Positions 1 through 64,000 of a DNA stretch of 64,000 nt are shown piece by piece. Made by a program: the position numbers and the translations under genes. The DNA comes from Catenovulum sediminis (GTDB lineage Bacteria > Pseudomonadota > Gammaproteobacteria > Enterobacterales > Alteromonadaceae). The DNA lies in contig NZ_CP041660.1 of NCBI RefSeq assembly GCF_007289895.1, forward strand, positions 2,480,001 through 2,544,000, in the 5' to 3' direction. How positions within the stretch are numbered: the stretch's first letter is position 1; each line of letters begins with the position of its first letter. Below the pieces are notes generated by a model. The model saw only the letters and a program-made list of their open reading frames with translations. It was not told the origin of the DNA and made no database searches.

Positions 1-1525
1 CATTTGCCATGGTTAGCTTCATATCTTCTGCAGTTTGAGCCGCACGTAAAATCACTTCCCGCTGTTTTTCAATGAGTTTTTGCATGTGCTGCATTGATTC
101 GTATACTTGATTACTACTTGAATGTGCTTCTTCATTACGCTGTAGCATGTTTTCGTTGGTTTGTTTTACATTCATAGACGCCGAGATGACTTGACCAACA
201 ATGCGATCCAGATTATCGATAAAACTATTGATCCAACGGCTCATATCACCTGTTTCATCATGTTTGATGCGATTGGCATCCAGTCTTTGTGTTAGGTTTC
301 CCTCACCTTCAGCAATTGTGCGAATAACCGATGTCATTTCATTTAAACGATTAGAAACTTTATTGGTGCCTAATGCCGAAAACAGATAGCAGCTAAAAAT
401 GGCTGCGCCGGCCGTTATGCTATTAACTGAAAGTAGAGATAAATCAGTTAAACTATGTAAACTGGTATTTAAACCGACAATCCCTGAGACCATGATTAGG
501 TAGATCTTATTGAGCGTTAAATTAATCGATCGGCGACGATAAACTTCTTCTAGATCACCTTCGCACATCATGCCCCAAACATCTTCTGAACCGGGTAATT
601 GGAAAGTTACGCCTTTACCAATAACAGGAATATGTCGATAGTCCGAATACCCTGGATACATGGTATATAGGTTTTCACCGTTGCGAATGGTTTCACGCAC
701 GCCCGGGTGTAATTGACCGGTGGCCGGATCAGTAAATCTAATTTCGAATTCAGTGTGGCGTTTAACCTGAACAACACCAAATCCAGTATTAATGCCCGAT
801 TTTAAGTTCTCACCATGGCTAAAGGTGCTGTCTTCAAAACGAGAGCGAGACAGCGCAACACCACTACGAATACTGGTATCAAAACGAGACTCGACCATGA
901 ATAAATAGTTATCGCCAGATTCAGGGTAAATGTGGCCAGCCTCACGCTGAATCAGGTCGCCCAATACATCGTTAGGCACTCTGGCTGCTAAGACTGCTTC
1001 AGCGTTGCCTGCAACTTTTATTGGCAGGTAAAACATTAGAGTGACTTCGTCGTGAAATTTTGAACTAGAAGGACCAATTTCCAGCGTTGTTTTGTCAATG
1101 TAAGGACCATGAAGGAAAGGTTTTTCCAATCCTTTTTGCAGCGCTGCCAACTGATTATGAGAGCGGCCAATTCGTGAATGATAACTGGTCGCTAGAACAT
1201 TGCCTTGTGGAGATATCAGCATGAGTTCACTGATGTCGATTGCATCTTCTAACTTTTTAAGCAGTAAACTTTGATTGTGTCGGTTGTCATCTAAGTTGAT
1301 GGATGCAGCAATAGACTGAAGATGCTCCCATTGGTTATTTGTCCAGTTTTGTAACAGCTTCACTCGAGTTGCGGCAATGCCCTCAAATGTCTGTTCGACT
1401 GTGGCATAGGTACTTTTGTTTACAAAACAAGACCAACCGAGCGCCAACTTTCCATTGCTGCCAAACCAAGGTAACCAACTTTTTTCTTGTCTGCTTAACT
1501 GCATCAATCTACTTTTTAATAGCAT
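1..1525 (-). CDS. Methyl-accepting chemotaxis protein, C-terminus cut by window edge
   Basis: An open frame starts at an ATG at 1525 and runs off the left edge (about 508 residues visible). It is a chemotaxis receptor that would pass a sensed signal to CheA/CheW. Residues ~45-280 look like a Cache-type sensor (SELMLISPQGNVLATS). Two hydrophobic segments follow at ~335-352 and ~368-388, then a HAMP region (EGNLTQRLDANRIKHDETGD) and the start of a coiled-coil signalling domain. There is no clear membrane segment before the sensor. With a two-helix hairpin after it, the sensor would face the cytoplasm, which is unlike the classical periplasmic layout. The conserved signalling tip lies outside the window. 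Family assignment is good; ligand unknown. Confidence 0.8.
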   Translation of the reverse strand, partial: MLLKSRLMQLSRQEKSWLPWFGSNGKLALGWSCFVNKSTYATVEQTFEGIAATRVKLLQNWTNNQWEHLQSIAASINLDDNRHNQSLLLKKLEDAIDISELMLISPQGNVLATSYHSRIGRSHNQLAALQKGLEKPFLHGPYIDKTTLEIGPSSSKFHDEVTLMFYLPIKVAGNAEAVLAARVPNDVLGDLIQREAGHIYPESGDNYLFMVESRFDTSIRSGVALSRSRFEDSTFSHGENLKSGINTGFGVVQVKRHTEFEIRFTDPATGQLHPGVRETIRNGENLYTMYPGYSDYRHIPVIGKGVTFQLPGSEDVWGMMCEGDLEEVYRRRSINLTLNKIYLIMVSGIVGLNTSLHSLTDLSLLSVNSITAGAAIFSCYLFSALGTNKVSNRLNEMTSVIRTIAEGEGNLTQRLDANRIKHDETGDMSRWINSFIDNLDRIVGQVISASMNVKQTNENMLQRNEEAHSSSNQVYESMQHMQKLIEKQREVILRAAQTAEDMKLTMAN

Positions 1526-1985
1526 GCTCAGGTGTACTCCTCAATCAGGTGTGTTTAATACGCGAAAACCCACAACCACCATACTGATGTTTTCTTACAT
1601 TTGATTGAATCGAATTTGCAACTTCGATGCCTGATTATATTCGGTATCTAAAATACCAATAAAATATGATTTTTATCAGTAATAGAAAGGGCTTGAGAAA
1701 CGCAATAAAAATAGGGGGTTGTCAGTACATTGTGATTTTGTGTTGCATTATTTTAGTGCGACAGATAATTATAAAATGAATTCGTCTAAAAACACGCATT
1801 GAATAACGCTTTAGATTTACTCATAGCTAGATAGCGTTTTTTTAACAACTATAACATTTTTGAAATGTCAGTGAGGTTTTATATTGGTGCAATAATTATA
1901 GGTCGCATTGTTTTGGTGCTATGTTTTCGTTTTCTTTGGTGCAAAGGAGGTGCAGGGGGAAGTGTTGGTGAGAGGTACAGGTGAG
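1526..1985. other. Intergenic region without a recognised gene
   Basis: This stretch of about 460 bp separates the chemotaxis receptor (minus strand) from the 3' end of the YebC-family gene (also minus). I see no convincing coding frame. It is AT-rich up to ~1930 and then has a purine-rich tract. It should hold the receptor promoter, but I could not pick a clear flagellar sigma-factor site by eye. It ends in a plus-strand terminator-like hairpin, listed separately. Confidence 0.5.
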
Positions 1986-2025
1986 AATGAATGGGGTTCT
2001 CGAATTGAACGCCATTCATTTTTTT
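1986..2025 (+). terminator. Orphan intrinsic terminator on the plus strand
   Basis: AATGAATGG (1986-1994) pairs with CCATTCATT (2012-2020), and GTTC (1996-1999) with GAAC (2007-2010), around a 7-nt loop. A run of T follows to 2025. The T-tract orients it for plus-strand transcription, yet no plus-strand gene lies upstream; both neighbours are on the minus strand. It may end an unannotated plus-strand transcript, or act weakly in reverse after the YebC-family gene. Confidence 0.55.
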
Positions 2026-2045
2026 GAAGATTTAACTAAATTTAA

Positions 2046-2768
2046 CTAAGCTGGAAATTCTGCATTATGATAAATTTCTTGCACGTCATCACAGTCGTTG
2101 AGCATATTGACAAACTTATCAAACATATCAACATCTTCACCTGTTATTTCAGTGTAAGTTTGAGGGTTAAATGTGATTTCTTCAATTTCAAAATTCGGAT
2201 TGTCAAAATTATCAACCAGCGCGGTTTTTACTTTGTAAAATTCTGTATGTGGGGCTAAAACAGTTATCATACCGTCTTCACTTTCAACGTCTGTGACATC
2301 CGCATCGGCCATTAATAATGCTTCCAATACTGCATCTTCGTCATCCCCAGCAAAAGCAAATACCGCTTGATGGTCAAACATATGAATGGCAGAACCCGGT
2401 GCGCCTAGTTTAGAATTAGTTTTGGTAAAACAATTTCGCACATCCGCAAAGGTTCGGTTTGAATTATCGGTTAAGCAGTCGACAATCACCATGCAGCCAC
2501 CTGGGCCAAACCCTTCGTAGCGAGCCGGTGCATAATCTTCACCTGCACCACCTTGCGCCTTATCTATCGCTTTTTCTATAACATGAGATGGCACTTGATC
2601 TTTTTTGGCTTTATCAATTAAACGGCGCAGTGCTAGGTTGGCATCTGGGTCTGGACCACCATTTTTCGCTACAACGTAAATCTCTTTACCATACTTTGAA
2701 TAAACTTTAGTTTTTGCGCCGTGAGTTTTTGCCATTGAGGCCTTACGGTTTTCGAAACTTCTACCCAT
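2046..2768 (-). CDS. YebC/PmpR family protein, YeeN-like
   Basis: This 240-residue protein matches the YebC/PmpR/TACO1 family over its full length. It has the N-terminal [14 protein letters not shown] start, the [19 protein letters not shown] helix, the [20 protein letters not shown] strand region and the acidic C-terminus [12 protein letters not shown]. The [16 protein letters not shown] segment resembles E. coli YeeN more than YebC, so this is probably the YeeN-type paralogue. The family was long described as DNA-binding transcriptional regulators. More recent work on relatives points to a role at the ribosome, easing stalls at proline-rich sequences. Nothing here decides between the two. 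It reads alone, with the kinase gene downstream on the same strand. Confidence 0.9.
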
Positions 2769-2865
2769 TCTGTCACTCTGTTTTTATATATTTAAAAATT
2801 GCGCTAATTTTAACGGTATTTGGGGTCATTAAGCCAGTTTTACTTTGTCTTAAGACAAAACAGCC

Positions 2866-5800
2866 CTAATCCATTAAATACTGGCTCAGTACCTTGTATA
2901 GCTCATCAAGCATAATCGGTTTCGCTAGGTGAGCGGTAAAACCCAGTTGCAAGTAACTTTCTATATCTTCTTCTAATACATTGGCCGTCAAAGCTAAAAT
3001 TGGTTTTTGATAACCGATATCACGCAAACGCACGCATGTACTGGGTCCATCCATCTGTGGCATTCTGATATCTAAAAGAATCAAATCAGGTTCTGGTTTT
3101 ATTTTATCCAATACTTCTAACCCATTATTTACCATAATAATGTTTGCGTTGGATGGTTCTATCAATGCTTGAATAACCGCCTGATTAATCAGTTCATCTT
3201 CTGCTATTAAGATGGTTTTACCTTTTAAATTGGGTAATTCAAGAGCAATTTGGGTGCCAGCGTCGGTTATTGAAGGTTTTAAAATGTCTGTGTCTAATTT
3301 AAGCGGTAAACTAATGTGGAATGTGGTAGGGTACTGATTGCAGCTGGTAACCGAAATATCGCCTTTCATCCGGCGTGCGAGCTTGGCTGCCAGCGTTAAT
3401 CCTAAGCCTGAGTAACCGTAAAGGTGGCGGGCGTCCATCTGTTGTTTGGGCTGAAATAGGGTTTCGATTGCCATCTGTGGTAAAGCGACACCGTTATCGC
3501 TCATTTCAAATTCAATTATTTGATTGGAGGATGTCATATCAGCATGGACATCTACTCGTATTTCAATGATTGCATTTTCTAATCGTTTAGCGTTGTAGTT
3601 GAGCAGATTATAGAAAATTTTATAAATTCTAGCTGGATCTCCGATGAAGTTCTTGTTGCACTTTTTCGTTAAGTCGAGTGATATCCTGACATTATTCATG
3701 CTAGCCGCAGGTTTTATATCTGCAATGACTCGTTCTATTTCTGTTTGTAAATTAAAAGTTTGGTATTTAAGTTTGAGTTGATTTTGGCTGAGTGACATAT
3801 AGTCAGTAATGTCGTCAATGGCTGCCAGTAAATTGCTTGCAGAATGTAATATACTTTGCGGCGAGACCGTGTTACCGGCGTTTTCTATCTGATTGTGTTG
3901 CATTTGTAAAAAGCCGGTAATGCTATTTAATTGGGTTCTAAATTCGTGACTAATATTGCCAATTATTGCACGATTTATCGATAATTCTAATTCGGTGCTA
4001 CGTCTGCTTTCTGCTAAGCGTAGTTGCTCCCGTTTTATCTCTGTAATGTCTAGATTGCTGCCAATAATCGCAATCGGTTCGGCAAATTTGTTAAATTCGA
4101 CAAAAGAGTCTGCTTTAATATGTTTTACACTGCCGTCAGTTGTTTTGATTCTAAATTCATCGTGCCAGGCTTCTTTGTTGTTAAACGCTTTTAACAGAGC
4201 TGTCTCAACACGCTCGATGTCATCTTCGTGTACATATTCTTTCCAAACAAGATAACTTAGTCCCTGATTTACTTGTGTATCTGGGACTTTATAAATATTC
4301 AGCATATTCGCATCCCATTCAAGGCTATCATCTAGTAGATTCCAGTGCCAAATACCGAGTGCTGCATTACCTGTAACTCTTGACATTTGATTATTTAGGG
4401 TTGCGAAACAACGTTTTTTATGTCGTTCCTGGTGACTAGTGTGGTAGGTCAGCAATAGACAGAAACTGAGTAACAGCATGATAACTAAAATTGTAGTGGG
4501 TATATTTGATAAGTAGCGAGCCGTTAAGTTAGCGGTAGGTAAAATTTGTATATTGTATTCATTGCCGCCAAAAGGAATGATATTTTCAACTTTGATTTCA
4601 GTTGCTGTGATTTGTTTGATATCTACTTTATTATCTACTGCAAATTGAAATATCACCTGCTCCTTCTGACTGAGGTAAAGGCGAATATCTTGCCAGTTGA
4701 TATTGTGATTATTTTTGTAGATCAGTTTTTCAAATGAGATGATAGCGAGCAGATAATTGTCATAAGATACCTGCCCGTATGGATTGACAATCACAAAATA
4801 AGCTTTTCCATCCGGCAGAATAAACCAATTAGAAGTCGCTGCAGAGAGGTTTAGTTTCGCTTTTCTTAAAGCCTGTTTTACCACAGGTAAATCTAACAGA
4901 GTATCAATATAATCGCTGATAATATCGTCGTTAAAGCGTTCTGCGACTCGTTTGATATTCTTATCTAAAAGTAAAATGCCTTCATACCAAGGTTGGTCAA
5001 ATAAATAGCTTTCAGCATCATTTTGCCAGCTTTCAGTATTGATATAGTCAGTAAAGTGCAATCGGTTTGCCATGCGCTGTAAAGCATTGTAGGAATACTG
5101 GTACTTGTGAGCTAAATCAGACTCAAATTGTCTAGCAATGGACTGAGTGTGCTGTTGTACGTTGGCCATTTCTTTTTTATGTATGGCTTGCCAACTAATA
5201 ATGCACATTGCACACAATGCTTGTGTAGCGATAGCCATGATCAACATATGACGTGTGATTTTAAAGCGTTCGCCATTATGCAGTGTCAGAAGATAAGTGC
5301 TTGAGCCCAGTATAAATCCTATGCTGGTATGTAAAGCCATTTGTGTGTAGTAACCCCAACCAAATGCAGCGCTGATATTGAGTAAATATCCAGCTAGTGC
5401 GACAAAGCTAAGAAATAGTGTGACTGCAGCTAATATAAATTTTGTTAAGAAAACTTGGTAAAAATTTTTGTATTTATCAGGCGTCGGAGTTAACACTAAG
5501 CTCATTAGGATAAAGCAAATAGCTGTATTTGGGGCCATTCGCCCCGGGTGGGAGGTAGCCTGTGTGATATAATGCTGCATAAACAGCTGGTCAATTGAAA
5601 AGTCGACGCCCGCTATATATTGAATTAGAGTTAAAGTTGCGATTAATGCTATAAAGCTGCAACAAAAGGTTTTGAGTAATTTGTTTGAGATGAGTAGCGA
5701 TAGACCCAATAAAATAAACCCTAAAGCGGTGTTGTATTGCATCGGGACCAGTGAGGGTAAAAGTTGAACCAGCGCGACCAGTTGCATGTGCCAACCAAAA

Positions 5801-5877
5801 ATGACTAAGCAACCTAAAAACACTATGAGCCAGCCAAAAAAACGTACTAGTTGCAATTGCACCACATTCGTATCCAT
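2866..5877 (-). CDS. Membrane-bound hybrid histidine kinase with PAS and receiver domains
   Basis: This 1003-residue sensor kinase has several membrane helices in residues ~10-230 and a presumed extracytoplasmic sensor (~235-455). A further helix (~460-477) is followed by a PAS/PAC region (~500-612). The kinase core has His644 in SHEFRTQLNSITGF and the ATP-lid motif SGLGLTLAAKLARRM. A C-terminal receiver (~886-1003) has Asp936 in LILLDIRMPQMDG. The H-box carries Gln where Pro is usual (RTQLN rather than RTPLN), but the phosphorylated His is intact. No Hpt domain or separate response regulator is adjacent, so its partner must be elsewhere. The stimulus cannot be inferred. Confidence 0.9.
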   Translation of the reverse strand: MDTNVVQLQLVRFFGWLIVFLGCLVIFGWHMQLVALVQLLPSLVPMQYNTALGFILLGLSLLISNKLLKTFCCSFIALIATLTLIQYIAGVDFSIDQLFMQHYITQATSHPGRMAPNTAICFILMSLVLTPTPDKYKNFYQVFLTKFILAAVTLFLSFVALAGYLLNISAAFGWGYYTQMALHTSIGFILGSSTYLLTLHNGERFKITRHMLIMAIATQALCAMCIISWQAIHKKEMANVQQHTQSIARQFESDLAHKYQYSYNALQRMANRLHFTDYINTESWQNDAESYLFDQPWYEGILLLDKNIKRVAERFNDDIISDYIDTLLDLPVVKQALRKAKLNLSAATSNWFILPDGKAYFVIVNPYGQVSYDNYLLAIISFEKLIYKNNHNINWQDIRLYLSQKEQVIFQFAVDNKVDIKQITATEIKVENIIPFGGNEYNIQILPTANLTARYLSNIPTTILVIMLLLSFCLLLTYHTSHQERHKKRCFATLNNQMSRVTGNAALGIWHWNLLDDSLEWDANMLNIYKVPDTQVNQGLSYLVWKEYVHEDDIERVETALLKAFNNKEAWHDEFRIKTTDGSVKHIKADSFVEFNKFAEPIAIIGSNLDITEIKREQLRLAESRRSTELELSINRAIIGNISHEFRTQLNSITGFLQMQHNQIENAGNTVSPQSILHSASNLLAAIDDITDYMSLSQNQLKLKYQTFNLQTEIERVIADIKPAASMNNVRISLDLTKKCNKNFIGDPARIYKIFYNLLNYNAKRLENAIIEIRVDVHADMTSSNQIIEFEMSDNGVALPQMAIETLFQPKQQMDARHLYGYSGLGLTLAAKLARRMKGDISVTSCNQYPTTFHISLPLKLDTDILKPSITDAGTQIALELPNLKGKTILIAEDELINQAVIQALIEPSNANIIMVNNGLEVLDKIKPEPDLILLDIRMPQMDGPSTCVRLRDIGYQKPILALTANVLEEDIESYLQLGFTAHLAKPIMLDELYKVLSQYLMD

Positions 5878-6070
5878 ATTCTTATTAGGAGATTATATTA
5901 GTTATTCTTATGCCTTTGCCCAAATTGAGAAGGTAAACCCTTTGAACAAAGGCGGTTAAATTCTAAAACCCATCTATTTTATTTAAGTGTAGTTAGTAAT
6001 CAGAATATTGCCGCGCAAACTTAAATAGATTCGAGACTGATTATACTCTCTATCTTATCAGGAGCTATTG

Positions 6071-6133
6071 ATGATTGGAGTACAAAAATTGTTTGCAAAA
6101 GATCTACAGACCCTAATAGATAGGTTAGAATAG
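6071..6133 (+). CDS. Possible 20-residue small ORF with strong ribosome-binding site
   Basis: A GGAG motif sits 6 nt before an ATG at 6071. The frame codes 20 residues (MIGVQKLFAKDLQTLIDRLE) and stops at 6133, 32 nt before the CvfB-like gene. It is amphipathic and helix-like, with no known match that I recognise. The ribosome-binding site is better than that of the following gene, so it could be a small protein or a leader that tunes translation downstream. Chance occurrence is possible. Confidence 0.3.
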   Translation: MIGVQKLFAKDLQTLIDRLE

Positions 6134-6165
6134 CTGCATTATATTTCAAGAATTATGGCGACCCA

Positions 6166-6990
6166 ATGATACAGCTTGGTCAAAGATATCAACTGGAAGT
6201 AGTAAAAGGTGCTGAAATTGGATTTTGGTTAGATGCAGAAAACCTTGGAGAGGTTTTTCTGCCGCGTAAATGGACAACGGAGAAAATAGAGCTGGGCGAT
6301 AAAGTCGATGTTTTTATTTACTGCGACTCAAAAGATCGGCTAACAGCGACAATGCGGCGGGTAAAAGCGCAAGTTGGTGAGTTTACCAGTTTAAAAGTCT
6401 CGGCTTTAAGTCCTTATGGTGCATTTTTAGATTTTGGCTTAGACAAAGATGTTTTGGTGCCGATGAGCGAGCAGCGCCAACCAATGGAAGTCGGGCGTTC
6501 ATATTTGGTGTATTTGTATTTAGATGAAGCCGGTCGAATAGCGGCATCAAATAAAGTCGATAAGTTTTTAGATCAGACGCCTGCTGAATATAAAACTAAA
6601 GAAGCGGTTAATTTATTGATACTCAATCAAACTGATTTAGGTTACAACGCGATAATTAATCATCAACATCGTGGTGTGCTATATGCGAATGAAGTATTCG
6701 AAAAGCTGACTTTTGGGATGCGAAAAAGGGGCTATATTAAGCAAGTCCGAGATGATGGCAAAATTGACTTAACCTTACAAGGTGGCAAAGAAACGCTGGA
6801 TAAGTATGCAAAACAAATTCAACGTTATTTAGAAAATAATAAGGGCTTCGCGCCGTTACATGATAAGTCTAACCCTGATGACATCAAAGATATTCTGGGG
6901 ATGAGTAAAGGCGCATTTAAAAAAGCAATTGGTGGTTTATATAAGCAAAAAGTTATCCGTATTGAAAAAGACGGTATTTATCTATTATAG
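6166..6990 (+). CDS. CvfB/YitL-type S1 RNA-binding protein
   Basis: This 274-residue protein is of the CvfB (conserved virulence factor B) family. These are RNA-binding proteins with several S1-like OB folds and a C-terminal winged helix. The N-terminal fold spans about residues 1-65. A second S1 domain follows (VSALSPYGAFLDFGLDKDVLVPMSEQ), then a third (~140-205). The C-terminal winged helix shows ILGMSKGAFKKAIGGLYKQ and ends GIYLL. Length is typical. The ATG at 6166 has only a weak ribosome-binding site. The gene is convergent with gdhA, the stop codons being only 7 nt apart. CvfB affects virulence gene expression in staphylococci; its role in gammaproteobacteria is poorly known. Confidence 0.85.
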   Translation: MIQLGQRYQLEVVKGAEIGFWLDAENLGEVFLPRKWTTEKIELGDKVDVFIYCDSKDRLTATMRRVKAQVGEFTSLKVSALSPYGAFLDFGLDKDVLVPMSEQRQPMEVGRSYLVYLYLDEAGRIAASNKVDKFLDQTPAEYKTKEAVNLLILNQTDLGYNAIINHQHRGVLYANEVFEKLTFGMRKRGYIKQVRDDGKIDLTLQGGKETLDKYAKQIQRYLENNKGFAPLHDKSNPDDIKDILGMSKGAFKKAIGGLYKQKVIRIEKDGIYLL

Positions 6991-6997
6991 CCTCTAG

Positions 6998-8344
6998 CTA
7001 GCCAATTCCCTGTGCAATCAATGCGCTGGCCACACGTTGAAAAGCGGCTTGGTTGGCGCCTTGTCGATAGTGGATATAACCATTATTCTTCTGCCCATAT
7101 TCGACACATTGAGCATGGATTTCTTGCATAATACTTTTTAGTTTGTTATCCAATTCAGCAAATGGAATGCTAGAAAAACTGGCGTTTTGCTCCATTTCTA
7201 AGCCGGATAAAGCAACCCCACCGGCATTGCTGGCTTTGCCCGGTACATGCAGAATCTTGTATTCTTCAAAAACAGCTATCGCTTTGTTGGTACAAGGCAT
7301 ATTGGCACCCTCTGCAATTAAAAAGCAGTGATTATCTTTTAAGTTTATCGCATCACTTTTTGTCAATTCATTTTGTGTTGCACAAGGCAGGGCAATGTCG
7401 CAGGGTATATGCCACGGCGTTTTTTTAGCGAGCCAGGTTTTGTCTTTTTGTCGCGCCAGCTCTTTAAGTTTGCTGGTTGAATCTTTCTCGGAGGCCAGCA
7501 AATCACCTATATTTTTGGCAGAAAAACCCTGCTTGGATTGCAAGGTCCCTTTGCTGGACGCCAAAGAAACGACTTTTGCGCCAAGTTCAATTGCTTTTTG
7601 CGCGGCGTGTAATGCAACGTTGCCACAGCCAGATATACAGATTGTTTGCTCCGTTATTTTTTTGTCGCACTGCTGCAATACTTGTTCAACAAAATAAATT
7701 AACCCATAACCTGTCGCCTCGGTGCGTACATGGCTGCCGCCAAATTCAATATCTTTACCGGTTAAAGCGCCGGTAAAATGATTCGCTAAGCGTCTGTATT
7801 GGCCAAAAAGATAACCAATTTCTCTGTTGCCGACGTTGATATCTCCGGCAGGTACGTCAGTGTTTTCACCGATATGGCGATATAACTCATTCATATATGC
7901 CTGACAAAATCGCATAATTTCTCTGTTGCTACGACCTTTGGGATCAAAGTCAGCACCCCCTTTACCACCACCAATTGAAAAACCGGTGAGTGCGTTTTTA
8001 AAGGTTTGTTCAAACGCTAAAAATTTTAAGATGGATTCATTGACCGTAGGATGAAAGCGGATCCCACCTTTATACGGGCCAATTAAGTTACTGTGCTGTA
8101 CCCGCCAACCGCGATTAATTTGTATCTCGCCGTTATCATCTTCCCAACAGACCCGAAAAGATATTATTCGATCTGGCTCGGTGAGCCTATGTAGTACTTT
8201 TTCTTGCTGATAGTCGGCAGAGTCTTGAATGGGGTGCAACACATCTTTAGCTAGATCCGATACAGCTTGTACAAATTCAGCCTGATTTGGATTTCGTTTG
8301 TTAAGCCAGTCATTAAATTCTTTAAGATTAAATTGTTTAGCCAT
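6998..8344 (-). CDS. gdhA: NADP-specific glutamate dehydrogenase
   Basis: A 448-residue hexameric-type glutamate dehydrogenase that aminates 2-oxoglutarate with ammonium and NADPH to give glutamate. The substrate-binding stretch GPYKGGIRFHP and the catalytic-lysine region GGGKGGADFDPKGRS are intact, as are DVPAGDINVGNREIGYL and the Rossmann-fold CISGCGNVALHAA. Length and order match the E. coli GdhA subfamily. A good ribosome-binding site (GGAG) precedes the ATG. It lies 68 bp downstream of anmK on the same strand but has no functional link to it. The coenzyme is inferred from the subfamily. Confidence 0.95.
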   Translation of the reverse strand: MAKQFNLKEFNDWLNKRNPNQAEFVQAVSDLAKDVLHPIQDSADYQQEKVLHRLTEPDRIISFRVCWEDDNGEIQINRGWRVQHSNLIGPYKGGIRFHPTVNESILKFLAFEQTFKNALTGFSIGGGKGGADFDPKGRSNREIMRFCQAYMNELYRHIGENTDVPAGDINVGNREIGYLFGQYRRLANHFTGALTGKDIEFGGSHVRTEATGYGLIYFVEQVLQQCDKKITEQTICISGCGNVALHAAQKAIELGAKVVSLASSKGTLQSKQGFSAKNIGDLLASEKDSTSKLKELARQKDKTWLAKKTPWHIPCDIALPCATQNELTKSDAINLKDNHCFLIAEGANMPCTNKAIAVFEEYKILHVPGKASNAGGVALSGLEMEQNASFSSIPFAELDNKLKSIMQEIHAQCVEYGQKNNGYIHYRQGANQAAFQRVASALIAQGIG

Positions 8345-8412
8345 AAGAGCACTCCTTTTATCCTTTATAAAGGATACGCCATTAAACTTAATTCAGACCA
8401 CTTACGCTCAAA

Positions 8413-9510
8413 TCAAGCAGGGTATAAGCAACCTAAAACCTTTGTTTTACGCGCGCCAGTTACCTGTGGCAGGTTGGCTGTGATTTTTTCTCTGAAGCAA
8501 TAGGCTAGCCAGGCGAAACATTGTGATTCTACCCAGTCTGGATCAATTTTAACCGCAGCTGAAGAGGCGATAGTAAAATCATCACTTAAAGCTTGTTGTA
8601 AGCTCGCTAACAGTGCTTTGTTATGTGCGCCGCCGCCGCATACCCAAACATTACCATGTTTGATTTTAGTGGCTATTTCTTGCGCAATAGTAACACAGGT
8701 AAATTGCAGTAAAGAGCGCTGCACATCCACAGCTTCGATATCAAAATTTGCTAATTTTGTTTGCAGCCACGCTAAGTTGAAGTATTCCCGACCCGTGCTT
8801 TTAGGGGGGGCTTTGGCAAAGTAAGGATCATTAAGCAGTTTTTGTAATAGTTGTTCACTGACTCTGCCTTGCGCTGCCCATTCACCGTTTTTGTCATATG
8901 CTTTTTGTTGTTGCAGATTTATCCAGTCATCCAGCAGTGCATTACCCGGCCCTGTATCATAGGCCCCTAGCAATTTTCCGTTTTCATCAAATAGACTTAG
9001 GTTGGCAATTCCACCAATGTTTAATAATACTTGAGGTTGATTTGCTGGGGGTAATATTTGTTGATGAAATGCGGGCACTAAAGGCGCACCTTGACCGCCT
9101 GCAGCAATATCCGCACTGCGAAAATCACCGATGACATCGATACCGGTTAATTCTGCTAACAAGGCGTAATTGCAAATCTGCACGGAAAAGGGCGAGCTTA
9201 GATCAACGCAGTGGCGGATTGTTTGTCCGTGGCAGCCAATTGCATTTACCTGGCTGCTATCTATATTGCTTTTTGCAAGCAGCGCCTTAACTGCTTTTGC
9301 GTACAAATGTGCTAACTGATTTGCGAGCAAGCCCGTGCGGATTATTTCATTATCTGTTGCTTGGTAGAGCGAAACAATTTGTTGTTTTAATTGAGCTGAA
9401 AATTCTAAGAAATAGTGTTCGGCAGGTTGCATCTCTGGTGAGAAGCCAACCAAACTGGCATCGATGCCATCAGCACTGGTGCCTGACATCAAACCAATAT
9501 AATAAGGCAT
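8413..9510 (-). CDS. anmK: Anhydro-N-acetylmuramic acid kinase
   Basis: This 365-residue sugar kinase converts 1,6-anhydro-MurNAc plus ATP to MurNAc-6-phosphate in cell-wall recycling. The N-terminus has the family motif GLMSGTSADGIDASLV. Other marks are GCHGQTIRH, DVIGDFRSADIAAGGQGAPLV (with the catalytic-Asp region), LNIGGIANLS, and GAYDTGPGNALLDDW. Length is normal. Its ATG overlaps the stop of the upstream M23 peptidase gene by one base (TAATG), which suggests translational coupling. That pairs recycling of wall fragments with a probable wall hydrolase. Confidence 0.96.
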   Translation of the reverse strand: MPYYIGLMSGTSADGIDASLVGFSPEMQPAEHYFLEFSAQLKQQIVSLYQATDNEIIRTGLLANQLAHLYAKAVKALLAKSNIDSSQVNAIGCHGQTIRHCVDLSSPFSVQICNYALLAELTGIDVIGDFRSADIAAGGQGAPLVPAFHQQILPPANQPQVLLNIGGIANLSLFDENGKLLGAYDTGPGNALLDDWINLQQQKAYDKNGEWAAQGRVSEQLLQKLLNDPYFAKAPPKSTGREYFNLAWLQTKLANFDIEAVDVQRSLLQFTCVTIAQEIATKIKHGNVWVCGGGAHNKALLASLQQALSDDFTIASSAAVKIDPDWVESQCFAWLAYCFREKITANLPQVTGARKTKVLGCLYPA

Positions 9511-10910
9511 TAATTTGCCGCCAGAATCAAACGCTTGTTGGTTTCCAGCATACCGAGCATATTCTTAGCTATGCTTAAAAACGCTGTCTTTTCGGCAGGG
9601 TCTATCGGCAAGGCTTTCGGCAGTTGAACGGTTTTTGGATTGCGGTGGACGCCATTCACTAAAAATTCATAATGTAAATGCGGACCTGTAACTCGACCGG
9701 TAGCACCGACTGTGCCTATTTTTTGATTTTGTTTTACTTTTTGCCCAGTGCGCACGGCACGTTTATGCAGGTGTAAATACTTGGTTACGTATTCTTTACC
9801 ATGCTGAATAAACACATAATTACCGTTTAGGCTGTTGTAACCCGATTTGATGACTTTACCGTCGCCAGCGGATACCACTGGTGTGCCGACTCTGGCCGCG
9901 TAATCGATACCTCGGTGTGGTGCAACACGACCCGTTACCGGATGTAACCTTCTTGGATTAAAACTCGAACTGATATACTTAAAATTGACCGGCGCACGTA
10001 AAAAGGCTTTACGCATGCTATTGCCCTCTGGTGTGTAATATTCGCCGTCTGAGTGACGTACGGCAATAAAAGTTTCACCTTGGGTGGTGAATTCAGCGGC
10101 TAAAATATTGCCGTAACCTGCTGCTTCACCTTCTACTAGCAATTCTTCATAAACAACCGAAAAATTATCACCTTCACGTAAATCTAATGCAAAGTCGATA
10201 TCCCAGCCGAAGATATTTGCTAGATTCATGATTTGAGTATTGTTTAAACCGGCTTGTACACCTGCATTCCAGAAGCTGTTTTTGATAATAGCCGCGGCAA
10301 AACCGTGACGAATATCGACAGGTTTGGTTATTTGTTGTGATTGATAACCTTGTTCGGTGTAATTAATTTCAATTAACTCAGTTTTAGACAGGGGATAAAC
10401 CAACTGCTGCAGTTTGTCAGCTGAAAATCCCAGTTGAATCACTTGCCCTGGCATTAATTTGCGAACCAGTGTATCAACAGCAGGCCCGCTATTACTGACT
10501 TGTAGTAGTGTTTTTGCAGATAAACCATTGCGCTCAAATATTTTAGCCAGACTGTCATTTCGTTGCACTGTAACATCACGCCAGTCTAAAACGTCTTCAA
10601 CCAAATGTTCTCGCGTAGCGGCCGTTTCAGGTGTGTCTTTCAAATCTGTTTTTGTTGTTTGTGGTTGAGTTTCGATAGACTCGGCTTGTGGCGATTTTGC
10701 TTGACTGTTTTGTGCTTGTTGCATGGTTGATAAATCGTAACGCACGCCAGGTTGCAGACGAATGTCGGCTGAGTCATTTTGTCGTGAAGCACTGGCATCT
10801 TCGGAAGGCAACAATATCAGAATTGTTAATACCAGACTAATAGAACCTATATAAACTTTATGTAATGTTGGAAAATTACTCCAAACACGTGTAATGCCAC
10901 GCATCAACAT
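9510..10910 (-). CDS. mepM: M23 family murein endopeptidase, MepM-like
   Basis: This 466-residue, membrane-anchored peptidase has one N-terminal helix (~19-36, VYIGSISLVLTILILLP) and a low-complexity linker. A LysM/OapA-like region follows (~107-165) and then an M23 (LytM) domain. The zinc site is visible: PHRGIDYAARVGTPV, then HGKEYVTKYLHLHKRA, then TGPHLHYEFLVNG. It probably cuts peptidoglycan cross-links during wall growth, like E. coli MepM. It is followed directly by anmK (one-base overlap) and lies divergent from tyrS, an arrangement I believe is common in related bacteria. The ribosome-binding site is GGGGGTG. Confidence 0.88.
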   Translation of the reverse strand: MLMRGITRVWSNFPTLHKVYIGSISLVLTILILLPSEDASASRQNDSADIRLQPGVRYDLSTMQQAQNSQAKSPQAESIETQPQTTKTDLKDTPETAATREHLVEDVLDWRDVTVQRNDSLAKIFERNGLSAKTLLQVSNSGPAVDTLVRKLMPGQVIQLGFSADKLQQLVYPLSKTELIEINYTEQGYQSQQITKPVDIRHGFAAAIIKNSFWNAGVQAGLNNTQIMNLANIFGWDIDFALDLREGDNFSVVYEELLVEGEAAGYGNILAAEFTTQGETFIAVRHSDGEYYTPEGNSMRKAFLRAPVNFKYISSSFNPRRLHPVTGRVAPHRGIDYAARVGTPVVSAGDGKVIKSGYNSLNGNYVFIQHGKEYVTKYLHLHKRAVRTGQKVKQNQKIGTVGATGRVTGPHLHYEFLVNGVHRNPKTVQLPKALPIDPAEKTAFLSIAKNMLGMLETNKRLILAAN

Positions 10911-11119
10911 TTCACCCCCAGTTAGAATTCAAGCGAAGAATATAATGAATTCACTATTTTTGCCAGTTTAGAAGCTTTAAATTAGACCAAATGACCGATA
11001 AAATGGCTTCCTTTTACGCTATTTTGTCGTTTATTGGTTACACTTTCGTTTCTAAACCGATAAGACAGGTAGCATTTTGCTCGTTTTTAATCAGAAACTC
11101 AATAAAAGTAGGTATAGGC

Positions 11120-12319
11120 ATGGCCGATGTTCAGGCAGCACTTGCGGAAATTAAACGTGGTGCAGAAGAGATCCTTGTAGAAGAAGAATTAATTGAAAAG
11201 CTAAAAACTGGCAAACCGTTGCGTATTAAAGCCGGTTTTGATCCCACCGCGCCCGATTTGCATTTAGGACACACGGTATTAATTAACAAACTGCGCGCTT
11301 TTCAGCAATTAGGCCACGAAATTATCTTTTTAATAGGTGACTTTACCGGCTTAATTGGTGACCCGACAGGAAAAAATGTCACCCGTAAACCACTTACTCG
11401 CGAAGAGGTTATGGCCAATGCGGAAACTTACAAAGAGCAAGTGTTTAAAATATTAGATCCTGACAAAACACGCATTGAGTTTAATTCAAGCTGGATGGAA
11501 AAGTTAGGTGCTGCCGGCATGATTAAACTGGCAGCGCGTCAAACCGTTGCGCGTATGCTAGAGCGGGATGATTTTAAAAAGCGCTACAATGGTGGCCAAT
11601 CAATTGCCATTCATGAATTTTTGTATCCGTTAGTCCAAGGGTGGGACTCAGTTGCCTTGCAAGCTGATGTTGAACTGGGCGGTACAGATCAGAAATTTAA
11701 TTTATTGATGGGACGCGAATTGCAAAGAGAGGAGGGGCAGAAACCTCAAACCGTTCTAATGATGCCATTGCTGGAAGGTTTAGATGGCGTCCAGAAGATG
11801 TCTAAATCATTAAATAATTATATCGGTATCACAGACGCACCAAATGAGATGTTTGGTAAAATTATGTCTATTTCGGATGATTTGATGTGGCGTTATTTCG
11901 ATTTGTTGAGTTTTCGTCCGCTTGACGAAATCGCCGGATTAAAAGAAGCCGTCGCGGGTGGTAAAAACCCAAGAGATATTAAAATTGAATTGGCAAAAGA
12001 GTTAATCGCGCGTTTTCATGATGAGGCAGCGGCTGAAGGCGCACATCAGGATTTTATCCAGCGCTTTCAAAAAAACGCGATCCCAGATGATATCGAAGAA
12101 AAAACGATTGCACTTGAAGGAGAGGTGGGTATTGCTTCGTTACTAAAAGAAGCGGGATTAGCAGCCAGTACCAGTGAGGCTATGCGCATGATTAAACAAG
12201 GCGCGGTTAAAATTGATGGTGAGAAGGTGACAGATAATAAATTGCAAATTGAGCAAGGTTCAACTGCTGTCTATCAGGTTGGCAAACGTAAATTTGCAAA
12301 AATAACTTTATCACAATAA
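11120..12319 (+). CDS. tyrS: Tyrosyl-tRNA synthetase, TyrZ-type
   Basis: Class I synthetase that charges tRNA-Tyr. From the ATG at 11120 it is 399 residues. An earlier in-frame ATG at 10991 would add 43 residues unlike any TyrRS, so I chose the later start, which begins [14 protein letters not shown]. The HIGH-type motif is HLGH, within [18 protein letters not shown]. The second signature is KMSKS, as in the TyrZ subgroup, where E. coli TyrS has KFGKT. A C-terminal S4-like RNA-binding domain is present ([20 protein letters not shown]). It is divergent from the M23 peptidase gene and followed by a palindromic repeat cluster. Confidence 0.95.
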
Positions 12320-12329
12320 AACAGTAGCT

Positions 12330-12765
12330 AAAATGAAACTCGAAACTCAAAGCTAAAATGTAGGTCGCGGCTTTAGCCCGACAAAGGCATAACGCACAAT
12401 TGTCGAATTAAGATTGTCGCCCTAAAGGACGACCTACACAGCTCGTAGCTCGAAACTCAAAGCTCAAAGCTAAAATGTAGGTCGCGGCTTTAGCCCGACA
12501 ATGTAGGTCGGACTTTAGTCCGTCAAAGCAAGCAACACAATTGCCGAACTAAACAATTGTCGCCCTAAAGGAACGACCTACACAGCTCGTAGCTCGTAGC
12601 TCGAAACTCGAAACTAAAATGTAGGTCGCGGCTTTAGCCCGACAAAGGCATAACGCACAATTGTCGAATTAAGATTGTCGCCCTAAAGGACGACCTACAC
12701 AGCTCGAAGCTCGCGACTCGAAGCTCGCGACTCGAAGCTCGTAGCTAAAATGTAGCTAAAAATCC
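12330..12765. repeat. REP-like palindrome cluster with 7-bp tandem repeats
   Basis: The cluster fills most of the gap between tyrS and rluA. Units of the form GTAGGTCGCGGCTTTAGCCC, able to fold as stem-loops, occur at ~12360, 12478 and 12621, with a variant (GTAGGTCGGACTTTAGTCCG) at ~12503. Inverted partners (GTCGCCCTAAAGGACGACCT) occur at ~12415, 12558 and 12675. Degenerate heptamers of the type AGCTCGA/AGCTCGT/GAAACTC fill the spaces. A 93-bp stretch is repeated exactly (12353-12445 and 12614-12706). The cluster ends within about 30 bp of the rluA start, leaving little room for an rluA promoter. Confidence 0.9.
12570..12584 (+). other. Unoccupied match to the IS110 insertion site
   Basis: GGAACGACCTACACA in this repeat cluster is the same core sequence that flanks the IS110 element (left flank to 15092, right flank from 16301), joined without an insertion. 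It is therefore a candidate empty target for that element. Most other repeat copies in the window differ at the GGAA position. Confidence 0.6.
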
Positions 12766-12784
12766 ATAACGTGAAAACCAAAAT

Positions 12785-13438
12785 TTGAAATTTATATACA
12801 ATCCACCACAAACACCCATATTATCCATTCTGTATCATGATGCTGATATCGTGGTATTCAATAAACCCAGTGGTTTGTTGTCTGTTAAGGGCAAATTACC
12901 CGAACATCACGACAGTATGGAACTTAGAGCCGCTCGCGTGTGGCCTAATATCGGGGTGGTTCATAGGTTGGATATGGCAACTTCAGGCCTGATGGTTTGG
13001 GCGTTGCATAAACCAGCTCATAGCTCGTTGGCCCGTCAGTTTCAGGAACGGCAAACCGAAAAAACTTACATTGCACGCATATTTGGCAAACCAGAAGCTG
13101 AGCAAGGTTGTATTGAATTACCATTGATTTGCGACTGGCCTAACCGACCTAAACAAATGGTTGATTTTAATCGCGGCAAAAAATCATCGACTTACTGGCA
13201 GGTCATGGATTATGAAGATAATGCAACGCGCGTGCAATTACATCCGATTACCGGACGTTCGCACCAACTTCGTGTTCATATGTTGAAATTAGGCCATCCT
13301 ATCTTGGGTGATCGTTTGTATGCTCATCCTCAAGCGTTATCGATGGCGAGTCGTTTACAATTACACGCGCATACTTTGAGCTTTCACCATCCGATAACGC
13401 ATGAAAAGATGGAATTTACCGCGCGATGTCCGTTTTAA
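12785..13438 (+). CDS. rluA: RluA-type 23S rRNA / tRNA pseudouridine synthase
   Basis: This 217-residue enzyme closely resembles E. coli RluA, which makes pseudouridine in 23S rRNA (position 746) and in several tRNAs (position 32). The catalytic Asp lies in VHRLDMATSGLMVWAL. Other family stretches are FNKPSGLLSV, PLICDWPNRPKQ and PITGRSHQLRVHML. There is no S4 domain, as expected for RluA. The start appears to be TTG at 12785: a stop codon lies in frame just upstream and the N-terminus aligns there. No good ribosome-binding site is seen. It overlaps the next gene by 13 bp. Confidence 0.92.
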   Translation: MKFIYNPPQTPILSILYHDADIVVFNKPSGLLSVKGKLPEHHDSMELRAARVWPNIGVVHRLDMATSGLMVWALHKPAHSSLARQFQERQTEKTYIARIFGKPEAEQGCIELPLICDWPNRPKQMVDFNRGKKSSTYWQVMDYEDNATRVQLHPITGRSHQLRVHMLKLGHPILGDRLYAHPQALSMASRLQLHAHTLSFHHPITHEKMEFTARCPF

Positions 13439-13953
13439 ATTATCATCCATTTCCAGTTGGTTTGGGGGATGTTCAGTTTGACATCGCCGTTTATATCGAA
13501 AACAGACCGCCACTAGAGGCATATTTATCGCTTTATCATTTAAAACCGCTGGAAGAAAATGAACTCGACAATATTGTTACGCGTTGCTCAAATAACTGGC
13601 GCAAAATATTTAATTGTTACGCTAAATTATTGTATCAATTAAATACATGTGATTTGTCTAGCTGGCAACAGTATCGCGATCAACTCTTTTTAAAAGAAGG
13701 AGCTAACGCGGCATTGTTGTTTTCTGCCCCCCTTTTAGCTACAACAGAATTAAAAGAAAGCAAAATAGTCCATGTGATCAGCGGGCGAACCTATGCCAGC
13801 AAGCTCAATTTACCCACACTAGATTGGTTAGCACCTGATTTTGCGATCAATCGTCAGCATAAAATTATCGTCTCACCGTATTTTGACTACCGTCAGTTAT
13901 CGAATATAAAAATAGAGCAGCTCGCCGCGCTGATTCGCCAGCTTCGCATATAA
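13426..13953 (+). CDS. Conserved-looking hypothetical protein overlapping rluA
   Basis: I do not firmly recognise this 175-residue protein. It starts inside the last codons of rluA (13-bp overlap), so the two are probably translated together. It has no signal peptide or membrane segment and appears cytosolic. Visible features are a DVQFDIAVYIENRPPLEAY start, a Trp-rich middle (NNWRKIFNCYAKLLYQL) and LLATTELKESKIVHVISGRTYASKL. It may belong to a small domain-of-unknown-function family of marine gammaproteobacteria. Coding status is supported by length, the overlap and normal amino-acid composition. Confidence 0.7.
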   Translation: MSVLNYHPFPVGLGDVQFDIAVYIENRPPLEAYLSLYHLKPLEENELDNIVTRCSNNWRKIFNCYAKLLYQLNTCDLSSWQQYRDQLFLKEGANAALLFSAPLLATTELKESKIVHVISGRTYASKLNLPTLDWLAPDFAINRQHKIIVSPYFDYRQLSNIKIEQLAALIRQLRI

Positions 13954-14034
13954 TAGTAAAGGCTTATTCACATTGGCCGATACAGTTAATAGTGTTTTTT
14001 AGCTTTACATCAGCATTTTTCGGATTTTCGCGAT

Positions 14035-14892
14035 ATGACAAAATTTTGGGCTTTTGTATTATCTGTTTTTTCTATGTTCGTAAGTGCAAGCTTACTCTGT
14101 GCGGCTGAATATGTTATGCCTGTTAGCCAGCATCAAATCGCTTCAGAAGACCTACTACGTTACGCCCCTACTGAGGAAATTCGAGAATTGATGGCCGGTG
14201 AACTCACTTTTACAGCTTTGCAGTCAGAGCAGGAAAGTAACGTGGTTCGTGGTGTCGCAATTTTACTGCCGGATATAAATTTACATGCTAATCAAACGGG
14301 TAGCTTTTTTCAGTTAAGATATGCATTAAATCGATATGGCTGGGTCAGTTTAGCTGGAGTGATGCCAGATTTTGAATTGTCAGAAAAAAGCTTTGGTGAA
14401 GCAGCCGACAAAGAAAGTCTGCTAAGGCCCAATGCCGATACGCAATTTATTGATGAGGTTGACAGAAACCGCTACTTAGACCAACTCTCGCTCGTGGTTA
14501 ACGCAATGCAAGAAGAGGTGGTTGGTTACCCCGGCTTGATATTGGTTGTTGCACAAGGTGCTACGGCTGGCTGGTTGGTTGAAGCATATCAAGCACAAAA
14601 ATTACCTTTGCCGGATGCTTTGGTCTTAATTGCACCTTATTTGCCAGATGACAGATTAAACCGTGCTTTACCAGCTCAAATAGCGCAATTATCTGTACCT
14701 ATTTTAGACGTTTGGTCGGCAAGAGATAACCGCTGGGCATTAGCGACTGTGCCACTTCGCAATAAAGCATCTAAACGGCATCTAACTTTACACTACCGTC
14801 AGCGTGAAATGTTTGGCTACGCTGGGTTAGAAAGCCGTGAAGAGCGGTTAAGCAAAGAAATTTATGGCTATATGACGTATTTGGGGTGGTAG
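14035..14892 (+). CDS. DUF3530 family exported alpha/beta-hydrolase-like protein
   Basis: A 285-residue protein with an N-terminal signal peptide (residues ~1-23, ending SASLLCAAEY). The rest resembles DUF3530: ILLPDINLHAN, a strand and turn LILVVAQGATAGWLVEAY where alpha/beta hydrolases carry the nucleophile, PDALVLIAPYLPD and LSVPILDVWSARDNRWA. The expected nucleophilic Ser is replaced (GATAG in place of GxSxG), so normal esterase activity is doubtful. It is probably periplasmic; function unknown. It is followed by a REP-like cluster. Confidence 0.75.
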   Translation: MTKFWAFVLSVFSMFVSASLLCAAEYVMPVSQHQIASEDLLRYAPTEEIRELMAGELTFTALQSEQESNVVRGVAILLPDINLHANQTGSFFQLRYALNRYGWVSLAGVMPDFELSEKSFGEAADKESLLRPNADTQFIDEVDRNRYLDQLSLVVNAMQEEVVGYPGLILVVAQGATAGWLVEAYQAQKLPLPDALVLIAPYLPDDRLNRALPAQIAQLSVPILDVWSARDNRWALATVPLRNKASKRHLTLHYRQREMFGYAGLESREERLSKEIYGYMTYLGW

Positions 14893-14904
14893 CGTAAAAA
14901 CTAT

Positions 14905-15092
14905 AATGTAGGTCGCGGCTTTAGCCCGACAAATCTTGCAATATGCAAATTGTCGCCCTAAAGGGACGACCTACACAGCTCGTAGCTCGCGGCTTAAAGC
15001 TCGAAGCTCAAAACTGTCGCCCTAAAGGACGACCTACACGGCTCGCAGCTTAAAGCTCGAAGCTCAAAACTGTCGCCCTAAAGGAACGACCT
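14905..15092. repeat. REP-like cluster, left part, interrupted by the IS110 element
   Basis: A GTAGGTCGCGGCTTTAGCCC unit near 14918 is followed by inverted partners near 14950, 15017 and 15070, with degenerate heptamers (AGCTCGA, TTAAAGC) between. The last partner is cut after GGAACGACCT at 15092, where the insertion sequence begins. The remainder of the unit resumes at 16303. Confidence 0.9.
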
Positions 15093-15099
15093 TGTATCT

Positions 15100-15275
15100 C
15101 TCAGTGATTGATGTTTAGCTAGCAGCAATCACATCGGGACGCCAGTGAGTATGTGAACGACCTAATCAGAAAATGATGGGTTGTAGATAATGCCCTGGCT
15201 TCCTAACCTCCATAAAACTGAATGGTATCCTAGCGCCCTATTTCAGGTGACGCTGCATGTACAAGGGGAGTAAAT
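15100..15275 (+). ncRNA. Predicted bridge RNA of the IS110-family element
   Basis: The left end contains two bipartite guide loops. Target loop: GAACGACCT (15155-15163) equals the left flank ending at 15092, and TGTAG (15182-15186) is the reverse complement of the right flank CTACA. A GCCAG/CTGGC stem (15141-15145 with 15195-15199) encloses the loop. Donor loop: ATGGTATC (15222-15229) equals the right end of the element, and TACAAG (15260-15265) is the reverse complement of CTTGTA at the left end. A possible CTCC/GGAG stem (15208-15211 with 15267-15270) encloses it. The RNA ends are inferred from the predicted junction promoter and the last guide. The size (~170 nt) fits IS621. Confidence 0.75.
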
Positions 15276-15279
15276 AGAG

Positions 15280-16266
15280 ATGAAGGCCTATGCAGGTATT
15301 GATGTCGGTAAAGATAAATTAGATGTTAGTTGGTTACGTGACGCCACCACAAACAAGAAGAAAACGAAAGTATTAAAAAACACACCAAAAGGGCATAAAG
15401 AACTGGTGACGTGGTTGCTCAAAAATACAAAATATCAACCGCATGAAATCGTTATTACAGTTGAACCAACGGGTGTTTATAGTGAACCCCTCATGTACTA
15501 TTTACATGAACAAGGATTCATTTTATTACAAGCAAATCCAAGTAAAGCGTCGCAATATGCAAAAGCGTTGAATTTGGTTCATAAGACAGATAAATCGGAT
15601 GCCACGATGCTAGCCCGTTATGGACATGACCAGCAACATTCTTTGTGTAGATGGCAGCCAGAGCCGGTGGAATCAAGAGCGTTAAAGGCGATGCTACGCA
15701 GGCTAGAAGCACTAGAGCAGGATTTGCAGCGGGAAGAAAATCGATTTGAAGCCGCTAATTTTTCAGGCGCATCAGCACGAGTGATTCAGTCGCTGGAAGA
15801 CATGATAGCGGTGTTGAAAGATGAAATAGACAAGTTAACTCAAGAAATTGACGACCATATAGATGGGCATCCATCACTAAAAAAGAACCGTAAATTACTC
15901 CAAAGCATAAGCGGCGTTGGGGTTGTTGTTTCAAGAGTGATGGTTAGCTTGTTAGCCTGTAAGAATTTTAAAAATGCAAAGCAGTTTTCAGCGTATTTGG
16001 GTTTAATTCCGAAGCTTAAAGAATCGGGGAAACAGGCTGGAAAAACCACATTAAGCAAACAAGGCCCGAGTTATGTTAGGGTCAAATTATATATGGCAGC
16101 AGTCGTGGCAGGGCAACATAATCCTGATATAAAAGCTCAAAAAACACGGTTATTGCAGCAAGGCAAGAATAAAATGCAGGCATTAGGAGCGGCGATGAGA
16201 AAGCTGGCTCAAATATGCTTTGGAGTTGTAAAAACTCAAACAGAATATCAGCCTCAAGTTAATTAA
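15280..16266 (+). CDS. IS110-family transposase (bridge-RNA-type recombinase)
   Basis: This 328-residue serine/DEDD recombinase is close to IS621 in length. The N-terminal RuvC-like domain has Asp8 (AGIDVGKDKLD), Glu62 (VEPTGVY), Asp104 and Asp107 (KTDKSDATMLARYG). A coiled-coil linker (~135-195) follows. The C-terminal Transposase_20 domain has ISGVGVVVSRVMVSL, AYLGLIPKLKESG and the likely catalytic Ser259 in TLSKQGPSYVR. All catalytic residues appear intact. GGGGAG 9 nt before the ATG is the ribosome-binding site and overlaps the 3' part of the predicted bridge RNA. Confidence 0.95.
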   Translation: MKAYAGIDVGKDKLDVSWLRDATTNKKKTKVLKNTPKGHKELVTWLLKNTKYQPHEIVITVEPTGVYSEPLMYYLHEQGFILLQANPSKASQYAKALNLVHKTDKSDATMLARYGHDQQHSLCRWQPEPVESRALKAMLRRLEALEQDLQREENRFEAANFSGASARVIQSLEDMIAVLKDEIDKLTQEIDDHIDGHPSLKKNRKLLQSISGVGVVVSRVMVSLLACKNFKNAKQFSAYLGLIPKLKESGKQAGKTTLSKQGPSYVRVKLYMAAVVAGQHNPDIKAQKTRLLQQGKNKMQALGAAMRKLAQICFGVVKTQTEYQPQVN

Positions 16267-16274
16267 ATAACGAC

Positions 16275-16302
16275 TTGAAGCTGATTGTGAGAGATGGTAT
16301 CT
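16275..16302 (+). promoter_or_regulatory. Right-end half of a predicted junction promoter
   Basis: TTGAAG (16275-16280) lies exactly 17 bp before TAT at 16298-16300. When the element circularises, these bases are followed by the CT core and the first T of the left end, giving TATCTT. The pair TTGAAG-17-TATCTT is a reasonable sigma-70 promoter that exists only in the circle. It would start transcription at about 15100, just before the predicted bridge RNA. Confidence 0.55.
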
Positions 16303-16417
16303 ACACTTCATGTGAAACTTGAAACTTGAAACTTGTAGCTAAAATGTAGGTCGCGGCTTTAGCCCGACAAATCTTGCAATATGCAAAATGTCGCCCTAAA
16401 GGGACGACCTACACAGC
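16303..16417. repeat. REP-like cluster, right part, abutting ilvC
   Basis: After the insertion sequence come three GAAACTT heptamers, a GTAGGTCGCGGCTTTAGCCC unit near 16345, and its inverted partner GTCGCCCTAAAGGGACGACC near 16390. The final GCTTAA runs directly into the ilvC stop codon. The hairpins may act as the 3' end structure for ilvC mRNA. Confidence 0.88.
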
Positions 16418-17908
16418 TTAAATCGCGTCTTTATCGACAATCGCTTTCATATCAGTCATGTAGCCGCGCAATTCTTGACCAACCCACTCAACTGGGTGGT
16501 TACGAATTTCATCGTTTACACGTACTAATAATGCATTATCAACTGTGTTTGACTTAGGTGCTTTGTACTGACCGATAAATGCACTATCTAGGTCTTTTAC
16601 AAAATCAGTTAATAAAGGAACTGCCGCGTGTGCGAATAAGTAACAACCATATTCCGCCGTATCAGAAATAACAACGTTCATTTCGTACAATTTTTTACGA
16701 GCGATTGTATTCGCGATTAATGGCGTTTCGTGTAAAGATTCATAGTATGCAGACTCTTCAATGATGCCAGATTCTGTCATTGCTTCGAATGCTAATTCAA
16801 CACCGGCTTTAACCATAGCAACAAAGAAAATGTTGTTGTCGAAGTATTCTTGCTCGTCAATTGGAGCATCTTGAGCTGTTGATTTTTCAAAAGCTGTTTC
16901 GGCAGTTTCTGCACGCCATTTTAACAAGTTAGCGTCGTCATTTGCCCAGTCTTCCATCATGGTTTTAGAAAAGTGACCTGTGATGATGTCGTCCATGTGC
17001 TTGTAGAATAATGGACGTAAAATATCTTTTAACTCACCCGCTAATGCAAAACATTCAATTTTTGCAGGGTTAGATAAACGATCCATCATACCTGTGATGC
17101 CGCCATATTTAAGCGCTTCAGTGATGGTTTCCCAACCGTATTGGATTAATTTTGACGCGTAACCTGGTTCAACACCTTCAGCAACCATTTTGTCATAACC
17201 TAAAATTGCGCCAGTTTGCAACATACCACAAAGGATAGTTTGCTCACCCATAAGGTCAGATTTTACTTCAGCAACAAAAGAAGATTCTAAAACACCGGCA
17301 CGATCACCACCTGTGGCAGACGCATAAGCTTTTGCCCACTCTAAACCGTGTGCTTGTGGATCATTTGCAGGGTGAACTGCGATAAGTGTCGGAACACCGA
17401 AACCACGCTTATATTCTTCACGTACTTCTGAACCCGGACACTTAGGTGCACACATAATAACAGTGATATCTTCACGAATTTGCATACCTTCTTCAACGAT
17501 GTTGAAACCGTGAGAGTAAGCTAAAGTTGAACCTTCTTTCATTAACGGCATAACTGCGCTAACAACGGCTGTGTGTTGCTTGTCAGGTGTTAAGTTACAA
17601 ACTAAATCTGCCGTTGGGATTAAATCTTCGTAAGTACCTACGTTGAAGCCATTGTCTGTTGCATTTTTCCAAGAAGCACGTTTTTGTTCGATTGCTTCTT
17701 TACGTAATGCATAAGAAATATCTAAACCAGAATCGCGCATGTTTAAACCTTGGTTTAAACCTTGAGCACCACAACCGACGATAACAACTTTTTTGCCTTT
17801 TAATGCTTCACAACCGTTTGCGAATTCGCTGCGGTCCATAAAACGACATTTACCTAATTGTTCTAACTGTTCACGCAATGTTAGCGTGTTGAAGTAATTT
17901 TGACCCAT
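16418..17908 (-). CDS. ilvC: Ketol-acid reductoisomerase, class II
   Basis: This 496-residue enzyme isomerises and reduces acetolactate or acetohydroxybutyrate with NADPH and Mg2+, the second step of valine and isoleucine synthesis. The length and the duplicated C-terminal knotted domain mark the class II (E. coli) form. Visible motifs are the Rossmann [33 protein letters not shown] in the NADPH-phosphate loop, and the metal-site region [18 protein letters not shown]. It is divergent from ilvY, its expected activator. The 3' end abuts REP-like hairpins. No leader peptide rich in branched-chain residues is seen upstream, consistent with activation by IlvY rather than attenuation. Confidence 0.97.
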
Positions 17909-18090
17909 GAGGATGTCCTGTATTAATTGATTGAAGTACTAAGTTAGATAACTCGAACTTAAGATACAGTGCTGCAGAAAGATCTATCATTCTGCGGTGC
18001 TGAATCTTAGCTGCTAATGAATCTGATCTAAAATTGCGCACACTTTACCCTATTAATTTTATTGCTTAAAGTGATATATTTAAAAAACAG

Positions 18091-18109
18091 TATTTCATTT
18101 TGTGAAATA
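18091..18109. promoter_or_regulatory. Candidate IlvY operator
   Basis: An inverted repeat TATTTCA (18091-18097), 5-bp spacer, TGAAATA (18103-18109) lies in the ilvC-ilvY divergent gap. It contains the T-N11-A pattern typical of LysR-type operators. It is 46 bp before the chosen ilvY start. IlvY of E. coli is known to bind this gap, repress itself and activate ilvC when inducer is present. Assignment is by position and pattern only. Confidence 0.5.
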
Positions 18110-18155
18110 AAAAGCTTGTCAAAATAAACATTGGTTGGTCATACAAGGCGCGCAA

Positions 18156-19037
18156 GTGGAACTTAAATCTTTAAAATGCTTTATACATTTAGCTGAAACT
18201 CTGCATTTTGCAAAAACCGCAGAAGCCATGCATACCAGTGCCCCGACGCTGAGCAGGCAAATTAAAAAGCTGGAAGAAGAGGCCGGCTGTGTTTTGCTTG
18301 AGCGCGATAATCGCAGTGTCGCCTTGACTGAGGCTGGTTTTCAGTTTTTGTCTTTTGCTCGGCAAACTTTGGATAATTGGCAGCAGTTTCAAAAGCATAC
18401 TCAAAAAAGTGTGCATGAGTTAAAAGGTCAGTTAAAAGTATTTTGCTCGGTGACGGCGTGTTACTCGCATATACCGCCCATTTTGGCGCGTTTGAATCAA
18501 AAACATCCCAATATTGAGATATTATTGGAAACTGGCGCGGCTTCATTGGCAATGAATAAAATTATACAAGGCGAAGTAGATATTGCTTTATCGGCCAGAC
18601 CTGACAACATGCCGAATAACATAGCGTTTCACTCAATCGATAGAATTTCAATGTCTTTGATAGGCCCTGCGATTGAATGTGATGTGCAACAAAAATTGAC
18701 CGTGGAGCAGCCTGATTGGCAGGCGATCCCCTTCATTATTGCAGATTCTGGATTTACCCGTACGCGAAGCGATAAATGGTTTCGTGCTCATCATATTAAA
18801 CCGAATATTTACGCAAGAGTTGCCGGTCATGAAGCGATTGTATCTATGGTTGCTTTAGGTTGTGGAATCGGCTTAGCGCCTGATATAGTGATCCAAAATA
18901 GTCCGGTACGCGATAAAGTGACCACGATTGATGCGGGAGCAGATATCGAACCTTTTGAGTTGGGGGTTTGTTGCTTACAAAAACATTTGGTCGAACCTTT
19001 AGTTGCGGCATTTTGGCAGGAAGCTGTCGCTGTGTAA
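18156..19037 (+). CDS. ilvY: LysR-type activator of ilvC
   Basis: From a GTG at 18156 the protein has 293 residues. An upstream TTG (18135) is possible, but the E. coli IlvY alignment begins at the GTG (VELKSLKCFIHLAETLHF), and AAGG lies 8 nt before it. The N-terminal winged helix contains TAEAMHTSAPTLSRQIKKLE. The effector domain shows FCSVTACYSHIPPIL and HEAIVSMVALGCGIGLAPDIV, both very like IlvY. It should sense acetolactate or acetohydroxybutyrate and switch on ilvC. The divergent placement supports this. Confidence 0.92.
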   Translation: MELKSLKCFIHLAETLHFAKTAEAMHTSAPTLSRQIKKLEEEAGCVLLERDNRSVALTEAGFQFLSFARQTLDNWQQFQKHTQKSVHELKGQLKVFCSVTACYSHIPPILARLNQKHPNIEILLETGAASLAMNKIIQGEVDIALSARPDNMPNNIAFHSIDRISMSLIGPAIECDVQQKLTVEQPDWQAIPFIIADSGFTRTRSDKWFRAHHIKPNIYARVAGHEAIVSMVALGCGIGLAPDIVIQNSPVRDKVTTIDAGADIEPFELGVCCLQKHLVEPLVAAFWQEAVAV

Positions 19038-19067
19038 GCGGCGACAGTTTGAACTTTAAAGGTACGT

Positions 19068-20507
19068 ATGCAATTTAATAATAGATTTTATCAAAATTTT
19101 TCAGGCCATTATCATGCGCAGTACCCAATGGCAATTCAAAATCCTAGAATGGTCTGTAAAAATCAAGCGTTAGCTGATTTTCTTGGGTTTAGTGACGACA
19201 GAATTACGGACGAGGCTTTTGTGCAAATCTTTTCCGGCCAATCGATAGTTGAAGGGATGCAGCCGTTAGCGCAAAAATATACAGGTCACCAATTTGGTTC
19301 TTACAATCCGGATTTAGGTGACGGTCGTGGTTTATTGTTAGGCGAAGTGCAAGCACAGGACAACTCTTTATGGGATTTGCATCTTAAAGGGGCAGGGCAA
19401 ACGCCTTATTCGCGTGGCGGTGATGGCCGTGCTGTGTTGCGCTCATCTATTCGAGAGTTTTTAGCCAGCGAAGCTTTATATCATTTAGGAATACCAACGA
19501 GTCGGGCACTGTGTGTTATTGTTGGGGATGATCCTGTCTATCGTGAAATAGAAGAAAAAGCGGCAATAACTACCCGCGTTTGTCAGTCACATATACGTTT
19601 TGGCCATTTTGAATACTTGTATCATACACAGCAGTTTGATGATTTAGATAAACTGATTCAGTTTACGATAGATGAATATTATCCGCAGTGCCGTGATGCG
19701 CAAGAGCCGGTTTTGCAGTTGATTACGGAAATAACGTTAAAAACTGCAGAAATGGTCGCGTTGTGGCAAGCATATGGTTTTTGTCATGGCGTGATGAATT
19801 CAGACAATATGTCAGTTCTGGGTATCACCTTTGATTTTGGCCCATTTGCTTTTTTAGATGATTACCAGCCAGATTTTATTTGTAATCATTCAGATCACAC
19901 TGGCCGCTACGCTTTTGATAAACAGCCGAGTATCGCACTTTGGAACTTAAATTGTTTAGCGCATGCTTTTTCCAATCATTTGTCGATTGATCAATTAAAA
20001 CAGGCTTTACAGCAATTCGAACCACATTTTATTCAGCTTTATAATGCTAAAATGCGACAAAAAATGGGGCTTTGTGAAGATAATCCGGATGCAAAACTAT
20101 TGATTTCTCAGCTGTTAACAATAATGAGAGCGCAACAGTTAGACTATACTAATACATGGCGTGGTTTAGCCGAAACTGAAGTGACGCAGCAAGCAGAATT
20201 ATTGGCCCTGTTGGGTGCCAGTGAAGAATCTAACGCATGGATTTCTTTGTATCAAGCTTCTATCCAAGCTCAAGGCGGAAAAGAAGCTGCACGTTTAAAA
20301 AAAATGCAGTTGCATAACCCCAAGTATATTTTACGCAATTATTTGTTACAGCAAGCGATTGAAGATGCTGAAAAAAATGATTTTAATGAAGTGCAAACTT
20401 TATATAAATTGTTAAAATCACCCTTTACGCAACAAGATGACAGCCTTCGTTACCAGCAGAGCGCTCCTGATTGGGCAAAAAAATTAGAAATATCATGCAG
20501 CAGTTAA
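19068..20507 (+). CDS. selO: Protein adenylyltransferase SelO (YdiU)
   Basis: A 479-residue pseudokinase-fold enzyme that transfers AMP to proteins, known from E. coli and eukaryotic SelO and linked to redox stress. Family motifs are YTGHQFGSYNPDLGDGRGLLL, HLKGAGQTPYSRGGDGRAVL, IREFLASEALYHLGIPTSRAL, the catalytic stretch HGVMNSDNMSVLG and the metal-binding DFGPFAFLDDY. The C-terminus ends in SCSS, as in bacterial SelO proteins, with Cys where the mitochondrial form has selenocysteine. Length matches E. coli YdiU. It overlaps the next small gene. Confidence 0.96.
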   Translation: MQFNNRFYQNFSGHYHAQYPMAIQNPRMVCKNQALADFLGFSDDRITDEAFVQIFSGQSIVEGMQPLAQKYTGHQFGSYNPDLGDGRGLLLGEVQAQDNSLWDLHLKGAGQTPYSRGGDGRAVLRSSIREFLASEALYHLGIPTSRALCVIVGDDPVYREIEEKAAITTRVCQSHIRFGHFEYLYHTQQFDDLDKLIQFTIDEYYPQCRDAQEPVLQLITEITLKTAEMVALWQAYGFCHGVMNSDNMSVLGITFDFGPFAFLDDYQPDFICNHSDHTGRYAFDKQPSIALWNLNCLAHAFSNHLSIDQLKQALQQFEPHFIQLYNAKMRQKMGLCEDNPDAKLLISQLLTIMRAQQLDYTNTWRGLAETEVTQQAELLALLGASEESNAWISLYQASIQAQGGKEAARLKKMQLHNPKYILRNYLLQQAIEDAEKNDFNEVQTLYKLLKSPFTQQDDSLRYQQSAPDWAKKLEISCSS

Positions 20508-20770
20508 ATTTAGTAGAGATGCGTACTCAGCAAGAATGTATTCAATGTATTTTTCAAGATGAAATTACATTTGAAAATGCAGTTGAATTAATACCTGAGT
20601 GGTTGGCTGGGCATAACTTAAAAATAATTGAATGTATTATCGGAGCAGACCGTATAAGCTGGCAATTGCAGGCTGATAAAGTCAGTTGGTTGCATTTTGA
20701 AGCCTTATCGCAGTCTGTATGGTTTGAAGGTGATATACAATCGATTGCACATTTTCTGGACCATTATTGA
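20495..20770 (+). CDS. Small protein, possibly DUF3630
   Basis: A 91-residue protein whose ATG lies 13 bp inside the end of selO, so it is probably co-translated. A later ATG (20519, MRTQQECIQ) is also possible. It has no signal peptide or membrane helix. It is acidic, with several Trp residues (LIPEWLAGHNLKI, ISWQLQADKVSWLHF). Length and composition resemble the DUF3630 family of gammaproteobacteria, but I am not sure. Function unknown. Confidence 0.6.
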   Translation: MQQLNLVEMRTQQECIQCIFQDEITFENAVELIPEWLAGHNLKIIECIIGADRISWQLQADKVSWLHFEALSQSVWFEGDIQSIAHFLDHY

Positions 20771-20834
20771 GTTGTTTTGGTTTGATCGTCAGTTTTATCG
20801 CAAATCTGCAAAATTTTGAACAAGAAATGAGTGA

Positions 20835-23750
20835 ATGATAAACAGAATAATTACGCTAATATTGCTCTTAACCTGTGCTGTCAGTCAGGTCCTTGCTAAA
20901 CCTGTTGTTGTATCTGAAATTGAACAGCAAAAGACGTTGGTTATCGGTGAGTATCTTACCTATCAAAGCCTACCAAAAGAGGTCACGCCAGATATTTTGG
21001 TGGAACGCTTTAATATTATCGGTTGGCAGAGTTTTGAAACGGAAATTCCGGTATTGCCATATAGCCAAAATGCTTATTGGTTGTATTTTGAACTAAAAAA
21101 TGATGCTAACCATAAAGCTGAATTCTTAATGGATTTCGCCTTTCCATTGTTAAACAATATCAGTGTCTATAGATTAGACGATAATAAAAAAGTTGAGCTA
21201 GTCGCACAATCTGATATCGAAACCCGTGTGAAAGATCGCAAATACCCTTCTGGTGGTTATATCTTCCCAATTTGGGTTGCCGAACAAAGCACCACTGGTT
21301 ATTTAATGCGGATTGAAAATGACAGTATGGTACAGGTTCCAGTCACCATTTATGTGCCGGAAGTTATACCGTACGAAAAAAGCAAAATCAGCTTTTGGCT
21401 GGGCGGCGGTTTAGCGATATTAATTGTATTGTCATTATTCTCAACCCTGATTTATGTATTAAGTGCCGAACGAAGTTTTATCTACTTTGCTACCTTTTCG
21501 TTCAGTTTCTTTTTTTATTATTGTGCAACAACGGGTTATCCAATTGAGTTTTTATGGCCAAATTATCTAGCCTACAGCAAAAATATCGCCATGTTGTCTT
21601 TAGGGGTTTCGTTAGCTGCACTCTCACTGTTTGCTATCGAGTTTTTACAACTTAGCAGTTCGAATAAAAAATTAGCCCGTATTGTTTTAGTTTTTACCGG
21701 CTGCAGTTTTATTGCCGGTATTTTTGGTTTGTTAATGAATCATGAATTGCAAATTCGTTTGCAACTTATCATGTTTTTAGCTTGTACCTCCTTGGTTTTA
21801 TATTCAGCTATTATGAGTTTGCAGACTAAGCGTAAAGGGGCATATCGATTTTTATTTTGTTTTGCCCTGATAACCATATCTTGCGCCTTATTTGCAGGTA
21901 ATCGCTTTGGTCTGATTGAGCGTAATTTTGTAACTGAGTACAGTTTGTTAGGGTCACAATTTTTAGCTTTTATTATTCTATTTGATGCCCTGTCAGAACG
22001 CATTCGCATTGAACGGAGCAAAAGGCTGCAAGCTCAGATTGAATCAATGCATCATTATCAGCAATTTTACGATATTTATGAAAACGCAGTTGAAGCGCAT
22101 TTTTCAACGACAGAAGATGGGCGCTTGTTACGTGCTAATAAGGCGTTTTATGAGCTGTTAGGTTATCAAAGTTTTGAGCAGCTTCTGGAAAACGTAAAAA
22201 ACATTACTGATTTATACCTTGTACCGTCAGAACGAGAAAAACTCATTGCTAAATCGCGTGAGTTTGGGCGTGTATTTAGTTTTGATACTCAGTGGCGACG
22301 TGGCAATGGAAAAAAAATATGGGTTTCTATCAACCTAAGATATGAAGCCGAGTCACCCGATGGACCAGTATTGATAGGCTCACTGATTGATATTAGCCAA
22401 AAGAAGAAAGCAGACAGACAACTACAGTTTCTTGCCGCGCATGATTCATTAACGGGTTTGTTAAATCGTCGAGAATTTGAAAGGTTACTGAATGACGCTT
22501 TGGTCGAGTGTAGCTCCAATGGTGCCAAGCATACTCTGTTATATATGGATCTAGACCAGTTTAAAGTGGTGAACGATACCTGTGGTCACAAAGCAGGTGA
22601 TATTTTGTTGCGCCAGTTAACAGATGAGTTAAAGGATGTTGTTGGTGACAGTGGTTTAATCGCTCGCTTAGGTGGCGATGAGTTTGGTGTTTTGTTGCAT
22701 CACAAAATTGATGATGAAGCTTTTGTGATCGCATTTCGCTTAAAACAGGCCGTGCAGGATTTTAGATTTGTTTGGGAAGGCCGAGTGTTTACCTTAGGCG
22801 TTAGTATTGGTTTAGTTGAGGTTAATGAAGAAAACAACTTTATTGATGAGGTGTTAAGTATTGCCGATACAGCCTGTTATGCTGCAAAAGAAAGAGGTCG
22901 TAACCGTATTCATGCTTACACAGAATCAGATAAAGATGTGAAGCAGCGACATAATGAAATGCAGCAAATTGCTAAGATAAATGAAGCACTGAGCGAAGAC
23001 AGGTTTAAATTACAATGCCAGCTTATTTACAATATGCAAAAAACTGGCGAGCCTCTGCATTATGAAATTCTGATTCGAATGTTTGACAGTGATAATAATT
23101 TGGTCCCGCCCGGCATGTTTTTGCCAGCTGCAGAACGTTATGGCTTGATGTCTCAAATTGATAAATGGGTGATAAATCATTATTTTGAATGGTTGCATAA
23201 CAACCCTACACATATGCAGCAATTGGGGAAATGTGCAATCAATTTATCTGGCCCCTCGTTAGCTGATGAAGATATGCAAAGTTATATTTTGGATTGTTTT
23301 CACAAATATCAGATACCGCATGAAAAGATTTGCTTTGAAATAACAGAATCCATGGCGATCCAACAACTGGATGCAACATTGAGTTTTATTCAGTGCTTTA
23401 GAGACTTGGGCTGTTCATTTGCGCTAGATGATTTTGGTAGTGGATTTTCATCCTATGGGTATTTAAAAAATCTGCCGGTGGATTATCTAAAAATCGATGG
23501 TAGTTTTGTCAAAGATATGCTGGTCGATCCAATCGACAGAGCTATGGTTAAGTCGATTTACGAAGTTGCTAAAGCAATTGGTATGCAAACAGTGGCTGAG
23601 TTTGTTGAGTCTGAAGATATCTTGGCAGACTTGCGTAGTATAGGGATTAATTTTGGCCAGGGTTACGGCATTGCCAAACCTATGGGATTGGAAGAATTTG
23701 TCGAAAAGTTTGGCAAAAAAACGAAAACAGATGATAGGCAGAATAGATGA
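20835..23750 (+). CDS. 7TMR-DISM receptor with PAS, GGDEF and EAL domains
   Basis: This 971-residue c-di-GMP protein begins with a signal peptide (~1-21). A periplasmic 7TMR-DISM sensor (~30-175) and seven membrane helices (~185-390) follow, then a PAS domain (~410-535). The GGDEF domain has the intact signature LARLGGDEFGVLL. The EAL domain carries EIL in place of EAL (HYEILIRMF). Its other key segments are kept: CFEITESMA, LDDFGSGFSSY, YLKIDGSFVKDM, and TVAEFVES. Both synthesis and breakdown are possible. The extracellular module in this family is thought to bind carbohydrate or other small ligands. It overlaps the next gene by 4 bp (ATGA). Confidence 0.93.
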   Translation: MINRIITLILLLTCAVSQVLAKPVVVSEIEQQKTLVIGEYLTYQSLPKEVTPDILVERFNIIGWQSFETEIPVLPYSQNAYWLYFELKNDANHKAEFLMDFAFPLLNNISVYRLDDNKKVELVAQSDIETRVKDRKYPSGGYIFPIWVAEQSTTGYLMRIENDSMVQVPVTIYVPEVIPYEKSKISFWLGGGLAILIVLSLFSTLIYVLSAERSFIYFATFSFSFFFYYCATTGYPIEFLWPNYLAYSKNIAMLSLGVSLAALSLFAIEFLQLSSSNKKLARIVLVFTGCSFIAGIFGLLMNHELQIRLQLIMFLACTSLVLYSAIMSLQTKRKGAYRFLFCFALITISCALFAGNRFGLIERNFVTEYSLLGSQFLAFIILFDALSERIRIERSKRLQAQIESMHHYQQFYDIYENAVEAHFSTTEDGRLLRANKAFYELLGYQSFEQLLENVKNITDLYLVPSEREKLIAKSREFGRVFSFDTQWRRGNGKKIWVSINLRYEAESPDGPVLIGSLIDISQKKKADRQLQFLAAHDSLTGLLNRREFERLLNDALVECSSNGAKHTLLYMDLDQFKVVNDTCGHKAGDILLRQLTDELKDVVGDSGLIARLGGDEFGVLLHHKIDDEAFVIAFRLKQAVQDFRFVWEGRVFTLGVSIGLVEVNEENNFIDEVLSIADTACYAAKERGRNRIHAYTESDKDVKQRHNEMQQIAKINEALSEDRFKLQCQLIYNMQKTGEPLHYEILIRMFDSDNNLVPPGMFLPAAERYGLMSQIDKWVINHYFEWLHNNPTHMQQLGKCAINLSGPSLADEDMQSYILDCFHKYQIPHEKICFEITESMAIQQLDATLSFIQCFRDLGCSFALDDFGSGFSSYGYLKNLPVDYLKIDGSFVKDMLVDPIDRAMVKSIYEVAKAIGMQTVAEFVESEDILADLRSIGINFGQGYGIAKPMGLEEFVEKFGKKTKTDDRQNR

Positions 23751-24544
23751 AAAATCGGTTAACAATATGCTCTATTGTCGGCTATATGTGTTTTGTTAGC
23801 TTTATCGTTGAAGCGGCACAAACAGCAAACACCAACTCTTTATGTACGGCTGAACGTTATGACAGCAAAGGCGTTGTCAAACAGCTTATTGATACAGACA
23901 GTGTTGAGCTTACTAATGGGCAGGTTGTGCGGTTAATTGGTGTGCAGGCTGTGAGCCGCAATCTGAAAGCTATTAATCAGCAGTTTGAAACGGCAAATTG
24001 GGCGCAGTCGCAAGCACAGCAGATTTTACCCGCCAACACTGAGGTACATCTGGTATTAGATCAACAATTGGTTGATTTAGATAACCGATTATTGGCCCAT
24101 ATGTTTACCTCTTCTGGTACAAATGTGCAGCAGAAAATATTAGCAGAAGGGTTAGCAGAAGCTGCGATTGAACAACCGAATACATTATTTTGGCGTTGTT
24201 ATTATCAAGCTGAAGTGAATGCGCTTAAAGCTCAGCGTGGTATATGGCAGCATCAGGCTTTTCAGCCAAAAGCTGCAAATTTAGCGCGCCACAGCAGTGA
24301 AATAATACAAAACTGGCAGGGCAAACTAGATAGAGTTTTTCATCAGCATGGCGCAACATGGTTGGTTTTAAATGATTGGCTGTACGTTAAAGTGGATGAT
24401 GCAGTAAAACGTTCAGTATTTGCTAAAACCCATTTTGAAAATCTCAAAGGGCAAAGTTTAATCGTTAAAAGTACTGTGGGTTATCAAAAGGGGCGATGGC
24501 AAGCAGAACTATTTGAAGCTTGGCAATTGATTGTAGAAAAATAG
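23747..24544 (+). CDS. Exported SNase-like protein with altered active site
   Basis: A 265-residue protein with a signal peptide (~1-23) and a staphylococcal-nuclease-like OB fold at ~33-170 (VVKQLIDTDSVELTNGQVVRLIGVQAV, then DNRLLAHMF). The two Arg positions are recognisable, but the usual catalytic Glu after LIGID(A/T)PE is absent (LIGVQAVSRN). Nuclease activity is therefore doubtful and a binding role is more likely. A second domain (~185-265) ends the protein. Its start overlaps the GGDEF/EAL stop (ATGA), so it is probably made together with that receptor. Confidence 0.7.
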   Translation: MKNRLTICSIVGYMCFVSFIVEAAQTANTNSLCTAERYDSKGVVKQLIDTDSVELTNGQVVRLIGVQAVSRNLKAINQQFETANWAQSQAQQILPANTEVHLVLDQQLVDLDNRLLAHMFTSSGTNVQQKILAEGLAEAAIEQPNTLFWRCYYQAEVNALKAQRGIWQHQAFQPKAANLARHSSEIIQNWQGKLDRVFHQHGATWLVLNDWLYVKVDDAVKRSVFAKTHFENLKGQSLIVKSTVGYQKGRWQAELFEAWQLIVEK

Positions 24545-24630
24545 CGTTATTTCTCGCTTGCAACTTTTTATTATCCTGCCACAATCAAATAAACATTGTT
24601 GGAATTCAATTGGATACAGGACAGTTCTAA

Positions 24631-25869
24631 ATGTCAGATTTTCGTCAGCAAGCCTTGGATTATCACGAAAAGCCGACACCGGGTAAAATCAGTGTCGAGT
24701 TGTCAAAACCCGCAGAAACATCTGCAGATTTAGCGCTGGCTTATAGCCCCGGAGTTGCTGAACCTGTCAGAGAAATTGCAGCAAACCCAGAAGAAGCCTA
24801 TCGATACACTGCTAAAGGTAATCTGGTTGCGGTTATTTCGAACGGTACAGCCGTATTAGGTTTGGGAAATTTAGGGCCTTTGGCGTCAAAACCTGTGATG
24901 GAAGGTAAAGCTCTATTATTTAAAAGGTTTGCCGGTTTAGATTCAATCGATATTGAAGTTAAACACCGAACCACTGAAGAGTTTATCAATACGGTTGCCA
25001 GCATAGCCGACACTTTTGGCGGTATTAACCTTGAAGATATTAAAGCACCAGAGTGTTTTGAGATTGAACGAGCGCTCAAAGAAAAGTGTAACATTCCCGT
25101 TTTCCATGATGATCAGCATGGTACAGCCATTGTTACCGCGGCAGGTATGTTAAATGCGCTTGAAATTCAAGGTAAGTGTATTAGCGAAGTGATAATTGTT
25201 TGTATGGGAGCGGGCGCCGCAGCCGTTGCTTGTATGGAACTGTTGATCAAGTGTGGTGCGCAGCGCGAACGTATTTATATGTTAGATCGTAAAGGTGTTA
25301 TTCATACCCGTCGTGAAGATTTAACAGAGCATAAAAAGTTGTTTGCTAATAATACAGACAGACGCACTTTGGAAGATGCTCTAACCGGAGCTGATGTCTT
25401 TGTCGGTGTATCAGGGCCGGATGTGTTACCACCAGAAGCGCTGAAGTTGATGAATGATAATCCTGTGGTATTTGCCTGTTCTAACCCAGATCCGGAAATT
25501 CGTCCCGAATTAGCTTTAGCGGTGCGCGACGATTTAATCATGGCGACCGGTCGTTCAGATTATCCGAATCAGGTGAATAATGTTTTGTGCTTTCCGTTTA
25601 TTTTCCGCGGGGCGTTAGATGTTCGAGCGACAGAAATTAATGATGAAATGAAGGTCGCGGCCGTTGAGGCAATTAAGCAATTAACGCGAGAAGAGGTTCC
25701 GGAAGCTGTTATTAAGGCAAGTGGCGGTAAGAAACTGACATTTGGTCGTGATTATATTATTCCCAAGCCAATGGATCCAAGATTGTTGCAACGGGTTGCC
25801 AAAGCGGTGGCTATCGCCGCAGTAGAGTCAGGTGCAGCACAAATTGGTTTGCCAGATAAATATTTGTAG
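24631..25869 (+). CDS. Malic enzyme, short form without phosphotransacetylase domain
   Basis: A 412-residue enzyme that oxidatively decarboxylates malate to pyruvate with NAD(P)+. It matches the N-terminal half of E. coli MaeB (759 residues) but lacks the C-terminal phosphotransacetylase-like domain, as in many short forms. Motifs are LALAYSPGVAEPVREI, NGTAVLGLGNLGPLASKPVMEGK, the metal-binding ECFEIERAL and FHDDQHGTAIV, and the nucleotide fold VCMGAGAAAVACMELL. GGACAG precedes the ATG. A bidirectional terminator follows. I infer NADP preference from MaeB but cannot prove it. Confidence 0.93.
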   Translation: MSDFRQQALDYHEKPTPGKISVELSKPAETSADLALAYSPGVAEPVREIAANPEEAYRYTAKGNLVAVISNGTAVLGLGNLGPLASKPVMEGKALLFKRFAGLDSIDIEVKHRTTEEFINTVASIADTFGGINLEDIKAPECFEIERALKEKCNIPVFHDDQHGTAIVTAAGMLNALEIQGKCISEVIIVCMGAGAAAVACMELLIKCGAQRERIYMLDRKGVIHTRREDLTEHKKLFANNTDRRTLEDALTGADVFVGVSGPDVLPPEALKLMNDNPVVFACSNPDPEIRPELALAVRDDLIMATGRSDYPNQVNNVLCFPFIFRGALDVRATEINDEMKVAAVEAIKQLTREEVPEAVIKASGGKKLTFGRDYIIPKPMDPRLLQRVAKAVAIAAVESGAAQIGLPDKYL

Positions 25870-25902
25870 ATAGTATTTTTAGAGTTATTGTCGATTAAAA
25901 TC

Positions 25903-25929
25903 AAAAAAGGCGCCATCGGCGCCTTTTTT
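25903..25929. terminator. Bidirectional terminator between malic enzyme and rpmE
   Basis: GGCGCC (25909-25914), a 3-nt loop, and GGCGCC (25918-25923) form a tight GC stem flanked by A6 and T6. It can stop the malic enzyme transcript on the plus strand and the rpmE transcript on the minus strand. Confidence 0.9.
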
Positions 25930-25947
25930 CTATACGGTTTATGCCAC

Positions 25948-26163
25948 TTATTTTTTAGTGCTAAGTGAACCAAAACGTTTGTTGAAGCGATCAACACGAC
26001 CACCTGTATCAACAACACGCTGCTTACCAGTATAGAACGGGTGACATGCTGAGCATACGTCTAAGTAGATTTCTTTACCTAAAGTAGAACGTGTTTCAAT
26101 TACATTACCGCATGAGCATGTTGCTTTTAATACTTTATATTCAGGATGGATGCCTGCTTTCAT
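25948..26163 (-). CDS. rpmE: 50S ribosomal protein L31, zinc-binding type
   Basis: A 71-residue ribosomal protein that bridges the large and small subunits. It keeps the zinc ligands Cys16 and Cys18 (CSC) and Cys37 and Cys40 (CSAC), so it is the zinc-containing type, not the zinc-free paralogue made in zinc starvation. The core [25 protein letters not shown] is typical. It is a single gene, with a good terminator 20 bp downstream. Confidence 0.98.
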
Positions 26164-26295
26164 TTGGATGACCTCTGTTTGGGCCGTATAGCCACTCGCG
26201 CCAAACTATCAAGCTCGCCGAGTACCACACGTGATTAATAAATTATAGGGCGCGGATTTTAATTTAAGGTGGTTATTTATGCAAGTATTTTCAAC

Positions 26296-26845
26296 TAAAA
26301 TGTAGGTCGCTACTCGAAGCTTAAAGCTAAAATGTAGGTCGTGGCTTTAGCCCGACAAATCTTGCAGTATGCACGATGTTGAAATAAAAATTGCCGCCCT
26401 AAAGGGCCGACCAGTGCAGCTCGAAGCTCGAAGCTCGAAACTTAAAGCTAAAATGTAGGTCGTGGCTTTAGCCCGACAAATCTTGCAGTATGCGCGATGT
26501 CGAAATAAAAATTGTCGCCCTAAAGGGCCGACCTACACAGCTCAAAGCTCGTCGCTCGAAGCTTAAAGCTAAAATGTAGGTCGTGGCTTTAGCCCGACAA
26601 ATCTTGCAGTATGCACGATGTTGAATGAAAAATTTTCGCCCTAAAGGGCCGACCTACACAGCTCGAAGCTTAAAGCTAAAATGTAGGTCGTGGCTTTAGC
26701 CCGACAAATCTTGCAGTATGCACGATGTCGAAATAAAAATTGTCGCCCTAAAGGGCCGACCTACACAGCTCGCAATAAAAATTGTCGCCCTAAAGGGCCG
26801 ACCTACACAGCTCGCTGCTCGCTGCTCGTCGCTCGATGCTCAAAG
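26296..26845. repeat. Large REP-like and heptamer repeat cluster
   Basis: About five copies of a module: GTAGGTCGTGGCTTTAGCCC, a spacer with AATCTTGCAGTATGCACGAT, an inverted partner GTCGCCCTAAAGGGCCGACC, then degenerate heptamers (AGCTCGA, AGCTTAA). Starts of the forward units lie near 26334, 26456, 26577 and 26684; a truncated one is at ~26301, and a lone inverted partner near 26780. Short open frames inside are repeat artefacts. The cluster lies between rpmE and rrtA and ends near the rrtA stop. Confidence 0.92.
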
Positions 26846-26846
26846 C

Positions 26847-27443
26847 TCAAATACTTTCTTTTTGTTTTTTCGCGTATTCACCTACCCAATAGACAAAACC
26901 AGCTAATGTTCCGGATAAATGAGCTTCAATGGCGACATCAGCGCCAATTAATTCGGCAGTAGCGGGATCTGCGCCATATACCTGTTCCCAAACAACTTTA
27001 ATTAAAATACCAGCCAATAACAGGTAGCCGGTTTTATCTTTATGTTGAATATCTTGAAACGCGCCCCAAACCAGTAAACCGTGCAAAACGCCCGAAAAAC
27101 CAGTGTAAACTTGAATGTTTGCAAAGTAGTATAGGGCTGCAGAGATCAAACAGGCGGTAATCAATACCTCACTAAAAAGTTTTCGCAACGAATAATACTG
27201 ACCGTGTAAAGTCCAAAGCGCTATAAGTGCAAGCGTATTTAATAAAAAATGATTCCAGTTAGTGTGCAAGAAATGACCGGTTATAATTCGCCACGTCTGT
27301 TGGTTATTAACTTGTTCTAAATCTAAAGTTAACCAAACTTTTGCTTCTTGTGGGATCATCATTGCTATCGTGAATAGAGCACAAAAAAACAAAACACTCG
27401 GTAGTGTGCTCCACGGTAGGTTTTTGACTAAATTTTGCAGCAT
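26847..27443 (-). CDS. rrtA: Rhombosortase (GlyGly-CTERM processing rhomboid protease)
   Basis: A 198-residue intramembrane serine protease of the rhombosortase branch. It cuts proteins carrying a C-terminal GlyGly-CTERM tail, usually exoproteins moved by type II secretion. About six membrane helices are present. Signature motifs are GHFLHTNWNHFLLNTLAL, the Ser-containing GFSGVLHGLLVWGAF and the His-containing EAHLSGTLAGFVYW. The general rhomboid GxSG is kept. It is a lone gene, divergent from ggt, with 11 bp between the two starts. I found no GlyGly-CTERM tail on any protein in this window. Confidence 0.9.
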   Translation of the reverse strand: MLQNLVKNLPWSTLPSVLFFCALFTIAMMIPQEAKVWLTLDLEQVNNQQTWRIITGHFLHTNWNHFLLNTLALIALWTLHGQYYSLRKLFSEVLITACLISAALYYFANIQVYTGFSGVLHGLLVWGAFQDIQHKDKTGYLLLAGILIKVVWEQVYGADPATAELIGADVAIEAHLSGTLAGFVYWVGEYAKKQKESI

Positions 27444-27454
27444 AGGAATGTTTA

Positions 27455-29281
27455 ATGATTGATTTTTATAAATTTAAAGCGAGCATAAAGCACTTGTGTC
27501 TAATCACAAAGTTTTTTTCGTGCACCGCGCAGTGGACAGGTCGAATCGCGATATTGATGGTCAGCCTGTTTACACTATCCTGCGGGCAACAAAGTTTAAA
27601 TCAAGTCAAAATTGACGGAAAACGAGAAGCCAGAGATCCCGAAGCGGCGACTGGCTTAAACCAGAAAAAGCTGGTTTTTGCTGAACATGGCATGATTTCA
27701 GCCGCCAATCCATATGCAGTTGAAGCGGGTATGCAAATTCTAAAAGCGGGCGGTACTGCAATGGATGCAGCGGTTGCAGTGCAGGCTGTGTTGACCTTAG
27801 TTGAACCGCAATCATCTGGTATAGGCGGCGGTGCTTTTATAATGTACTGGCAGCAGTCAGAAAAAAAACTGTACGCTTTTGAAGGGCGTGAAACTGCGCC
27901 TGAACATGCCAGCGAAACCTTATTTTTTGAAGAGGGTAAAGCAATCTCTTGGTTTGATGGTGTCGTCGGTGGCCGCTCGGTGGGCGCACCGGGGGTGCTG
28001 GCTGCATTAAATGCAGGGCAGCAGAAATTTGGTCAGTTGGCTTGGTCTGGTTTATTTAAACGCGCGATTGAACTCAGTGAAACAGGCTTTGAAGTCTCTC
28101 CTAGGTTGGCCAAATTACTCGCGATGCGAATTAATCCGGGGATTGAAAAATTACCGCAAAGTCGAGCGTATTTTTTTCCGGGCGATCAGCCTTTACAAGC
28201 CGGAGAGCTCAAAACTAATTTGCAGCTAGCAGAATCATTGCGGGGTATCGCCAATCAAGGTATCGACTACTTTTACCGCGGGGAGCTTGCTGATAAAATA
28301 GTTGCAGCCGCGCAGAATAGCCCGATCGCGCCGGGCTTGCTGAATCATAATGATCTTAAAAATTACCAAGTAAAATGGCGAGAGCCGTTGTGTGGTGTGT
28401 ACCAAAAACATCAGATCTGTGGTTTTGGTCCCCCCAGTTCAGGCGCATTTAGCGTGCTAATGACATTGAAGTTGTTGGAAAAATTTCATCTAGCACAATA
28501 TTCAGCCAATCAAAAAGAAGCGCTTCATTTGTTTACCCAAGCATCTAAACTGGCATTTGCCGACAGAAATCAATATTTGGCAGACAATGATTATGTTGAT
28601 GTACCGCTTAATCTATTATTGTCAGCAGAATACATAAATCAACGAGCAGCGATTATTCAGCCTGATAGAGATTTTGGTAAAGCGCAAGCCGGGCTGCTAG
28701 CAAATGGTGGAACCAGCAGTTTAGAGCGTCCAAGTACGAGCCACATAAGTATTGTTGATAAGTGGGGGAACGCGCTCTCCATGACAACCAGTATTGAAAT
28801 GGCATTTGGCTCGGCAGTGATGGCCGGTGGTTTTTTACTGAACAACCAATTAACAGACTTTTCGTTTAACCCTGAAAAGTCAGGGGATAAAGTAGCGAAT
28901 CGCGTACAGCCGGGAAAACGTCCACGCAGCTCAATGTCTCCCACCGTCGTTTTTGATCCTAAAGACAATTTACTCGGCGTTATCGGTTCACCCGGTGGTA
29001 GTCGAATTATAAACTATGTTAGTCATAGCTTAATTGCATTGATAGATTGGAAGCTAGATATTCAAAGTGCAATTGATTTACCAAAAATTACCAACATGAA
29101 TGGCAAAACGTCTCTGGAAGCGGGAACGGATGTCGCCGATTTTAAAGCTTATTTCGAACAGTTAGGCCATCAGGCAGAGGTGCGTACTTTAAATAGTGGT
29201 TTACATGGCATATGGAAAACAGAAGGCAAGTGGAGTGGCGCAGCAGACCCTAGACGAGAAGGGATTGCTGCGGGTTATTAA
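27455..29281 (+). CDS. ggt: Gamma-glutamyltranspeptidase, probable lipoprotein
   Basis: A 608-residue Ntn-hydrolase that splits glutathione and other gamma-glutamyl compounds. The precursor should self-cleave before Thr in STSHISIVDKWGNALSMTTS, giving large and small subunits. Other motifs are ATGLNQKKLVFAEHGMISAANP, EPQSSGIGGGAFIMYW and GSPGGSRIINYVSHSLI near the C-terminus. The N-terminus has a hydrophobic stretch and lipobox LFTLSC, so it may be a lipoprotein in the periplasm. The first ATG gives a rather long leader; an internal ATG (27557) just before the lipobox is possible. It starts 11 bp from the divergent rrtA. Confidence 0.93.
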   Translation: MIDFYKFKASIKHLCLITKFFSCTAQWTGRIAILMVSLFTLSCGQQSLNQVKIDGKREARDPEAATGLNQKKLVFAEHGMISAANPYAVEAGMQILKAGGTAMDAAVAVQAVLTLVEPQSSGIGGGAFIMYWQQSEKKLYAFEGRETAPEHASETLFFEEGKAISWFDGVVGGRSVGAPGVLAALNAGQQKFGQLAWSGLFKRAIELSETGFEVSPRLAKLLAMRINPGIEKLPQSRAYFFPGDQPLQAGELKTNLQLAESLRGIANQGIDYFYRGELADKIVAAAQNSPIAPGLLNHNDLKNYQVKWREPLCGVYQKHQICGFGPPSSGAFSVLMTLKLLEKFHLAQYSANQKEALHLFTQASKLAFADRNQYLADNDYVDVPLNLLLSAEYINQRAAIIQPDRDFGKAQAGLLANGGTSSLERPSTSHISIVDKWGNALSMTTSIEMAFGSAVMAGGFLLNNQLTDFSFNPEKSGDKVANRVQPGKRPRSSMSPTVVFDPKDNLLGVIGSPGGSRIINYVSHSLIALIDWKLDIQSAIDLPKITNMNGKTSLEAGTDVADFKAYFEQLGHQAEVRTLNSGLHGIWKTEGKWSGAADPRREGIAAGY

Positions 29282-29312
29282 AGATGTTGGTTTGAACTCA
29301 TCAAAACTTAGT

Positions 29313-29765
29313 TTATCTATACACGTCGGCTTTTAGTTTGTCGACTAACCATCTGCCTTGTTGTTTTACCATAACAACATGTTTTAAATCGCGGTGACGG
29401 TTACCTTCATAGGTGCCGTCAAGCATTAAACTGACGGTTGCACGTTTGGCATTTTCAGATAGCAAAGATTGGCCGCGTAAACCTTTATCCTCTTCGATTT
29501 CAACTTTGTCTTTATCGTAACGGCGATTAAATAAAACAGACTGTACGCGCTGTGCTGTGTGATAGTGCGATAAAATTCTGCCATATTGAGGCGTTGCTAG
29601 TTTTAATGCTTGATCTAAATCTTGTTTATTATAAATGGCTTCAAAAAACTCGATTGCTGCAGGGCCCGGTTGAGCGACATCAGGTTCTCCGCTACCACAA
29701 CTGACAAGTGTAAACAGAAACGTAAAGACCAATAATGTTTTATGTATAGGCGTTTTGAATTTCAT
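29313..29765 (-). CDS. Small hypothetical lipoprotein
   Basis: A 150-residue protein with a lipoprotein signal ending LFTLVSC (Cys at ~23). The mature part resembles a small alpha+beta fold of the NTF2/DUF4878 kind (AAIEFFEAIYNKQDLDQALKLATP, then GRWLVDKLKADVY), but I cannot name the family with confidence. It is convergent with ggt. Probably a membrane-anchored periplasmic protein; role unknown. Confidence 0.7.
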   Translation of the reverse strand: MKFKTPIHKTLLVFTFLFTLVSCGSGEPDVAQPGPAAIEFFEAIYNKQDLDQALKLATPQYGRILSHYHTAQRVQSVLFNRRYDKDKVEIEEDKGLRGQSLLSENAKRATVSLMLDGTYEGNRHRDLKHVVMVKQQGRWLVDKLKADVYR

Positions 29766-29891
29766 AAGTATCCTAGTTTGAGAATTGAATCACGCACCTG
29801 TGAAATGAAACAATTTTATTGTCGTAGTTCAAACTCAGAATGTAAAGGAGAAAAAGGGGAATTAAAAAGCTTTAAGCAGATAACAAACAGG

Positions 29892-29919
29892 AAACATTGA
29901 GGACGCTGCCTCAATGTTT
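29892..29919. terminator. Hairpin downstream of cysK
   Basis: An 11-bp perfect stem, AAACATTGAGG (29892-29902) with CCTCAATGTTT (29909-29919) and a 6-nt loop, lies 52 bp after the cysK stop. The minus-strand T-tract is short and broken, so it may be a weak terminator or a 3'-end stabiliser. Confidence 0.5.
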
Positions 29920-29971
29920 AGACCTGCTGATATGTTCTATATTTTTTGCGCCAGATTATGCGCAAGTAGAC

Positions 29972-30946
29972 TTATTGTACTAATTCTGCGTCAGTAAATA
30001 CGTCTGCAAATAGTGGGCTACTTAAATAACGCTCAGCAGAACTTGGTAAAATAACTACAATGTTCTTGTCTTTATTTTCAGGCTTTTCTGCTAGACGCGC
30101 AGCAGCTACTACGGCCGCACCTGAAGAGATACCGGCTAAGATACCTTCTTCTTTCATTAAGCGATGCGCCATTGCCATTGAGTCTTCATTAGAAACCTGC
30201 TCAACAGAATCAACTAAATCAAGATCTAAGTTGCCAGGAATGAAGCCCGCACCAATACCTTGGATTTTGTGTGGTCCAGGAGTTAAGTCTTGACCTGCTT
30301 TAGCTTGAGTAATGACAGGTGAGTCAGTTGGCTCTACCGCGACTGACTGAATTGCCTTACCTTTGGTTTGTTTAATGTAGCGGCTAACACCTGTGATTGT
30401 ACCACCTGTACCGACACCGGCGACGAAAATATCAACATTGCCGTCGGTTGCTTCCCAAATTTCAGGGCCTGTTGTCTTTTCATGAATTTCAGGGTTTGCT
30501 GGGTTTTCAAACTGTTGCAACAAAATATATTTTTCAGGGTTTGCATCACGAATTTCTTCGGCTTTTGCAACGGCACCTTTCATGCCTTTAGGCCCTTCAG
30601 TTAACACGATGTTTGCACCTAAAGCTTTTAATAATTTACGACGCTCAAGGCTCATTGTTGCTGGCATGGTTAAGGTAAGCTTGTAACCACGTGAAGCAGC
30701 CACAAATGCTAATGCGATACCGGTATTACCACTTGTCGGCTCAACGATTTCTTTACCTGGTGTTAATAACCCTTTTTTCTCTGCATCCCAAATCATGTTT
30801 GCACCGATACGGCACTTTACACTAAAGCTTGGGTTACGCGCTTCAATCTTCGCATATACATTACCGCCAGTGACACGGTTTAGTTTAACAAGCGGGGTAT
30901 TGCCGATAGATAGAGAGTTATCTTCGAAAAAATTCATTTTACTCAT
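29972..30946 (-). CDS. cysK: Cysteine synthase A (O-acetylserine sulfhydrylase)
   Basis: A 324-residue PLP enzyme that makes cysteine from O-acetylserine and sulfide. The PLP Lys is in [18 protein letters not shown]. The substrate loop is [13 protein letters not shown] and the phosphate-binding loop is [16 protein letters not shown]. Length is that of CysK (E. coli 323). It is a single gene here, about 24 kb from cysJIHG, whose sulfide product it would use. CysB control is expected but no site was identified by eye. Confidence 0.96.
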
Positions 30947-31218
30947 TCCTTAATTGTCGTTATTGGAAATAATTCTTAATAATCTTATACATAAGTTAAT
31001 TAAAAAGAAGTGCCATTTAGTTATATCAAATAGCTAAATGCTTCAGTTTGTTGGTAGACGTCAACAAAGCGTGAAGTGTCATATGACTTTAAAAGGAAGG
31101 TCAAGCCGACAGGTCTGAATGCATGCTGAACTTATCTGAAATAATTACCTTAGGGTCTAGGCAATAAACAGCAAAGGTCAACAGGTTTTAGCTTTCAAAC
31201 CTGTACGAAACTTTTTAA

Positions 31219-31533
31219 TTATTCTATACAGCTTACAACTGAGTTATCAGCGCCACCTACCGGAGAAGGAGCGTAATTGTCGGCATCCCAGTCGTTTTCC
31301 CAAACATCGCCATCTAGCAAATACTTGAATTGGTATTCTTTGCCTGACTCTAAGTTAATATTTAAGCTGAAGTCACCACTTTTTAAACGTTTCATTGGTG
31401 TCGCTTTCTCATCCCATTCGTTGAAATCGCCAACTAGGAATACTTCATCAGATTGTTGAGCTTGCTCGGCGGTTAAACGAAAAGTCACTTTACAAACTGG
31501 CTTTGATTTTAAAAATTGTTTTTTCAGGCTCAT
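31219..31533 (-). CDS. Small stand-alone glycogen-binding (CBM48/AMPK-beta-like) protein
   Basis: A 104-residue protein consisting almost wholly of one early-set immunoglobulin-like carbohydrate-binding domain: VTFRLTAEQAQQSDEVFLVG, DFNEWDEKATPMKRLKSGDF, then GKEYQFKYLLDGDVWENDWD ADNYAPSP. The Trp and Lys positions that contact alpha-glucan in AMPK-beta and CBM48 proteins are present. No catalytic domain is attached. Such small proteins probably bind glycogen or tether a partner enzyme. It may relate to the phosphorylase-kinase-like gene at 41.4 kb, but they are not adjacent. Confidence 0.82.
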   Translation of the reverse strand: MSLKKQFLKSKPVCKVTFRLTAEQAQQSDEVFLVGDFNEWDEKATPMKRLKSGDFSLNINLESGKEYQFKYLLDGDVWENDWDADNYAPSPVGGADNSVVSCIE

Positions 31534-31897
31534 ACTCGATCCCTTTAGTTCATTTAATGGAAGACAATAATTTAATTGTTATCACCCAGTATTTAATACA
31601 ATAAATATACCAATACTGTTTTTTGGCCTCGATTTGAAAATCGTTCGAATTGACTCTGAATATATCAGTTTCAGGTCAACAGGCTTTAGTATAGCAAGTT
31701 TTTATTTGCACTAACTAGGCCGAATCTTGCGCAAACCAAATATTTCGCCCGATTCTGCGCGGGCTATGTTACTGGTAGATGAAGGCAGAGTTAAACTATT
31801 GTTGATATGAGTTGTTTCTGAACTTTTTTATCCGATCGGCACTACAATAGATATTAATAGTTATTCAGAACCCATTGATAAATTCACTGAACCCGTT
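31534..31897. other. Intergenic region between two divergent genes
   Basis: This 364-bp gap lies between the glycogen-binding protein and the efflux operon. I see no gene. An inverted repeat CAGTATT/AATACTG (31587-31593 and 31612-31618) could be an operator. TACAAT near 31846 could be a -10 box for the efflux genes, without a good -35. Confidence 0.4.
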
Positions 31898-33064
31898 ATG
31901 CACATTAAAGTACATAAAAAAGTATTTTTACCTATTTTAATTTTGGCGCTCGCAGTTTTAATTTTTTTATTTTTAAAGAGTATGAAATCTGCACCGCAGC
32001 AAAAGCCGATAGAACATCAACCGCCACTGGTTGCGGTAAGCGAAATAGAATGGGGAAACTGGCCTATCCATATCACCGCGCAGGGGATTGTAAAAGCCAA
32101 GCGAAGTATTCAATTAGCTGCGCAAGTTTCAGGTCAAGTGTCTAATTTATCAAATGATTTTTACTCTGGTGGGCTATTTAAAAAAGATCAGTTATTGGTA
32201 CAAATTGAACAAGCCGATTATCAAACCGAAGTTAAATCAGCACAAGCACAGCTTGCCCGCGCTCAAGCTGCATTAAAGGAAGAACAGGCAAGGGGCAAAG
32301 TTGCTGAGGTTGAGTGGCAAGATATAAAACAACAAGCCAGTGATTTAGCGCTTCGTATTCCACAATTAGAAACAGAACAAGCAAATGTACAGTTTGCGCA
32401 AGCTCAACTAGAGCGCGCGCAGCGACAATTACAGCGTACCGGCATTCAAGCACCATTAAATGCTGTGGTCGCTGCCCGTTACGTTGAATTAGGCAGTTAC
32501 TTAAACGCAGGCACTGTGGTAGCAGATTTATACGCGACAAATGTCGCAGAAGTGCGCTTGCCTGTTACCTTGCAACAGTTTGAATTTATTCAACCGAGTA
32601 CAAATCAGGTGCATTTTGCACCAGTTAGGGTCCGTTTAAATAATACTCAGGGTAAACCTGCTAGTTGGCAGGCTCATTTAGTGCGCAGTGAAAAAGTGGT
32701 TATCGAAGGTAATCAGACTATTGTACTGGTTGCGGAAGTCGATGATCCGTATAACTTCAAACAAGGGCATGCAAAAGCATTGTTTTTTGGCCAGTACCTA
32801 GAAGCACAAATTCCGTTAAGTGGGTTAGGTCAGACCGCCAGAATCCCCCGTTATTTATTAACCGCAAGACAAACACTGTTAGTTGAAAATAATCAGCGTT
32901 TATTTATTCGCGAACCTAACATTGCTTTTAAAGATAGCCAATACATATATGTCACAGACGGATTATCTGTGGGCGATCGGATCATTACCTCAGCATTGAG
33001 TAATGCAATTGATGGCAGTGCGGTAAGGGTGCATCAATCAGGCTCTGCCAAGGAGGATAAATGA
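31898..33064 (+). CDS. RND efflux periplasmic adaptor (membrane fusion protein)
   Basis: A 388-residue HlyD/AcrA-family adaptor with one N-terminal membrane segment (~10-28). A lipoyl half-motif follows (GIVKAKRSIQLAAQVSGQVS), then a helical hairpin rich in Ala, Gln and Glu (~105-180), then the second lipoyl half (TGIQAPLNAVVAARYVELGSYL) and beta-barrel domains. It would link the inner-membrane pump to an outer-membrane channel. It overlaps the pump gene by 4 bp (ATGA). No TolC-type gene is adjacent, so the channel is presumably encoded elsewhere. Confidence 0.9.
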   Translation: MHIKVHKKVFLPILILALAVLIFLFLKSMKSAPQQKPIEHQPPLVAVSEIEWGNWPIHITAQGIVKAKRSIQLAAQVSGQVSNLSNDFYSGGLFKKDQLLVQIEQADYQTEVKSAQAQLARAQAALKEEQARGKVAEVEWQDIKQQASDLALRIPQLETEQANVQFAQAQLERAQRQLQRTGIQAPLNAVVAARYVELGSYLNAGTVVADLYATNVAEVRLPVTLQQFEFIQPSTNQVHFAPVRVRLNNTQGKPASWQAHLVRSEKVVIEGNQTIVLVAEVDDPYNFKQGHAKALFFGQYLEAQIPLSGLGQTARIPRYLLTARQTLLVENNQRLFIREPNIAFKDSQYIYVTDGLSVGDRIITSALSNAIDGSAVRVHQSGSAKEDK

Positions 33065-36000
33065 ACGAAGTTGCCAAGCGTGGCATTATTGCCTGGTTTG
33101 TCCATAATCCAATCGCCGCCAACCTTTTGATGATTGCCATTATTATTTTGGGGGTGTATTCGGTATTTACCATTCGTAAACAATCTTTTCCGACGATTCA
33201 GTTAGACACCATTCATGTTCAGGTGCCGTATTTGGGAGCCGCACCAGAAGAATCTGAAGAAGGGGTGGTGCTAAAAATTGAAGAGGCAATAAAACGTATT
33301 GAAGGCATTAAAAAGATAGAATCGGTCGCGCAGGAAGGCTTAGCACGCGTCATTATAGAAGTGTCAGAAGGATACGATGTCGTTGAGATCCTGAACGAAG
33401 TAAAAGTACAAGTTGATGCAATCCCAAGTTTTCCGGCCAATACCGAAAAACCTGTTATATATCGAGTGAAACCGGAACAGGCAGTGCTTTGGGTGCAAGT
33501 TTTTGGTGATTTATCTGAGCATAAAATGAAGCGTTATGCGCAGCAAATTCGGGATGAGATAGTGCAACTGCCTGGGGTCTCAGCAGCTGAGATCGTTGGT
33601 GATCGAGATTACGAAATTTCGATAGAAATTAGTGAAAGTAAACTACGTGAATTAAATATATCGTTAGATTTTGTGGCGGATCGCATTCGCCGCTTTTCAC
33701 TTGATTTACCCGGCGGTGCGATTAAAACGGAAAACGGCGATATTTTACTTAGAACCAAAGGGCAGGCGTATCATCAAGCTGATTTTGCGCAAATTACGAT
33801 TTTAACAAACTCAGATGGTAGCCAGGTTCGACTGGCTGATATCGCACACATAACGGATGGTTTTGTCGAGCGTGAAGCGTTTTCGCATTTTGATCAAAAA
33901 GATAGTGTGGGTATACAGGTTAAATCTGTTGGCAAGCAAAATGATTTACACATTTCTGAAGTTGTAAAAAGCTACATTAAAGATAAAAAACAGCAACTAC
34001 CGGACGAAATTGGTTTAGATGTCTGGGGTGACAGCTCTTATTACTTAAAAGGGCGTCTTGATTTGATGCTGAGTAATATGTTTATGGGGGCATTACTGGT
34101 ATTTGTAATTTTGTCGCTGTTTTTGCATTTAAAGTTGGCTGTTTGGGTCATTGTGGGTTTGTTTGTCAGCTTTTTAGGCGCACTGGCGCTGATGCCGATG
34201 ACCGGCGTTTCTATCAATATGATTAGCTTATTCGCGTTTATTTTAGTCCTAGGCATTGTAGTTGACGATGCCATTATTATTGGTGAAAGTGTACATACAG
34301 CGGTGCAAGCACATGGACCTGGGGCCGATGTGGTGATCCGCGGTGCACAATTGGTTGCAATGCCTGCCACATTCGGAGTATTAACTACGATCGTTGCTTT
34401 TGTACCCATGCTCTTAGTGCCGGGTGCATCGTCGCCAATTTGGTCGTCTATTGGTATGGTGGTGATACTGTGTCTTGCATTTTCATTGATTGAATCCAAA
34501 TGGATTCTGCCCGCCCATATGGTGACATCTTCTCCTAAGCGTCGTTATGAACAAAGCGATGAAATGCTCAGAAAAAAACAACATCCGACCTACCTGCAAA
34601 AAATAAGACATGCGGTTGATAAAGGCTTAAAGCGTTTTATCGAGGCGGTCTATTTGCCCTTCTTGAAGTTGTGTATTGAATTTCGGTACACAGCTTTGGC
34701 GAGTTTTGTTGCTTTACTTATTATTGTTGCTGGGCTCATTGCATCAGGTGCAGTGCGATTTGTTTTTTTTCCAAATTTGCCCAGTGACTATGTACAAGCC
34801 AATTTAACAATGGAAGATGGTACGCCGGATAAAGTCACAAATCAGATGTTGGCAAAGTTGGAAGAGGCTTTATATCGTCTTCATCCGAGCTATTTTTCAC
34901 ATTTACCGGACAATGTGATCGCGCACAGTAATGCATTTAACACCGGTCAAACCAGCGGCATGATATGGACTGAATTAAACCGTGAATACATCGGACAAGT
35001 TGACGGTGTTGAGATTGCCAATTTGTGGCGCGAAGAGTTTGGTCAACAGCCAGGTGTGCGCTCCGTGAGTTTTAATGGTTCTATTCAAGGCGGCGCGGGC
35101 TCAGATTTAGAGTTTTTATTTCGCAGCGATAATATTAAAGATATAGCAGCGGCGGCTGAAAAACTTAAGCTTAAATTGCAAAAATACGAAGGCGTTTACG
35201 ACATTGACGATTCTTTCAGTGGAGGCAAAGACGAAATAAAACTGGCGTTGAAGCCTTCAGCGCAAGCGTTTGGTTTAACATTGCAGGATGTTGCTCGTCA
35301 GGTTAGGGTGGCATTTTATGGTGCAGAAGCGCAACGTATACAAAGGGATGAAGAAGAAATTAAAGTCATGGTGCGTTATCCCAAAGCTGAGCGGAGTTCA
35401 ATTGAAAGCTTAGAGGCGATGTGGATCAGTACCCAGGATGGACGACAAGTCCCTTTTTCAGCTGTCGCGCAATATACAATCGGTGAGGGCTATTCAACCA
35501 TTCAGCGTATCGATTTTCAGCGTTCCGTGAGCGTTACGGCCAAGGTTGACAAAGCCGTGGGTGAGCCGGGTAAATTAGCCAGTGAAGTGATTGAAAACGA
35601 TATTCCAGCGATTCTAGAAGCATTTCCATCGGTTAGTTTTGAGTTATATGGCGCATCTAAAGAAGAGCAAGAAGCCATGCAAAGCTTAGGTTTAGGCTTC
35701 ACATTCTCGTTGGTTGTTATTTATGGATTGATGGCAGTGCCACTTAAATCATATAGCCAGCCATTAATTATTATGTCGGTCATTCCATTTGGGATTGTGG
35801 GAGCGGTAATCGGCCATATGATATTTGGTCTTGCGATGAGTATTTTATCTTTCTTCGGTATTATTGCGCTGGCCGGTGTTGTGGTAAATGACTCATTGAT
35901 ATTTGTGGATTTTGTAAACAGATCTGTACGCCGAGGGGTTGAAATTAAAGAGGCTATCAGCGAAGCGGGCAGTCGTCGTTTCCGAGCCATCTTATTAACG

Positions 36001-36219
36001 TCTTTAACAACCTTTTTCGGCCTGATCCCCATTGTTTCGGAAACCAGTCTGCAAGCTCAGATTGTAATACCTATGGCGCTTTCGTTAGCTTTTGGTATTT
36101 TATTTTCAACGGTCATTACTTTATTGTTGTTACCCACTTTATACGTAATATTGGACGATATTAAGACATTGCCAAGTCGCTTTAAAAGAGCAAAACGAAC
36201 ACCAGTCATTGAAAGTTGA
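33061..36219 (+). CDS. RND family efflux pump (AcrB/HAE1-like)
   Basis: A 1052-residue proton-driven exporter. It has the usual layout of two repeats, each with a large periplasmic loop and six membrane helices (first helix ~20-37; block at ~340-480; second repeat from ~540; block at ~870-1030). The proton-relay region in helix 4 reads LVLGIVVDDAIIIGESV, with the paired Asp of RND pumps. GVVVNDSLIFVDFVN is the matching segment in the second half. Substrates are unknown. It is translationally coupled to the adaptor and followed by an intrinsic terminator. Confidence 0.93.
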   Translation: MNEVAKRGIIAWFVHNPIAANLLMIAIIILGVYSVFTIRKQSFPTIQLDTIHVQVPYLGAAPEESEEGVVLKIEEAIKRIEGIKKIESVAQEGLARVIIEVSEGYDVVEILNEVKVQVDAIPSFPANTEKPVIYRVKPEQAVLWVQVFGDLSEHKMKRYAQQIRDEIVQLPGVSAAEIVGDRDYEISIEISESKLRELNISLDFVADRIRRFSLDLPGGAIKTENGDILLRTKGQAYHQADFAQITILTNSDGSQVRLADIAHITDGFVEREAFSHFDQKDSVGIQVKSVGKQNDLHISEVVKSYIKDKKQQLPDEIGLDVWGDSSYYLKGRLDLMLSNMFMGALLVFVILSLFLHLKLAVWVIVGLFVSFLGALALMPMTGVSINMISLFAFILVLGIVVDDAIIIGESVHTAVQAHGPGADVVIRGAQLVAMPATFGVLTTIVAFVPMLLVPGASSPIWSSIGMVVILCLAFSLIESKWILPAHMVTSSPKRRYEQSDEMLRKKQHPTYLQKIRHAVDKGLKRFIEAVYLPFLKLCIEFRYTALASFVALLIIVAGLIASGAVRFVFFPNLPSDYVQANLTMEDGTPDKVTNQMLAKLEEALYRLHPSYFSHLPDNVIAHSNAFNTGQTSGMIWTELNREYIGQVDGVEIANLWREEFGQQPGVRSVSFNGSIQGGAGSDLEFLFRSDNIKDIAAAAEKLKLKLQKYEGVYDIDDSFSGGKDEIKLALKPSAQAFGLTLQDVARQVRVAFYGAEAQRIQRDEEEIKVMVRYPKAERSSIESLEAMWISTQDGRQVPFSAVAQYTIGEGYSTIQRIDFQRSVSVTAKVDKAVGEPGKLASEVIENDIPAILEAFPSVSFELYGASKEEQEAMQSLGLGFTFSLVVIYGLMAVPLKSYSQPLIIMSVIPFGIVGAVIGHMIFGLAMSILSFFGIIALAGVVVNDSLIFVDFVNRSVRRGVEIKEAISEAGSRRFRAILLTSLTTFFGLIPIVSETSLQAQIVIPMALSLAFGILFSTVITLLLLPTLYVILDDIKTLPSRFKRAKRTPVIES

Positions 36220-36366
36220 ATGGTCTGACCTATTTTTTATGCTTGGCTATTTTAATTTGACCAGAATTTCTTTATTATAGGCTCCGACTTAATCGATTAA
36301 TCATTTTGATTGGTTAAGTCTGTTGTGTGTAAGTGTGAGAGCGGTTAATTGTGTGAGTCGTTCTCG

Positions 36367-36399
36367 GGCAAACCAGTTTGTGTGCTGGTTTGCCGTTTT
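36367..36399 (+). terminator. Terminator after the RND efflux operon
   Basis: GGCAAACCAG (36367-36376), an 8-nt loop, and CTGGTTTGCC (36385-36394) form a perfect 10-bp stem followed by GTTTTG. It lies in the 350-bp gap between the efflux pump and the ABC exporter genes. I see no gene in the rest of that gap, which should carry the exporter promoter. Confidence 0.85.
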
Positions 36400-36569
36400 G
36401 TTTCCTTCCTGTTTAAATTCTGTATTAATCTTGTAAATTTTATTTTTTCGTTTAAGTTGAGCCCTGTGTTTGCATAAATTGCTGTACTCACCTCACTGGC
36501 AGATCGTATGATTCAAGTTACAGGCCCTTCCACTTTATTTCTTATAACTTTTTTAATGTTAGGTTATGT

Positions 36570-38369
36570 ATGCGCCCATCTCACTACAATAATTTTGATA
36601 ATGCGAATGTTAACTGGCAAGTTGTTAGAAAAGTATTCCCTTATTTAGTTGAGTTTAAAGCTCGGGTATTTTTAGCTTTAACCTGTTTGGTATTTGCTAA
36701 GGTTGCAGGTGTCGCTTTACCCTTTATCTTGAAGCATATTGTTGATGATTTAAATCAGGATAACCTAACAGAAAAGGTTGCGACAGGCTTAGTAGCGGTC
36801 CCGCTGGCATTGTTGATCGCATACGGGGTCGTGCGCTTTTTAAATACCCTGATTGGTGAAATTCGCGATACCTTATTTGGTCGAGTGACAGAAAGGGCCA
36901 TTCGTCGTTTAGGGCTAGAAGTTTTTCAGCATCTACATGCATTAGATATTGATTTTCACCTGTCTCGGCAAACTGGTGGTGTTGCACGTGATATTGATCG
37001 CGGCACGCAAGGCGTCAGTTTTTTAATGCGTTTTATGGTGTTTAATATTGGCCCAACATTATTAGAAATAGCATTTGTAATTGGTTTATTTTGGGTTAAT
37101 TATGGCGGGCACTTTGCCCTTATTATTGTCATTGCGATCATTGCTTATGTCGGCTACTCAATACTGGCAACTGAGTGGCGTACAGAGTATGTGAGACAAG
37201 CAGCGCAAGCTGACTCGAAATCCAGTACGCGCGCGATTGATAGTTTATTAAACTATGAAACGGTTAAATATTTCAATAACGAAAAGTTTGAAGCAAACCG
37301 TTATGATCAAGCTTTAGCTGACTGGGAGGTTGCAAAACGTAAAAACCGACTGTCACTGTTTGCCTTAAATGCTGGGCAGGCTCTTGTCATCGCTGTAGCA
37401 ATGGCTGCGATGATGATATTAGCCGCCTATCATGTTGCAGACAATCGCATGAGTATCGGTGATTTTGTGCTGGTTAACGCATTTATGATGCAGCTATTTA
37501 TTCCACTGAACTTTTTGGGTTTTGTTTACCGCGAAATTAAAGGTTCGCTGGCAAATATAGAGCATATGTTTTCATTATTAAAACGCAAACCTAATGTGGT
37601 TGACGCTGATAATGCCGAAATCTTAAAACCAATCCAAACAGATATTGCATTTGAACAAGTTAGTTTTGCATATCAAAGCGACAGACCTATTTTAAAGCAG
37701 GTTTCGTTTGTTGTTCCGGCCGGCAAAAAGGTGGCAATAGTAGGTGAAAGTGGGTCGGGTAAATCTACCCTGATTAAACTATTGTTTCGTTTTTATAATT
37801 TATCCGCAGGCAGCATTAAAATTGGTGGGCAAGATATTAGCTTAGTGACTTTAGAAAGTTTGCGCAGACTCATGGGGATGGTTCCACAGGATACAGTGTT
37901 GTTTAACGATACCTTATACAATAATGTATTGTATGGTCGGCCTGATGCGACTGAACAAGAGGTGCTCAATGCAATAAAGTTAGCGCATTTAGCGCATTTT
38001 GTAGCGTCACTGCCTAAAGGTCATCAAACGGTTGTTGGTGAAAGAGGGTTAAAATTATCAGGCGGCGAAAAACAACGTGTGGCAATTGCCAGAAGCATAT
38101 TAAAAAGTGCCCCTATTATGTTGTTTGACGAAGCAACTTCGTCATTGGATAGCGCTTCAGAGCAAGCTATTTTATCGGCTTTTAACCAAGTTGCAAAAGG
38201 GCATACCAGTTTAGTTGTTGCACACCGTTTATCGACGATTATTGATGCAGACAATATTATTGTTTTACATCAGGGGGAGGTGGTTGAGCAGGGCACACAT
38301 ACTAAACTACTGGCACTTGACGGCCGTTACGCCAGTATGTGGCACATGCAACAGCAGCAAAAAAGCTAA
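36570..38369 (+). CDS. Atm1-type ABC exporter (fused membrane and ATPase domains)
   Basis: A 599-residue half-transporter that should work as a homodimer. Six membrane helices (~30-325) precede the ATPase, with Walker A GESGSGKST, signature LKLSGGEKQRVAIARS, Walker B IMLFDEATSSLD and switch VVAHRLSTI. The membrane part (FHLSRQTGGVARDIDRGTQGVSFLM, NYETVKYFNNEKFE) matches the Atm1/HMT1 branch, which exports glutathione-linked or sulfur/iron compounds and heavy metals. Its end overlaps the end of the convergent gene by 4 bp. Confidence 0.92.
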   Translation: MRPSHYNNFDNANVNWQVVRKVFPYLVEFKARVFLALTCLVFAKVAGVALPFILKHIVDDLNQDNLTEKVATGLVAVPLALLIAYGVVRFLNTLIGEIRDTLFGRVTERAIRRLGLEVFQHLHALDIDFHLSRQTGGVARDIDRGTQGVSFLMRFMVFNIGPTLLEIAFVIGLFWVNYGGHFALIIVIAIIAYVGYSILATEWRTEYVRQAAQADSKSSTRAIDSLLNYETVKYFNNEKFEANRYDQALADWEVAKRKNRLSLFALNAGQALVIAVAMAAMMILAAYHVADNRMSIGDFVLVNAFMMQLFIPLNFLGFVYREIKGSLANIEHMFSLLKRKPNVVDADNAEILKPIQTDIAFEQVSFAYQSDRPILKQVSFVVPAGKKVAIVGESGSGKSTLIKLLFRFYNLSAGSIKIGGQDISLVTLESLRRLMGMVPQDTVLFNDTLYNNVLYGRPDATEQEVLNAIKLAHLAHFVASLPKGHQTVVGERGLKLSGGEKQRVAIARSILKSAPIMLFDEATSSLDSASEQAILSAFNQVAKGHTSLVVAHRLSTIIDADNIIVLHQGEVVEQGTHTKLLALDGRYASMWHMQQQQKS

Positions 38370-39223
38370 TTTTGGGCCGTTAAGTCAAGCCACAGTTCTT
38401 TGCGGTGTAAAGGCGTTTTTTCAGGTAAATAGGGGTTATCCAAGCGAATGGCGCGTCTATTTTTTAAGTTGGCGCGTCGTAAAGTACTTTGAATCTCTTC
38501 ACTGCCATAAAAATACTCGTCAAACTTGCCATCTTTTAACATGGTTTCTAAACCTTGCTCAATATCTAGCGCTAACTGAGGATACTTTTTAGAGACAAAA
38601 AAGTATGTTGGCAGGGGATATATAATCACTAAGCTCTGTTCAAGCGTGAGCGCTAAGCCTGGGTAATTACTTAGTTCGCTAAGTGCTTCTGTTGCGCCGC
38701 GTGGAAAGGCATCAAAACGCCCGCCATCGAGCATATAATATAAGTTTTTTTTCTTGTTTGACTTAATCACTTGCAAATCAGCTGCTTCTAGAATTTTAGT
38801 ATCTTGCCAGCGTCTGCCTTGGCCAAATTTAATTGATTTAAAATCTTCTAAGCTTGTTATGTTATCAAATTTTTCTTGTTCTCCTTGCCTGATAAACATC
38901 AGTCTATGGCTCATTAATCCCCTGTATGTATCTATTCTAATGGGTAGATAACTTGCTTCTAATTGTTCAGATGTACCGCCCCATGTAACGTGCACAGAAC
39001 CTGTTTTCAATGATTCTAGTACCCGTGTTTTCGACAGAACTTCATCGGTTGTCGAATATTGATAAGGGGTATCAGCATAGGATAAGGCAAGTTGTAAAAG
39101 TCCACTCATATACTCACTTTGTGAGTTTGACTTTTTATTCGTTATGACGGTTTGTCCCGCCAGCGTATGATTGCTGGCGGAAAATATGAATAACAAAGCT
39201 ATTAGATTTATCGTAATTTTCAT
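38366..39223 (-). CDS. Periplasmic solute-binding-like protein
   Basis: A 285-residue protein with a signal peptide (~1-22, ending NHTLAGQ). The rest resembles a family 3 solute-binding fold: VHVTWGGTSEQLEASYLPIR, LEDFKSIKFGQGRRWQDTKI, GGRFDAFPRGATEALSEL and SLVIIYPLPTYFFVSKKYP. No permease or ATPase of the uptake type is next to it, so it may serve as a sensor partner or be an orphan. It is tail-to-tail with the ABC exporter, with a 4-bp overlap. Confidence 0.8.
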   Translation of the reverse strand: MKITINLIALLFIFSASNHTLAGQTVITNKKSNSQSEYMSGLLQLALSYADTPYQYSTTDEVLSKTRVLESLKTGSVHVTWGGTSEQLEASYLPIRIDTYRGLMSHRLMFIRQGEQEKFDNITSLEDFKSIKFGQGRRWQDTKILEAADLQVIKSNKKKNLYYMLDGGRFDAFPRGATEALSELSNYPGLALTLEQSLVIIYPLPTYFFVSKKYPQLALDIEQGLETMLKDGKFDEYFYGSEEIQSTLRRANLKNRRAIRLDNPYLPEKTPLHRKELWLDLTAQN

Positions 39224-39322
39224 ATTTAAGATCCATTTGTCTATTGTATGCTACCGGTGGCATTTGTATCATAGCGCTTTTTAGATTAACAATAAAGTAA
39301 CAAATAAATATCTGTTCTAAAT

Positions 39323-40094
39323 TTATTCGAAAGTGGTATTTAAATAAGCAGCCATGCGAACGGCAGCTTGTTGGATGCGGGTTTTAATAATCGGTAAGTT
39401 TGCCTGCTTGTATTTTGGCGTAATTACTTTTTCCTTTGGATAAATAGTATCCCGTATTGCTGCACTTTCAGCTATCCAGTCAAAAACATTTGCTGCTTGC
39501 CACAGTGCAATGGGCTGTGCGGACAGGTCATCTGTTAATTCTTGTCGCCAAGTTTGATATTTTTTACCTTCGCTGTTAATTAGCTGGCTATCCATAATCT
39601 ATGTAAATTTGTTTTTTTACCTGAAAAGTAGACTGTGGTGTCGTTGCCGCCTCTGTCTTTGCCATTTCCCACATGCAAGGGCTGATGCAAATCGCCAATG
39701 ATGTGAATGATAAAGTACAGTGCCAGTTTTTTCTCTTGCGTGGTCGCATAGCGACTTTTTAATTGTTGGCTGTATTTTTCGAGTGCGGTGTAAGCATCTC
39801 CTTTTCGGGGGCTTTATCCGGCGAATAAGTCTGTCCTTTTGGCAGGGTTACATAATGCCATGGTGAGGCGGTTTTTTGCCAAAACAATCGTTTGTCAGAA
39901 CGCATCTTATCAAGGTAAAGTGTCGCTTCGGCCAATGTTTCGTTGCCCAGTAAATTTTTTACTGCGTGCTGCGCTTTCACCGTTAATAAAGGCTGCGCGA
40001 GATCACCTGTTAGCTTATGGCCGACAGGGCCCCATGCCCAAAGAGGTGACATTTGTAGCATTAGCATTAGGCCAAGAAGGATGTTTTTTAACAT
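39323..40094 (-). pseudogene. S1/P1-type nuclease gene with two frameshifts
   Basis: The coding sequence begins at 40094 with a signal peptide and mature start AWGPVGHKLTGDLAQ. It includes PWHYVTLPKG and is thrown out of frame near 39802-39805, where one A seems missing from the sense-strand A-run. The middle frame carries DLHQPLHVGNGKDRGGND, the zinc-binding core. A second missing G near 39592 (TGGATAGCC in place of TGGGATAGCC) shifts the frame again before DSQLINSEG. The last part runs to 39323. Together the parts make a complete S1/P1 nuclease of ~257 residues with all zinc ligands. Either a recent pseudogene or two base-calling errors in homopolymers. Confidence 0.85.
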
Positions 40095-40120
40095 AAGCTG
40101 TGAAATGTTTGCACTTTAAC

Positions 40121-41320
40121 TCATGGTATCAGAACTTCATGGAAGAATTTTTTCAATTCTATGTCAAATTGCTCCGGTTTTATTGAGCGCTCAATACTAT
40201 CATTTACGTGTTTTTTAGATAAATCGAGATCTTTTATTTCAGAGTAATGTTTATGTTTAATATTATAAAATACTTTGACAATGGGCTTTAATGGCTCGGT
40301 TTTATTGGCCTCTATTACAATGGCTAGCTTTCCACTGTCTAATTGAACTAACGAGCCGACAGGGTGAATTCCTACGCATTGAATAAATTTATTCAGTAAT
40401 TCAGAGTCCAGTTCATTTGGAGCCATTTTAAACAAGATTTTAAACGCAGCTTGTGGCGTCATACCTTTTTTATAAATACGTTCTGCGGTTAATGCATCAT
40501 ATATATCGACTATGCTTAACATCCGGCCCGCTAGACTGATCTCGTCCGCGGTTAAACCTTTGGGGTAACCCAGTCCATTTAATTTTTCGTGATGTAAACT
40601 GACAATTTCAATCAACTCTTCGTCGATACCCGGGCTGTTTTCTAAAGTCGTAACACCAAATTCTACATGCTTTTTGATGATTTCATATTCTTCTGGTGTC
40701 AGCCTACCGGGTTTGTTAAGTACTTCATCCGGTACTAGAATTTTCCCAATGTCATGTAAGAACGCACCTTGTGCGTATAACTCTATTTTGTCATCAGAGA
40801 TATTTAAATATTTAGCAAACATCGCCATCAGTATTGAAACGTTTAATGAATGTTCCAATAAATATTGGTCTTTATCTCTAATTAGCGTCATACACGCTAA
40901 AGCATCCTGATTGCGAAATATTGAATCGATTAATTGACCTGTTAAGGTTTTGACCGGACCAATATCAACGGCATGGCCATCAGAGATACCTTTAAGGATT
41001 TTAGCTTGCAGATCTTGCGCATCAGAATAGAGCTTTTTCGCTTTTTTAAATTCAGTTTGCACAGCCACAGGCTTGATTTTCGCCTTACGGCTATTGTCTA
41101 CTTGCTCGGGCGTTTTAGCTTGTTTTCGACTGGCATCTTCGCTCTCTAGCGTTTTGTCAGGGTCGATTTCAACTTCGATAACACCTTTATCTTTTAGAGA
41201 CTTAATAATCGCTTGGTTTTTAACCCATCCACTTGATTTTACACCCAATTGTCCTTTTTGTTTGGAGACGGATACAACATACATGCCCGGTTTCAATTCG
41301 GTAATTGGGATTGATTTCAT
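40121..41320 (-). CDS. HD-GYP domain c-di-GMP phosphodiesterase with DUF3391
   Basis: A 399-residue cytosolic protein. The N-terminal DUF3391 (~1-130: MKSIPITELKPGMYVVSVSK) precedes an HD-GYP domain. Key motifs are present: EHSLNVSILMAMFAKYL, the metal-binding HDIGKILVPDEVLNKPG, and HHEKLNGLGYPKGL with the GYP signature. It probably breaks c-di-GMP down to pGpG or GMP and so promotes motility over biofilm. No receiver domain is present. It lies downstream of the phosphorylase-kinase-like gene on the same strand, with a hairpin between. Confidence 0.92.
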   Translation of the reverse strand: MKSIPITELKPGMYVVSVSKQKGQLGVKSSGWVKNQAIIKSLKDKGVIEVEIDPDKTLESEDASRKQAKTPEQVDNSRKAKIKPVAVQTEFKKAKKLYSDAQDLQAKILKGISDGHAVDIGPVKTLTGQLIDSIFRNQDALACMTLIRDKDQYLLEHSLNVSILMAMFAKYLNISDDKIELYAQGAFLHDIGKILVPDEVLNKPGRLTPEEYEIIKKHVEFGVTTLENSPGIDEELIEIVSLHHEKLNGLGYPKGLTADEISLAGRMLSIVDIYDALTAERIYKKGMTPQAAFKILFKMAPNELDSELLNKFIQCVGIHPVGSLVQLDSGKLAIVIEANKTEPLKPIVKVFYNIKHKHYSEIKDLDLSKKHVNDSIERSIKPEQFDIELKKFFHEVLIP

Positions 41321-41370
41321 ATTTAAAGTTCTACAACCTTTGCAAATCAGTTATATATATACGATAGCAA

Positions 41371-41396
41371 AAGCTAAGCAATTTGCTTAGCTTTTT
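41371..41396. terminator. Hairpin after the phosphorylase-kinase-like gene
   Basis: AAGCTAAGC (41371-41379), a 5-nt loop and GCTTAGCTT (41385-41393), flanked by an A-run on the left and TTT on the right, lie between two minus-strand genes. On the minus strand it ends GCTTAGCTTTTGC, a modest terminator. Confidence 0.6.
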
Positions 41397-41414
41397 GACA
41401 GTTAAATTAATGCT

Positions 41415-44400
41415 CTACTCGCCTAATTCAATTTTAAAAATGATATTGACGTATTCTTGTAAGACTTCTGGTGAGCTCATCAGCAGCTGCTCTAATTCAC
41501 TCTGCGCATTTGCGTCTTCACCTTCTATTTCTATTAATTTATGTGCCGCTTTAGCCAATACTTCACCTAAAACAATAAGGTTATCGGTAATGACATCTGG
41601 GTTTTGTTGGCAATAGCGGAAATAAATCGCTAACACTTCCACCAGCGCAGCTTTGTAGTAGACAGGATGTGCGTGTTGAATCAGTTCATCAACTAAACGG
41701 GCAAAACTTTCTTCGCCTGGGGTCATTGAACTGCGAATTAACTTGCTATCCAGACAAGCTTTGTCTTCTGGTGTATCACCAAATACAATGCCTTTACAAA
41801 AGCCTAAACTTTGCCAGATGGCTGTTAAAAAGTCATCGTCGAAGCGGGTAATTAGACCACGCTCTGAACGCCACAATAACCAATCTGTATCCATTGCATG
41901 TGCTTTATCCGCTGTATAAGGGCTTGAGCCATCTTTGCGCGAGAAGCTGACCTTTACATCAACATCATAGGCTTTGTGTTGCGTTTCTAGGATAGATTGT
42001 ACTTCGGCCATCATTTGACGAGGTGAACGTTCAGCCAGCAACTCTAGGGTTGCACACTGGTTCTTTTTACTGTCTGAACACATGGCCAATAAATTGTGTA
42101 AATGAATGGACCGGATACCATCAAATAATTGGGTATTGGTTCGAATGGTATAACTTAAGATAACCAATAACTCTTGGACTAATGCTCTTTCCAGTGGTGT
42201 TTTGGCCGCTTTGTCTAACGTGCTGATTAACTCTTCCTGATCGAGATAATTTTCATCACCGCTGAGTACCGTTAAGTTATTTGTTCCGACCAATATACTT
42301 AAATTTCTGGAGCATAAAAGTGACAAATCGTCAGCTAAATCACTGTGGGAATAGCCTAATACAGAAAAACACCAGCGCGCGGTTAACCAGTAATTTTTAA
42401 GACGCGCTATCTGGTAACAGGCTTCAATCAAGTCACGTAATCTAATGCTTTGGTTGGTGCTGATATCACCGCTTAGGCCAAATTTACTCATCCATTGTGT
42501 CAATCTTAAATGACAGGAGATATCACCCGTTTCCAAATCAGCTAGATTGTCAGATACTTCACTGATTAGATCTTGAGGGTTGAATGGGTAATATTCGTTT
42601 TCACTGCCGGCAACAGGCTGAAATATCATTTCAGATACATCAAATGTAGATAAATTCAATCTGCTCACTCTTGATGCTCTTCTAGCTAAAGAGGCGGATG
42701 CATAACCGACGTTAGGGTGCTGGCTGCGCAGTTGTAATTTTTTAAGCGTTTCAAACAATGGTGCAACGCGGGCAGACTCGCACATTGCTTGTGTCACCAT
42801 ATACGTGACAACAGCTGCTTCTTTATTAATCCAGTGTTTATTAATGTGGCTAATTTCATTGGCCAATATTTCACTTTCTAACGCAGCATCAAAATAGCGG
42901 TAGTTTTGTCTGTCTTGCTGTAGTGACGATAAACATAAATAGGGCACACCATTGATGTCGTATGTTTTAGCGGTTGCCAAACTTTGGAAACGACGTTTTG
43001 GACGACCTGTTAAACCTAATACCGAGTTTTCACCTAAATGGCGGTAAGCTTCAACCAATTGACCCGCAGATAATACCCTCAGTGGTTTTATATCTTCTGG
43101 CGTTTCTGCGATAACACCATGATTTGCCAATAGCTGTTTGATACCTTCATTTTCAGCTAAAACAACCAGTGCAATTTGCGTTTCATTATCTTTCGATGAA
43201 CGATGTCTTAGTTTTAGTGGATCAAGGTCGTTTAACTCTATTAAACCTTCATCCAACATAAAGCCGGTATAATATAAGCTTTGTGCCCAAACCAACGGCA
43301 AGTTCTCATTTGCACTGCGTGGCTGACTGTGCGGTTCAGCTCGTTCTGCTTCAATATGCTCAGGCTCTAAATAGTATAATTCTGGGATCAGTTTTTTACC
43401 GTCTTTTTCGATCATCACTGATTCAAGTTTCTGCCGGTACTGTTTGGCCGCTTGCGTGTCACCGTCATAAATGGCTTGTATATACAGGTAAGTATAGAAA
43501 AGAGGCCATTCTGATTCGATATCTTTAAAGTTAGTGAGTTCGTAGTGCTCGTAATGAATACGAGAGTGATCTTCTACTGCAGTTTGGTGACCATCCCATA
43601 AAAAGCGTTTACAGCCATATTCACCGCCTAGTTCAGAGAGTATTTTATCGCGGGTTTTTTGCACTAACTTTTTATCGCCAACGGCAAAGGCGGGGAAACC
43701 AATAATACTCAGGAGTGCACTATCCACTTCTTTTGAGATGGATTCGCGCGGTAATAATCGGGCAAGTGTATTGCGCGCTCTTGAAATGCCATCTGGTATT
43801 GAATGCACAATAGCTCTTGGATTGGCATCTTTGCCAAACAAATTAAAGCCATCTAGTGCTTGTAAAGCGGCTTTTGCCATACCAACAGAGCTGGCGTTGA
43901 TCTCAACTTTACCATTGTTAATTTTGTTGCCGCGTTCCCAAATACCATAGTCTGGGATCCGATATGCATAGGCTATGTAGTATATTAAATTTTGTACAAA
44001 ATCAACTTCGTCAAAAGTATTGATGATACGTAAACCAGACGCTGACATTTGCGCGATCATTAATAAAAATATTGAAGTCGCATCAACTTGTAAATGACCC
44101 CATTCGTCATCGCCGACAACTGTTAACCCACTTTCAGTGTCGTATTTGGCGTGCAATGCATCTTTGATATGCAGGGTGTGTTTAAATTTTTCAACTTTGT
44201 CTGATTGACGCATCATAGATTGCAACAAGCCACGCATCAATTTGATGGTGGACTGGCCGAGCTCGTCTGCTCTATCAACTTCGCCGCTACGTTTGTAGGC
44301 TAAACTGAGCGCCCATACACTCATAATAGAATATACGTTGTCACGCACCCAAGCATCGGTATAGTCACCATGTGTTGTAATTGCGGTGCTGGCAGGTAGT

Positions 44401-44483
44401 AAACCTGTGATGGGGTGCTGGCGCTTTAAAATAATGTCGTGAATGTCTTGATATAAACGGTTTAAGATTTCGGTATTTTTCAT
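41415..44483 (-). CDS. Phosphorylase kinase alpha/beta-like, GH15-related protein
   Basis: A protein of 1022 residues from the ATG at 44483, which has a GGAAG ribosome-binding site; a GTG 15 bp upstream is less likely. The N-terminal (alpha/alpha)6 toroid resembles GH15 glucoamylases and the regulatory alpha/beta subunits of phosphorylase kinase: RQHPITGLLPASTAITTHGD, YTDAWVRDNVYSIMSVWALS, GDDEWGHLQVDATSIFLLMI and YGIWERGNKINNGKVEINAS. The long C-terminal half also follows the kinase-subunit pattern. No protein kinase gene is nearby. Its role in bacteria is unclear; glucan binding or hydrolysis is possible. No signal peptide. Confidence 0.85.
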   Translation of the reverse strand: MKNTEILNRLYQDIHDIILKRQHPITGLLPASTAITTHGDYTDAWVRDNVYSIMSVWALSLAYKRSGEVDRADELGQSTIKLMRGLLQSMMRQSDKVEKFKHTLHIKDALHAKYDTESGLTVVGDDEWGHLQVDATSIFLLMIAQMSASGLRIINTFDEVDFVQNLIYYIAYAYRIPDYGIWERGNKINNGKVEINASSVGMAKAALQALDGFNLFGKDANPRAIVHSIPDGISRARNTLARLLPRESISKEVDSALLSIIGFPAFAVGDKKLVQKTRDKILSELGGEYGCKRFLWDGHQTAVEDHSRIHYEHYELTNFKDIESEWPLFYTYLYIQAIYDGDTQAAKQYRQKLESVMIEKDGKKLIPELYYLEPEHIEAERAEPHSQPRSANENLPLVWAQSLYYTGFMLDEGLIELNDLDPLKLRHRSSKDNETQIALVVLAENEGIKQLLANHGVIAETPEDIKPLRVLSAGQLVEAYRHLGENSVLGLTGRPKRRFQSLATAKTYDINGVPYLCLSSLQQDRQNYRYFDAALESEILANEISHINKHWINKEAAVVTYMVTQAMCESARVAPLFETLKKLQLRSQHPNVGYASASLARRASRVSRLNLSTFDVSEMIFQPVAGSENEYYPFNPQDLISEVSDNLADLETGDISCHLRLTQWMSKFGLSGDISTNQSIRLRDLIEACYQIARLKNYWLTARWCFSVLGYSHSDLADDLSLLCSRNLSILVGTNNLTVLSGDENYLDQEELISTLDKAAKTPLERALVQELLVILSYTIRTNTQLFDGIRSIHLHNLLAMCSDSKKNQCATLELLAERSPRQMMAEVQSILETQHKAYDVDVKVSFSRKDGSSPYTADKAHAMDTDWLLWRSERGLITRFDDDFLTAIWQSLGFCKGIVFGDTPEDKACLDSKLIRSSMTPGEESFARLVDELIQHAHPVYYKAALVEVLAIYFRYCQQNPDVITDNLIVLGEVLAKAAHKLIEIEGEDANAQSELEQLLMSSPEVLQEYVNIIFKIELGE

Positions 44484-44633
44484 ATTTTCTTCCGGCACGT
44501 TTGCTCTTGTGAAAACATGCTTTTTCGTTATTTATGCTTAATTATTATCAATATAGCGTAAAGAGCAGATAAAAGGTATCAGCCAATTATGACAAGCTAA
44601 ATTGATATATGTATTAAAATACGTCCTATACAG

Positions 44634-44661
44634 AAAAGGCTGCACCTTGGTGCAGCCTTTT
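44634..44661. terminator. Terminator downstream of leuABCD
   Basis: GGCTGCACC (44638-44646) and GGTGCAGCC (44649-44657) form a 9-bp stem with a very small loop, flanked by AAAA and TTTT. It can act on both strands and lies 105 bp after the leuD stop. Confidence 0.85.
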
Positions 44662-44766
44662 AAATTTGTTCTTCCGTTTAACGTATTTTAACCGACTTAA
44701 GTGTAAGTATAGTTTGAATACGTATTCAATGGAATCTTAAACGTTTATGATAAACATACTTGCTAT

Positions 44767-45369
44767 TTATTTTAACCAACTTGGCAGCTTATTTTCGTAA
44801 ACTGAAATATCATCTGCAAACTGCAAAGTCCAGCCAATCGAATCTAAACCATTGACTAAACAATGTTTATGAAAGTCATTGATTGGAAAGGAATAAACCT
44901 TTCCATTTACTGTTAATGTTTGTGCAGGCAAGTCAATTTCAAAAGCGACATTTGCATCGGCAAATACCGCTTGAAATAATTCTTCAACTTCATCATCAGC
45001 TAACTTAATCGGTAAAATTTGGTTGTTCATACAATTACCGTAAAAAATATCTGCAAAGCTGCTCGCAATGACCACATCGAAGCCATAGTCTTTAATCGCC
45101 CAAGGGGCATGCTCACGGCTTGAACCACAACCAAAGTTATCGCGTGATAACAGCACGTTAGCGCCTTGATACTCTGGTTTGTTCAGTTCAAAATCTGGGT
45201 TTGCTTGATCGCCAGCTTCGTCCAAATAACGCCAGTCGTGGAACAAATGAATACCAAAACCAGTGCGATCTACTTTTTGCAAAAACTGTTTCGGAATAAT
45301 CTGATCGGTATCGACATTAGACTTGTCTAACGGCGCAACTTTACCGGTGATTTGTGTAATGCCAGTCAT
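44767..45369 (-). CDS. leuD: 3-isopropylmalate dehydratase small subunit
   Basis: A 200-residue partner of LeuC that isomerises 2-isopropylmalate to 3-isopropylmalate. Motifs are [16 protein letters not shown] and the substrate loop [19 protein letters not shown], then [17 protein letters not shown]. Length is typical. The ATG overlaps the leuC stop (TAATG), so the two subunits should be made in step. Confidence 0.97.
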
Positions 45370-46777
45370 TATTTGGCCTCCATTAAACTGCGAATGTCTA
45401 CAAAGTGACCTTCAACTGCTGCTGCCGCCGCCATTGCTGGACTCACTAAGTGGGTACGACCCCCACGACCTTGACGGCCTTCGAAGTTACGGTTTGAAGT
45501 TGAAGCGCAACGTTCTTCAAAGCCTAATTTATCATCGTTCATGGCTAAACACATAGAACAGCCCGGTAAACGCCATTCAAATCCAGCTTCGATAAAGATC
45601 TTATCTAAACCTTCTTCTTCGGCTTGCTTACGAACTTGTCCTGAACCCGGTACCACGAGCGCTTCAATACCCGCTTGAACTTTACGACCTTGTGCAACTT
45701 TCGCTGCATCTCGTAAATCTTCAATGCGGCTATTGGTACATGAACCAATAAATACTTTATCAACCGCTAAATCAGTTAATTTTTGCCCCGCTTGAATGCC
45801 CATATATTTTAACGCGGCTTCAGCAGATGCTTTTTCGACTGGGTTGCTGAATGATTCAGGTGTTGGAATGAGATCATTCACACCAATAACCTGACCCGGG
45901 TTTGTGCCCCAAGTGACTTGTGGTGCAATGTCTTCCGCTTTTAACGTGACGGTTGTATCAAATTCTGCATCCGCATCTGATTTTAACGTTTTCCAGTATT
46001 CGATAGCGGCTTCTAATTCTGCGCCTTTAGGGGCGAATTCGCGGCCGCGTACATAATCAATGGTGGTTTGGTCTGGTGCGACTAAACCGGCTTTAGCGCC
46101 CGCTTCAATACTCATGTTACAGATAGTCATGCGCTGTTCCATAGAAAGCGCTTCAATTGCACTACCACAGTATTCAATAACATGACCGGTTGCGCCATCC
46201 ATACCTATTTTGCCAATAATCGCCAAAATGATATCTTTTGCAGACACGCCAAATTGCAACTCACCATCGACTTCTACTTTCATGGTTTTGTAGCGATTTT
46301 GTTTAAGCGTTTGCGTGGCTAAAACATGTTCTACTTCAGAAGTACCGATACCAAATGCTAATGCACCAAATGCACCATGCGTCGCCGTATGTGAGTCGCC
46401 ACAAACAATGGTGGTACCCGGTAAGGTAATGCCCAATTCTGGACCAATAACATGTACGATACCTTGTTTTAGGTGGCCGACGCTGTATAAACGCACGCCA
46501 AACTCTTCACAGTTACGCTGTAAAGTTTGCATTTGAATGCGTGCCATCGGTGCCGCAGCATCTATTGCAATCGATTGAGTGGATACATTGTGATCCATGG
46601 TTGCAAAGGTTTTTTCAACACAACGCACCGGACGGTTTTTTTCACGTAAGCCAGAAAATGCTTGCGGTGAAGTCACTTCATGTACTAGGTGGCGATCGAT
46701 ATAAATTAACGGTGTTTCGCCTTCTTCTGCGCGCACTATATGTGCGTCGTAGATTTTTTCGTATAAGGTTTTAGCCA

Positions 46778-46778
<1 letters not shown>
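45369..46778 (-). CDS. leuC: 3-isopropylmalate dehydratase large subunit
   Basis: A 469-residue aconitase-family subunit. The [4Fe-4S] cluster Cys residues are in FIGSCTNSR and in GCSMCLAMN. Other family stretches are [20 protein letters not shown] and [18 protein letters not shown]. Its ATG overlaps the leuB stop by one base (TAATG), and its stop overlaps leuD in the same way. Confidence 0.98.
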
Positions 46779-47890
<1,112 letters not shown>

Positions 47891-47897
47891 CTAATTT

Positions 47898-49463
47898 CTA
47901 GTCGTTTTGCGCGGCTTCTTCGTTTTGCTTAGCCTGCTTTTGTAACTCTATCTGGTCTGCCCGATAGGTTAAGTTCATTACATTAATTAATGCTTGTGCA
48001 GAAGCTTCTACAATATCTGTTGATAACCCAAAGCCTCTAAACTTCTGGCCTTTATATTCAACCACGATATCGGTTTGTGCTTGTGCATCTTCACCACCGG
48101 TTTTTGCAGCAATTGCATAGTCTTTGATGGTTAAATCTAAATCTACTAAGTCTAATAATGCTCGGTAGGTTGCATCGACAGGACCATTACCCAATGCAGA
48201 GCCACCAATTATATCATTACCAACTTTTAATTTAACCCCTGCGGTCGCAGTTTCGTCCGTACCGGAGACAGCTGCTAAATAGGCCAACTGATAATGTTGT
48301 TTGTCCATTTGTTGTTGATTGAAATACAACAAGGCTTCTAAATCGTAGTCAAACACCTGACCTTTTCGATCGGCTAATTTCAAGAAGCTGGCATATAACT
48401 CATCTAAATCAAAATCTTGTTCACCATAACCCATCTGCTGCATGCGATGTTTAATAACATGGCGACCACTGCGCGAGGTCATATTTAAATCATTGGTGCT
48501 TTTACCAATGCTTTCAGGTGTGATGATTTCGTAGGTGTTTTTAGCCTTTAATACACCATCTTGGTGAATACCGGATGAATGGCTAAATGCATTAGCACCC
48601 ACAATTGCTTTGTTTGGCTGTACAGGCATGTTACATAATTGGCTAACCAATCTAGACGTGTGGTAAATCTCTTTACTGTTAATGCGGCTATTTGCAGTAA
48701 ATAAATCAGCACGCGTATTTAAAATCATCGCGACTTCTTCTAACGAGCAGTTACCAGCGCGCTCACCAATACCATTAATGGTACATTCAATTTGTCTCGC
48801 TCCCGCTTGCACCGCCGCAATTGAGTTTGACACAGCTAAACCTAAATCGTTGTGACAGTGAACAGAAATGACAGCCTGATCAATATTGGGCACTCGATTA
48901 AACAAGGTTTGAATGATGCCACCAAATTCACTGGGGATGGTATAGCCAACCGTATCCGGAATGTTGATGGTTTTGGCACCTGCTTTAATTGCCGCTTCTA
49001 CCATACGACATAAATTATCAATGGGAGTACGACCTGCATCTTCACAGGAAAATTCAACATCATCGGTAAATTTTCTAGCGTATTTAACCGCATTGACACC
49101 CATTTCTAAAACTTGATCAAAACTACGTTTTAATTTTTGTTCTACATGAATGGTAGAAGTAGAAATAAAGGTATGGATTCTAAATTGATCCGCTACGCTA
49201 AGTGATTGCGCACAAGCATCAATATCTTTTTCAACTGCACGGGCTAAACCACAAACAACTGAGTTTTTAACGTTTTGTGCGATTGTTTTAACGGATTCGA
49301 AATCGCCTGGACTGGACACCGGAAAACCAGCTTCCATTACATCAACACCTAATCTTTCAAGTGCTAAGGCTATTTGTAACTTTTCGCGAACAGACAAGCT
49401 TGCTGATAACGCTTGCTCACCGTCTCTTAATGTGGTGTCGAAAATAATGACATTATCTGACAT
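47898..49463 (-). CDS. leuA: 2-isopropylmalate synthase
   Basis: A 521-residue first enzyme of leucine synthesis; it joins acetyl-CoA and 2-oxoisovalerate. The N-terminal TIM barrel shows [20 protein letters not shown], with the metal-binding sites [13 protein letters not shown] and [16 protein letters not shown]. The C-terminal regulatory domain (~390-510), where leucine binds, is present ([20 protein letters not shown]). GGAG precedes the ATG. It is first in leuABCD and preceded by a leader with attenuator. Confidence 0.98.
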
Positions 49464-49510
49464 AGTTTAGCTCCTGTTTGTTTGTGGCCCGGAAACGGCG
49501 CGAATCTAAT

Positions 49511-49541
49511 AAAAAACCCGCGCCTTGAGCACGGGTTTTTT
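49511..49541 (-). terminator. Transcription attenuator of leuABCD
   Basis: On the minus strand CCCGTGC and GCGCGGG form a 7-bp stem (one G-T pair) followed by TTTTTT, ending 48 bp before leuA and 26 bp after the leader-peptide stop. This is the place and shape of the leu operon attenuator. Confidence 0.9.
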
Positions 49542-49566
49542 GTTTCGAAATTATGGTAATTAAGGT

Positions 49567-49647
49567 TTAACGATGCTCGAAACAAATCCTCCCGCACTCT
49601 AATAGAGTGAGGCTTAGTAGACTTGTCAGTGAGTGGAAAATCGTCAT
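49567..49647 (-). CDS. leuL: leu operon leader peptide
   Basis: A 26-residue frame on the minus strand between the promoter and the attenuator. Its middle reads SLTSLLSLTLL, with six Leu in 11 residues, three of them coded by the usually rare CTA. AAGG lies ~9 nt before the ATG. As in enteric leuL, slow reading of the Leu codons when charged tRNA-Leu is scarce should prevent the terminator from forming. The alternative antiterminator pairing was not worked out. Confidence 0.88.
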   Translation of the reverse strand: MTIFHSLTSLLSLTLLECGRICFEHR

Positions 49648-49753
49648 TTTAAAACCTTAAAATAAATGCTTTGCTAACCCTTTATCACGCACTAGTTAAA
49701 CAAATTGATGCGTTTTTTACGTATTTCTGTACGCAAGAGTTACGTAGGCTGTT

Positions 49754-49782
49754 ATTTTGGTGTTATTGACATGAGATGTCAA
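49754..49782 (-). promoter_or_regulatory. Predicted leu operon promoter with overlapping palindrome
   Basis: On the minus strand TTGACA (49782-49777) is a perfect -35 box, 17 bp before CAAAAT (49759-49754). This would start the leader RNA near 49747, about 100 nt before leuL. TTGACAT-CTC-ATGTCAA (49766-49782) is a perfect 7-bp inverted repeat that includes the -35 box and may be an operator. Confidence 0.65.
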
Positions 49783-49824
49783 TGTTTGCTTAGTCTAATT
49801 TTCGGGCTCCGGTGCGCATTAGTG

Positions 49825-52053
49825 TTAACTTAAGCTTTTTTGGTGCTCCATGACAAAATCCTGTACTTGTTCAGGGGCCAATGGCCGAGCATAAAGATAA
49901 CCTTGCACTTCTTCGCACCCCATATCAACAAGCCTTCTCTCTTGCACCATTTCTTCAACGCCTTCTGCGATTGTATGTAAGCCTAATTTTTTACCCAGCT
50001 CTAAAACAGTTTGTACAATCACTTCACCATTTTTACTTAAAATATCGCGTACAAATGCTCTATCTATTTTCATCCGGTCAAGTGGCAGTTGGTGAAGGTA
50101 GTTGAGTGAAGAAAATCCGGTACCAAAATCATCCAATGAAACTTGAATACCTTCTGCTTTTAGCAAGGTCAGGGCTTCAATAACCGTCGCTGGATTATTC
50201 ATCAGGACAGATTCTGTTATTTCAAGCTCAATTGACTCAGCACGCACATCAAAACTGTGGATGGTGTCAATAATGGTCGGTACAAAGTTCGGGTTTTTAA
50301 ATTGAGCCATCGATACGTTGACCGATATACGGATATTTTTAAAACCTTTATCTTCTAGCTTTTTAAGTTGCCTGCAAGATTCTTCGACTACCCAGTTACC
50401 AATATCCACCATCAAACCAGAGTGTTCTGCAAGGGGCACAAAGACTTCTGGCTCTATCATGCCACCTTCAATTTTGGGCCAGCGCAGTAGCGCTTCAAAT
50501 CCCATAATTTTATGGCTGGCCAGGTCTAATTGAGGTTGAAACCATACCTGAAGTTTATCAGCTTCAAAATCTTCTCTGAGTTGATGCGCCATGCCTAAAC
50601 GCCAAGCTGTTTTTTGTTCCATCACATCAGAGAAATAAGCAAAACATTGTTGCGTATCTTTTTTTGCGTGATTAAGTGCAATGTCGGCATGTTTAAGTAC
50701 ACGCAAACCTGTTTTATCACTGGGATCTCGCTCGCAAAATCCCATGCTAAAGTGCACTGGAATTCTTTGGTCATCTACTTTTAGCGGATATCTGAATAAC
50801 TCTAAGATATGGTCCGGATTAACTATCATTTTATGGCCGATAATGCCAAACACATCGGCACTGACACGTGCAAGCTTGCTGTTTTTAGCATATTTTTCTT
50901 GTAACCGTTCGGCGCAAGCGATGAGTAGTTTATTACCTATTTCTTGCCCCAATCCGTCATTAATGTCGGCAAAGTGAGTGAGATCGATAAGGACCGCCGT
51001 GTCACCCAGGCTAGTATCATCAACATATCTATCTAACATGCGAATAAAGTCAGTGCGGTTCGACAACCCCGTCAAACTGTCCTTGTAAGCGGTGTTTTTC
51101 AGTTCCTGGAATAACTGAACATTCTCTAAACTAACGGCAATATTACTTAACAGTACATTGAGTAACTGCTCGCTACAGGTTTCTTTGTTGAGGCCGCTAT
51201 CTAGATAAATAGCCGCAAAAAACTTTTTATTACGCACAAATAGCGTTGCATCTGCGTCGTTAATTTGATGCGCTTGCTGGCTTAAACATTGAGAGACTTG
51301 ATGGATAATGCGCCCACTATCGATATTTTCAATCAATAAATTACTGCACTCTTGGTAGTTGGCAGTGGCACTTAAAATAAACGGGCGTTTGCGGTTTTCA
51401 TCTTGCAGGGGGCGTAAACAAATTAATCCTTGGGCTTCCACACCCAATAAGTTATTCAGTGCGTTGAAAACTTCGTAGCAAAATTTTTCAGGATCTTGTT
51501 GTTGAATATGTACACACGATTCAATAATTGATTCAAGCTGAACTTTACTTTCTTCAATTTGCCGAATTTGTTCGTATCCACGAATGGCGGATATCAGTGT
51601 AGTGACTAGCTTGCTGCGGGTCAGTTCTGTTTTGGTTTTATAGTCGTTAATATCGTATTGTTGAACGACCGTTTCTTCTGGTGCATAACCAGGTTGCCCA
51701 GTGCGTAAAATAATACGCACCTTTTTTTGTCCGAGTGATTCACGAATACTTTTAACCGCATCTAATCCCGCATTTTCATGTTCCATCACAACATCCATTA
51801 AGATGACCGCAACATCTTCGTGATCTTGTATATACTCAATGGATTCTTTACCTGAATAAGCATGCCCAAAATACAATGGTTTACCCAGCGTGGTTAAACC
51901 ATTTAACGCCAGCTGCGTTACGGTGTGAATTTCCGCATCATCATCAACAACTAAAATATGCCATGCTTTATCTGGCTCTGTTTGACTGCTGACTAAATCG
52001 TCATCATCGTCGTCGGCAAATAAAATAACGTCATCTAATTTGTCTGGATTCAT
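49825..52053 (-). CDS. Response regulator with DUF3369, degenerate GGDEF and active EAL domain
   Basis: A 742-residue cytosolic c-di-GMP regulator. The receiver (~30-155: HILVVDDDAEIHTV, VILMDVVMEHENAG) has the phospho-acceptor Asp. A DUF3369/GAF-like region (~175-315) follows. The GGDEF domain is degenerate, with SADVF at the active site (ARVSADVFGIIG), so synthesis is not expected. The EAL domain is intact: MGFEALLRWP, ELEITESVL, SLDDFGTGFSSLNYL, LDRMKIDRAFVRDI and TIAEGVEEM. It probably degrades c-di-GMP when phosphorylated. No cognate kinase is adjacent. Confidence 0.93.
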   Translation of the reverse strand: MNPDKLDDVILFADDDDDDLVSSQTEPDKAWHILVVDDDAEIHTVTQLALNGLTTLGKPLYFGHAYSGKESIEYIQDHEDVAVILMDVVMEHENAGLDAVKSIRESLGQKKVRIILRTGQPGYAPEETVVQQYDINDYKTKTELTRSKLVTTLISAIRGYEQIRQIEESKVQLESIIESCVHIQQQDPEKFCYEVFNALNNLLGVEAQGLICLRPLQDENRKRPFILSATANYQECSNLLIENIDSGRIIHQVSQCLSQQAHQINDADATLFVRNKKFFAAIYLDSGLNKETCSEQLLNVLLSNIAVSLENVQLFQELKNTAYKDSLTGLSNRTDFIRMLDRYVDDTSLGDTAVLIDLTHFADINDGLGQEIGNKLLIACAERLQEKYAKNSKLARVSADVFGIIGHKMIVNPDHILELFRYPLKVDDQRIPVHFSMGFCERDPSDKTGLRVLKHADIALNHAKKDTQQCFAYFSDVMEQKTAWRLGMAHQLREDFEADKLQVWFQPQLDLASHKIMGFEALLRWPKIEGGMIEPEVFVPLAEHSGLMVDIGNWVVEESCRQLKKLEDKGFKNIRISVNVSMAQFKNPNFVPTIIDTIHSFDVRAESIELEITESVLMNNPATVIEALTLLKAEGIQVSLDDFGTGFSSLNYLHQLPLDRMKIDRAFVRDILSKNGEVIVQTVLELGKKLGLHTIAEGVEEMVQERRLVDMGCEEVQGYLYARPLAPEQVQDFVMEHQKSLS

Positions 52054-52156
52054 TTTTTACCTGTGCAGTAAGCCGATAATTAGCGAGGCAATACAGCCCG
52101 TTTATCTGTATTTTAAATAAGTATAGCCTAATATAATAAGAATTGTTGAGGTCAAT

Positions 52157-52231
52157 ATGCCCAAAGAAAGCATTCACAATATTACTTTAGCAGATATCAG
52201 AGTAGGGGGTGTTTATCATGGTGTTTTTTGA
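52157..52231 (+). CDS. Possible 24-residue small ORF
   Basis: An ATG at 52157 follows GAGG by 5 nt. The frame encodes 24 residues (MPKESIHNITLADIRVGGVY, then HGVF) and ends at 52231 in the gap before the TIGR03899 gene. The ribosome-binding site is good, but nothing else supports it. Confidence 0.25.
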   Translation: MPKESIHNITLADIRVGGVYHGVF

Positions 52232-52327
52232 CACATTTGCGCGGGATTGAGGTTGAAAATGACTTCGCTGAATTTATATCTTAGTATTATTTAATGCTCT
52301 TAAGAATAAGCTGGTGTGACTTTTAAT

Positions 52328-53236
52328 ATGAAAACTGATGCGTTACGAAACACGCCATTACCTGACAATTTAAAGGAAAGCAGTGCCACTAAAGCGCCGA
52401 AAGTTGTTAATAAACAGCAAGAAACGGTGTCCCCCCGTGTGCAAGCGCATACACACAACCACAGTGCTGCTTACATATTAAGTCAAATAGCGCATCGATA
52501 TGCCGTTGCCGGAAATACCCGTGAAGGTAATTTAACGATTGAGCAGCGCGCTGCGCGCAGAGAGCGTATTAATGCAGCCCGTAAGCAGCAAAATTTAGAA
52601 AATATTATGCAGCAAGCGTTAAGTTATGTTGACGAGCGAGAGCCAAACGAAGAAGTTGACCCAGACTGGCTATTTCAGTTTTTTGAAATGGCAGAATCTA
52701 TTTTTTCGCAACCCATGCAAAGGTTGTGGGGTAAAATATTAGCGATGCAAACCCTCAGACCTGGTAGTTTTTCACTGCGTTCACTATCTACTTTAAAGCA
52801 AATGACTCATCGAGAGGCCATTGTTTTTCAATCTGCCTGTGCGATTTTAGTGCGTGATAAACAAGAATATGGCGCGCGTATTTTAACCGGATGTTATGCG
52901 CTGCCCGTGTGGTTTGGTTTGCTACATCCGCGCAAATCGAAAAACGTAAACTTAAGTAAGTTTGGTTTAAGTTACCCTGATTTGTTGAGTTTGATTGATT
53001 TAAATTTAATTTACGCCAGTGAAATTGAATCGAGCATGGAGGCTGGTCAAATTATTGAACTAGAAGGTGGCGCTAAAAGATTACGATTAAGTGTTAAAAC
53101 TGGTGGTCAGGTTTTAACTTATTATAAATTGACACAAAGTGGTAATGAGTTATCTCGTTTGATTGCATGCGAGCTCAACGCCGCATATGTCGAACAGCTT
53201 GCCGCGACGCTAGCGCCCGCATTTGAATTATCGTAA
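52328..53236 (+). CDS. TIGR03899 family protein
   Basis: A 302-residue protein from the ATG at 52328; a GTG 12 bp upstream would give 306. It resembles the TIGR03899 family of Vibrio, Shewanella and relatives: a polar N-terminus, LTIEQRAARRERINAARKQQN, then PDWLFQFFEMAESIFSQPMQRLWGKILAMQTLRPGSFSLR in two parts, and a C-terminal helix-turn-helix-like part. It has no signal peptide. A related phage-defence-like domain (DUF2806) shares the F-E-x-A-x-x-I-S-x-x-x-M-Q-x-L-W pattern, but the role is unknown. A large repeat cluster follows it. Confidence 0.75.
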   Translation: MKTDALRNTPLPDNLKESSATKAPKVVNKQQETVSPRVQAHTHNHSAAYILSQIAHRYAVAGNTREGNLTIEQRAARRERINAARKQQNLENIMQQALSYVDEREPNEEVDPDWLFQFFEMAESIFSQPMQRLWGKILAMQTLRPGSFSLRSLSTLKQMTHREAIVFQSACAILVRDKQEYGARILTGCYALPVWFGLLHPRKSKNVNLSKFGLSYPDLLSLIDLNLIYASEIESSMEAGQIIELEGGAKRLRLSVKTGGQVLTYYKLTQSGNELSRLIACELNAAYVEQLAATLAPAFELS

Positions 53237-53845
53237 AGCGAGGAGCTACGAGCTACGAGCTACGAGTTTCGAGCGTTGGTAATGTAGGTCGCGGCTTCAG
53301 CCCGACAAATCTTGAATCATGCACAAATGTCGCCCTACATTTGTCGCCCTAAAGGACGACCCACAATTGTCGCCCTAAAGGGCCGACCTACACAGCTCGT
53401 AGCTATAATGTAGGTCGTGGCTTCAGCCCGACAAATCTTGCAGCATGCAAAATGTCGCCCTAAAGGGACGACCCACAATTGTCGCCCTAAAGGGTCGACC
53501 TACACTGATTGTGAAACTTGAAACTTGAAACTTGAAACTTGAAACTTGAAACTTGAAACTTGAAACTTGAAACTTGTAGCTATAATGTAGGTCGTGGCTT
53601 CAGCCCGACAAATCTTGCAGCATGCAAAATGTCGCCCTAAAGGGACGACCCACAATTGTCGCCCTAAAGGGTCGACCTACACTGATTGTGAAACTTGAAA
53701 CTTGAAACTTGAAACTTGAAACTTGAAACTTGAAACTTGAAACTTGAAACTTGTAGCTATAATGTAGGTCGCGGCTTCAGCCCGACAAATCTTGCATAAT
53801 GCACGTTGTCGCCCTAAAGGACGACCCACAATTGTCGCCCGACCT
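53237..53845. repeat. REP-like cluster with GAAACTT tandem arrays
   Basis: A dense cluster between the convergent TIGR03899 gene and cysG. Forward units GTAGGTCGYGGCTTCAGCCC lie near 53284, 53410, 53587 and 53764, with multiple inverted partners GTCGCCCTAAAGGRWCGACC. Heptamers are GAGCTAC at the left end and GAAACTT further right. Here the palindrome loop reads CTTCAG in place of the CTTTAG of the other clusters. Confidence 0.92.
53399..53752. repeat. Exact 2 x 177-bp tandem duplication
   Basis: 53399-53575 and 53576-53752 read as identical by eye. Each copy holds one forward palindrome unit, two inverted partners, and an array of nine perfect GAAACTT heptamers (53513-53575 and 53690-53752). 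A third, diverged copy begins at 53753. Identity over 177 bp implies a recent duplication or active homogenisation. Confidence 0.92.
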
Positions 53846-53846
53846 A

Positions 53847-55265
53847 TTATTTAATTAAGTAATTCTTAAATGCGGGGGTTGAGTTGTCATCTTGCGTATC
53901 AAACCAATTTAATTGCTGCTGCAATTTAACAACATGACCAATTATCAACAAAGCAGGGGAGCCGATTTTTTTGCTTTGGTGCAGGTCGGTCAGTTCTGAT
54001 AATAAGCAAGTGTGTACTTTTTGCTGTGTTGTCGTGCCATTTTCAACTATCGCAACGGGCATATCGCTTTGCATACCAGCTGCAATGAGACCTTGCTGCA
54101 CTTGTGCCGATTTACCCACCCCCATATAAATCACTAAAGTTTGATAGGGCTGAACCAAGGATGCCCAATCAGGCTCTTCACCGGCGATACTGTTTTGCCC
54201 CGTTACAAAAACCACCTTACGCGCATAGTCTCTGTGGGTTAACGGGATACCGGCATAACTCGCGCAGCCGGCTGCAGCGGTTACCGCTGGGATCACCTGA
54301 AACGGAATGTGTGCTTCAACCAAAGTTTCTAATTCTTCACCGCCGCGGCCAAAAATAAACGGGTCGCCACCTTTTAAGCGGCAGACTTTTTTGCCTTCTT
54401 TTGCTAAACGCACTAACAGATCATTAATTTCTTCCTGCTGCTTTAAATGCAGGCTTTTTTGTTTACCAACACAAATAAAATCTGCATCTTTGCGTGCTAA
54501 ATCTAAAATGCTAGACGAAACCAAACGATCATAAACCACCACGTCAGCCAATTGCATTTTTTGCAATGCTTTAATGCTTAACAGCTCAGGATCACCTGGA
54601 CCAGCGCCCACTAGCCAAACTTCGCCTTGTGTTTCAGCGCCATTAATTAAAGTATCAACCAGTTGGGTTTTGTCTTGTTCAGACATTTGTTTAAAACGGC
54701 TCATAATTGAACTGGTAAAAAACTTCTCCCAAAACAAACGGCGCTCATTAATGCTGCCGAATGCTTGTTTAATCTTGCCTCGAATAGAACCTGCATATTC
54801 AGCTATTTCAGCAATCGACTTGGGCAGGGCGGTTTCAATCATAGCGCGAATGCGGCGCGCCAAAACAGGGCTCATACCCGCGGATGAAATTGCGATTAAA
54901 ATAGGTGAGCGGTCAACAATAGAGGGTGTGGTATAACGACAAATGGCAGGTTGATCGACCGCATTAATTAAAATTTTATGGGCTTCACAATATTCGTAAA
55001 TTTTTGTATTGACGGTTTCATCATCGGTTGCCGCGACCACCAAACGCATGTCGGCAATTAAATTGGGTGTCCAAACCTGAGCGATATGTTCAATGTTTTG
55101 TTCAGCAATGAGTTCCGCTAACTCTTGGCAAATATCCGGTGCAATGATGGTTAATTGTGCTTTGGCTTTTAACAGTGCACAGGCTTTACGATATGCGACA
55201 TCTCCGCCACCAACTACGGCACACGGGAAATTATCTAAATTAAGAAAGATGGGAAATTGTTCCAT
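53847..55265 (-). CDS. cysG: Siroheme synthase, fused dehydrogenase/ferrochelatase and methyltransferase
   Basis: A 472-residue protein that makes siroheme from uroporphyrinogen III for sulfite reductase. The N-terminal part (~1-205) is the NAD-dependent precorrin-2 dehydrogenase and ferrochelatase (CAVVGGGDVAYRKACALLKA, AATDDETVNTKIYEYC). The C-terminal part (~215-460) is the SAM-dependent uroporphyrinogen methyltransferase (VWLVGAGPGDPELLSIKALQ, VCRLKGGDPFIFGRGGEE). It lies 105 bp after cysH, past a terminator-like hairpin, so it may have its own promoter. The stop is next to a repeat cluster. Confidence 0.97.
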   Translation of the reverse strand: MEQFPIFLNLDNFPCAVVGGGDVAYRKACALLKAKAQLTIIAPDICQELAELIAEQNIEHIAQVWTPNLIADMRLVVAATDDETVNTKIYEYCEAHKILINAVDQPAICRYTTPSIVDRSPILIAISSAGMSPVLARRIRAMIETALPKSIAEIAEYAGSIRGKIKQAFGSINERRLFWEKFFTSSIMSRFKQMSEQDKTQLVDTLINGAETQGEVWLVGAGPGDPELLSIKALQKMQLADVVVYDRLVSSSILDLARKDADFICVGKQKSLHLKQQEEINDLLVRLAKEGKKVCRLKGGDPFIFGRGGEELETLVEAHIPFQVIPAVTAAAGCASYAGIPLTHRDYARKVVFVTGQNSIAGEEPDWASLVQPYQTLVIYMGVGKSAQVQQGLIAAGMQSDMPVAIVENGTTTQQKVHTCLLSELTDLHQSKKIGSPALLIIGHVVKLQQQLNWFDTQDDNSTPAFKNYLIK

Positions 55266-55292
55266 GCTGAAACCTATTTGCTGCTTATAAAT

Positions 55293-55322
55293 AAAAAACG
55301 CCCGCGTTTATTATAGCGGGCG
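55293..55322 (-). terminator. Terminator after cysH with a TATAAT loop
   Basis: On the minus strand CGCCCGC (55322-55316) pairs with GCGGGCG (55305-55299), followed by TTTTTT. The loop holds a perfect TATAAT with a possible -35 box (TTTACG, 18 bp upstream). The same DNA may therefore end cysJIH transcripts and start cysG transcripts. Confidence 0.8.
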
Positions 55323-55370
55323 TCTTAGAATTGCGTAAATGACACTGGGTGAGGATTTAACGAATCCGCA

Positions 55371-56117
55371 TTAAATACCGCTTCCGCCTTCATGTAATCC
55401 ACATTCGCGTTTTAAACCAAAGAAGCGCGTTTCTTCTTCTGTCATACCCAGCTCGAGTGGGCGCGATGTATGCCAGTCACCTACTGAAACATAACCTTGA
55501 TCCCACAATGGGTGATACGGCAGGTTATGCTCTTTCAGGTAATAATGAACGTCTTTGTTTGTCCAATCAATGATGGGATAAAATTTAAAACGTCCGGCAC
55601 TAATTTGCAACACCGGCAGGTTGGCTCTTGAGCTTGCCTGATCGCGGCGCAAACCGGTATACCAAACTTTTGCATCCAACTCTTCCAGTGCCTGTTTCAT
55701 CGGTTCAACTTTGTTGATTTGGTTGTATTTTTCAATACCCTCAACACCTTGCTCCCAAAGTTTACCCCAGCGCTGTTCTTGCCACGCTGAACTCCAAGGG
55801 GCACGATAAACTTTAAGATTTAGTTGCAAGCGCTCGGTTAACTGATCAATAAACTCATAGGTTTCCGGAAACAAATAACCTGTGTCGGTTAACACAACAG
55901 GAATGCCCGGTACGGCTGTATTGACCAAGTTAAGCATTACCGCTGCTTGAATTCCGAAGCTGGAAGACAAAATTTGAGGCTGCGGTAAATTTTCCGCGGC
56001 CCATTCAACTCTTTGCTGCGGTGTCATCTTCTCAAGCTCAGCATTGATATTTTCTAATGCTTGAGCTTGCTCAGATTTTTTAGCAGTCAGTAATTGCGTA
56101 AAATCAGTTGTTGGCAT
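55371..56117 (-). CDS. cysH: Phosphoadenosine phosphosulfate reductase
   Basis: A 248-residue enzyme that reduces PAPS to sulfite with thioredoxin. I chose the ATG at 56117 ([10 protein letters not shown]); an upstream ATG would add 11 residues that mostly read through the end of cysI. Motifs are [30 protein letters not shown] and [19 protein letters not shown]. The catalytic Cys lies in the C-terminal [10 protein letters not shown] second Cys pair for an iron-sulfur cluster is absent, so it is the PAPS rather than the APS type. It overlaps cysI by 14 bp. Confidence 0.96.
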
Positions 56118-57807
56118 GGAACTCACGACCGTCATAAACAGGGTTAACAAAGCCAGCGCGCACTACATAGTCGCCAAAACGCTCATCTGCTTCACGTTCT
56201 TTACTGTAGCGAGCAAATAACTCATCGATTACCGCTAAAATTTCTTCTTCACCGATATTCTCTTTGTACATTTGGTTTAATCGTGTACCACGGCCATCTG
56301 CACCTAGATATAAATTGTATTTACCCGGACCTTTACCCACCATGCCGATTTCCGCTAAAAACGGACGACCACAACCGTTCGGGCAACCCGTCATACGCGT
56401 CACAATTTCTTGCTCTGCAATGCCGTGTTTTTCAGCAAGTACATCAAACTTTTCGATAAGACGTGGTAAATAACGCTCAGACTCAGCCATTGCCAATGCA
56501 CAAGTAGGTAAGGCTACACAAGCAATGCTGTTTTGCATAATCGGCGAGATAACTTTACCCAACAAACCAAACTTGTGGCACATGCCTTCAATTTCGGCTT
56601 TGTCTTCTTCTGCGACATTAGAAATCATAATGTTTTGATTAGCCGTCATGCGGTATTCGCCTTTGTGAACTTTAGCTATTTCACGAAGTGCGGTTTTTAC
56701 CGTGCGTGTTTCATCATCGACAATACGGCCAGCTTCTAAAAAGACCGTTAAATGCCATTTGCCATTGATGTCTTGTACCCAACCAAATCGGTCTGCCTGA
56801 CTGGTAAACTCGTAAGGGCGTGCAGGTTCAAATTTCTTACCAGCATGTTTTTCAGTTGCTTCACGGAATGCATCTACACCCATATCATCAACTGTATATT
56901 TAGTACGCGCACGTTTTCTGTCATAACGGTTACCGTTATCACGCTGCGTTAACATAACCGCTTGTGCAAAATCTAATGTGTCTTCTGGTTTGATAAAACC
57001 TAACACACGCGTTAACTGAGGGTAGGTGTTTACATCACCATGGGTAGAACCCATACCACCACCTGCCGCTACGTTAAAGCCAGCTAAACCACCATTTTCA
57101 TCTTCAATGGCGATAAAGCTTAAATCGTTGGCGCTGATATCCACATCGTTATACGGTGGTACAGCAACGGCAATTTTAAACTTACGCGGTAAGTAAGTTT
57201 GGCCATATACAGGTTCTTGCTCAGTATCGGCTGACGTTTCGATTTTTTCTTCGTCTAACCACAACTCGTAATAGGCACGTGTTTTTGGCAATAAATGCTC
57301 AGAAATTTTAACGGACCATTCGTACACGTCTTTTTGTAGCTGCGACTGAATTGGGTTAGTGGTTGCCATAACATTACGGTTTACGTCACCACAGGCGGCA
57401 ATTGAGTCTAACTTAACCTGATATAAACCTTTAATTAGCGGTTTTAAATCACGTTTTAAAATACCATGGTACTGAAACGTTTGGCGTGTTGTTAATCGAA
57501 TAGAGTTATAGTCTGTTAACTCTTTTGCGATTTCATCAATGGCCAACCATTGATCCATACCAATTACACCACCCGGAATCCGAGCACGTAACATGAATGT
57601 GTGTTTGGGTTCTAACTTCTGCTTTTTACGCTCGTTACGAATATCACGATCGTCTTGCATGTAGAAACCGTGGAATTTGGTTATCTGCGTATCATCGTCT
57701 GCAACCGCGCCAGTGGTGATATCAGCTAGACTTTCTTCAAGTGTGCCACGCAGATAATTACTGTTAATTTTTAAGTATTCGTTAGCGGCTAATTTTTTTT
57801 CACTCAT
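56104..57807 (-). CDS. cysI: Sulfite reductase (NADPH) hemoprotein, beta subunit
   Basis: A 567-residue subunit that reduces sulfite to sulfide by six electrons at a siroheme linked to a [4Fe-4S] cluster. The cluster Cys residues are in [14 protein letters not shown] and [17 protein letters not shown]. The siroheme-binding Arg and Lys regions ([25 protein letters not shown]) are present. The ATG overlaps the cysJ stop by one base (TAATG), as is usual for coupled subunits. Confidence 0.98.
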
Positions 57808-59603
57808 TAGTAGACATCTCTCTGATAGCGTTTGTTTTTACGCAATTCGTTCACATAGGCTTCGGCATCTTCACGGGTTTTCCCGCCTTGCTGCTCGATA
57901 ATGGTAATTAAAGCTTCATGTACATCTTTTGCCATGTGGGTCGCATCACCACAAACATAGAAGTAAGCACCTTTTTCTAACCATGCCCAAACATCGGCTG
58001 CTTTTTCTAATAAACGATGCTGCACATAAATTTTGTCTTTTTGATCGCGCGAGAAAGCCAAATTAATTTTATTTAATACATTACGTTTTAAATAATCTTG
58101 CCATTCGACCTGATACAAAAAGTCTTCTGTAAAGGTTGGATTACCAAAGAACAACCAAGTGTCGTTTTCGCGATCATTTGCATCGATTTCCTGCATAAAG
58201 GCACGGAAAGGCGCAACACCTGTCCCCGGACCTACCATGATGACCGGCGAATTATCTTCTGGCAATCTAAAGTGACTGTGTTCCACAAACACATCTACTT
58301 CACCACCTTCTTCTAAACGCTCTGCCAAGAAACCAGACGCACCGCCATAGTGTTCTTCACCAAACGCTTCGTATTTAACAACCGCAACTGTTAAATGCAC
58401 TTCTTCGTCAACATCTGCTTGGCTAGAGGCAATAGAATACAATCTTGGCGTTAATCGACGTAAACAAGCAACAAACTGCTCAGCGGCTAATTCTACTGGA
58501 TGTTCACGCACGATATCGATAATTTGACGTGCTTCTAAATATTCGCGTAACGCATGTCTGTCTTCTGCCAGTTTAGTTAACGCTTCAATTTTGGCCGCTT
58601 CTGCGTATTTTGCAACAAAACCCGGGTGGCTTAATGTTAACTCGTAATAACGGGTTAACGCTTCTTTTAAGCTAACCGTTTGGTCATCAACGCTGATGCT
58701 TGCATCTGCATCTAACGACAATTTAGCAATGATTTCGTCAACGATTTTTTCATCGTTTCTAAACCAAATACCTAAAGAATCGCCTGCTTTGTATGTTAAA
58801 CCCGAACCTTCTAAAGAAATTTCGAAATGACGAATATCTTTAACTGAGTTGCGGCCTGTAATTTTTTGATTTGTTTCTAAGGTCGCGGTAAACGGGTTCT
58901 TTTTATTGTACTGTGAAGTCGTTGCCGTTGGTGTAGCCGCTGCTGAAACCGTTACTTGGCTTGCGCTATTTGCTTTAATATCTTTGGCTATAGCGCTGAC
59001 AGCACGCTCAACCCAACCGGCTGCATCTGTTTCGTATTCAACGTCACAGTCAACACGTGGTTCAACAGAAGTCGCACCTAATTTAGCGAATCTTTCATCG
59101 AAATCTTTACCGGTTTGGCAGAAAAATTCGTAAGAAGAATCCCCTAAAGCCAAAACAGAATATTTAACACCTTCTAGTTTAGGTGCTTTTTTGCTGGCTA
59201 AAAATTCGTGGAATTCAATAGCGTCATCTGGTGGATCGCCTTCACCTTGTGTACAACTGGTGATAAGAACGTGCGTCTCACCTTTAAGCTCTTTAGGTTT
59301 ATAGTCTGCCATTGATACACAGCGAACTTTTAATCCTGCGGCTTCTGCAGCAGCTGCAGCTTGTTGAGCGACACCTTTTGCGTTGCCGGTTTGTGAGCCG
59401 AATAACACGGTTAAAGTTGGCATTTCTGTTGGCGCTGCGGGTGCAGATGAACCTGCTGACGGCGCACCAGCTTGTGACAAACCATATAGGTACCCACTTA
59501 CCCATGCTAACTGGTTTGTTGACATGCTTGCCGTAATTTTATTAAGCTGAGTTAATTGCTCAGCTGCCAAAGGGCTTGACAGTTCTGTGTTTTGCGAAGA
59601 CAT
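57807..59603 (-). CDS. cysJ: Sulfite reductase (NADPH) flavoprotein, alpha subunit
   Basis: A 598-residue diflavin reductase that passes electrons from NADPH through FAD and FMN to CysI. An Ala-rich linker precedes the FMN flavodoxin domain (~67-205: LTVLFGSQTGNAKGVAQQAA, TSCTQGEGDPPDDAIEF). The FAD/NADPH part (~235-598) has RLYSIASSQ and GPGTGVAPFRAFMQE, then FYVCGDATHMAKDV, and the terminal aromatic KRYQRDVY. It is first in the cysJIH run. Confidence 0.98.
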   Translation of the reverse strand: MSSQNTELSSPLAAEQLTQLNKITASMSTNQLAWVSGYLYGLSQAGAPSAGSSAPAAPTEMPTLTVLFGSQTGNAKGVAQQAAAAAEAAGLKVRCVSMADYKPKELKGETHVLITSCTQGEGDPPDDAIEFHEFLASKKAPKLEGVKYSVLALGDSSYEFFCQTGKDFDERFAKLGATSVEPRVDCDVEYETDAAGWVERAVSAIAKDIKANSASQVTVSAAATPTATTSQYNKKNPFTATLETNQKITGRNSVKDIRHFEISLEGSGLTYKAGDSLGIWFRNDEKIVDEIIAKLSLDADASISVDDQTVSLKEALTRYYELTLSHPGFVAKYAEAAKIEALTKLAEDRHALREYLEARQIIDIVREHPVELAAEQFVACLRRLTPRLYSIASSQADVDEEVHLTVAVVKYEAFGEEHYGGASGFLAERLEEGGEVDVFVEHSHFRLPEDNSPVIMVGPGTGVAPFRAFMQEIDANDRENDTWLFFGNPTFTEDFLYQVEWQDYLKRNVLNKINLAFSRDQKDKIYVQHRLLEKAADVWAWLEKGAYFYVCGDATHMAKDVHEALITIIEQQGGKTREDAEAYVNELRKNKRYQRDVY

Positions 59604-59715
59604 ATTCCCAAAAATCCGTGACTTGATTGAGCGGTATAGCTTAGATGGGATAACGATAACTGGAAAGAATAAATACTAATTTTTTATTCGTTCTAGTTAT
59701 AAAGATATATTTTCT

Positions 59716-62490
59716 TTAACTTTTGCTCTGCAATTCAGCCAACCCATTTTTAACAACTTGCATTTCTTGCAACAGACTTTCGATTAATTCATCTACATTA
59801 ATATGCACATCTTTTTTCAATTGAGACTCTAAATTATTGGCCAGCGAACGTAAGTAAGGCACACCAGAATAGCAGGTAGAGCCATGAAACTTATGAACAA
59901 CATCTAACAGGGTTGCAAAATCATTTTGACTTGCGGCATGTTTAATGTCGCGCTCAACATCATCAAAGGTCGATGCCAACATGGTTAACATTTCTACCGC
60001 AATTTCGTGATTGTTGTTGGCTTTTTGCAGAGCAAGTGTCCAATCGATACCGCGTTTTTCATTATCAACTTGCGCTTTAGTTTGTGGTTTTATGTTTTGT
60101 TCAGACGCACCAACCACCCATTTATTGACTAATTGGTTAAATTTAACCATGTCGATGGGTTTGGCAAGGTAGTCATCCATACCACTGCGCAGTAACTTTT
60201 CTCTTTCTTCTTTAAAAGCATGAGCGGTAAACGCGATGATAGGCGTGTGCTTGTTTAAAATGCCTTGTCTAATTTTGGCGGTGGTTTGAATGCCGTCCAT
60301 TTCTGGCATTTGCACATCCATTAAAATTAAATCAAATTCTTCCTCTTCAGCAATGCGGCAGGCATCTTTACCGGAAAAGGTGGTGGTTAAATTAACACGA
60401 CCTTTGCGCAGTATCGCGGACAATAATTTTAAATTGGTTTCATTGTCGTCAACCGCCAGCATTTTTATCCGCCCTTGTTCGGACTGATTGGCTGAAATAT
60501 CGACAACCTCAGTATCGTCTTCTTCGGCAAGCCAGGATAATTTGTTGTGTTGTGACCAAACCTGTTCAAGCTTACTGAAAGTGAAGGGCTTTTCGGTGAC
60601 CGGCCAGTCACCCAACAAAGATTTATGTGTTTCAGGCAGTGAGGTATACAAGGGCACTGCCAACACAACTAAAGCAGCCGTTTGTTGTTTAGCAGCGTAT
60701 GCGGCCTGCAATGGCAATAATTCAAGCGACTCTTCATCAGAATCACTGGCAATCACAATTAAATCGTAATTATCCTGTTGTCTGAGCTGGTTTTCCCAAT
60801 CATCAATTTCTGAATAAATATCGGCAGCGATCCCCAGTTGTTGAAATAACATACGATACCCTGTGTACGCGACTGTGTGCGGATCAAGTATCAAGGCTTT
60901 ATTTAAACGAGAGAGTTTTTCAACGCGGTTAGGTTTAGATGTGGTAATTGGCAAACTCAAGGTAAAAGTAGAGCCTTTACCCAGTGAACTTTCAATGCTT
61001 AATTTACCATTCATCTTGCTGACCAACCCATGTGTGATTGCAAGCCCTAAACCGGTACCGCCATATTTGCGGGTGGTACTGGCATCGGCCTGATGAAAGG
61101 CTTTAAAAAGTTTGCTTTGTTTATCTTTACTGATACCAATACCTGAGTCCTGAATTTCAACCGTCAGCATATGCTGGCTTTCAGATACAGAGTTGATTTT
61201 TAGGCGAAGAATGACAAACCCTTTGGGCGTAAATTTAATGGCGTTAGACAGTAAATTAGACAATATTTGTTTAAATCTGTGGCGATCGCCAATTGCAGCA
61301 ATCGGCAATGCATCAGATTCAACTGAAAACACTAAGCCTTTAGCAAATGCATCGCGCGCCATTAATTTGGTGACTTCCTCAACCGTGCGTAGCAAATTAA
61401 ACGCCGAGTGGTCAAGTTCCATTTTGCCCGCTTCGATTTTCGAGAAATCTAGTACATCATTGACGATGGCAATTAAGCTATCTGCAGAGGCATTAATGGT
61501 TTTAACATAATCTTCGTACGGGTCGGGTAATTCAGCTTTTTCTAACTCTTTGGTAAAACCAACAATTGCATTCAGCGGGGTTCTAACCTCATGCGACATG
61601 GTGGCTAAAAATTGCGATTTTACTTTACTGGCTTCTAATGCCTCTTTACGCGCTATATCCAGCTCTGCATTTTTTTCTTCAACCAATAACAGGTTTTGTT
61701 GTAAATCGCGGGTCGCGTCTTCAATTTCCGATTCTAATTTTGACTGGTTATGCTGCAACTGAGCCGCCATCACATTGATACCGTCTCTGAGTTCATTAAA
61801 TTCATACTGCACAGGAATATCTAAGCGATAACGCAAATCACCACTGCCAATACGTTTTACCGCTTCGACAAACGCCTTAACCGGTTTGATCACCCGATTA
61901 ACCAAGGCAATCATCAACATTGCCGTTAACAAAGCGGCAATACCAATTAAAACAAATAAATTTAAATTAGTAATAAAACGCTGGTAAGTTTCAGCCGATA
62001 AATCAAGCAACAAAACCACATGGCCAATTGGGTGGGCTGTGTGGCTGGTTCCTTGCCACTGCGCGGTTTGATTAAAACTATTGTCGAATGCAAAAATCGG
62101 GCTACTGACAATTAATCGTAAATTATCTGGGCGCGTGATTTTTACACCATAACTGTCGGCTTCGTTATAACTATGATTAATTTGTGTGTAGTTAGAGGCG
62201 ACAAATAACTCGCCGGTATCGTCGTACACTAAAATATTGGCAATGGGGAGCGATGAGGTTGCGTTAATATCTCTGAGTTTACTTTGCAGGCCGGTTTTAT
62301 TTATACTGATTAAATTATATTCACTGGCGTAACCAATTGAATCAACTAAGTTTTTGGCTTGCTCTTCAATTAAGTTGTCGCGCTCTACACTGGTTGCGTG
62401 CACTATGTAACCACAAATACCAATAGTCATTAAAATACTGGGGATAATTGCAAAAAAGATGGCGTTAAATAAAATGCTGGGCTTGAACAT
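59716..62490 (-). CDS. barA: BarA-type hybrid sensor kinase
   Basis: A 924-residue tripartite kinase close to E. coli BarA in length and order. It has a helix at ~8-30, a periplasmic sensor, a helix at ~174-197, HAMP (~198-250) and a kinase core with His300 in TMSHEVRTPLNAIVGF. A degenerate receiver-like spacer precedes a receiver (MLAVDDNETNLKLL, LILMDVQMPEMDG) and a C-terminal Hpt domain with His866 (VHKFHGSTCYSG). BarA phosphorylates UvrY/GacA, which turns on the Csr small RNAs. No uvrY gene is in the window. It is divergent from the next gene. Confidence 0.93.
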   Translation of the reverse strand: MFKPSILFNAIFFAIIPSILMTIGICGYIVHATSVERDNLIEEQAKNLVDSIGYASEYNLISINKTGLQSKLRDINATSSLPIANILVYDDTGELFVASNYTQINHSYNEADSYGVKITRPDNLRLIVSSPIFAFDNSFNQTAQWQGTSHTAHPIGHVVLLLDLSAETYQRFITNLNLFVLIGIAALLTAMLMIALVNRVIKPVKAFVEAVKRIGSGDLRYRLDIPVQYEFNELRDGINVMAAQLQHNQSKLESEIEDATRDLQQNLLLVEEKNAELDIARKEALEASKVKSQFLATMSHEVRTPLNAIVGFTKELEKAELPDPYEDYVKTINASADSLIAIVNDVLDFSKIEAGKMELDHSAFNLLRTVEEVTKLMARDAFAKGLVFSVESDALPIAAIGDRHRFKQILSNLLSNAIKFTPKGFVILRLKINSVSESQHMLTVEIQDSGIGISKDKQSKLFKAFHQADASTTRKYGGTGLGLAITHGLVSKMNGKLSIESSLGKGSTFTLSLPITTSKPNRVEKLSRLNKALILDPHTVAYTGYRMLFQQLGIAADIYSEIDDWENQLRQQDNYDLIVIASDSDEESLELLPLQAAYAAKQQTAALVVLAVPLYTSLPETHKSLLGDWPVTEKPFTFSKLEQVWSQHNKLSWLAEEDDTEVVDISANQSEQGRIKMLAVDDNETNLKLLSAILRKGRVNLTTTFSGKDACRIAEEEEFDLILMDVQMPEMDGIQTTAKIRQGILNKHTPIIAFTAHAFKEEREKLLRSGMDDYLAKPIDMVKFNQLVNKWVVGASEQNIKPQTKAQVDNEKRGIDWTLALQKANNNHEIAVEMLTMLASTFDDVERDIKHAASQNDFATLLDVVHKFHGSTCYSGVPYLRSLANNLESQLKKDVHINVDELIESLLQEMQVVKNGLAELQSKS

Positions 62491-62589
62491 AGTTTAATTT
62501 CGGTTCGGACAACGTATTGAGTTATTCTTAATGTTACCATCAACTATAACTGCAAACGCTTTTAAAGCGAAACGGGTAATGTCTGCTAA

Positions 62590-63489
62590 ATGAAAAAAAA
62601 CATCTTTAAGCTGGTGGTTTATTGCTTGATAGGCAGTTGTTTGTCTGCTCAGGCTAATCAAGTGATACAGGCTGGCGTTTATTTTTCGCAGCAACACTTT
62701 TCAAAAAGCCAATTACTTTACACGCAAACACTACTGCAACCTGAAATTGAAATATTGCCATTTTACCCGGAAATGAGCGAAACTCTGCCAATATTAATTT
62801 CAGGTTTTGACAATGCACAACATTATCTAAAACACTTTAAAAACAACCGAGCGAATTCGGTATTAGTAATGGGCGTTGATATTCATCAGGTTAAAAAATT
62901 GCAAATGCTGGTGTGTGCAGAACCGCTCAACGTCTGTGATAAATGGCGGTTTATCAATAATCAGGCTTCACCGCAGCGTATTCATCAACTAATAAAGCAT
63001 TTTTTTGCCGATAAAAAAGTGACCTCTGCCTATTTAGATCAAAGCGTCGCAGAGGTATGGAAACCTGAACTGAGCAACGTTGTTTGGTATCAAAATAACG
63101 CCGAAAATTTAAAACCCTTTTATGTGATTAAACGTGCGCTAGAAGGCGCTGATGCATTTGTGATTTTGCCAGATGAAAACCTGTTTAACGCCTCTATCGG
63201 GCGGGTTGTCTTGCAATACATGTTTCAAAATAAAACAATTTCAATAGGTTATTCGGCAGGCACATTTCAGGCTGGTTCGGCAATCGCCAGCTATGCAGAC
63301 TACCCAAATACGTTATTGGCCGTAAAGTATTTATTATTAAATCCAGACAAAGCAAAAAACTACCAATATGCCTGTTATCAAGATTACTATGTTAACCAAA
63401 CGGTACTGGATGCAATGCAGCTTTCTATCGACACCAGTGCCTTAAATCAATTGGCTGAACAACTGAATTTACAGTGTTATACCGAATAA
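62590..63489 (+). CDS. Hypothetical periplasmic protein, solute-binding-like
   Basis: A 299-residue protein with a signal peptide (~1-22, ending LSAQANQ). The remainder resembles the ABC_sub_bind type of periplasmic binding protein (SVLVMGVDIHQVKKLQM, then KRALEGADAFVILPDENLFN and SIGRVVLQYMFQNKTISIGY). No transporter partner is adjacent. It starts 99 bp from barA on the opposite strand. A link to the BarA sensor is tempting but unsupported. Confidence 0.7.
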   Translation: MKKNIFKLVVYCLIGSCLSAQANQVIQAGVYFSQQHFSKSQLLYTQTLLQPEIEILPFYPEMSETLPILISGFDNAQHYLKHFKNNRANSVLVMGVDIHQVKKLQMLVCAEPLNVCDKWRFINNQASPQRIHQLIKHFFADKKVTSAYLDQSVAEVWKPELSNVVWYQNNAENLKPFYVIKRALEGADAFVILPDENLFNASIGRVVLQYMFQNKTISIGYSAGTFQAGSAIASYADYPNTLLAVKYLLLNPDKAKNYQYACYQDYYVNQTVLDAMQLSIDTSALNQLAEQLNLQCYTE

Positions 63490-63536
63490 CCACAAAAGCA
63501 TGACTTTTTCGTCTATTCAGCCGAGCGGATATTAGG

Positions 63537-63542
63537 TATAAT
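63537..63542 (+). promoter_or_regulatory. Candidate -10 box for gcvT
   Basis: A perfect TATAAT lies 44 bp before the gcvT ATG. The -35 region (TATTCA at a 17-bp spacing) is weak. Only 97 bp separate the genes, too little for a tandem glycine riboswitch. Confidence 0.45.
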
Positions 63543-63586
63543 CCGCCGCCTGAAATTCTGACCTGCAAAAGAATAGACAACCCACT

Positions 63587-64000
63587 ATGACAAATAAAAC
63601 AGTGCTACACGCAAAACATCTAGAATCTGGTGCCAAAATGGTTGATTTCCACGGTTGGGAAATGCCAATCCGTTACGGCTCGCAAATTGAAGAGCATCAG
63701 GCGGTACGCGAAAATGTAGGCATGTTTGATGTATCACACATGACAGTCGTGGATGTAAAAGGGTCAGACGCCACCGCTTATTTACAAAAATTATTAGCCA
63801 ACGACGTGGCTAAACTGAAAGAACAAGGCAAAGCATTATACTCGGGCATGTTAAACGAGCAGGGCGGCGTAATAGACGATTTAATCGTGTATTATTTTGC
63901 AGCCAACGACTACCGCTTGGTGGTTAACTCAGCCACCCGTGAAAAAGATTTAGCCTGGTTAAGCCAAGTTACCGCAGGGTTTGATGTGACGTTAAACGAG
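63587..64000 (+). CDS. gcvT: Glycine cleavage system T protein, 3' part outside window
   Basis: The first 138 codons of aminomethyltransferase, the tetrahydrofolate-dependent component of glycine cleavage. The N-terminus reads [20 protein letters not shown], then [20 protein letters not shown] and [16 protein letters not shown], followed by [14 protein letters not shown], all typical of GcvT. The start is the ATG at 63587. The gene runs off the right edge; gcvH and gcvP would be expected downstream. Confidence 0.95.

What the first reader, a model, noticed from the sequence alone, without database searches (positions are those of the whole stretch)
15093..15279. Left end of the IS110 element encodes a bridge RNA whose guides match its own insertion site and ends
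Four short segments lie in the order left-target, right-target, left-donor, right-donor. GAACGACCT (15155-15163) equals the left flank (15084-15092). TGTAG (15182-15186) is complementary to the right flank CTACA (16301-16305). ATGGTATC (15222-15229) equals the right end of the element (16294-16301). TACAAG (15260-15265) is complementary to CTTGTA across the left boundary (15091-15096). Each pair sits in a plausible stem-enclosed loop, with a small hairpin between its two guides. All four matching by chance in 187 bp, in the right order, is unlikely. This is the layout known for IS621 bridge RNA, here with its own target specificity readable from the sequence.
Basis: partly seen in the sequence, partly recalled or inferred. 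Interest (0 to 1): 0.88.

Follow-up and report, generated by a model that had tools for sequence, protein, structure and literature searches.

The report
IS110 element's guide RNA matches insertion site
A small jumping DNA element in a bacterium appears to encode an RNA that base-pairs with its own ends and with a repeated palindromic sequence of the host, telling the element where to insert; this is a clear new example of a mechanism described in 2024, not a new one.

Summary
Window 15093-16302 is an IS110-group insertion sequence (transposase 15280-16266, CT core). Its 187-nt left end holds, in order, guides for left target, right target, left donor and right donor; 0 of 5000 shuffles gave ordered matches as long. 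The decisive evidence comes from relatives. Over 41 distinct left flanks of homologues, the left-target guide matches its own flank at 8.0 of 9 bases, against 5.8 for other elements' flanks (0 of 20,000 permutations). The right-target guide also tracks its flank (26 distinct flanks, 0 of 20,000). Donor guides largely change with the element ends (not permutation-tested). Stems of the two-loop fold covary. A covariance model built without IS621 finds the real E. coli IS621 bridge RNA. The circle junction would create a promoter-like site. The target is an abundant REP-like palindrome of this host (185 sites), copies of which flank a RAYT-like gene. Four target words tested are each common in their own host and rare in the other genomes searched. 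This is a new member of a known kind, closely parallel to IS621. Expression and recombination were not testable.

The parts
15093..16302 (+). IS110-group insertion sequence, counted with one CT core (equivalently 15091-16300)
   Evidence: Two copies in the genome differing at one base with different outer flanks; CT at both ends
15091..15092 (+). left copy of the CT core dinucleotide
   Evidence: CT in all 47 left ends recognised in homologues, by a search pattern that favoured CT
16301..16302 (+). right copy of the CT core dinucleotide
15084..15092 (+). left target GAACGACCT (host repeat, with core)
   Evidence: Equals 15155-15163; part of a host repeat with 185 sites at <=3 mismatches
16301..16305 (+). 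right target CTACA (with core)
   Evidence: Reverse complement of 15182-15186
15104..15132 (+). 5' stem-loop of the predicted RNA
   Evidence: Minimum-free-energy fold of the window sequence; covariation of this stem not counted
15136..15272 (+). [quoted passage not shown]
   Evidence: Covariance model R1, 129.8 bits (the sequence is in the model's training set); stems covary in relatives
15138..15202 (+). target-binding loop: outer stem 15138-15145/15195-15202, inner hairpin 15165-15168/15174-15177
   Evidence: Helices 1 and 3: 94.1% and 98.5% of cells paired, 8 of 8 and 3 of 4 pairs with changes on both sides
15155..15163 (+). left target guide (LTG)
   Evidence: Own-flank match 9 of 9; permutation test over 41 distinct flanks, 0 of 20,000
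15182..15186 (+). right target guide (RTG)
   Evidence: Complementary to CTACA; permutation test over 26 distinct right flanks, 0 of 20,000
15208..15270 (+). donor-binding loop: closing stem 15208-15211/15267-15270, inner hairpin 15232-15237/15246-15254
   Evidence: Helices 4-6 (72.7%, 100%, 53.1% of cells paired; helix 5 is strong, the closing stem and helix 6 weaker)
15222..15229 (+). left donor guide (LDG)
   Evidence: Equals right end 16294-16301; mostly changes with the right end in homologues
15257..15265 (+). right donor guide (RDG), AU..ACAAG
   Evidence: Complementary to CT+TGTAT with two bases skipped; mostly changes with the left end in homologues
15280..16266 (+). IS110 transposase/recombinase, 328 aa; D8, E62, D104, D107 and S249 align with IS621 D11, E60, D102, D105, S241
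   Evidence: Pfam PF01548 and PF02371; NCBIfam NF033542 'IS110 family RNA-guided transposase'; IS621 8wt6 E 4.5e-51; residues
16275..16302 (+). right end: -35-like TTGAAG (16275-16280) and left part of the -10-like TATCTT that forms across the circle junction (17-bp spacer)
   Evidence: Sequence match only, no shuffle control
15071..15092 (+). left part of the interrupted REP-like host repeat

Best explanation
This is an IS621-like IS110-group mobile element. Its left end is transcribed into a bridge RNA, most likely from a promoter formed when the two ends join in the excised circle. The RNA binds the element's DEDD/serine recombinase. One internal loop pairs with the target (GAACGAC-CT-ACA in a host REP-like repeat); the second loop pairs with the circle junction (ATGGTAT-CT-TGTAT). 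The recombinase exchanges strands at the shared CT core, inserting the element without a target duplication. Shown here: sequence matches, covariation of guides with targets, fold conservation, target abundance. Inferred from IS621: transcription, protein binding, strand exchange.
For: Exact four-part match in order, 0 of 5000 shuffles as long. Guide-flank tracking across homologues: LTG 41 distinct flanks, own 8.0/9 vs 5.76/9; RTG 26 distinct flanks, own 5.69/7 vs 4.82/7; each 0 of 20,000 permutations. Unusual right flanks have matching guides: CTGATTG/UAAUCAG (L102, 6 of 7), CTTTATA/UAUAAAG (L079), CTGACCC/GGGUCAG (L107), CTCTCCC/GGGAGAG (L111). Donor guides mostly follow the ends: left end TGTA with ACAAG, TATA with AUAAG, CGTA with ACGAG; right end GACAGTATC with UACAGUAUC. 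Fold: 19 of 27 pairs with two-sided changes, 0 of 500 shuffles as high. The model finds IS621's RNA at E 1.3e-5 without having been trained on it. Promoter-like junction in 29 of 36 homologue rows. Second genomic copy at an equivalent site.
Against: No RNA or recombination data. The window RTG matches only 5 bases. The lone minimum-free-energy fold pairs the LTG with the RTG region instead of leaving the target loop open, and its z-score is modest at -2.9. The DBL closing stem and the upper part of its hairpin are weakly supported (72.7% and 53.1% of cells paired). Some homologues match poorly: LTG 6 of 9 for L083, L092 and L008_2821; RTG 4 of 7 for L060, L086 and L113, and in 6 of 36 rows the best RTG match lies away from the GUAG site. 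Donor-guide exceptions: L083 and L111 (RDG), L070 and L110 (LDG).
Confidence: 0.95

Rival explanations
1. A protein-only site-specific recombinase whose left end merely carries subterminal copies of target and end sequences (binding sites or captured flank), with no guide RNA.
For: In 2006 target specificity of REP-targeting elements was discussed as a property of the transposase (PMC1525189, passages); the LTG is an exact DNA copy of the flank.
Against: RTG and RDG match the opposite strand, as pairing to the other DNA strand requires. The copies sit at fixed places in a covarying RNA fold. Near-identical left ends whose LTG differs at one position sit at flanks that differ in the same way at that position (L063 vs L078, L113 vs L080; the flanks also differ elsewhere).
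Confidence: 0.02
2. Chance matches, with the four segments picked out by eye.
For: The RTG match is only 5 bases; short matches are easy to find.
Against: 0 of 5000 shuffles; guides at the corresponding places match the differing flanks of homologues.
Confidence: 0.005
3. A once-functional but now inactive element: the guides are real but the copy no longer moves.
For: Only two copies; the second carries a premature stop in its transposase.
Against: The window copy has an open 328-aa frame with aligned catalytic residues; the two copies differ at one base of 1210, so the spread looks recent.
Confidence: 0.2

Closest known systems
IS621 of E. coli and its bridge RNA (Durrant 2024, PMC11208160; Hiraizumi 2024, PMC11208158)
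   Same: Guide RNA in the left end; LTG-RTG-LDG-RDG order; similar guide lengths with a discontiguous RDG; CT core; junction promoter; DEDD plus serine recombinase; insertion into REP-type repeats. The covariance model from this clade finds IS621's RNA.
   Different: Recombinase only distantly similar (phmmer E 4.5e-51); no DNA-level match in the E. coli collection; LTG set for a different host's repeat (IS621 ATCGGGCCT). The RTG (GUAG) and much of the donor guides are shared.
IS110-group seekRNA element ISEc21 (Siddiquee 2024, PMC11187229)
   Same: Long non-coding region upstream of tnp with bottom-strand match before top-strand match (passages)
   Different: A different element; its sequence and target were not compared here.
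REP-targeting elements ISPpu9, ISPpu10, ISPa11 (PMC1525189)
   Same: IS110-family elements inserted specifically in abundant intergenic palindromes (abstract and passages)
   Different: ISPa11 is IS1111-type with its RNA downstream of tnp; here the RNA is upstream.
Close homologues in Saccharobesus litoralis and Marinomonas rhodophyticola (77-79% protein identity)
   Same: Same ends, core and fold
   Different: LTG changed in line with their own flanks.

Membership tests
IS110 family, IS110 group (IS621-type bridge RNA element) | Transposase with DEDD RuvC-like domain (PF01548) and serine domain (PF02371) | tested here: met
   Both Pfam domains above cut-off; NF033542 212 bits vs cut-off 140; D8/E62/D104/D107/S249 align with IS621 catalytic residues
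IS110 family, IS110 group (IS621-type bridge RNA element) | Long non-coding end upstream of tnp, short downstream end | tested here: met
   187 nt upstream, 34 nt from stop codon to core
IS110 family, IS110 group (IS621-type bridge RNA element) | Structured RNA with 5' stem-loop and two internal loops, each with an inner hairpin | tested here: met
   Two loops. The 5' stem-loop rests on the single-sequence fold only.
IS110 family, IS110 group (IS621-type bridge RNA element) | LTG, RTG, LDG, RDG in that order, matching target and donor and including the core | tested here: met
IS110 family, IS110 group (IS621-type bridge RNA element) | Promoter reconstituted across the circle junction | tested here: inconclusive
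   TTGAAG-17-TATCTT by sequence; comparable pair in 29 of 36 homologue rows. No shuffle control; activity not tested.
IS110 family, IS110 group (IS621-type bridge RNA element) | RNA expressed, bound by the recombinase and required for recombination | not testable with these tools
   Needs RNA-seq and assays
IS1111 group | Long end and RNA downstream of tnp | tested here: not met
   RNA is upstream; downstream end is 34 nt. Subterminal inverted repeats were not searched for.
Target repeat as a REP element | Short palindromic intergenic repeat in many copies, RAYT gene flanked by copies | tested here: met
   185 sites vs 0 for the reversed pattern; inverted pairs; one Y1_Tnp match in the genome, its ORF with repeat copies 61 bp upstream and further ones downstream. 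RAYT class not tested beyond Pfam; the RAYT-REP arrangement is recalled.

The most novel reading that the evidence does not exclude
IS621-like elements keep re-aiming at whatever REP-type palindrome is abundant in their current host. The right half of the target (CTAC) and the donor loop stay nearly constant, while the short left-target guide drifts or switches to match the host's repeat, so each lineage carries a readable record of its hosts and target switching accompanies host change.
Probability: 0.5. Interest if true: 0.5.

Novelty: new member of a known kind. Interest (0 to 1): 0.33.

Why it matters
It is an independent, well-resolved bridge-RNA element whose target rule can be read from sequence, with about 40 natural guide/target pairs collected from relatives, including near-identical elements re-aimed by one or a few bases. 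It gives natural test cases for mismatch tolerance and for how guided mobile elements follow host repeats. The basic mechanism is already published.

Tried and rejected
Rfam (release 15) gave no match in the window at gathering threshold; I built a covariance model instead. A window-wide control gave two pieces scoring above the left end (within about 12444-12692). I first suspected a second bridge RNA; it is only intact host repeats. No DNA-level relative was found in the E. coli collection. The viral collection gave one relative. A test of whether left flanks are hairpins was positive over 45 flanks (median percentile 0.17, 17 of 45 at or below 0.1, Wilcoxon p 1.2e-5) but unremarkable for the two copies of the window element themselves (0.31 and 0.48), so it is only group-level support. 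An automatic RDG finder sometimes picked TCCAAG beside the LDG, so the donor-guide covariation is given descriptively and was not permutation-tested. The first comparison of the two genomic copies used the wrong strand and was redone.

Rows dropped before the LTG count: near-identical copies were merged and rows without upstream sequence were skipped. Of the 58 remaining homologue rows with at least 34% identity, 11 had no recognised left end and were left out: seven cut at contig ends (L065, L039-L044), one with an unrelated sequence in place of its left end (L058), and three whose left ends my motif did not recognise (L099, L110, L115). Of those three, L099 and L115 match their flanks by eye but are not counted. 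For the RTG, 36 of 47 had a readable right flank, 26 of them distinct.

Full report
What is there. Window 15093-16302 is an insertion sequence with a 328-aa transposase at 15280-16266. It matches both IS110 Pfam domains, NCBIfam's 'IS110 family RNA-guided transposase' and the solved IS621 (8wt6, E 4.5e-51) and ISCro4 (9t56) recombinases. D8, E62, D104, D107 and S249 align with IS621 D11, E60, D102, D105 and S241 (IS621 numbering from passages of PMC11208158). Non-coding DNA is 187 nt upstream and 34 nt downstream of the gene, the IS110-group layout described in PMC11208160 (section 12 read). The core is CT.

The claimed matches. All four are exact at the stated places. They follow the IS621 scheme: the left guides copy the top strand and the right guides are its reverse complement, each including the core or part of it (PMC11208160 section 7 read). 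In 5000 shuffles of the left end none gave an ordered set as long (28 bases observed, maximum 25). Of 2044 other window pieces two scored 30 and 33, because they contain intact copies of the host repeat that is the target.

Second copy. The genome (4.11 + 0.76 Mb) holds one more copy, on the other replicon. The two differ at one base, which puts a premature stop in the second copy's transposase. Both sit at ...CTAAAGGAACGACCT | CTACAC... in otherwise different surroundings.

Guides track targets. Of 58 homologue rows with at least 34% protein identity and upstream sequence, 47 had a recognisable left end. The best match of the 9-nt left flank inside nucleotides 31-115 of the element averaged 8.0 for 41 distinct flanks against 5.76 for other elements' flanks. 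None of 20,000 permutations came near (maximum 6.41). The match lies at +54 to +75 in 45 of 47 rows; the exceptions are L092 and L008_2821, and in L114 the finder chose a site 8 nt before the usual one. For the right target, 26 distinct flanks out of 36 rows gave 5.69 of 7 against 4.82, again 0 of 20,000. Elements whose right flank is not CTAC carry correspondingly altered guides (L102, L079, L107, L111). Weak cases exist: L083, L092 and L008_2821 match 6 of 9 on the left; L060, L086 and L113 match 4 of 7 on the right, and in 6 of 36 rows the best right match lies away from the GUAG site.

Natural re-aiming. Near-identical left ends differ at the LTG in step with their flanks. In G002 (same genus as the window), L063 and L078 differ A/G at one LTG position and their flanks differ A/G at the same position. 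In Saccharobesus litoralis, L085 and L061 differ at 6 alignment columns, 5 of them in or next to the LTG. Counted by hand, the LTG of L061 fits its own flank better (8 against 6 of 9), while the LTG of L085 fits both flanks equally (7). The Saccharobesus identification rests on the 208,085-bp replicon length and match position agreeing with NZ_CP026605.1.

Donor guides. Left ends TGTATC, TATATC and CGTATC go mostly with ACAAG (or GCAAG), AUAAG and ACGAG; right ends GATGGTATC, GACGGTATC and GACAGTATC go mostly with LDGs of the form .AUGGUAUC.ACGGUA.. and UACAGUAUC. Exceptions are L083 and L111 for the RDG and L070 and L110 for the LDG. This was read from the tables, not permutation-tested.

Fold. 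In 17 homologues a hand-drawn two-loop structure has 86.6% of cells paired and 19 of 27 pairs changed on both sides, against 71.4% and 11.1 in shuffles (0 of 500 as high on any of five measures); slid versions pair 34-52%. The covariance model from those 17 sequences, which exclude IS621, found matches in 23 of 35 sources (one of them, the window, is in the training set), including both E. coli IS621 copies at E 1.3e-5. The 12 sources without a match are all more distant IS110 relatives. The model-fitted alignment also covaries, though such an alignment leans towards the structure. In the 17, the LTG outside the core is 51% conserved and the variable RTG part 50%, against 98% for GUAGAU and 99% for the LDG; the loop of the donor hairpin is still less conserved. 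The window RNA alone folds only moderately better than shuffles (z -2.9) and its best fold pairs LTG with RTG.

Promoter. Joining right end, core and left end gives TTGAAG-17-TATCTT in the window element; 29 of 36 homologue rows have a pair with at least 4 of 6 consensus bases in each box. I ran no shuffle control for this. Durrant et al. report such a junction promoter for IS621 (section 5 read).

The target is a REP-like host repeat. CGCCCTAAAGGNACGACCTACA occurs 185 times at up to 3 mismatches in the genome, against 0 for the reversed pattern; copies form inverted pairs in the window. The one Y1_Tnp match in the genome lies in an ORF that starts 61 bp from one copy and is followed by further copies, the arrangement recalled for RAYT genes and their REPs. 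Target words made from guide and flank were counted in eight genomes: GAACGACCTACA 6 in the window's genome and at most 2 elsewhere; TGCTCGYCTACA 48 in Saccharobesus and at most 1 elsewhere; TGCCRACCTACR 9 in G002 and at most 2 elsewhere; CGTCAGGCTACR 17 in G212 and at most 2 elsewhere. Reversed-pattern controls gave 0 to 3 per genome, and 0, 1, 1 and 0 in the four own genomes. Each word is therefore enriched in its own host. The sample is small: four of the six homologue-bearing genomes among the eight had their word tested.

What is known. Bridge RNAs, guide-target covariation over 5,511 pairs and REP targeting by IS621 are published (PMC11208160; sections 5, 7 and 12 read, other passages). 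Natural reprogramming is reported for ISEc11/ISXne4 (PMC11187229, passages). REP targeting by IS110 elements was noted in 2006 (PMC1525189, abstract and passages). I therefore file this as a new member of a known kind. Whether guide tracking of host REPs across genera has been described I could not settle: the full-text searches listed no paper whose title or start of abstract says so, but only four of the listed papers were opened.

Limits. Nothing here shows transcription, protein binding or strand exchange.

Noticed in passing
L116 and L117 (E. coli NZ_CP126348.1, NZ_CP024240.1), about 1787-1858: Both IS621 copies carry a tandem copy of the first ~72 nt of the left end, ending at the core CT inside the left target guide (ATCGGGCCT). 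It looks like recombination at the element's own guide DNA, which mimics its target, or slippage on GGCCTTG. A 60-nt junction query covers at least 80% in 1380 of 5426 E. coli genomes, which may be too high because separate pieces are joined.
   Followed up: partly
L118:1953-2483 (own genome, contig 1 near 647 kb): A 176-aa Y1_Tnp (RAYT-like) ORF flanked by copies of the same palindromic repeat that the IS targets.
   Followed up: partly
window 12359-12699, 14907-14975, 16345-16413, 26333-26807, 53283-53787: Clusters of the REP-like inverted repeat TGTAGGTCG...CGACCTACA, arms in alternating orientation.
   Followed up: partly
own genome, one search list: Both insertions are at the GGAACGACC variant of the repeat, which fits the guide exactly; 4 of the 25 zero-mismatch sites listed have this variant, 21 have GGGACGACC. 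Suggestive only.
   Followed up: no
L065-L067 (G077) and L111 (G1054): Two divergent homologues have right flank CTCTCCCC with a GGGAGAG right guide; the G077 left flanks are CACCCTAGCCCT and CACCCAACCCT.
   Followed up: no
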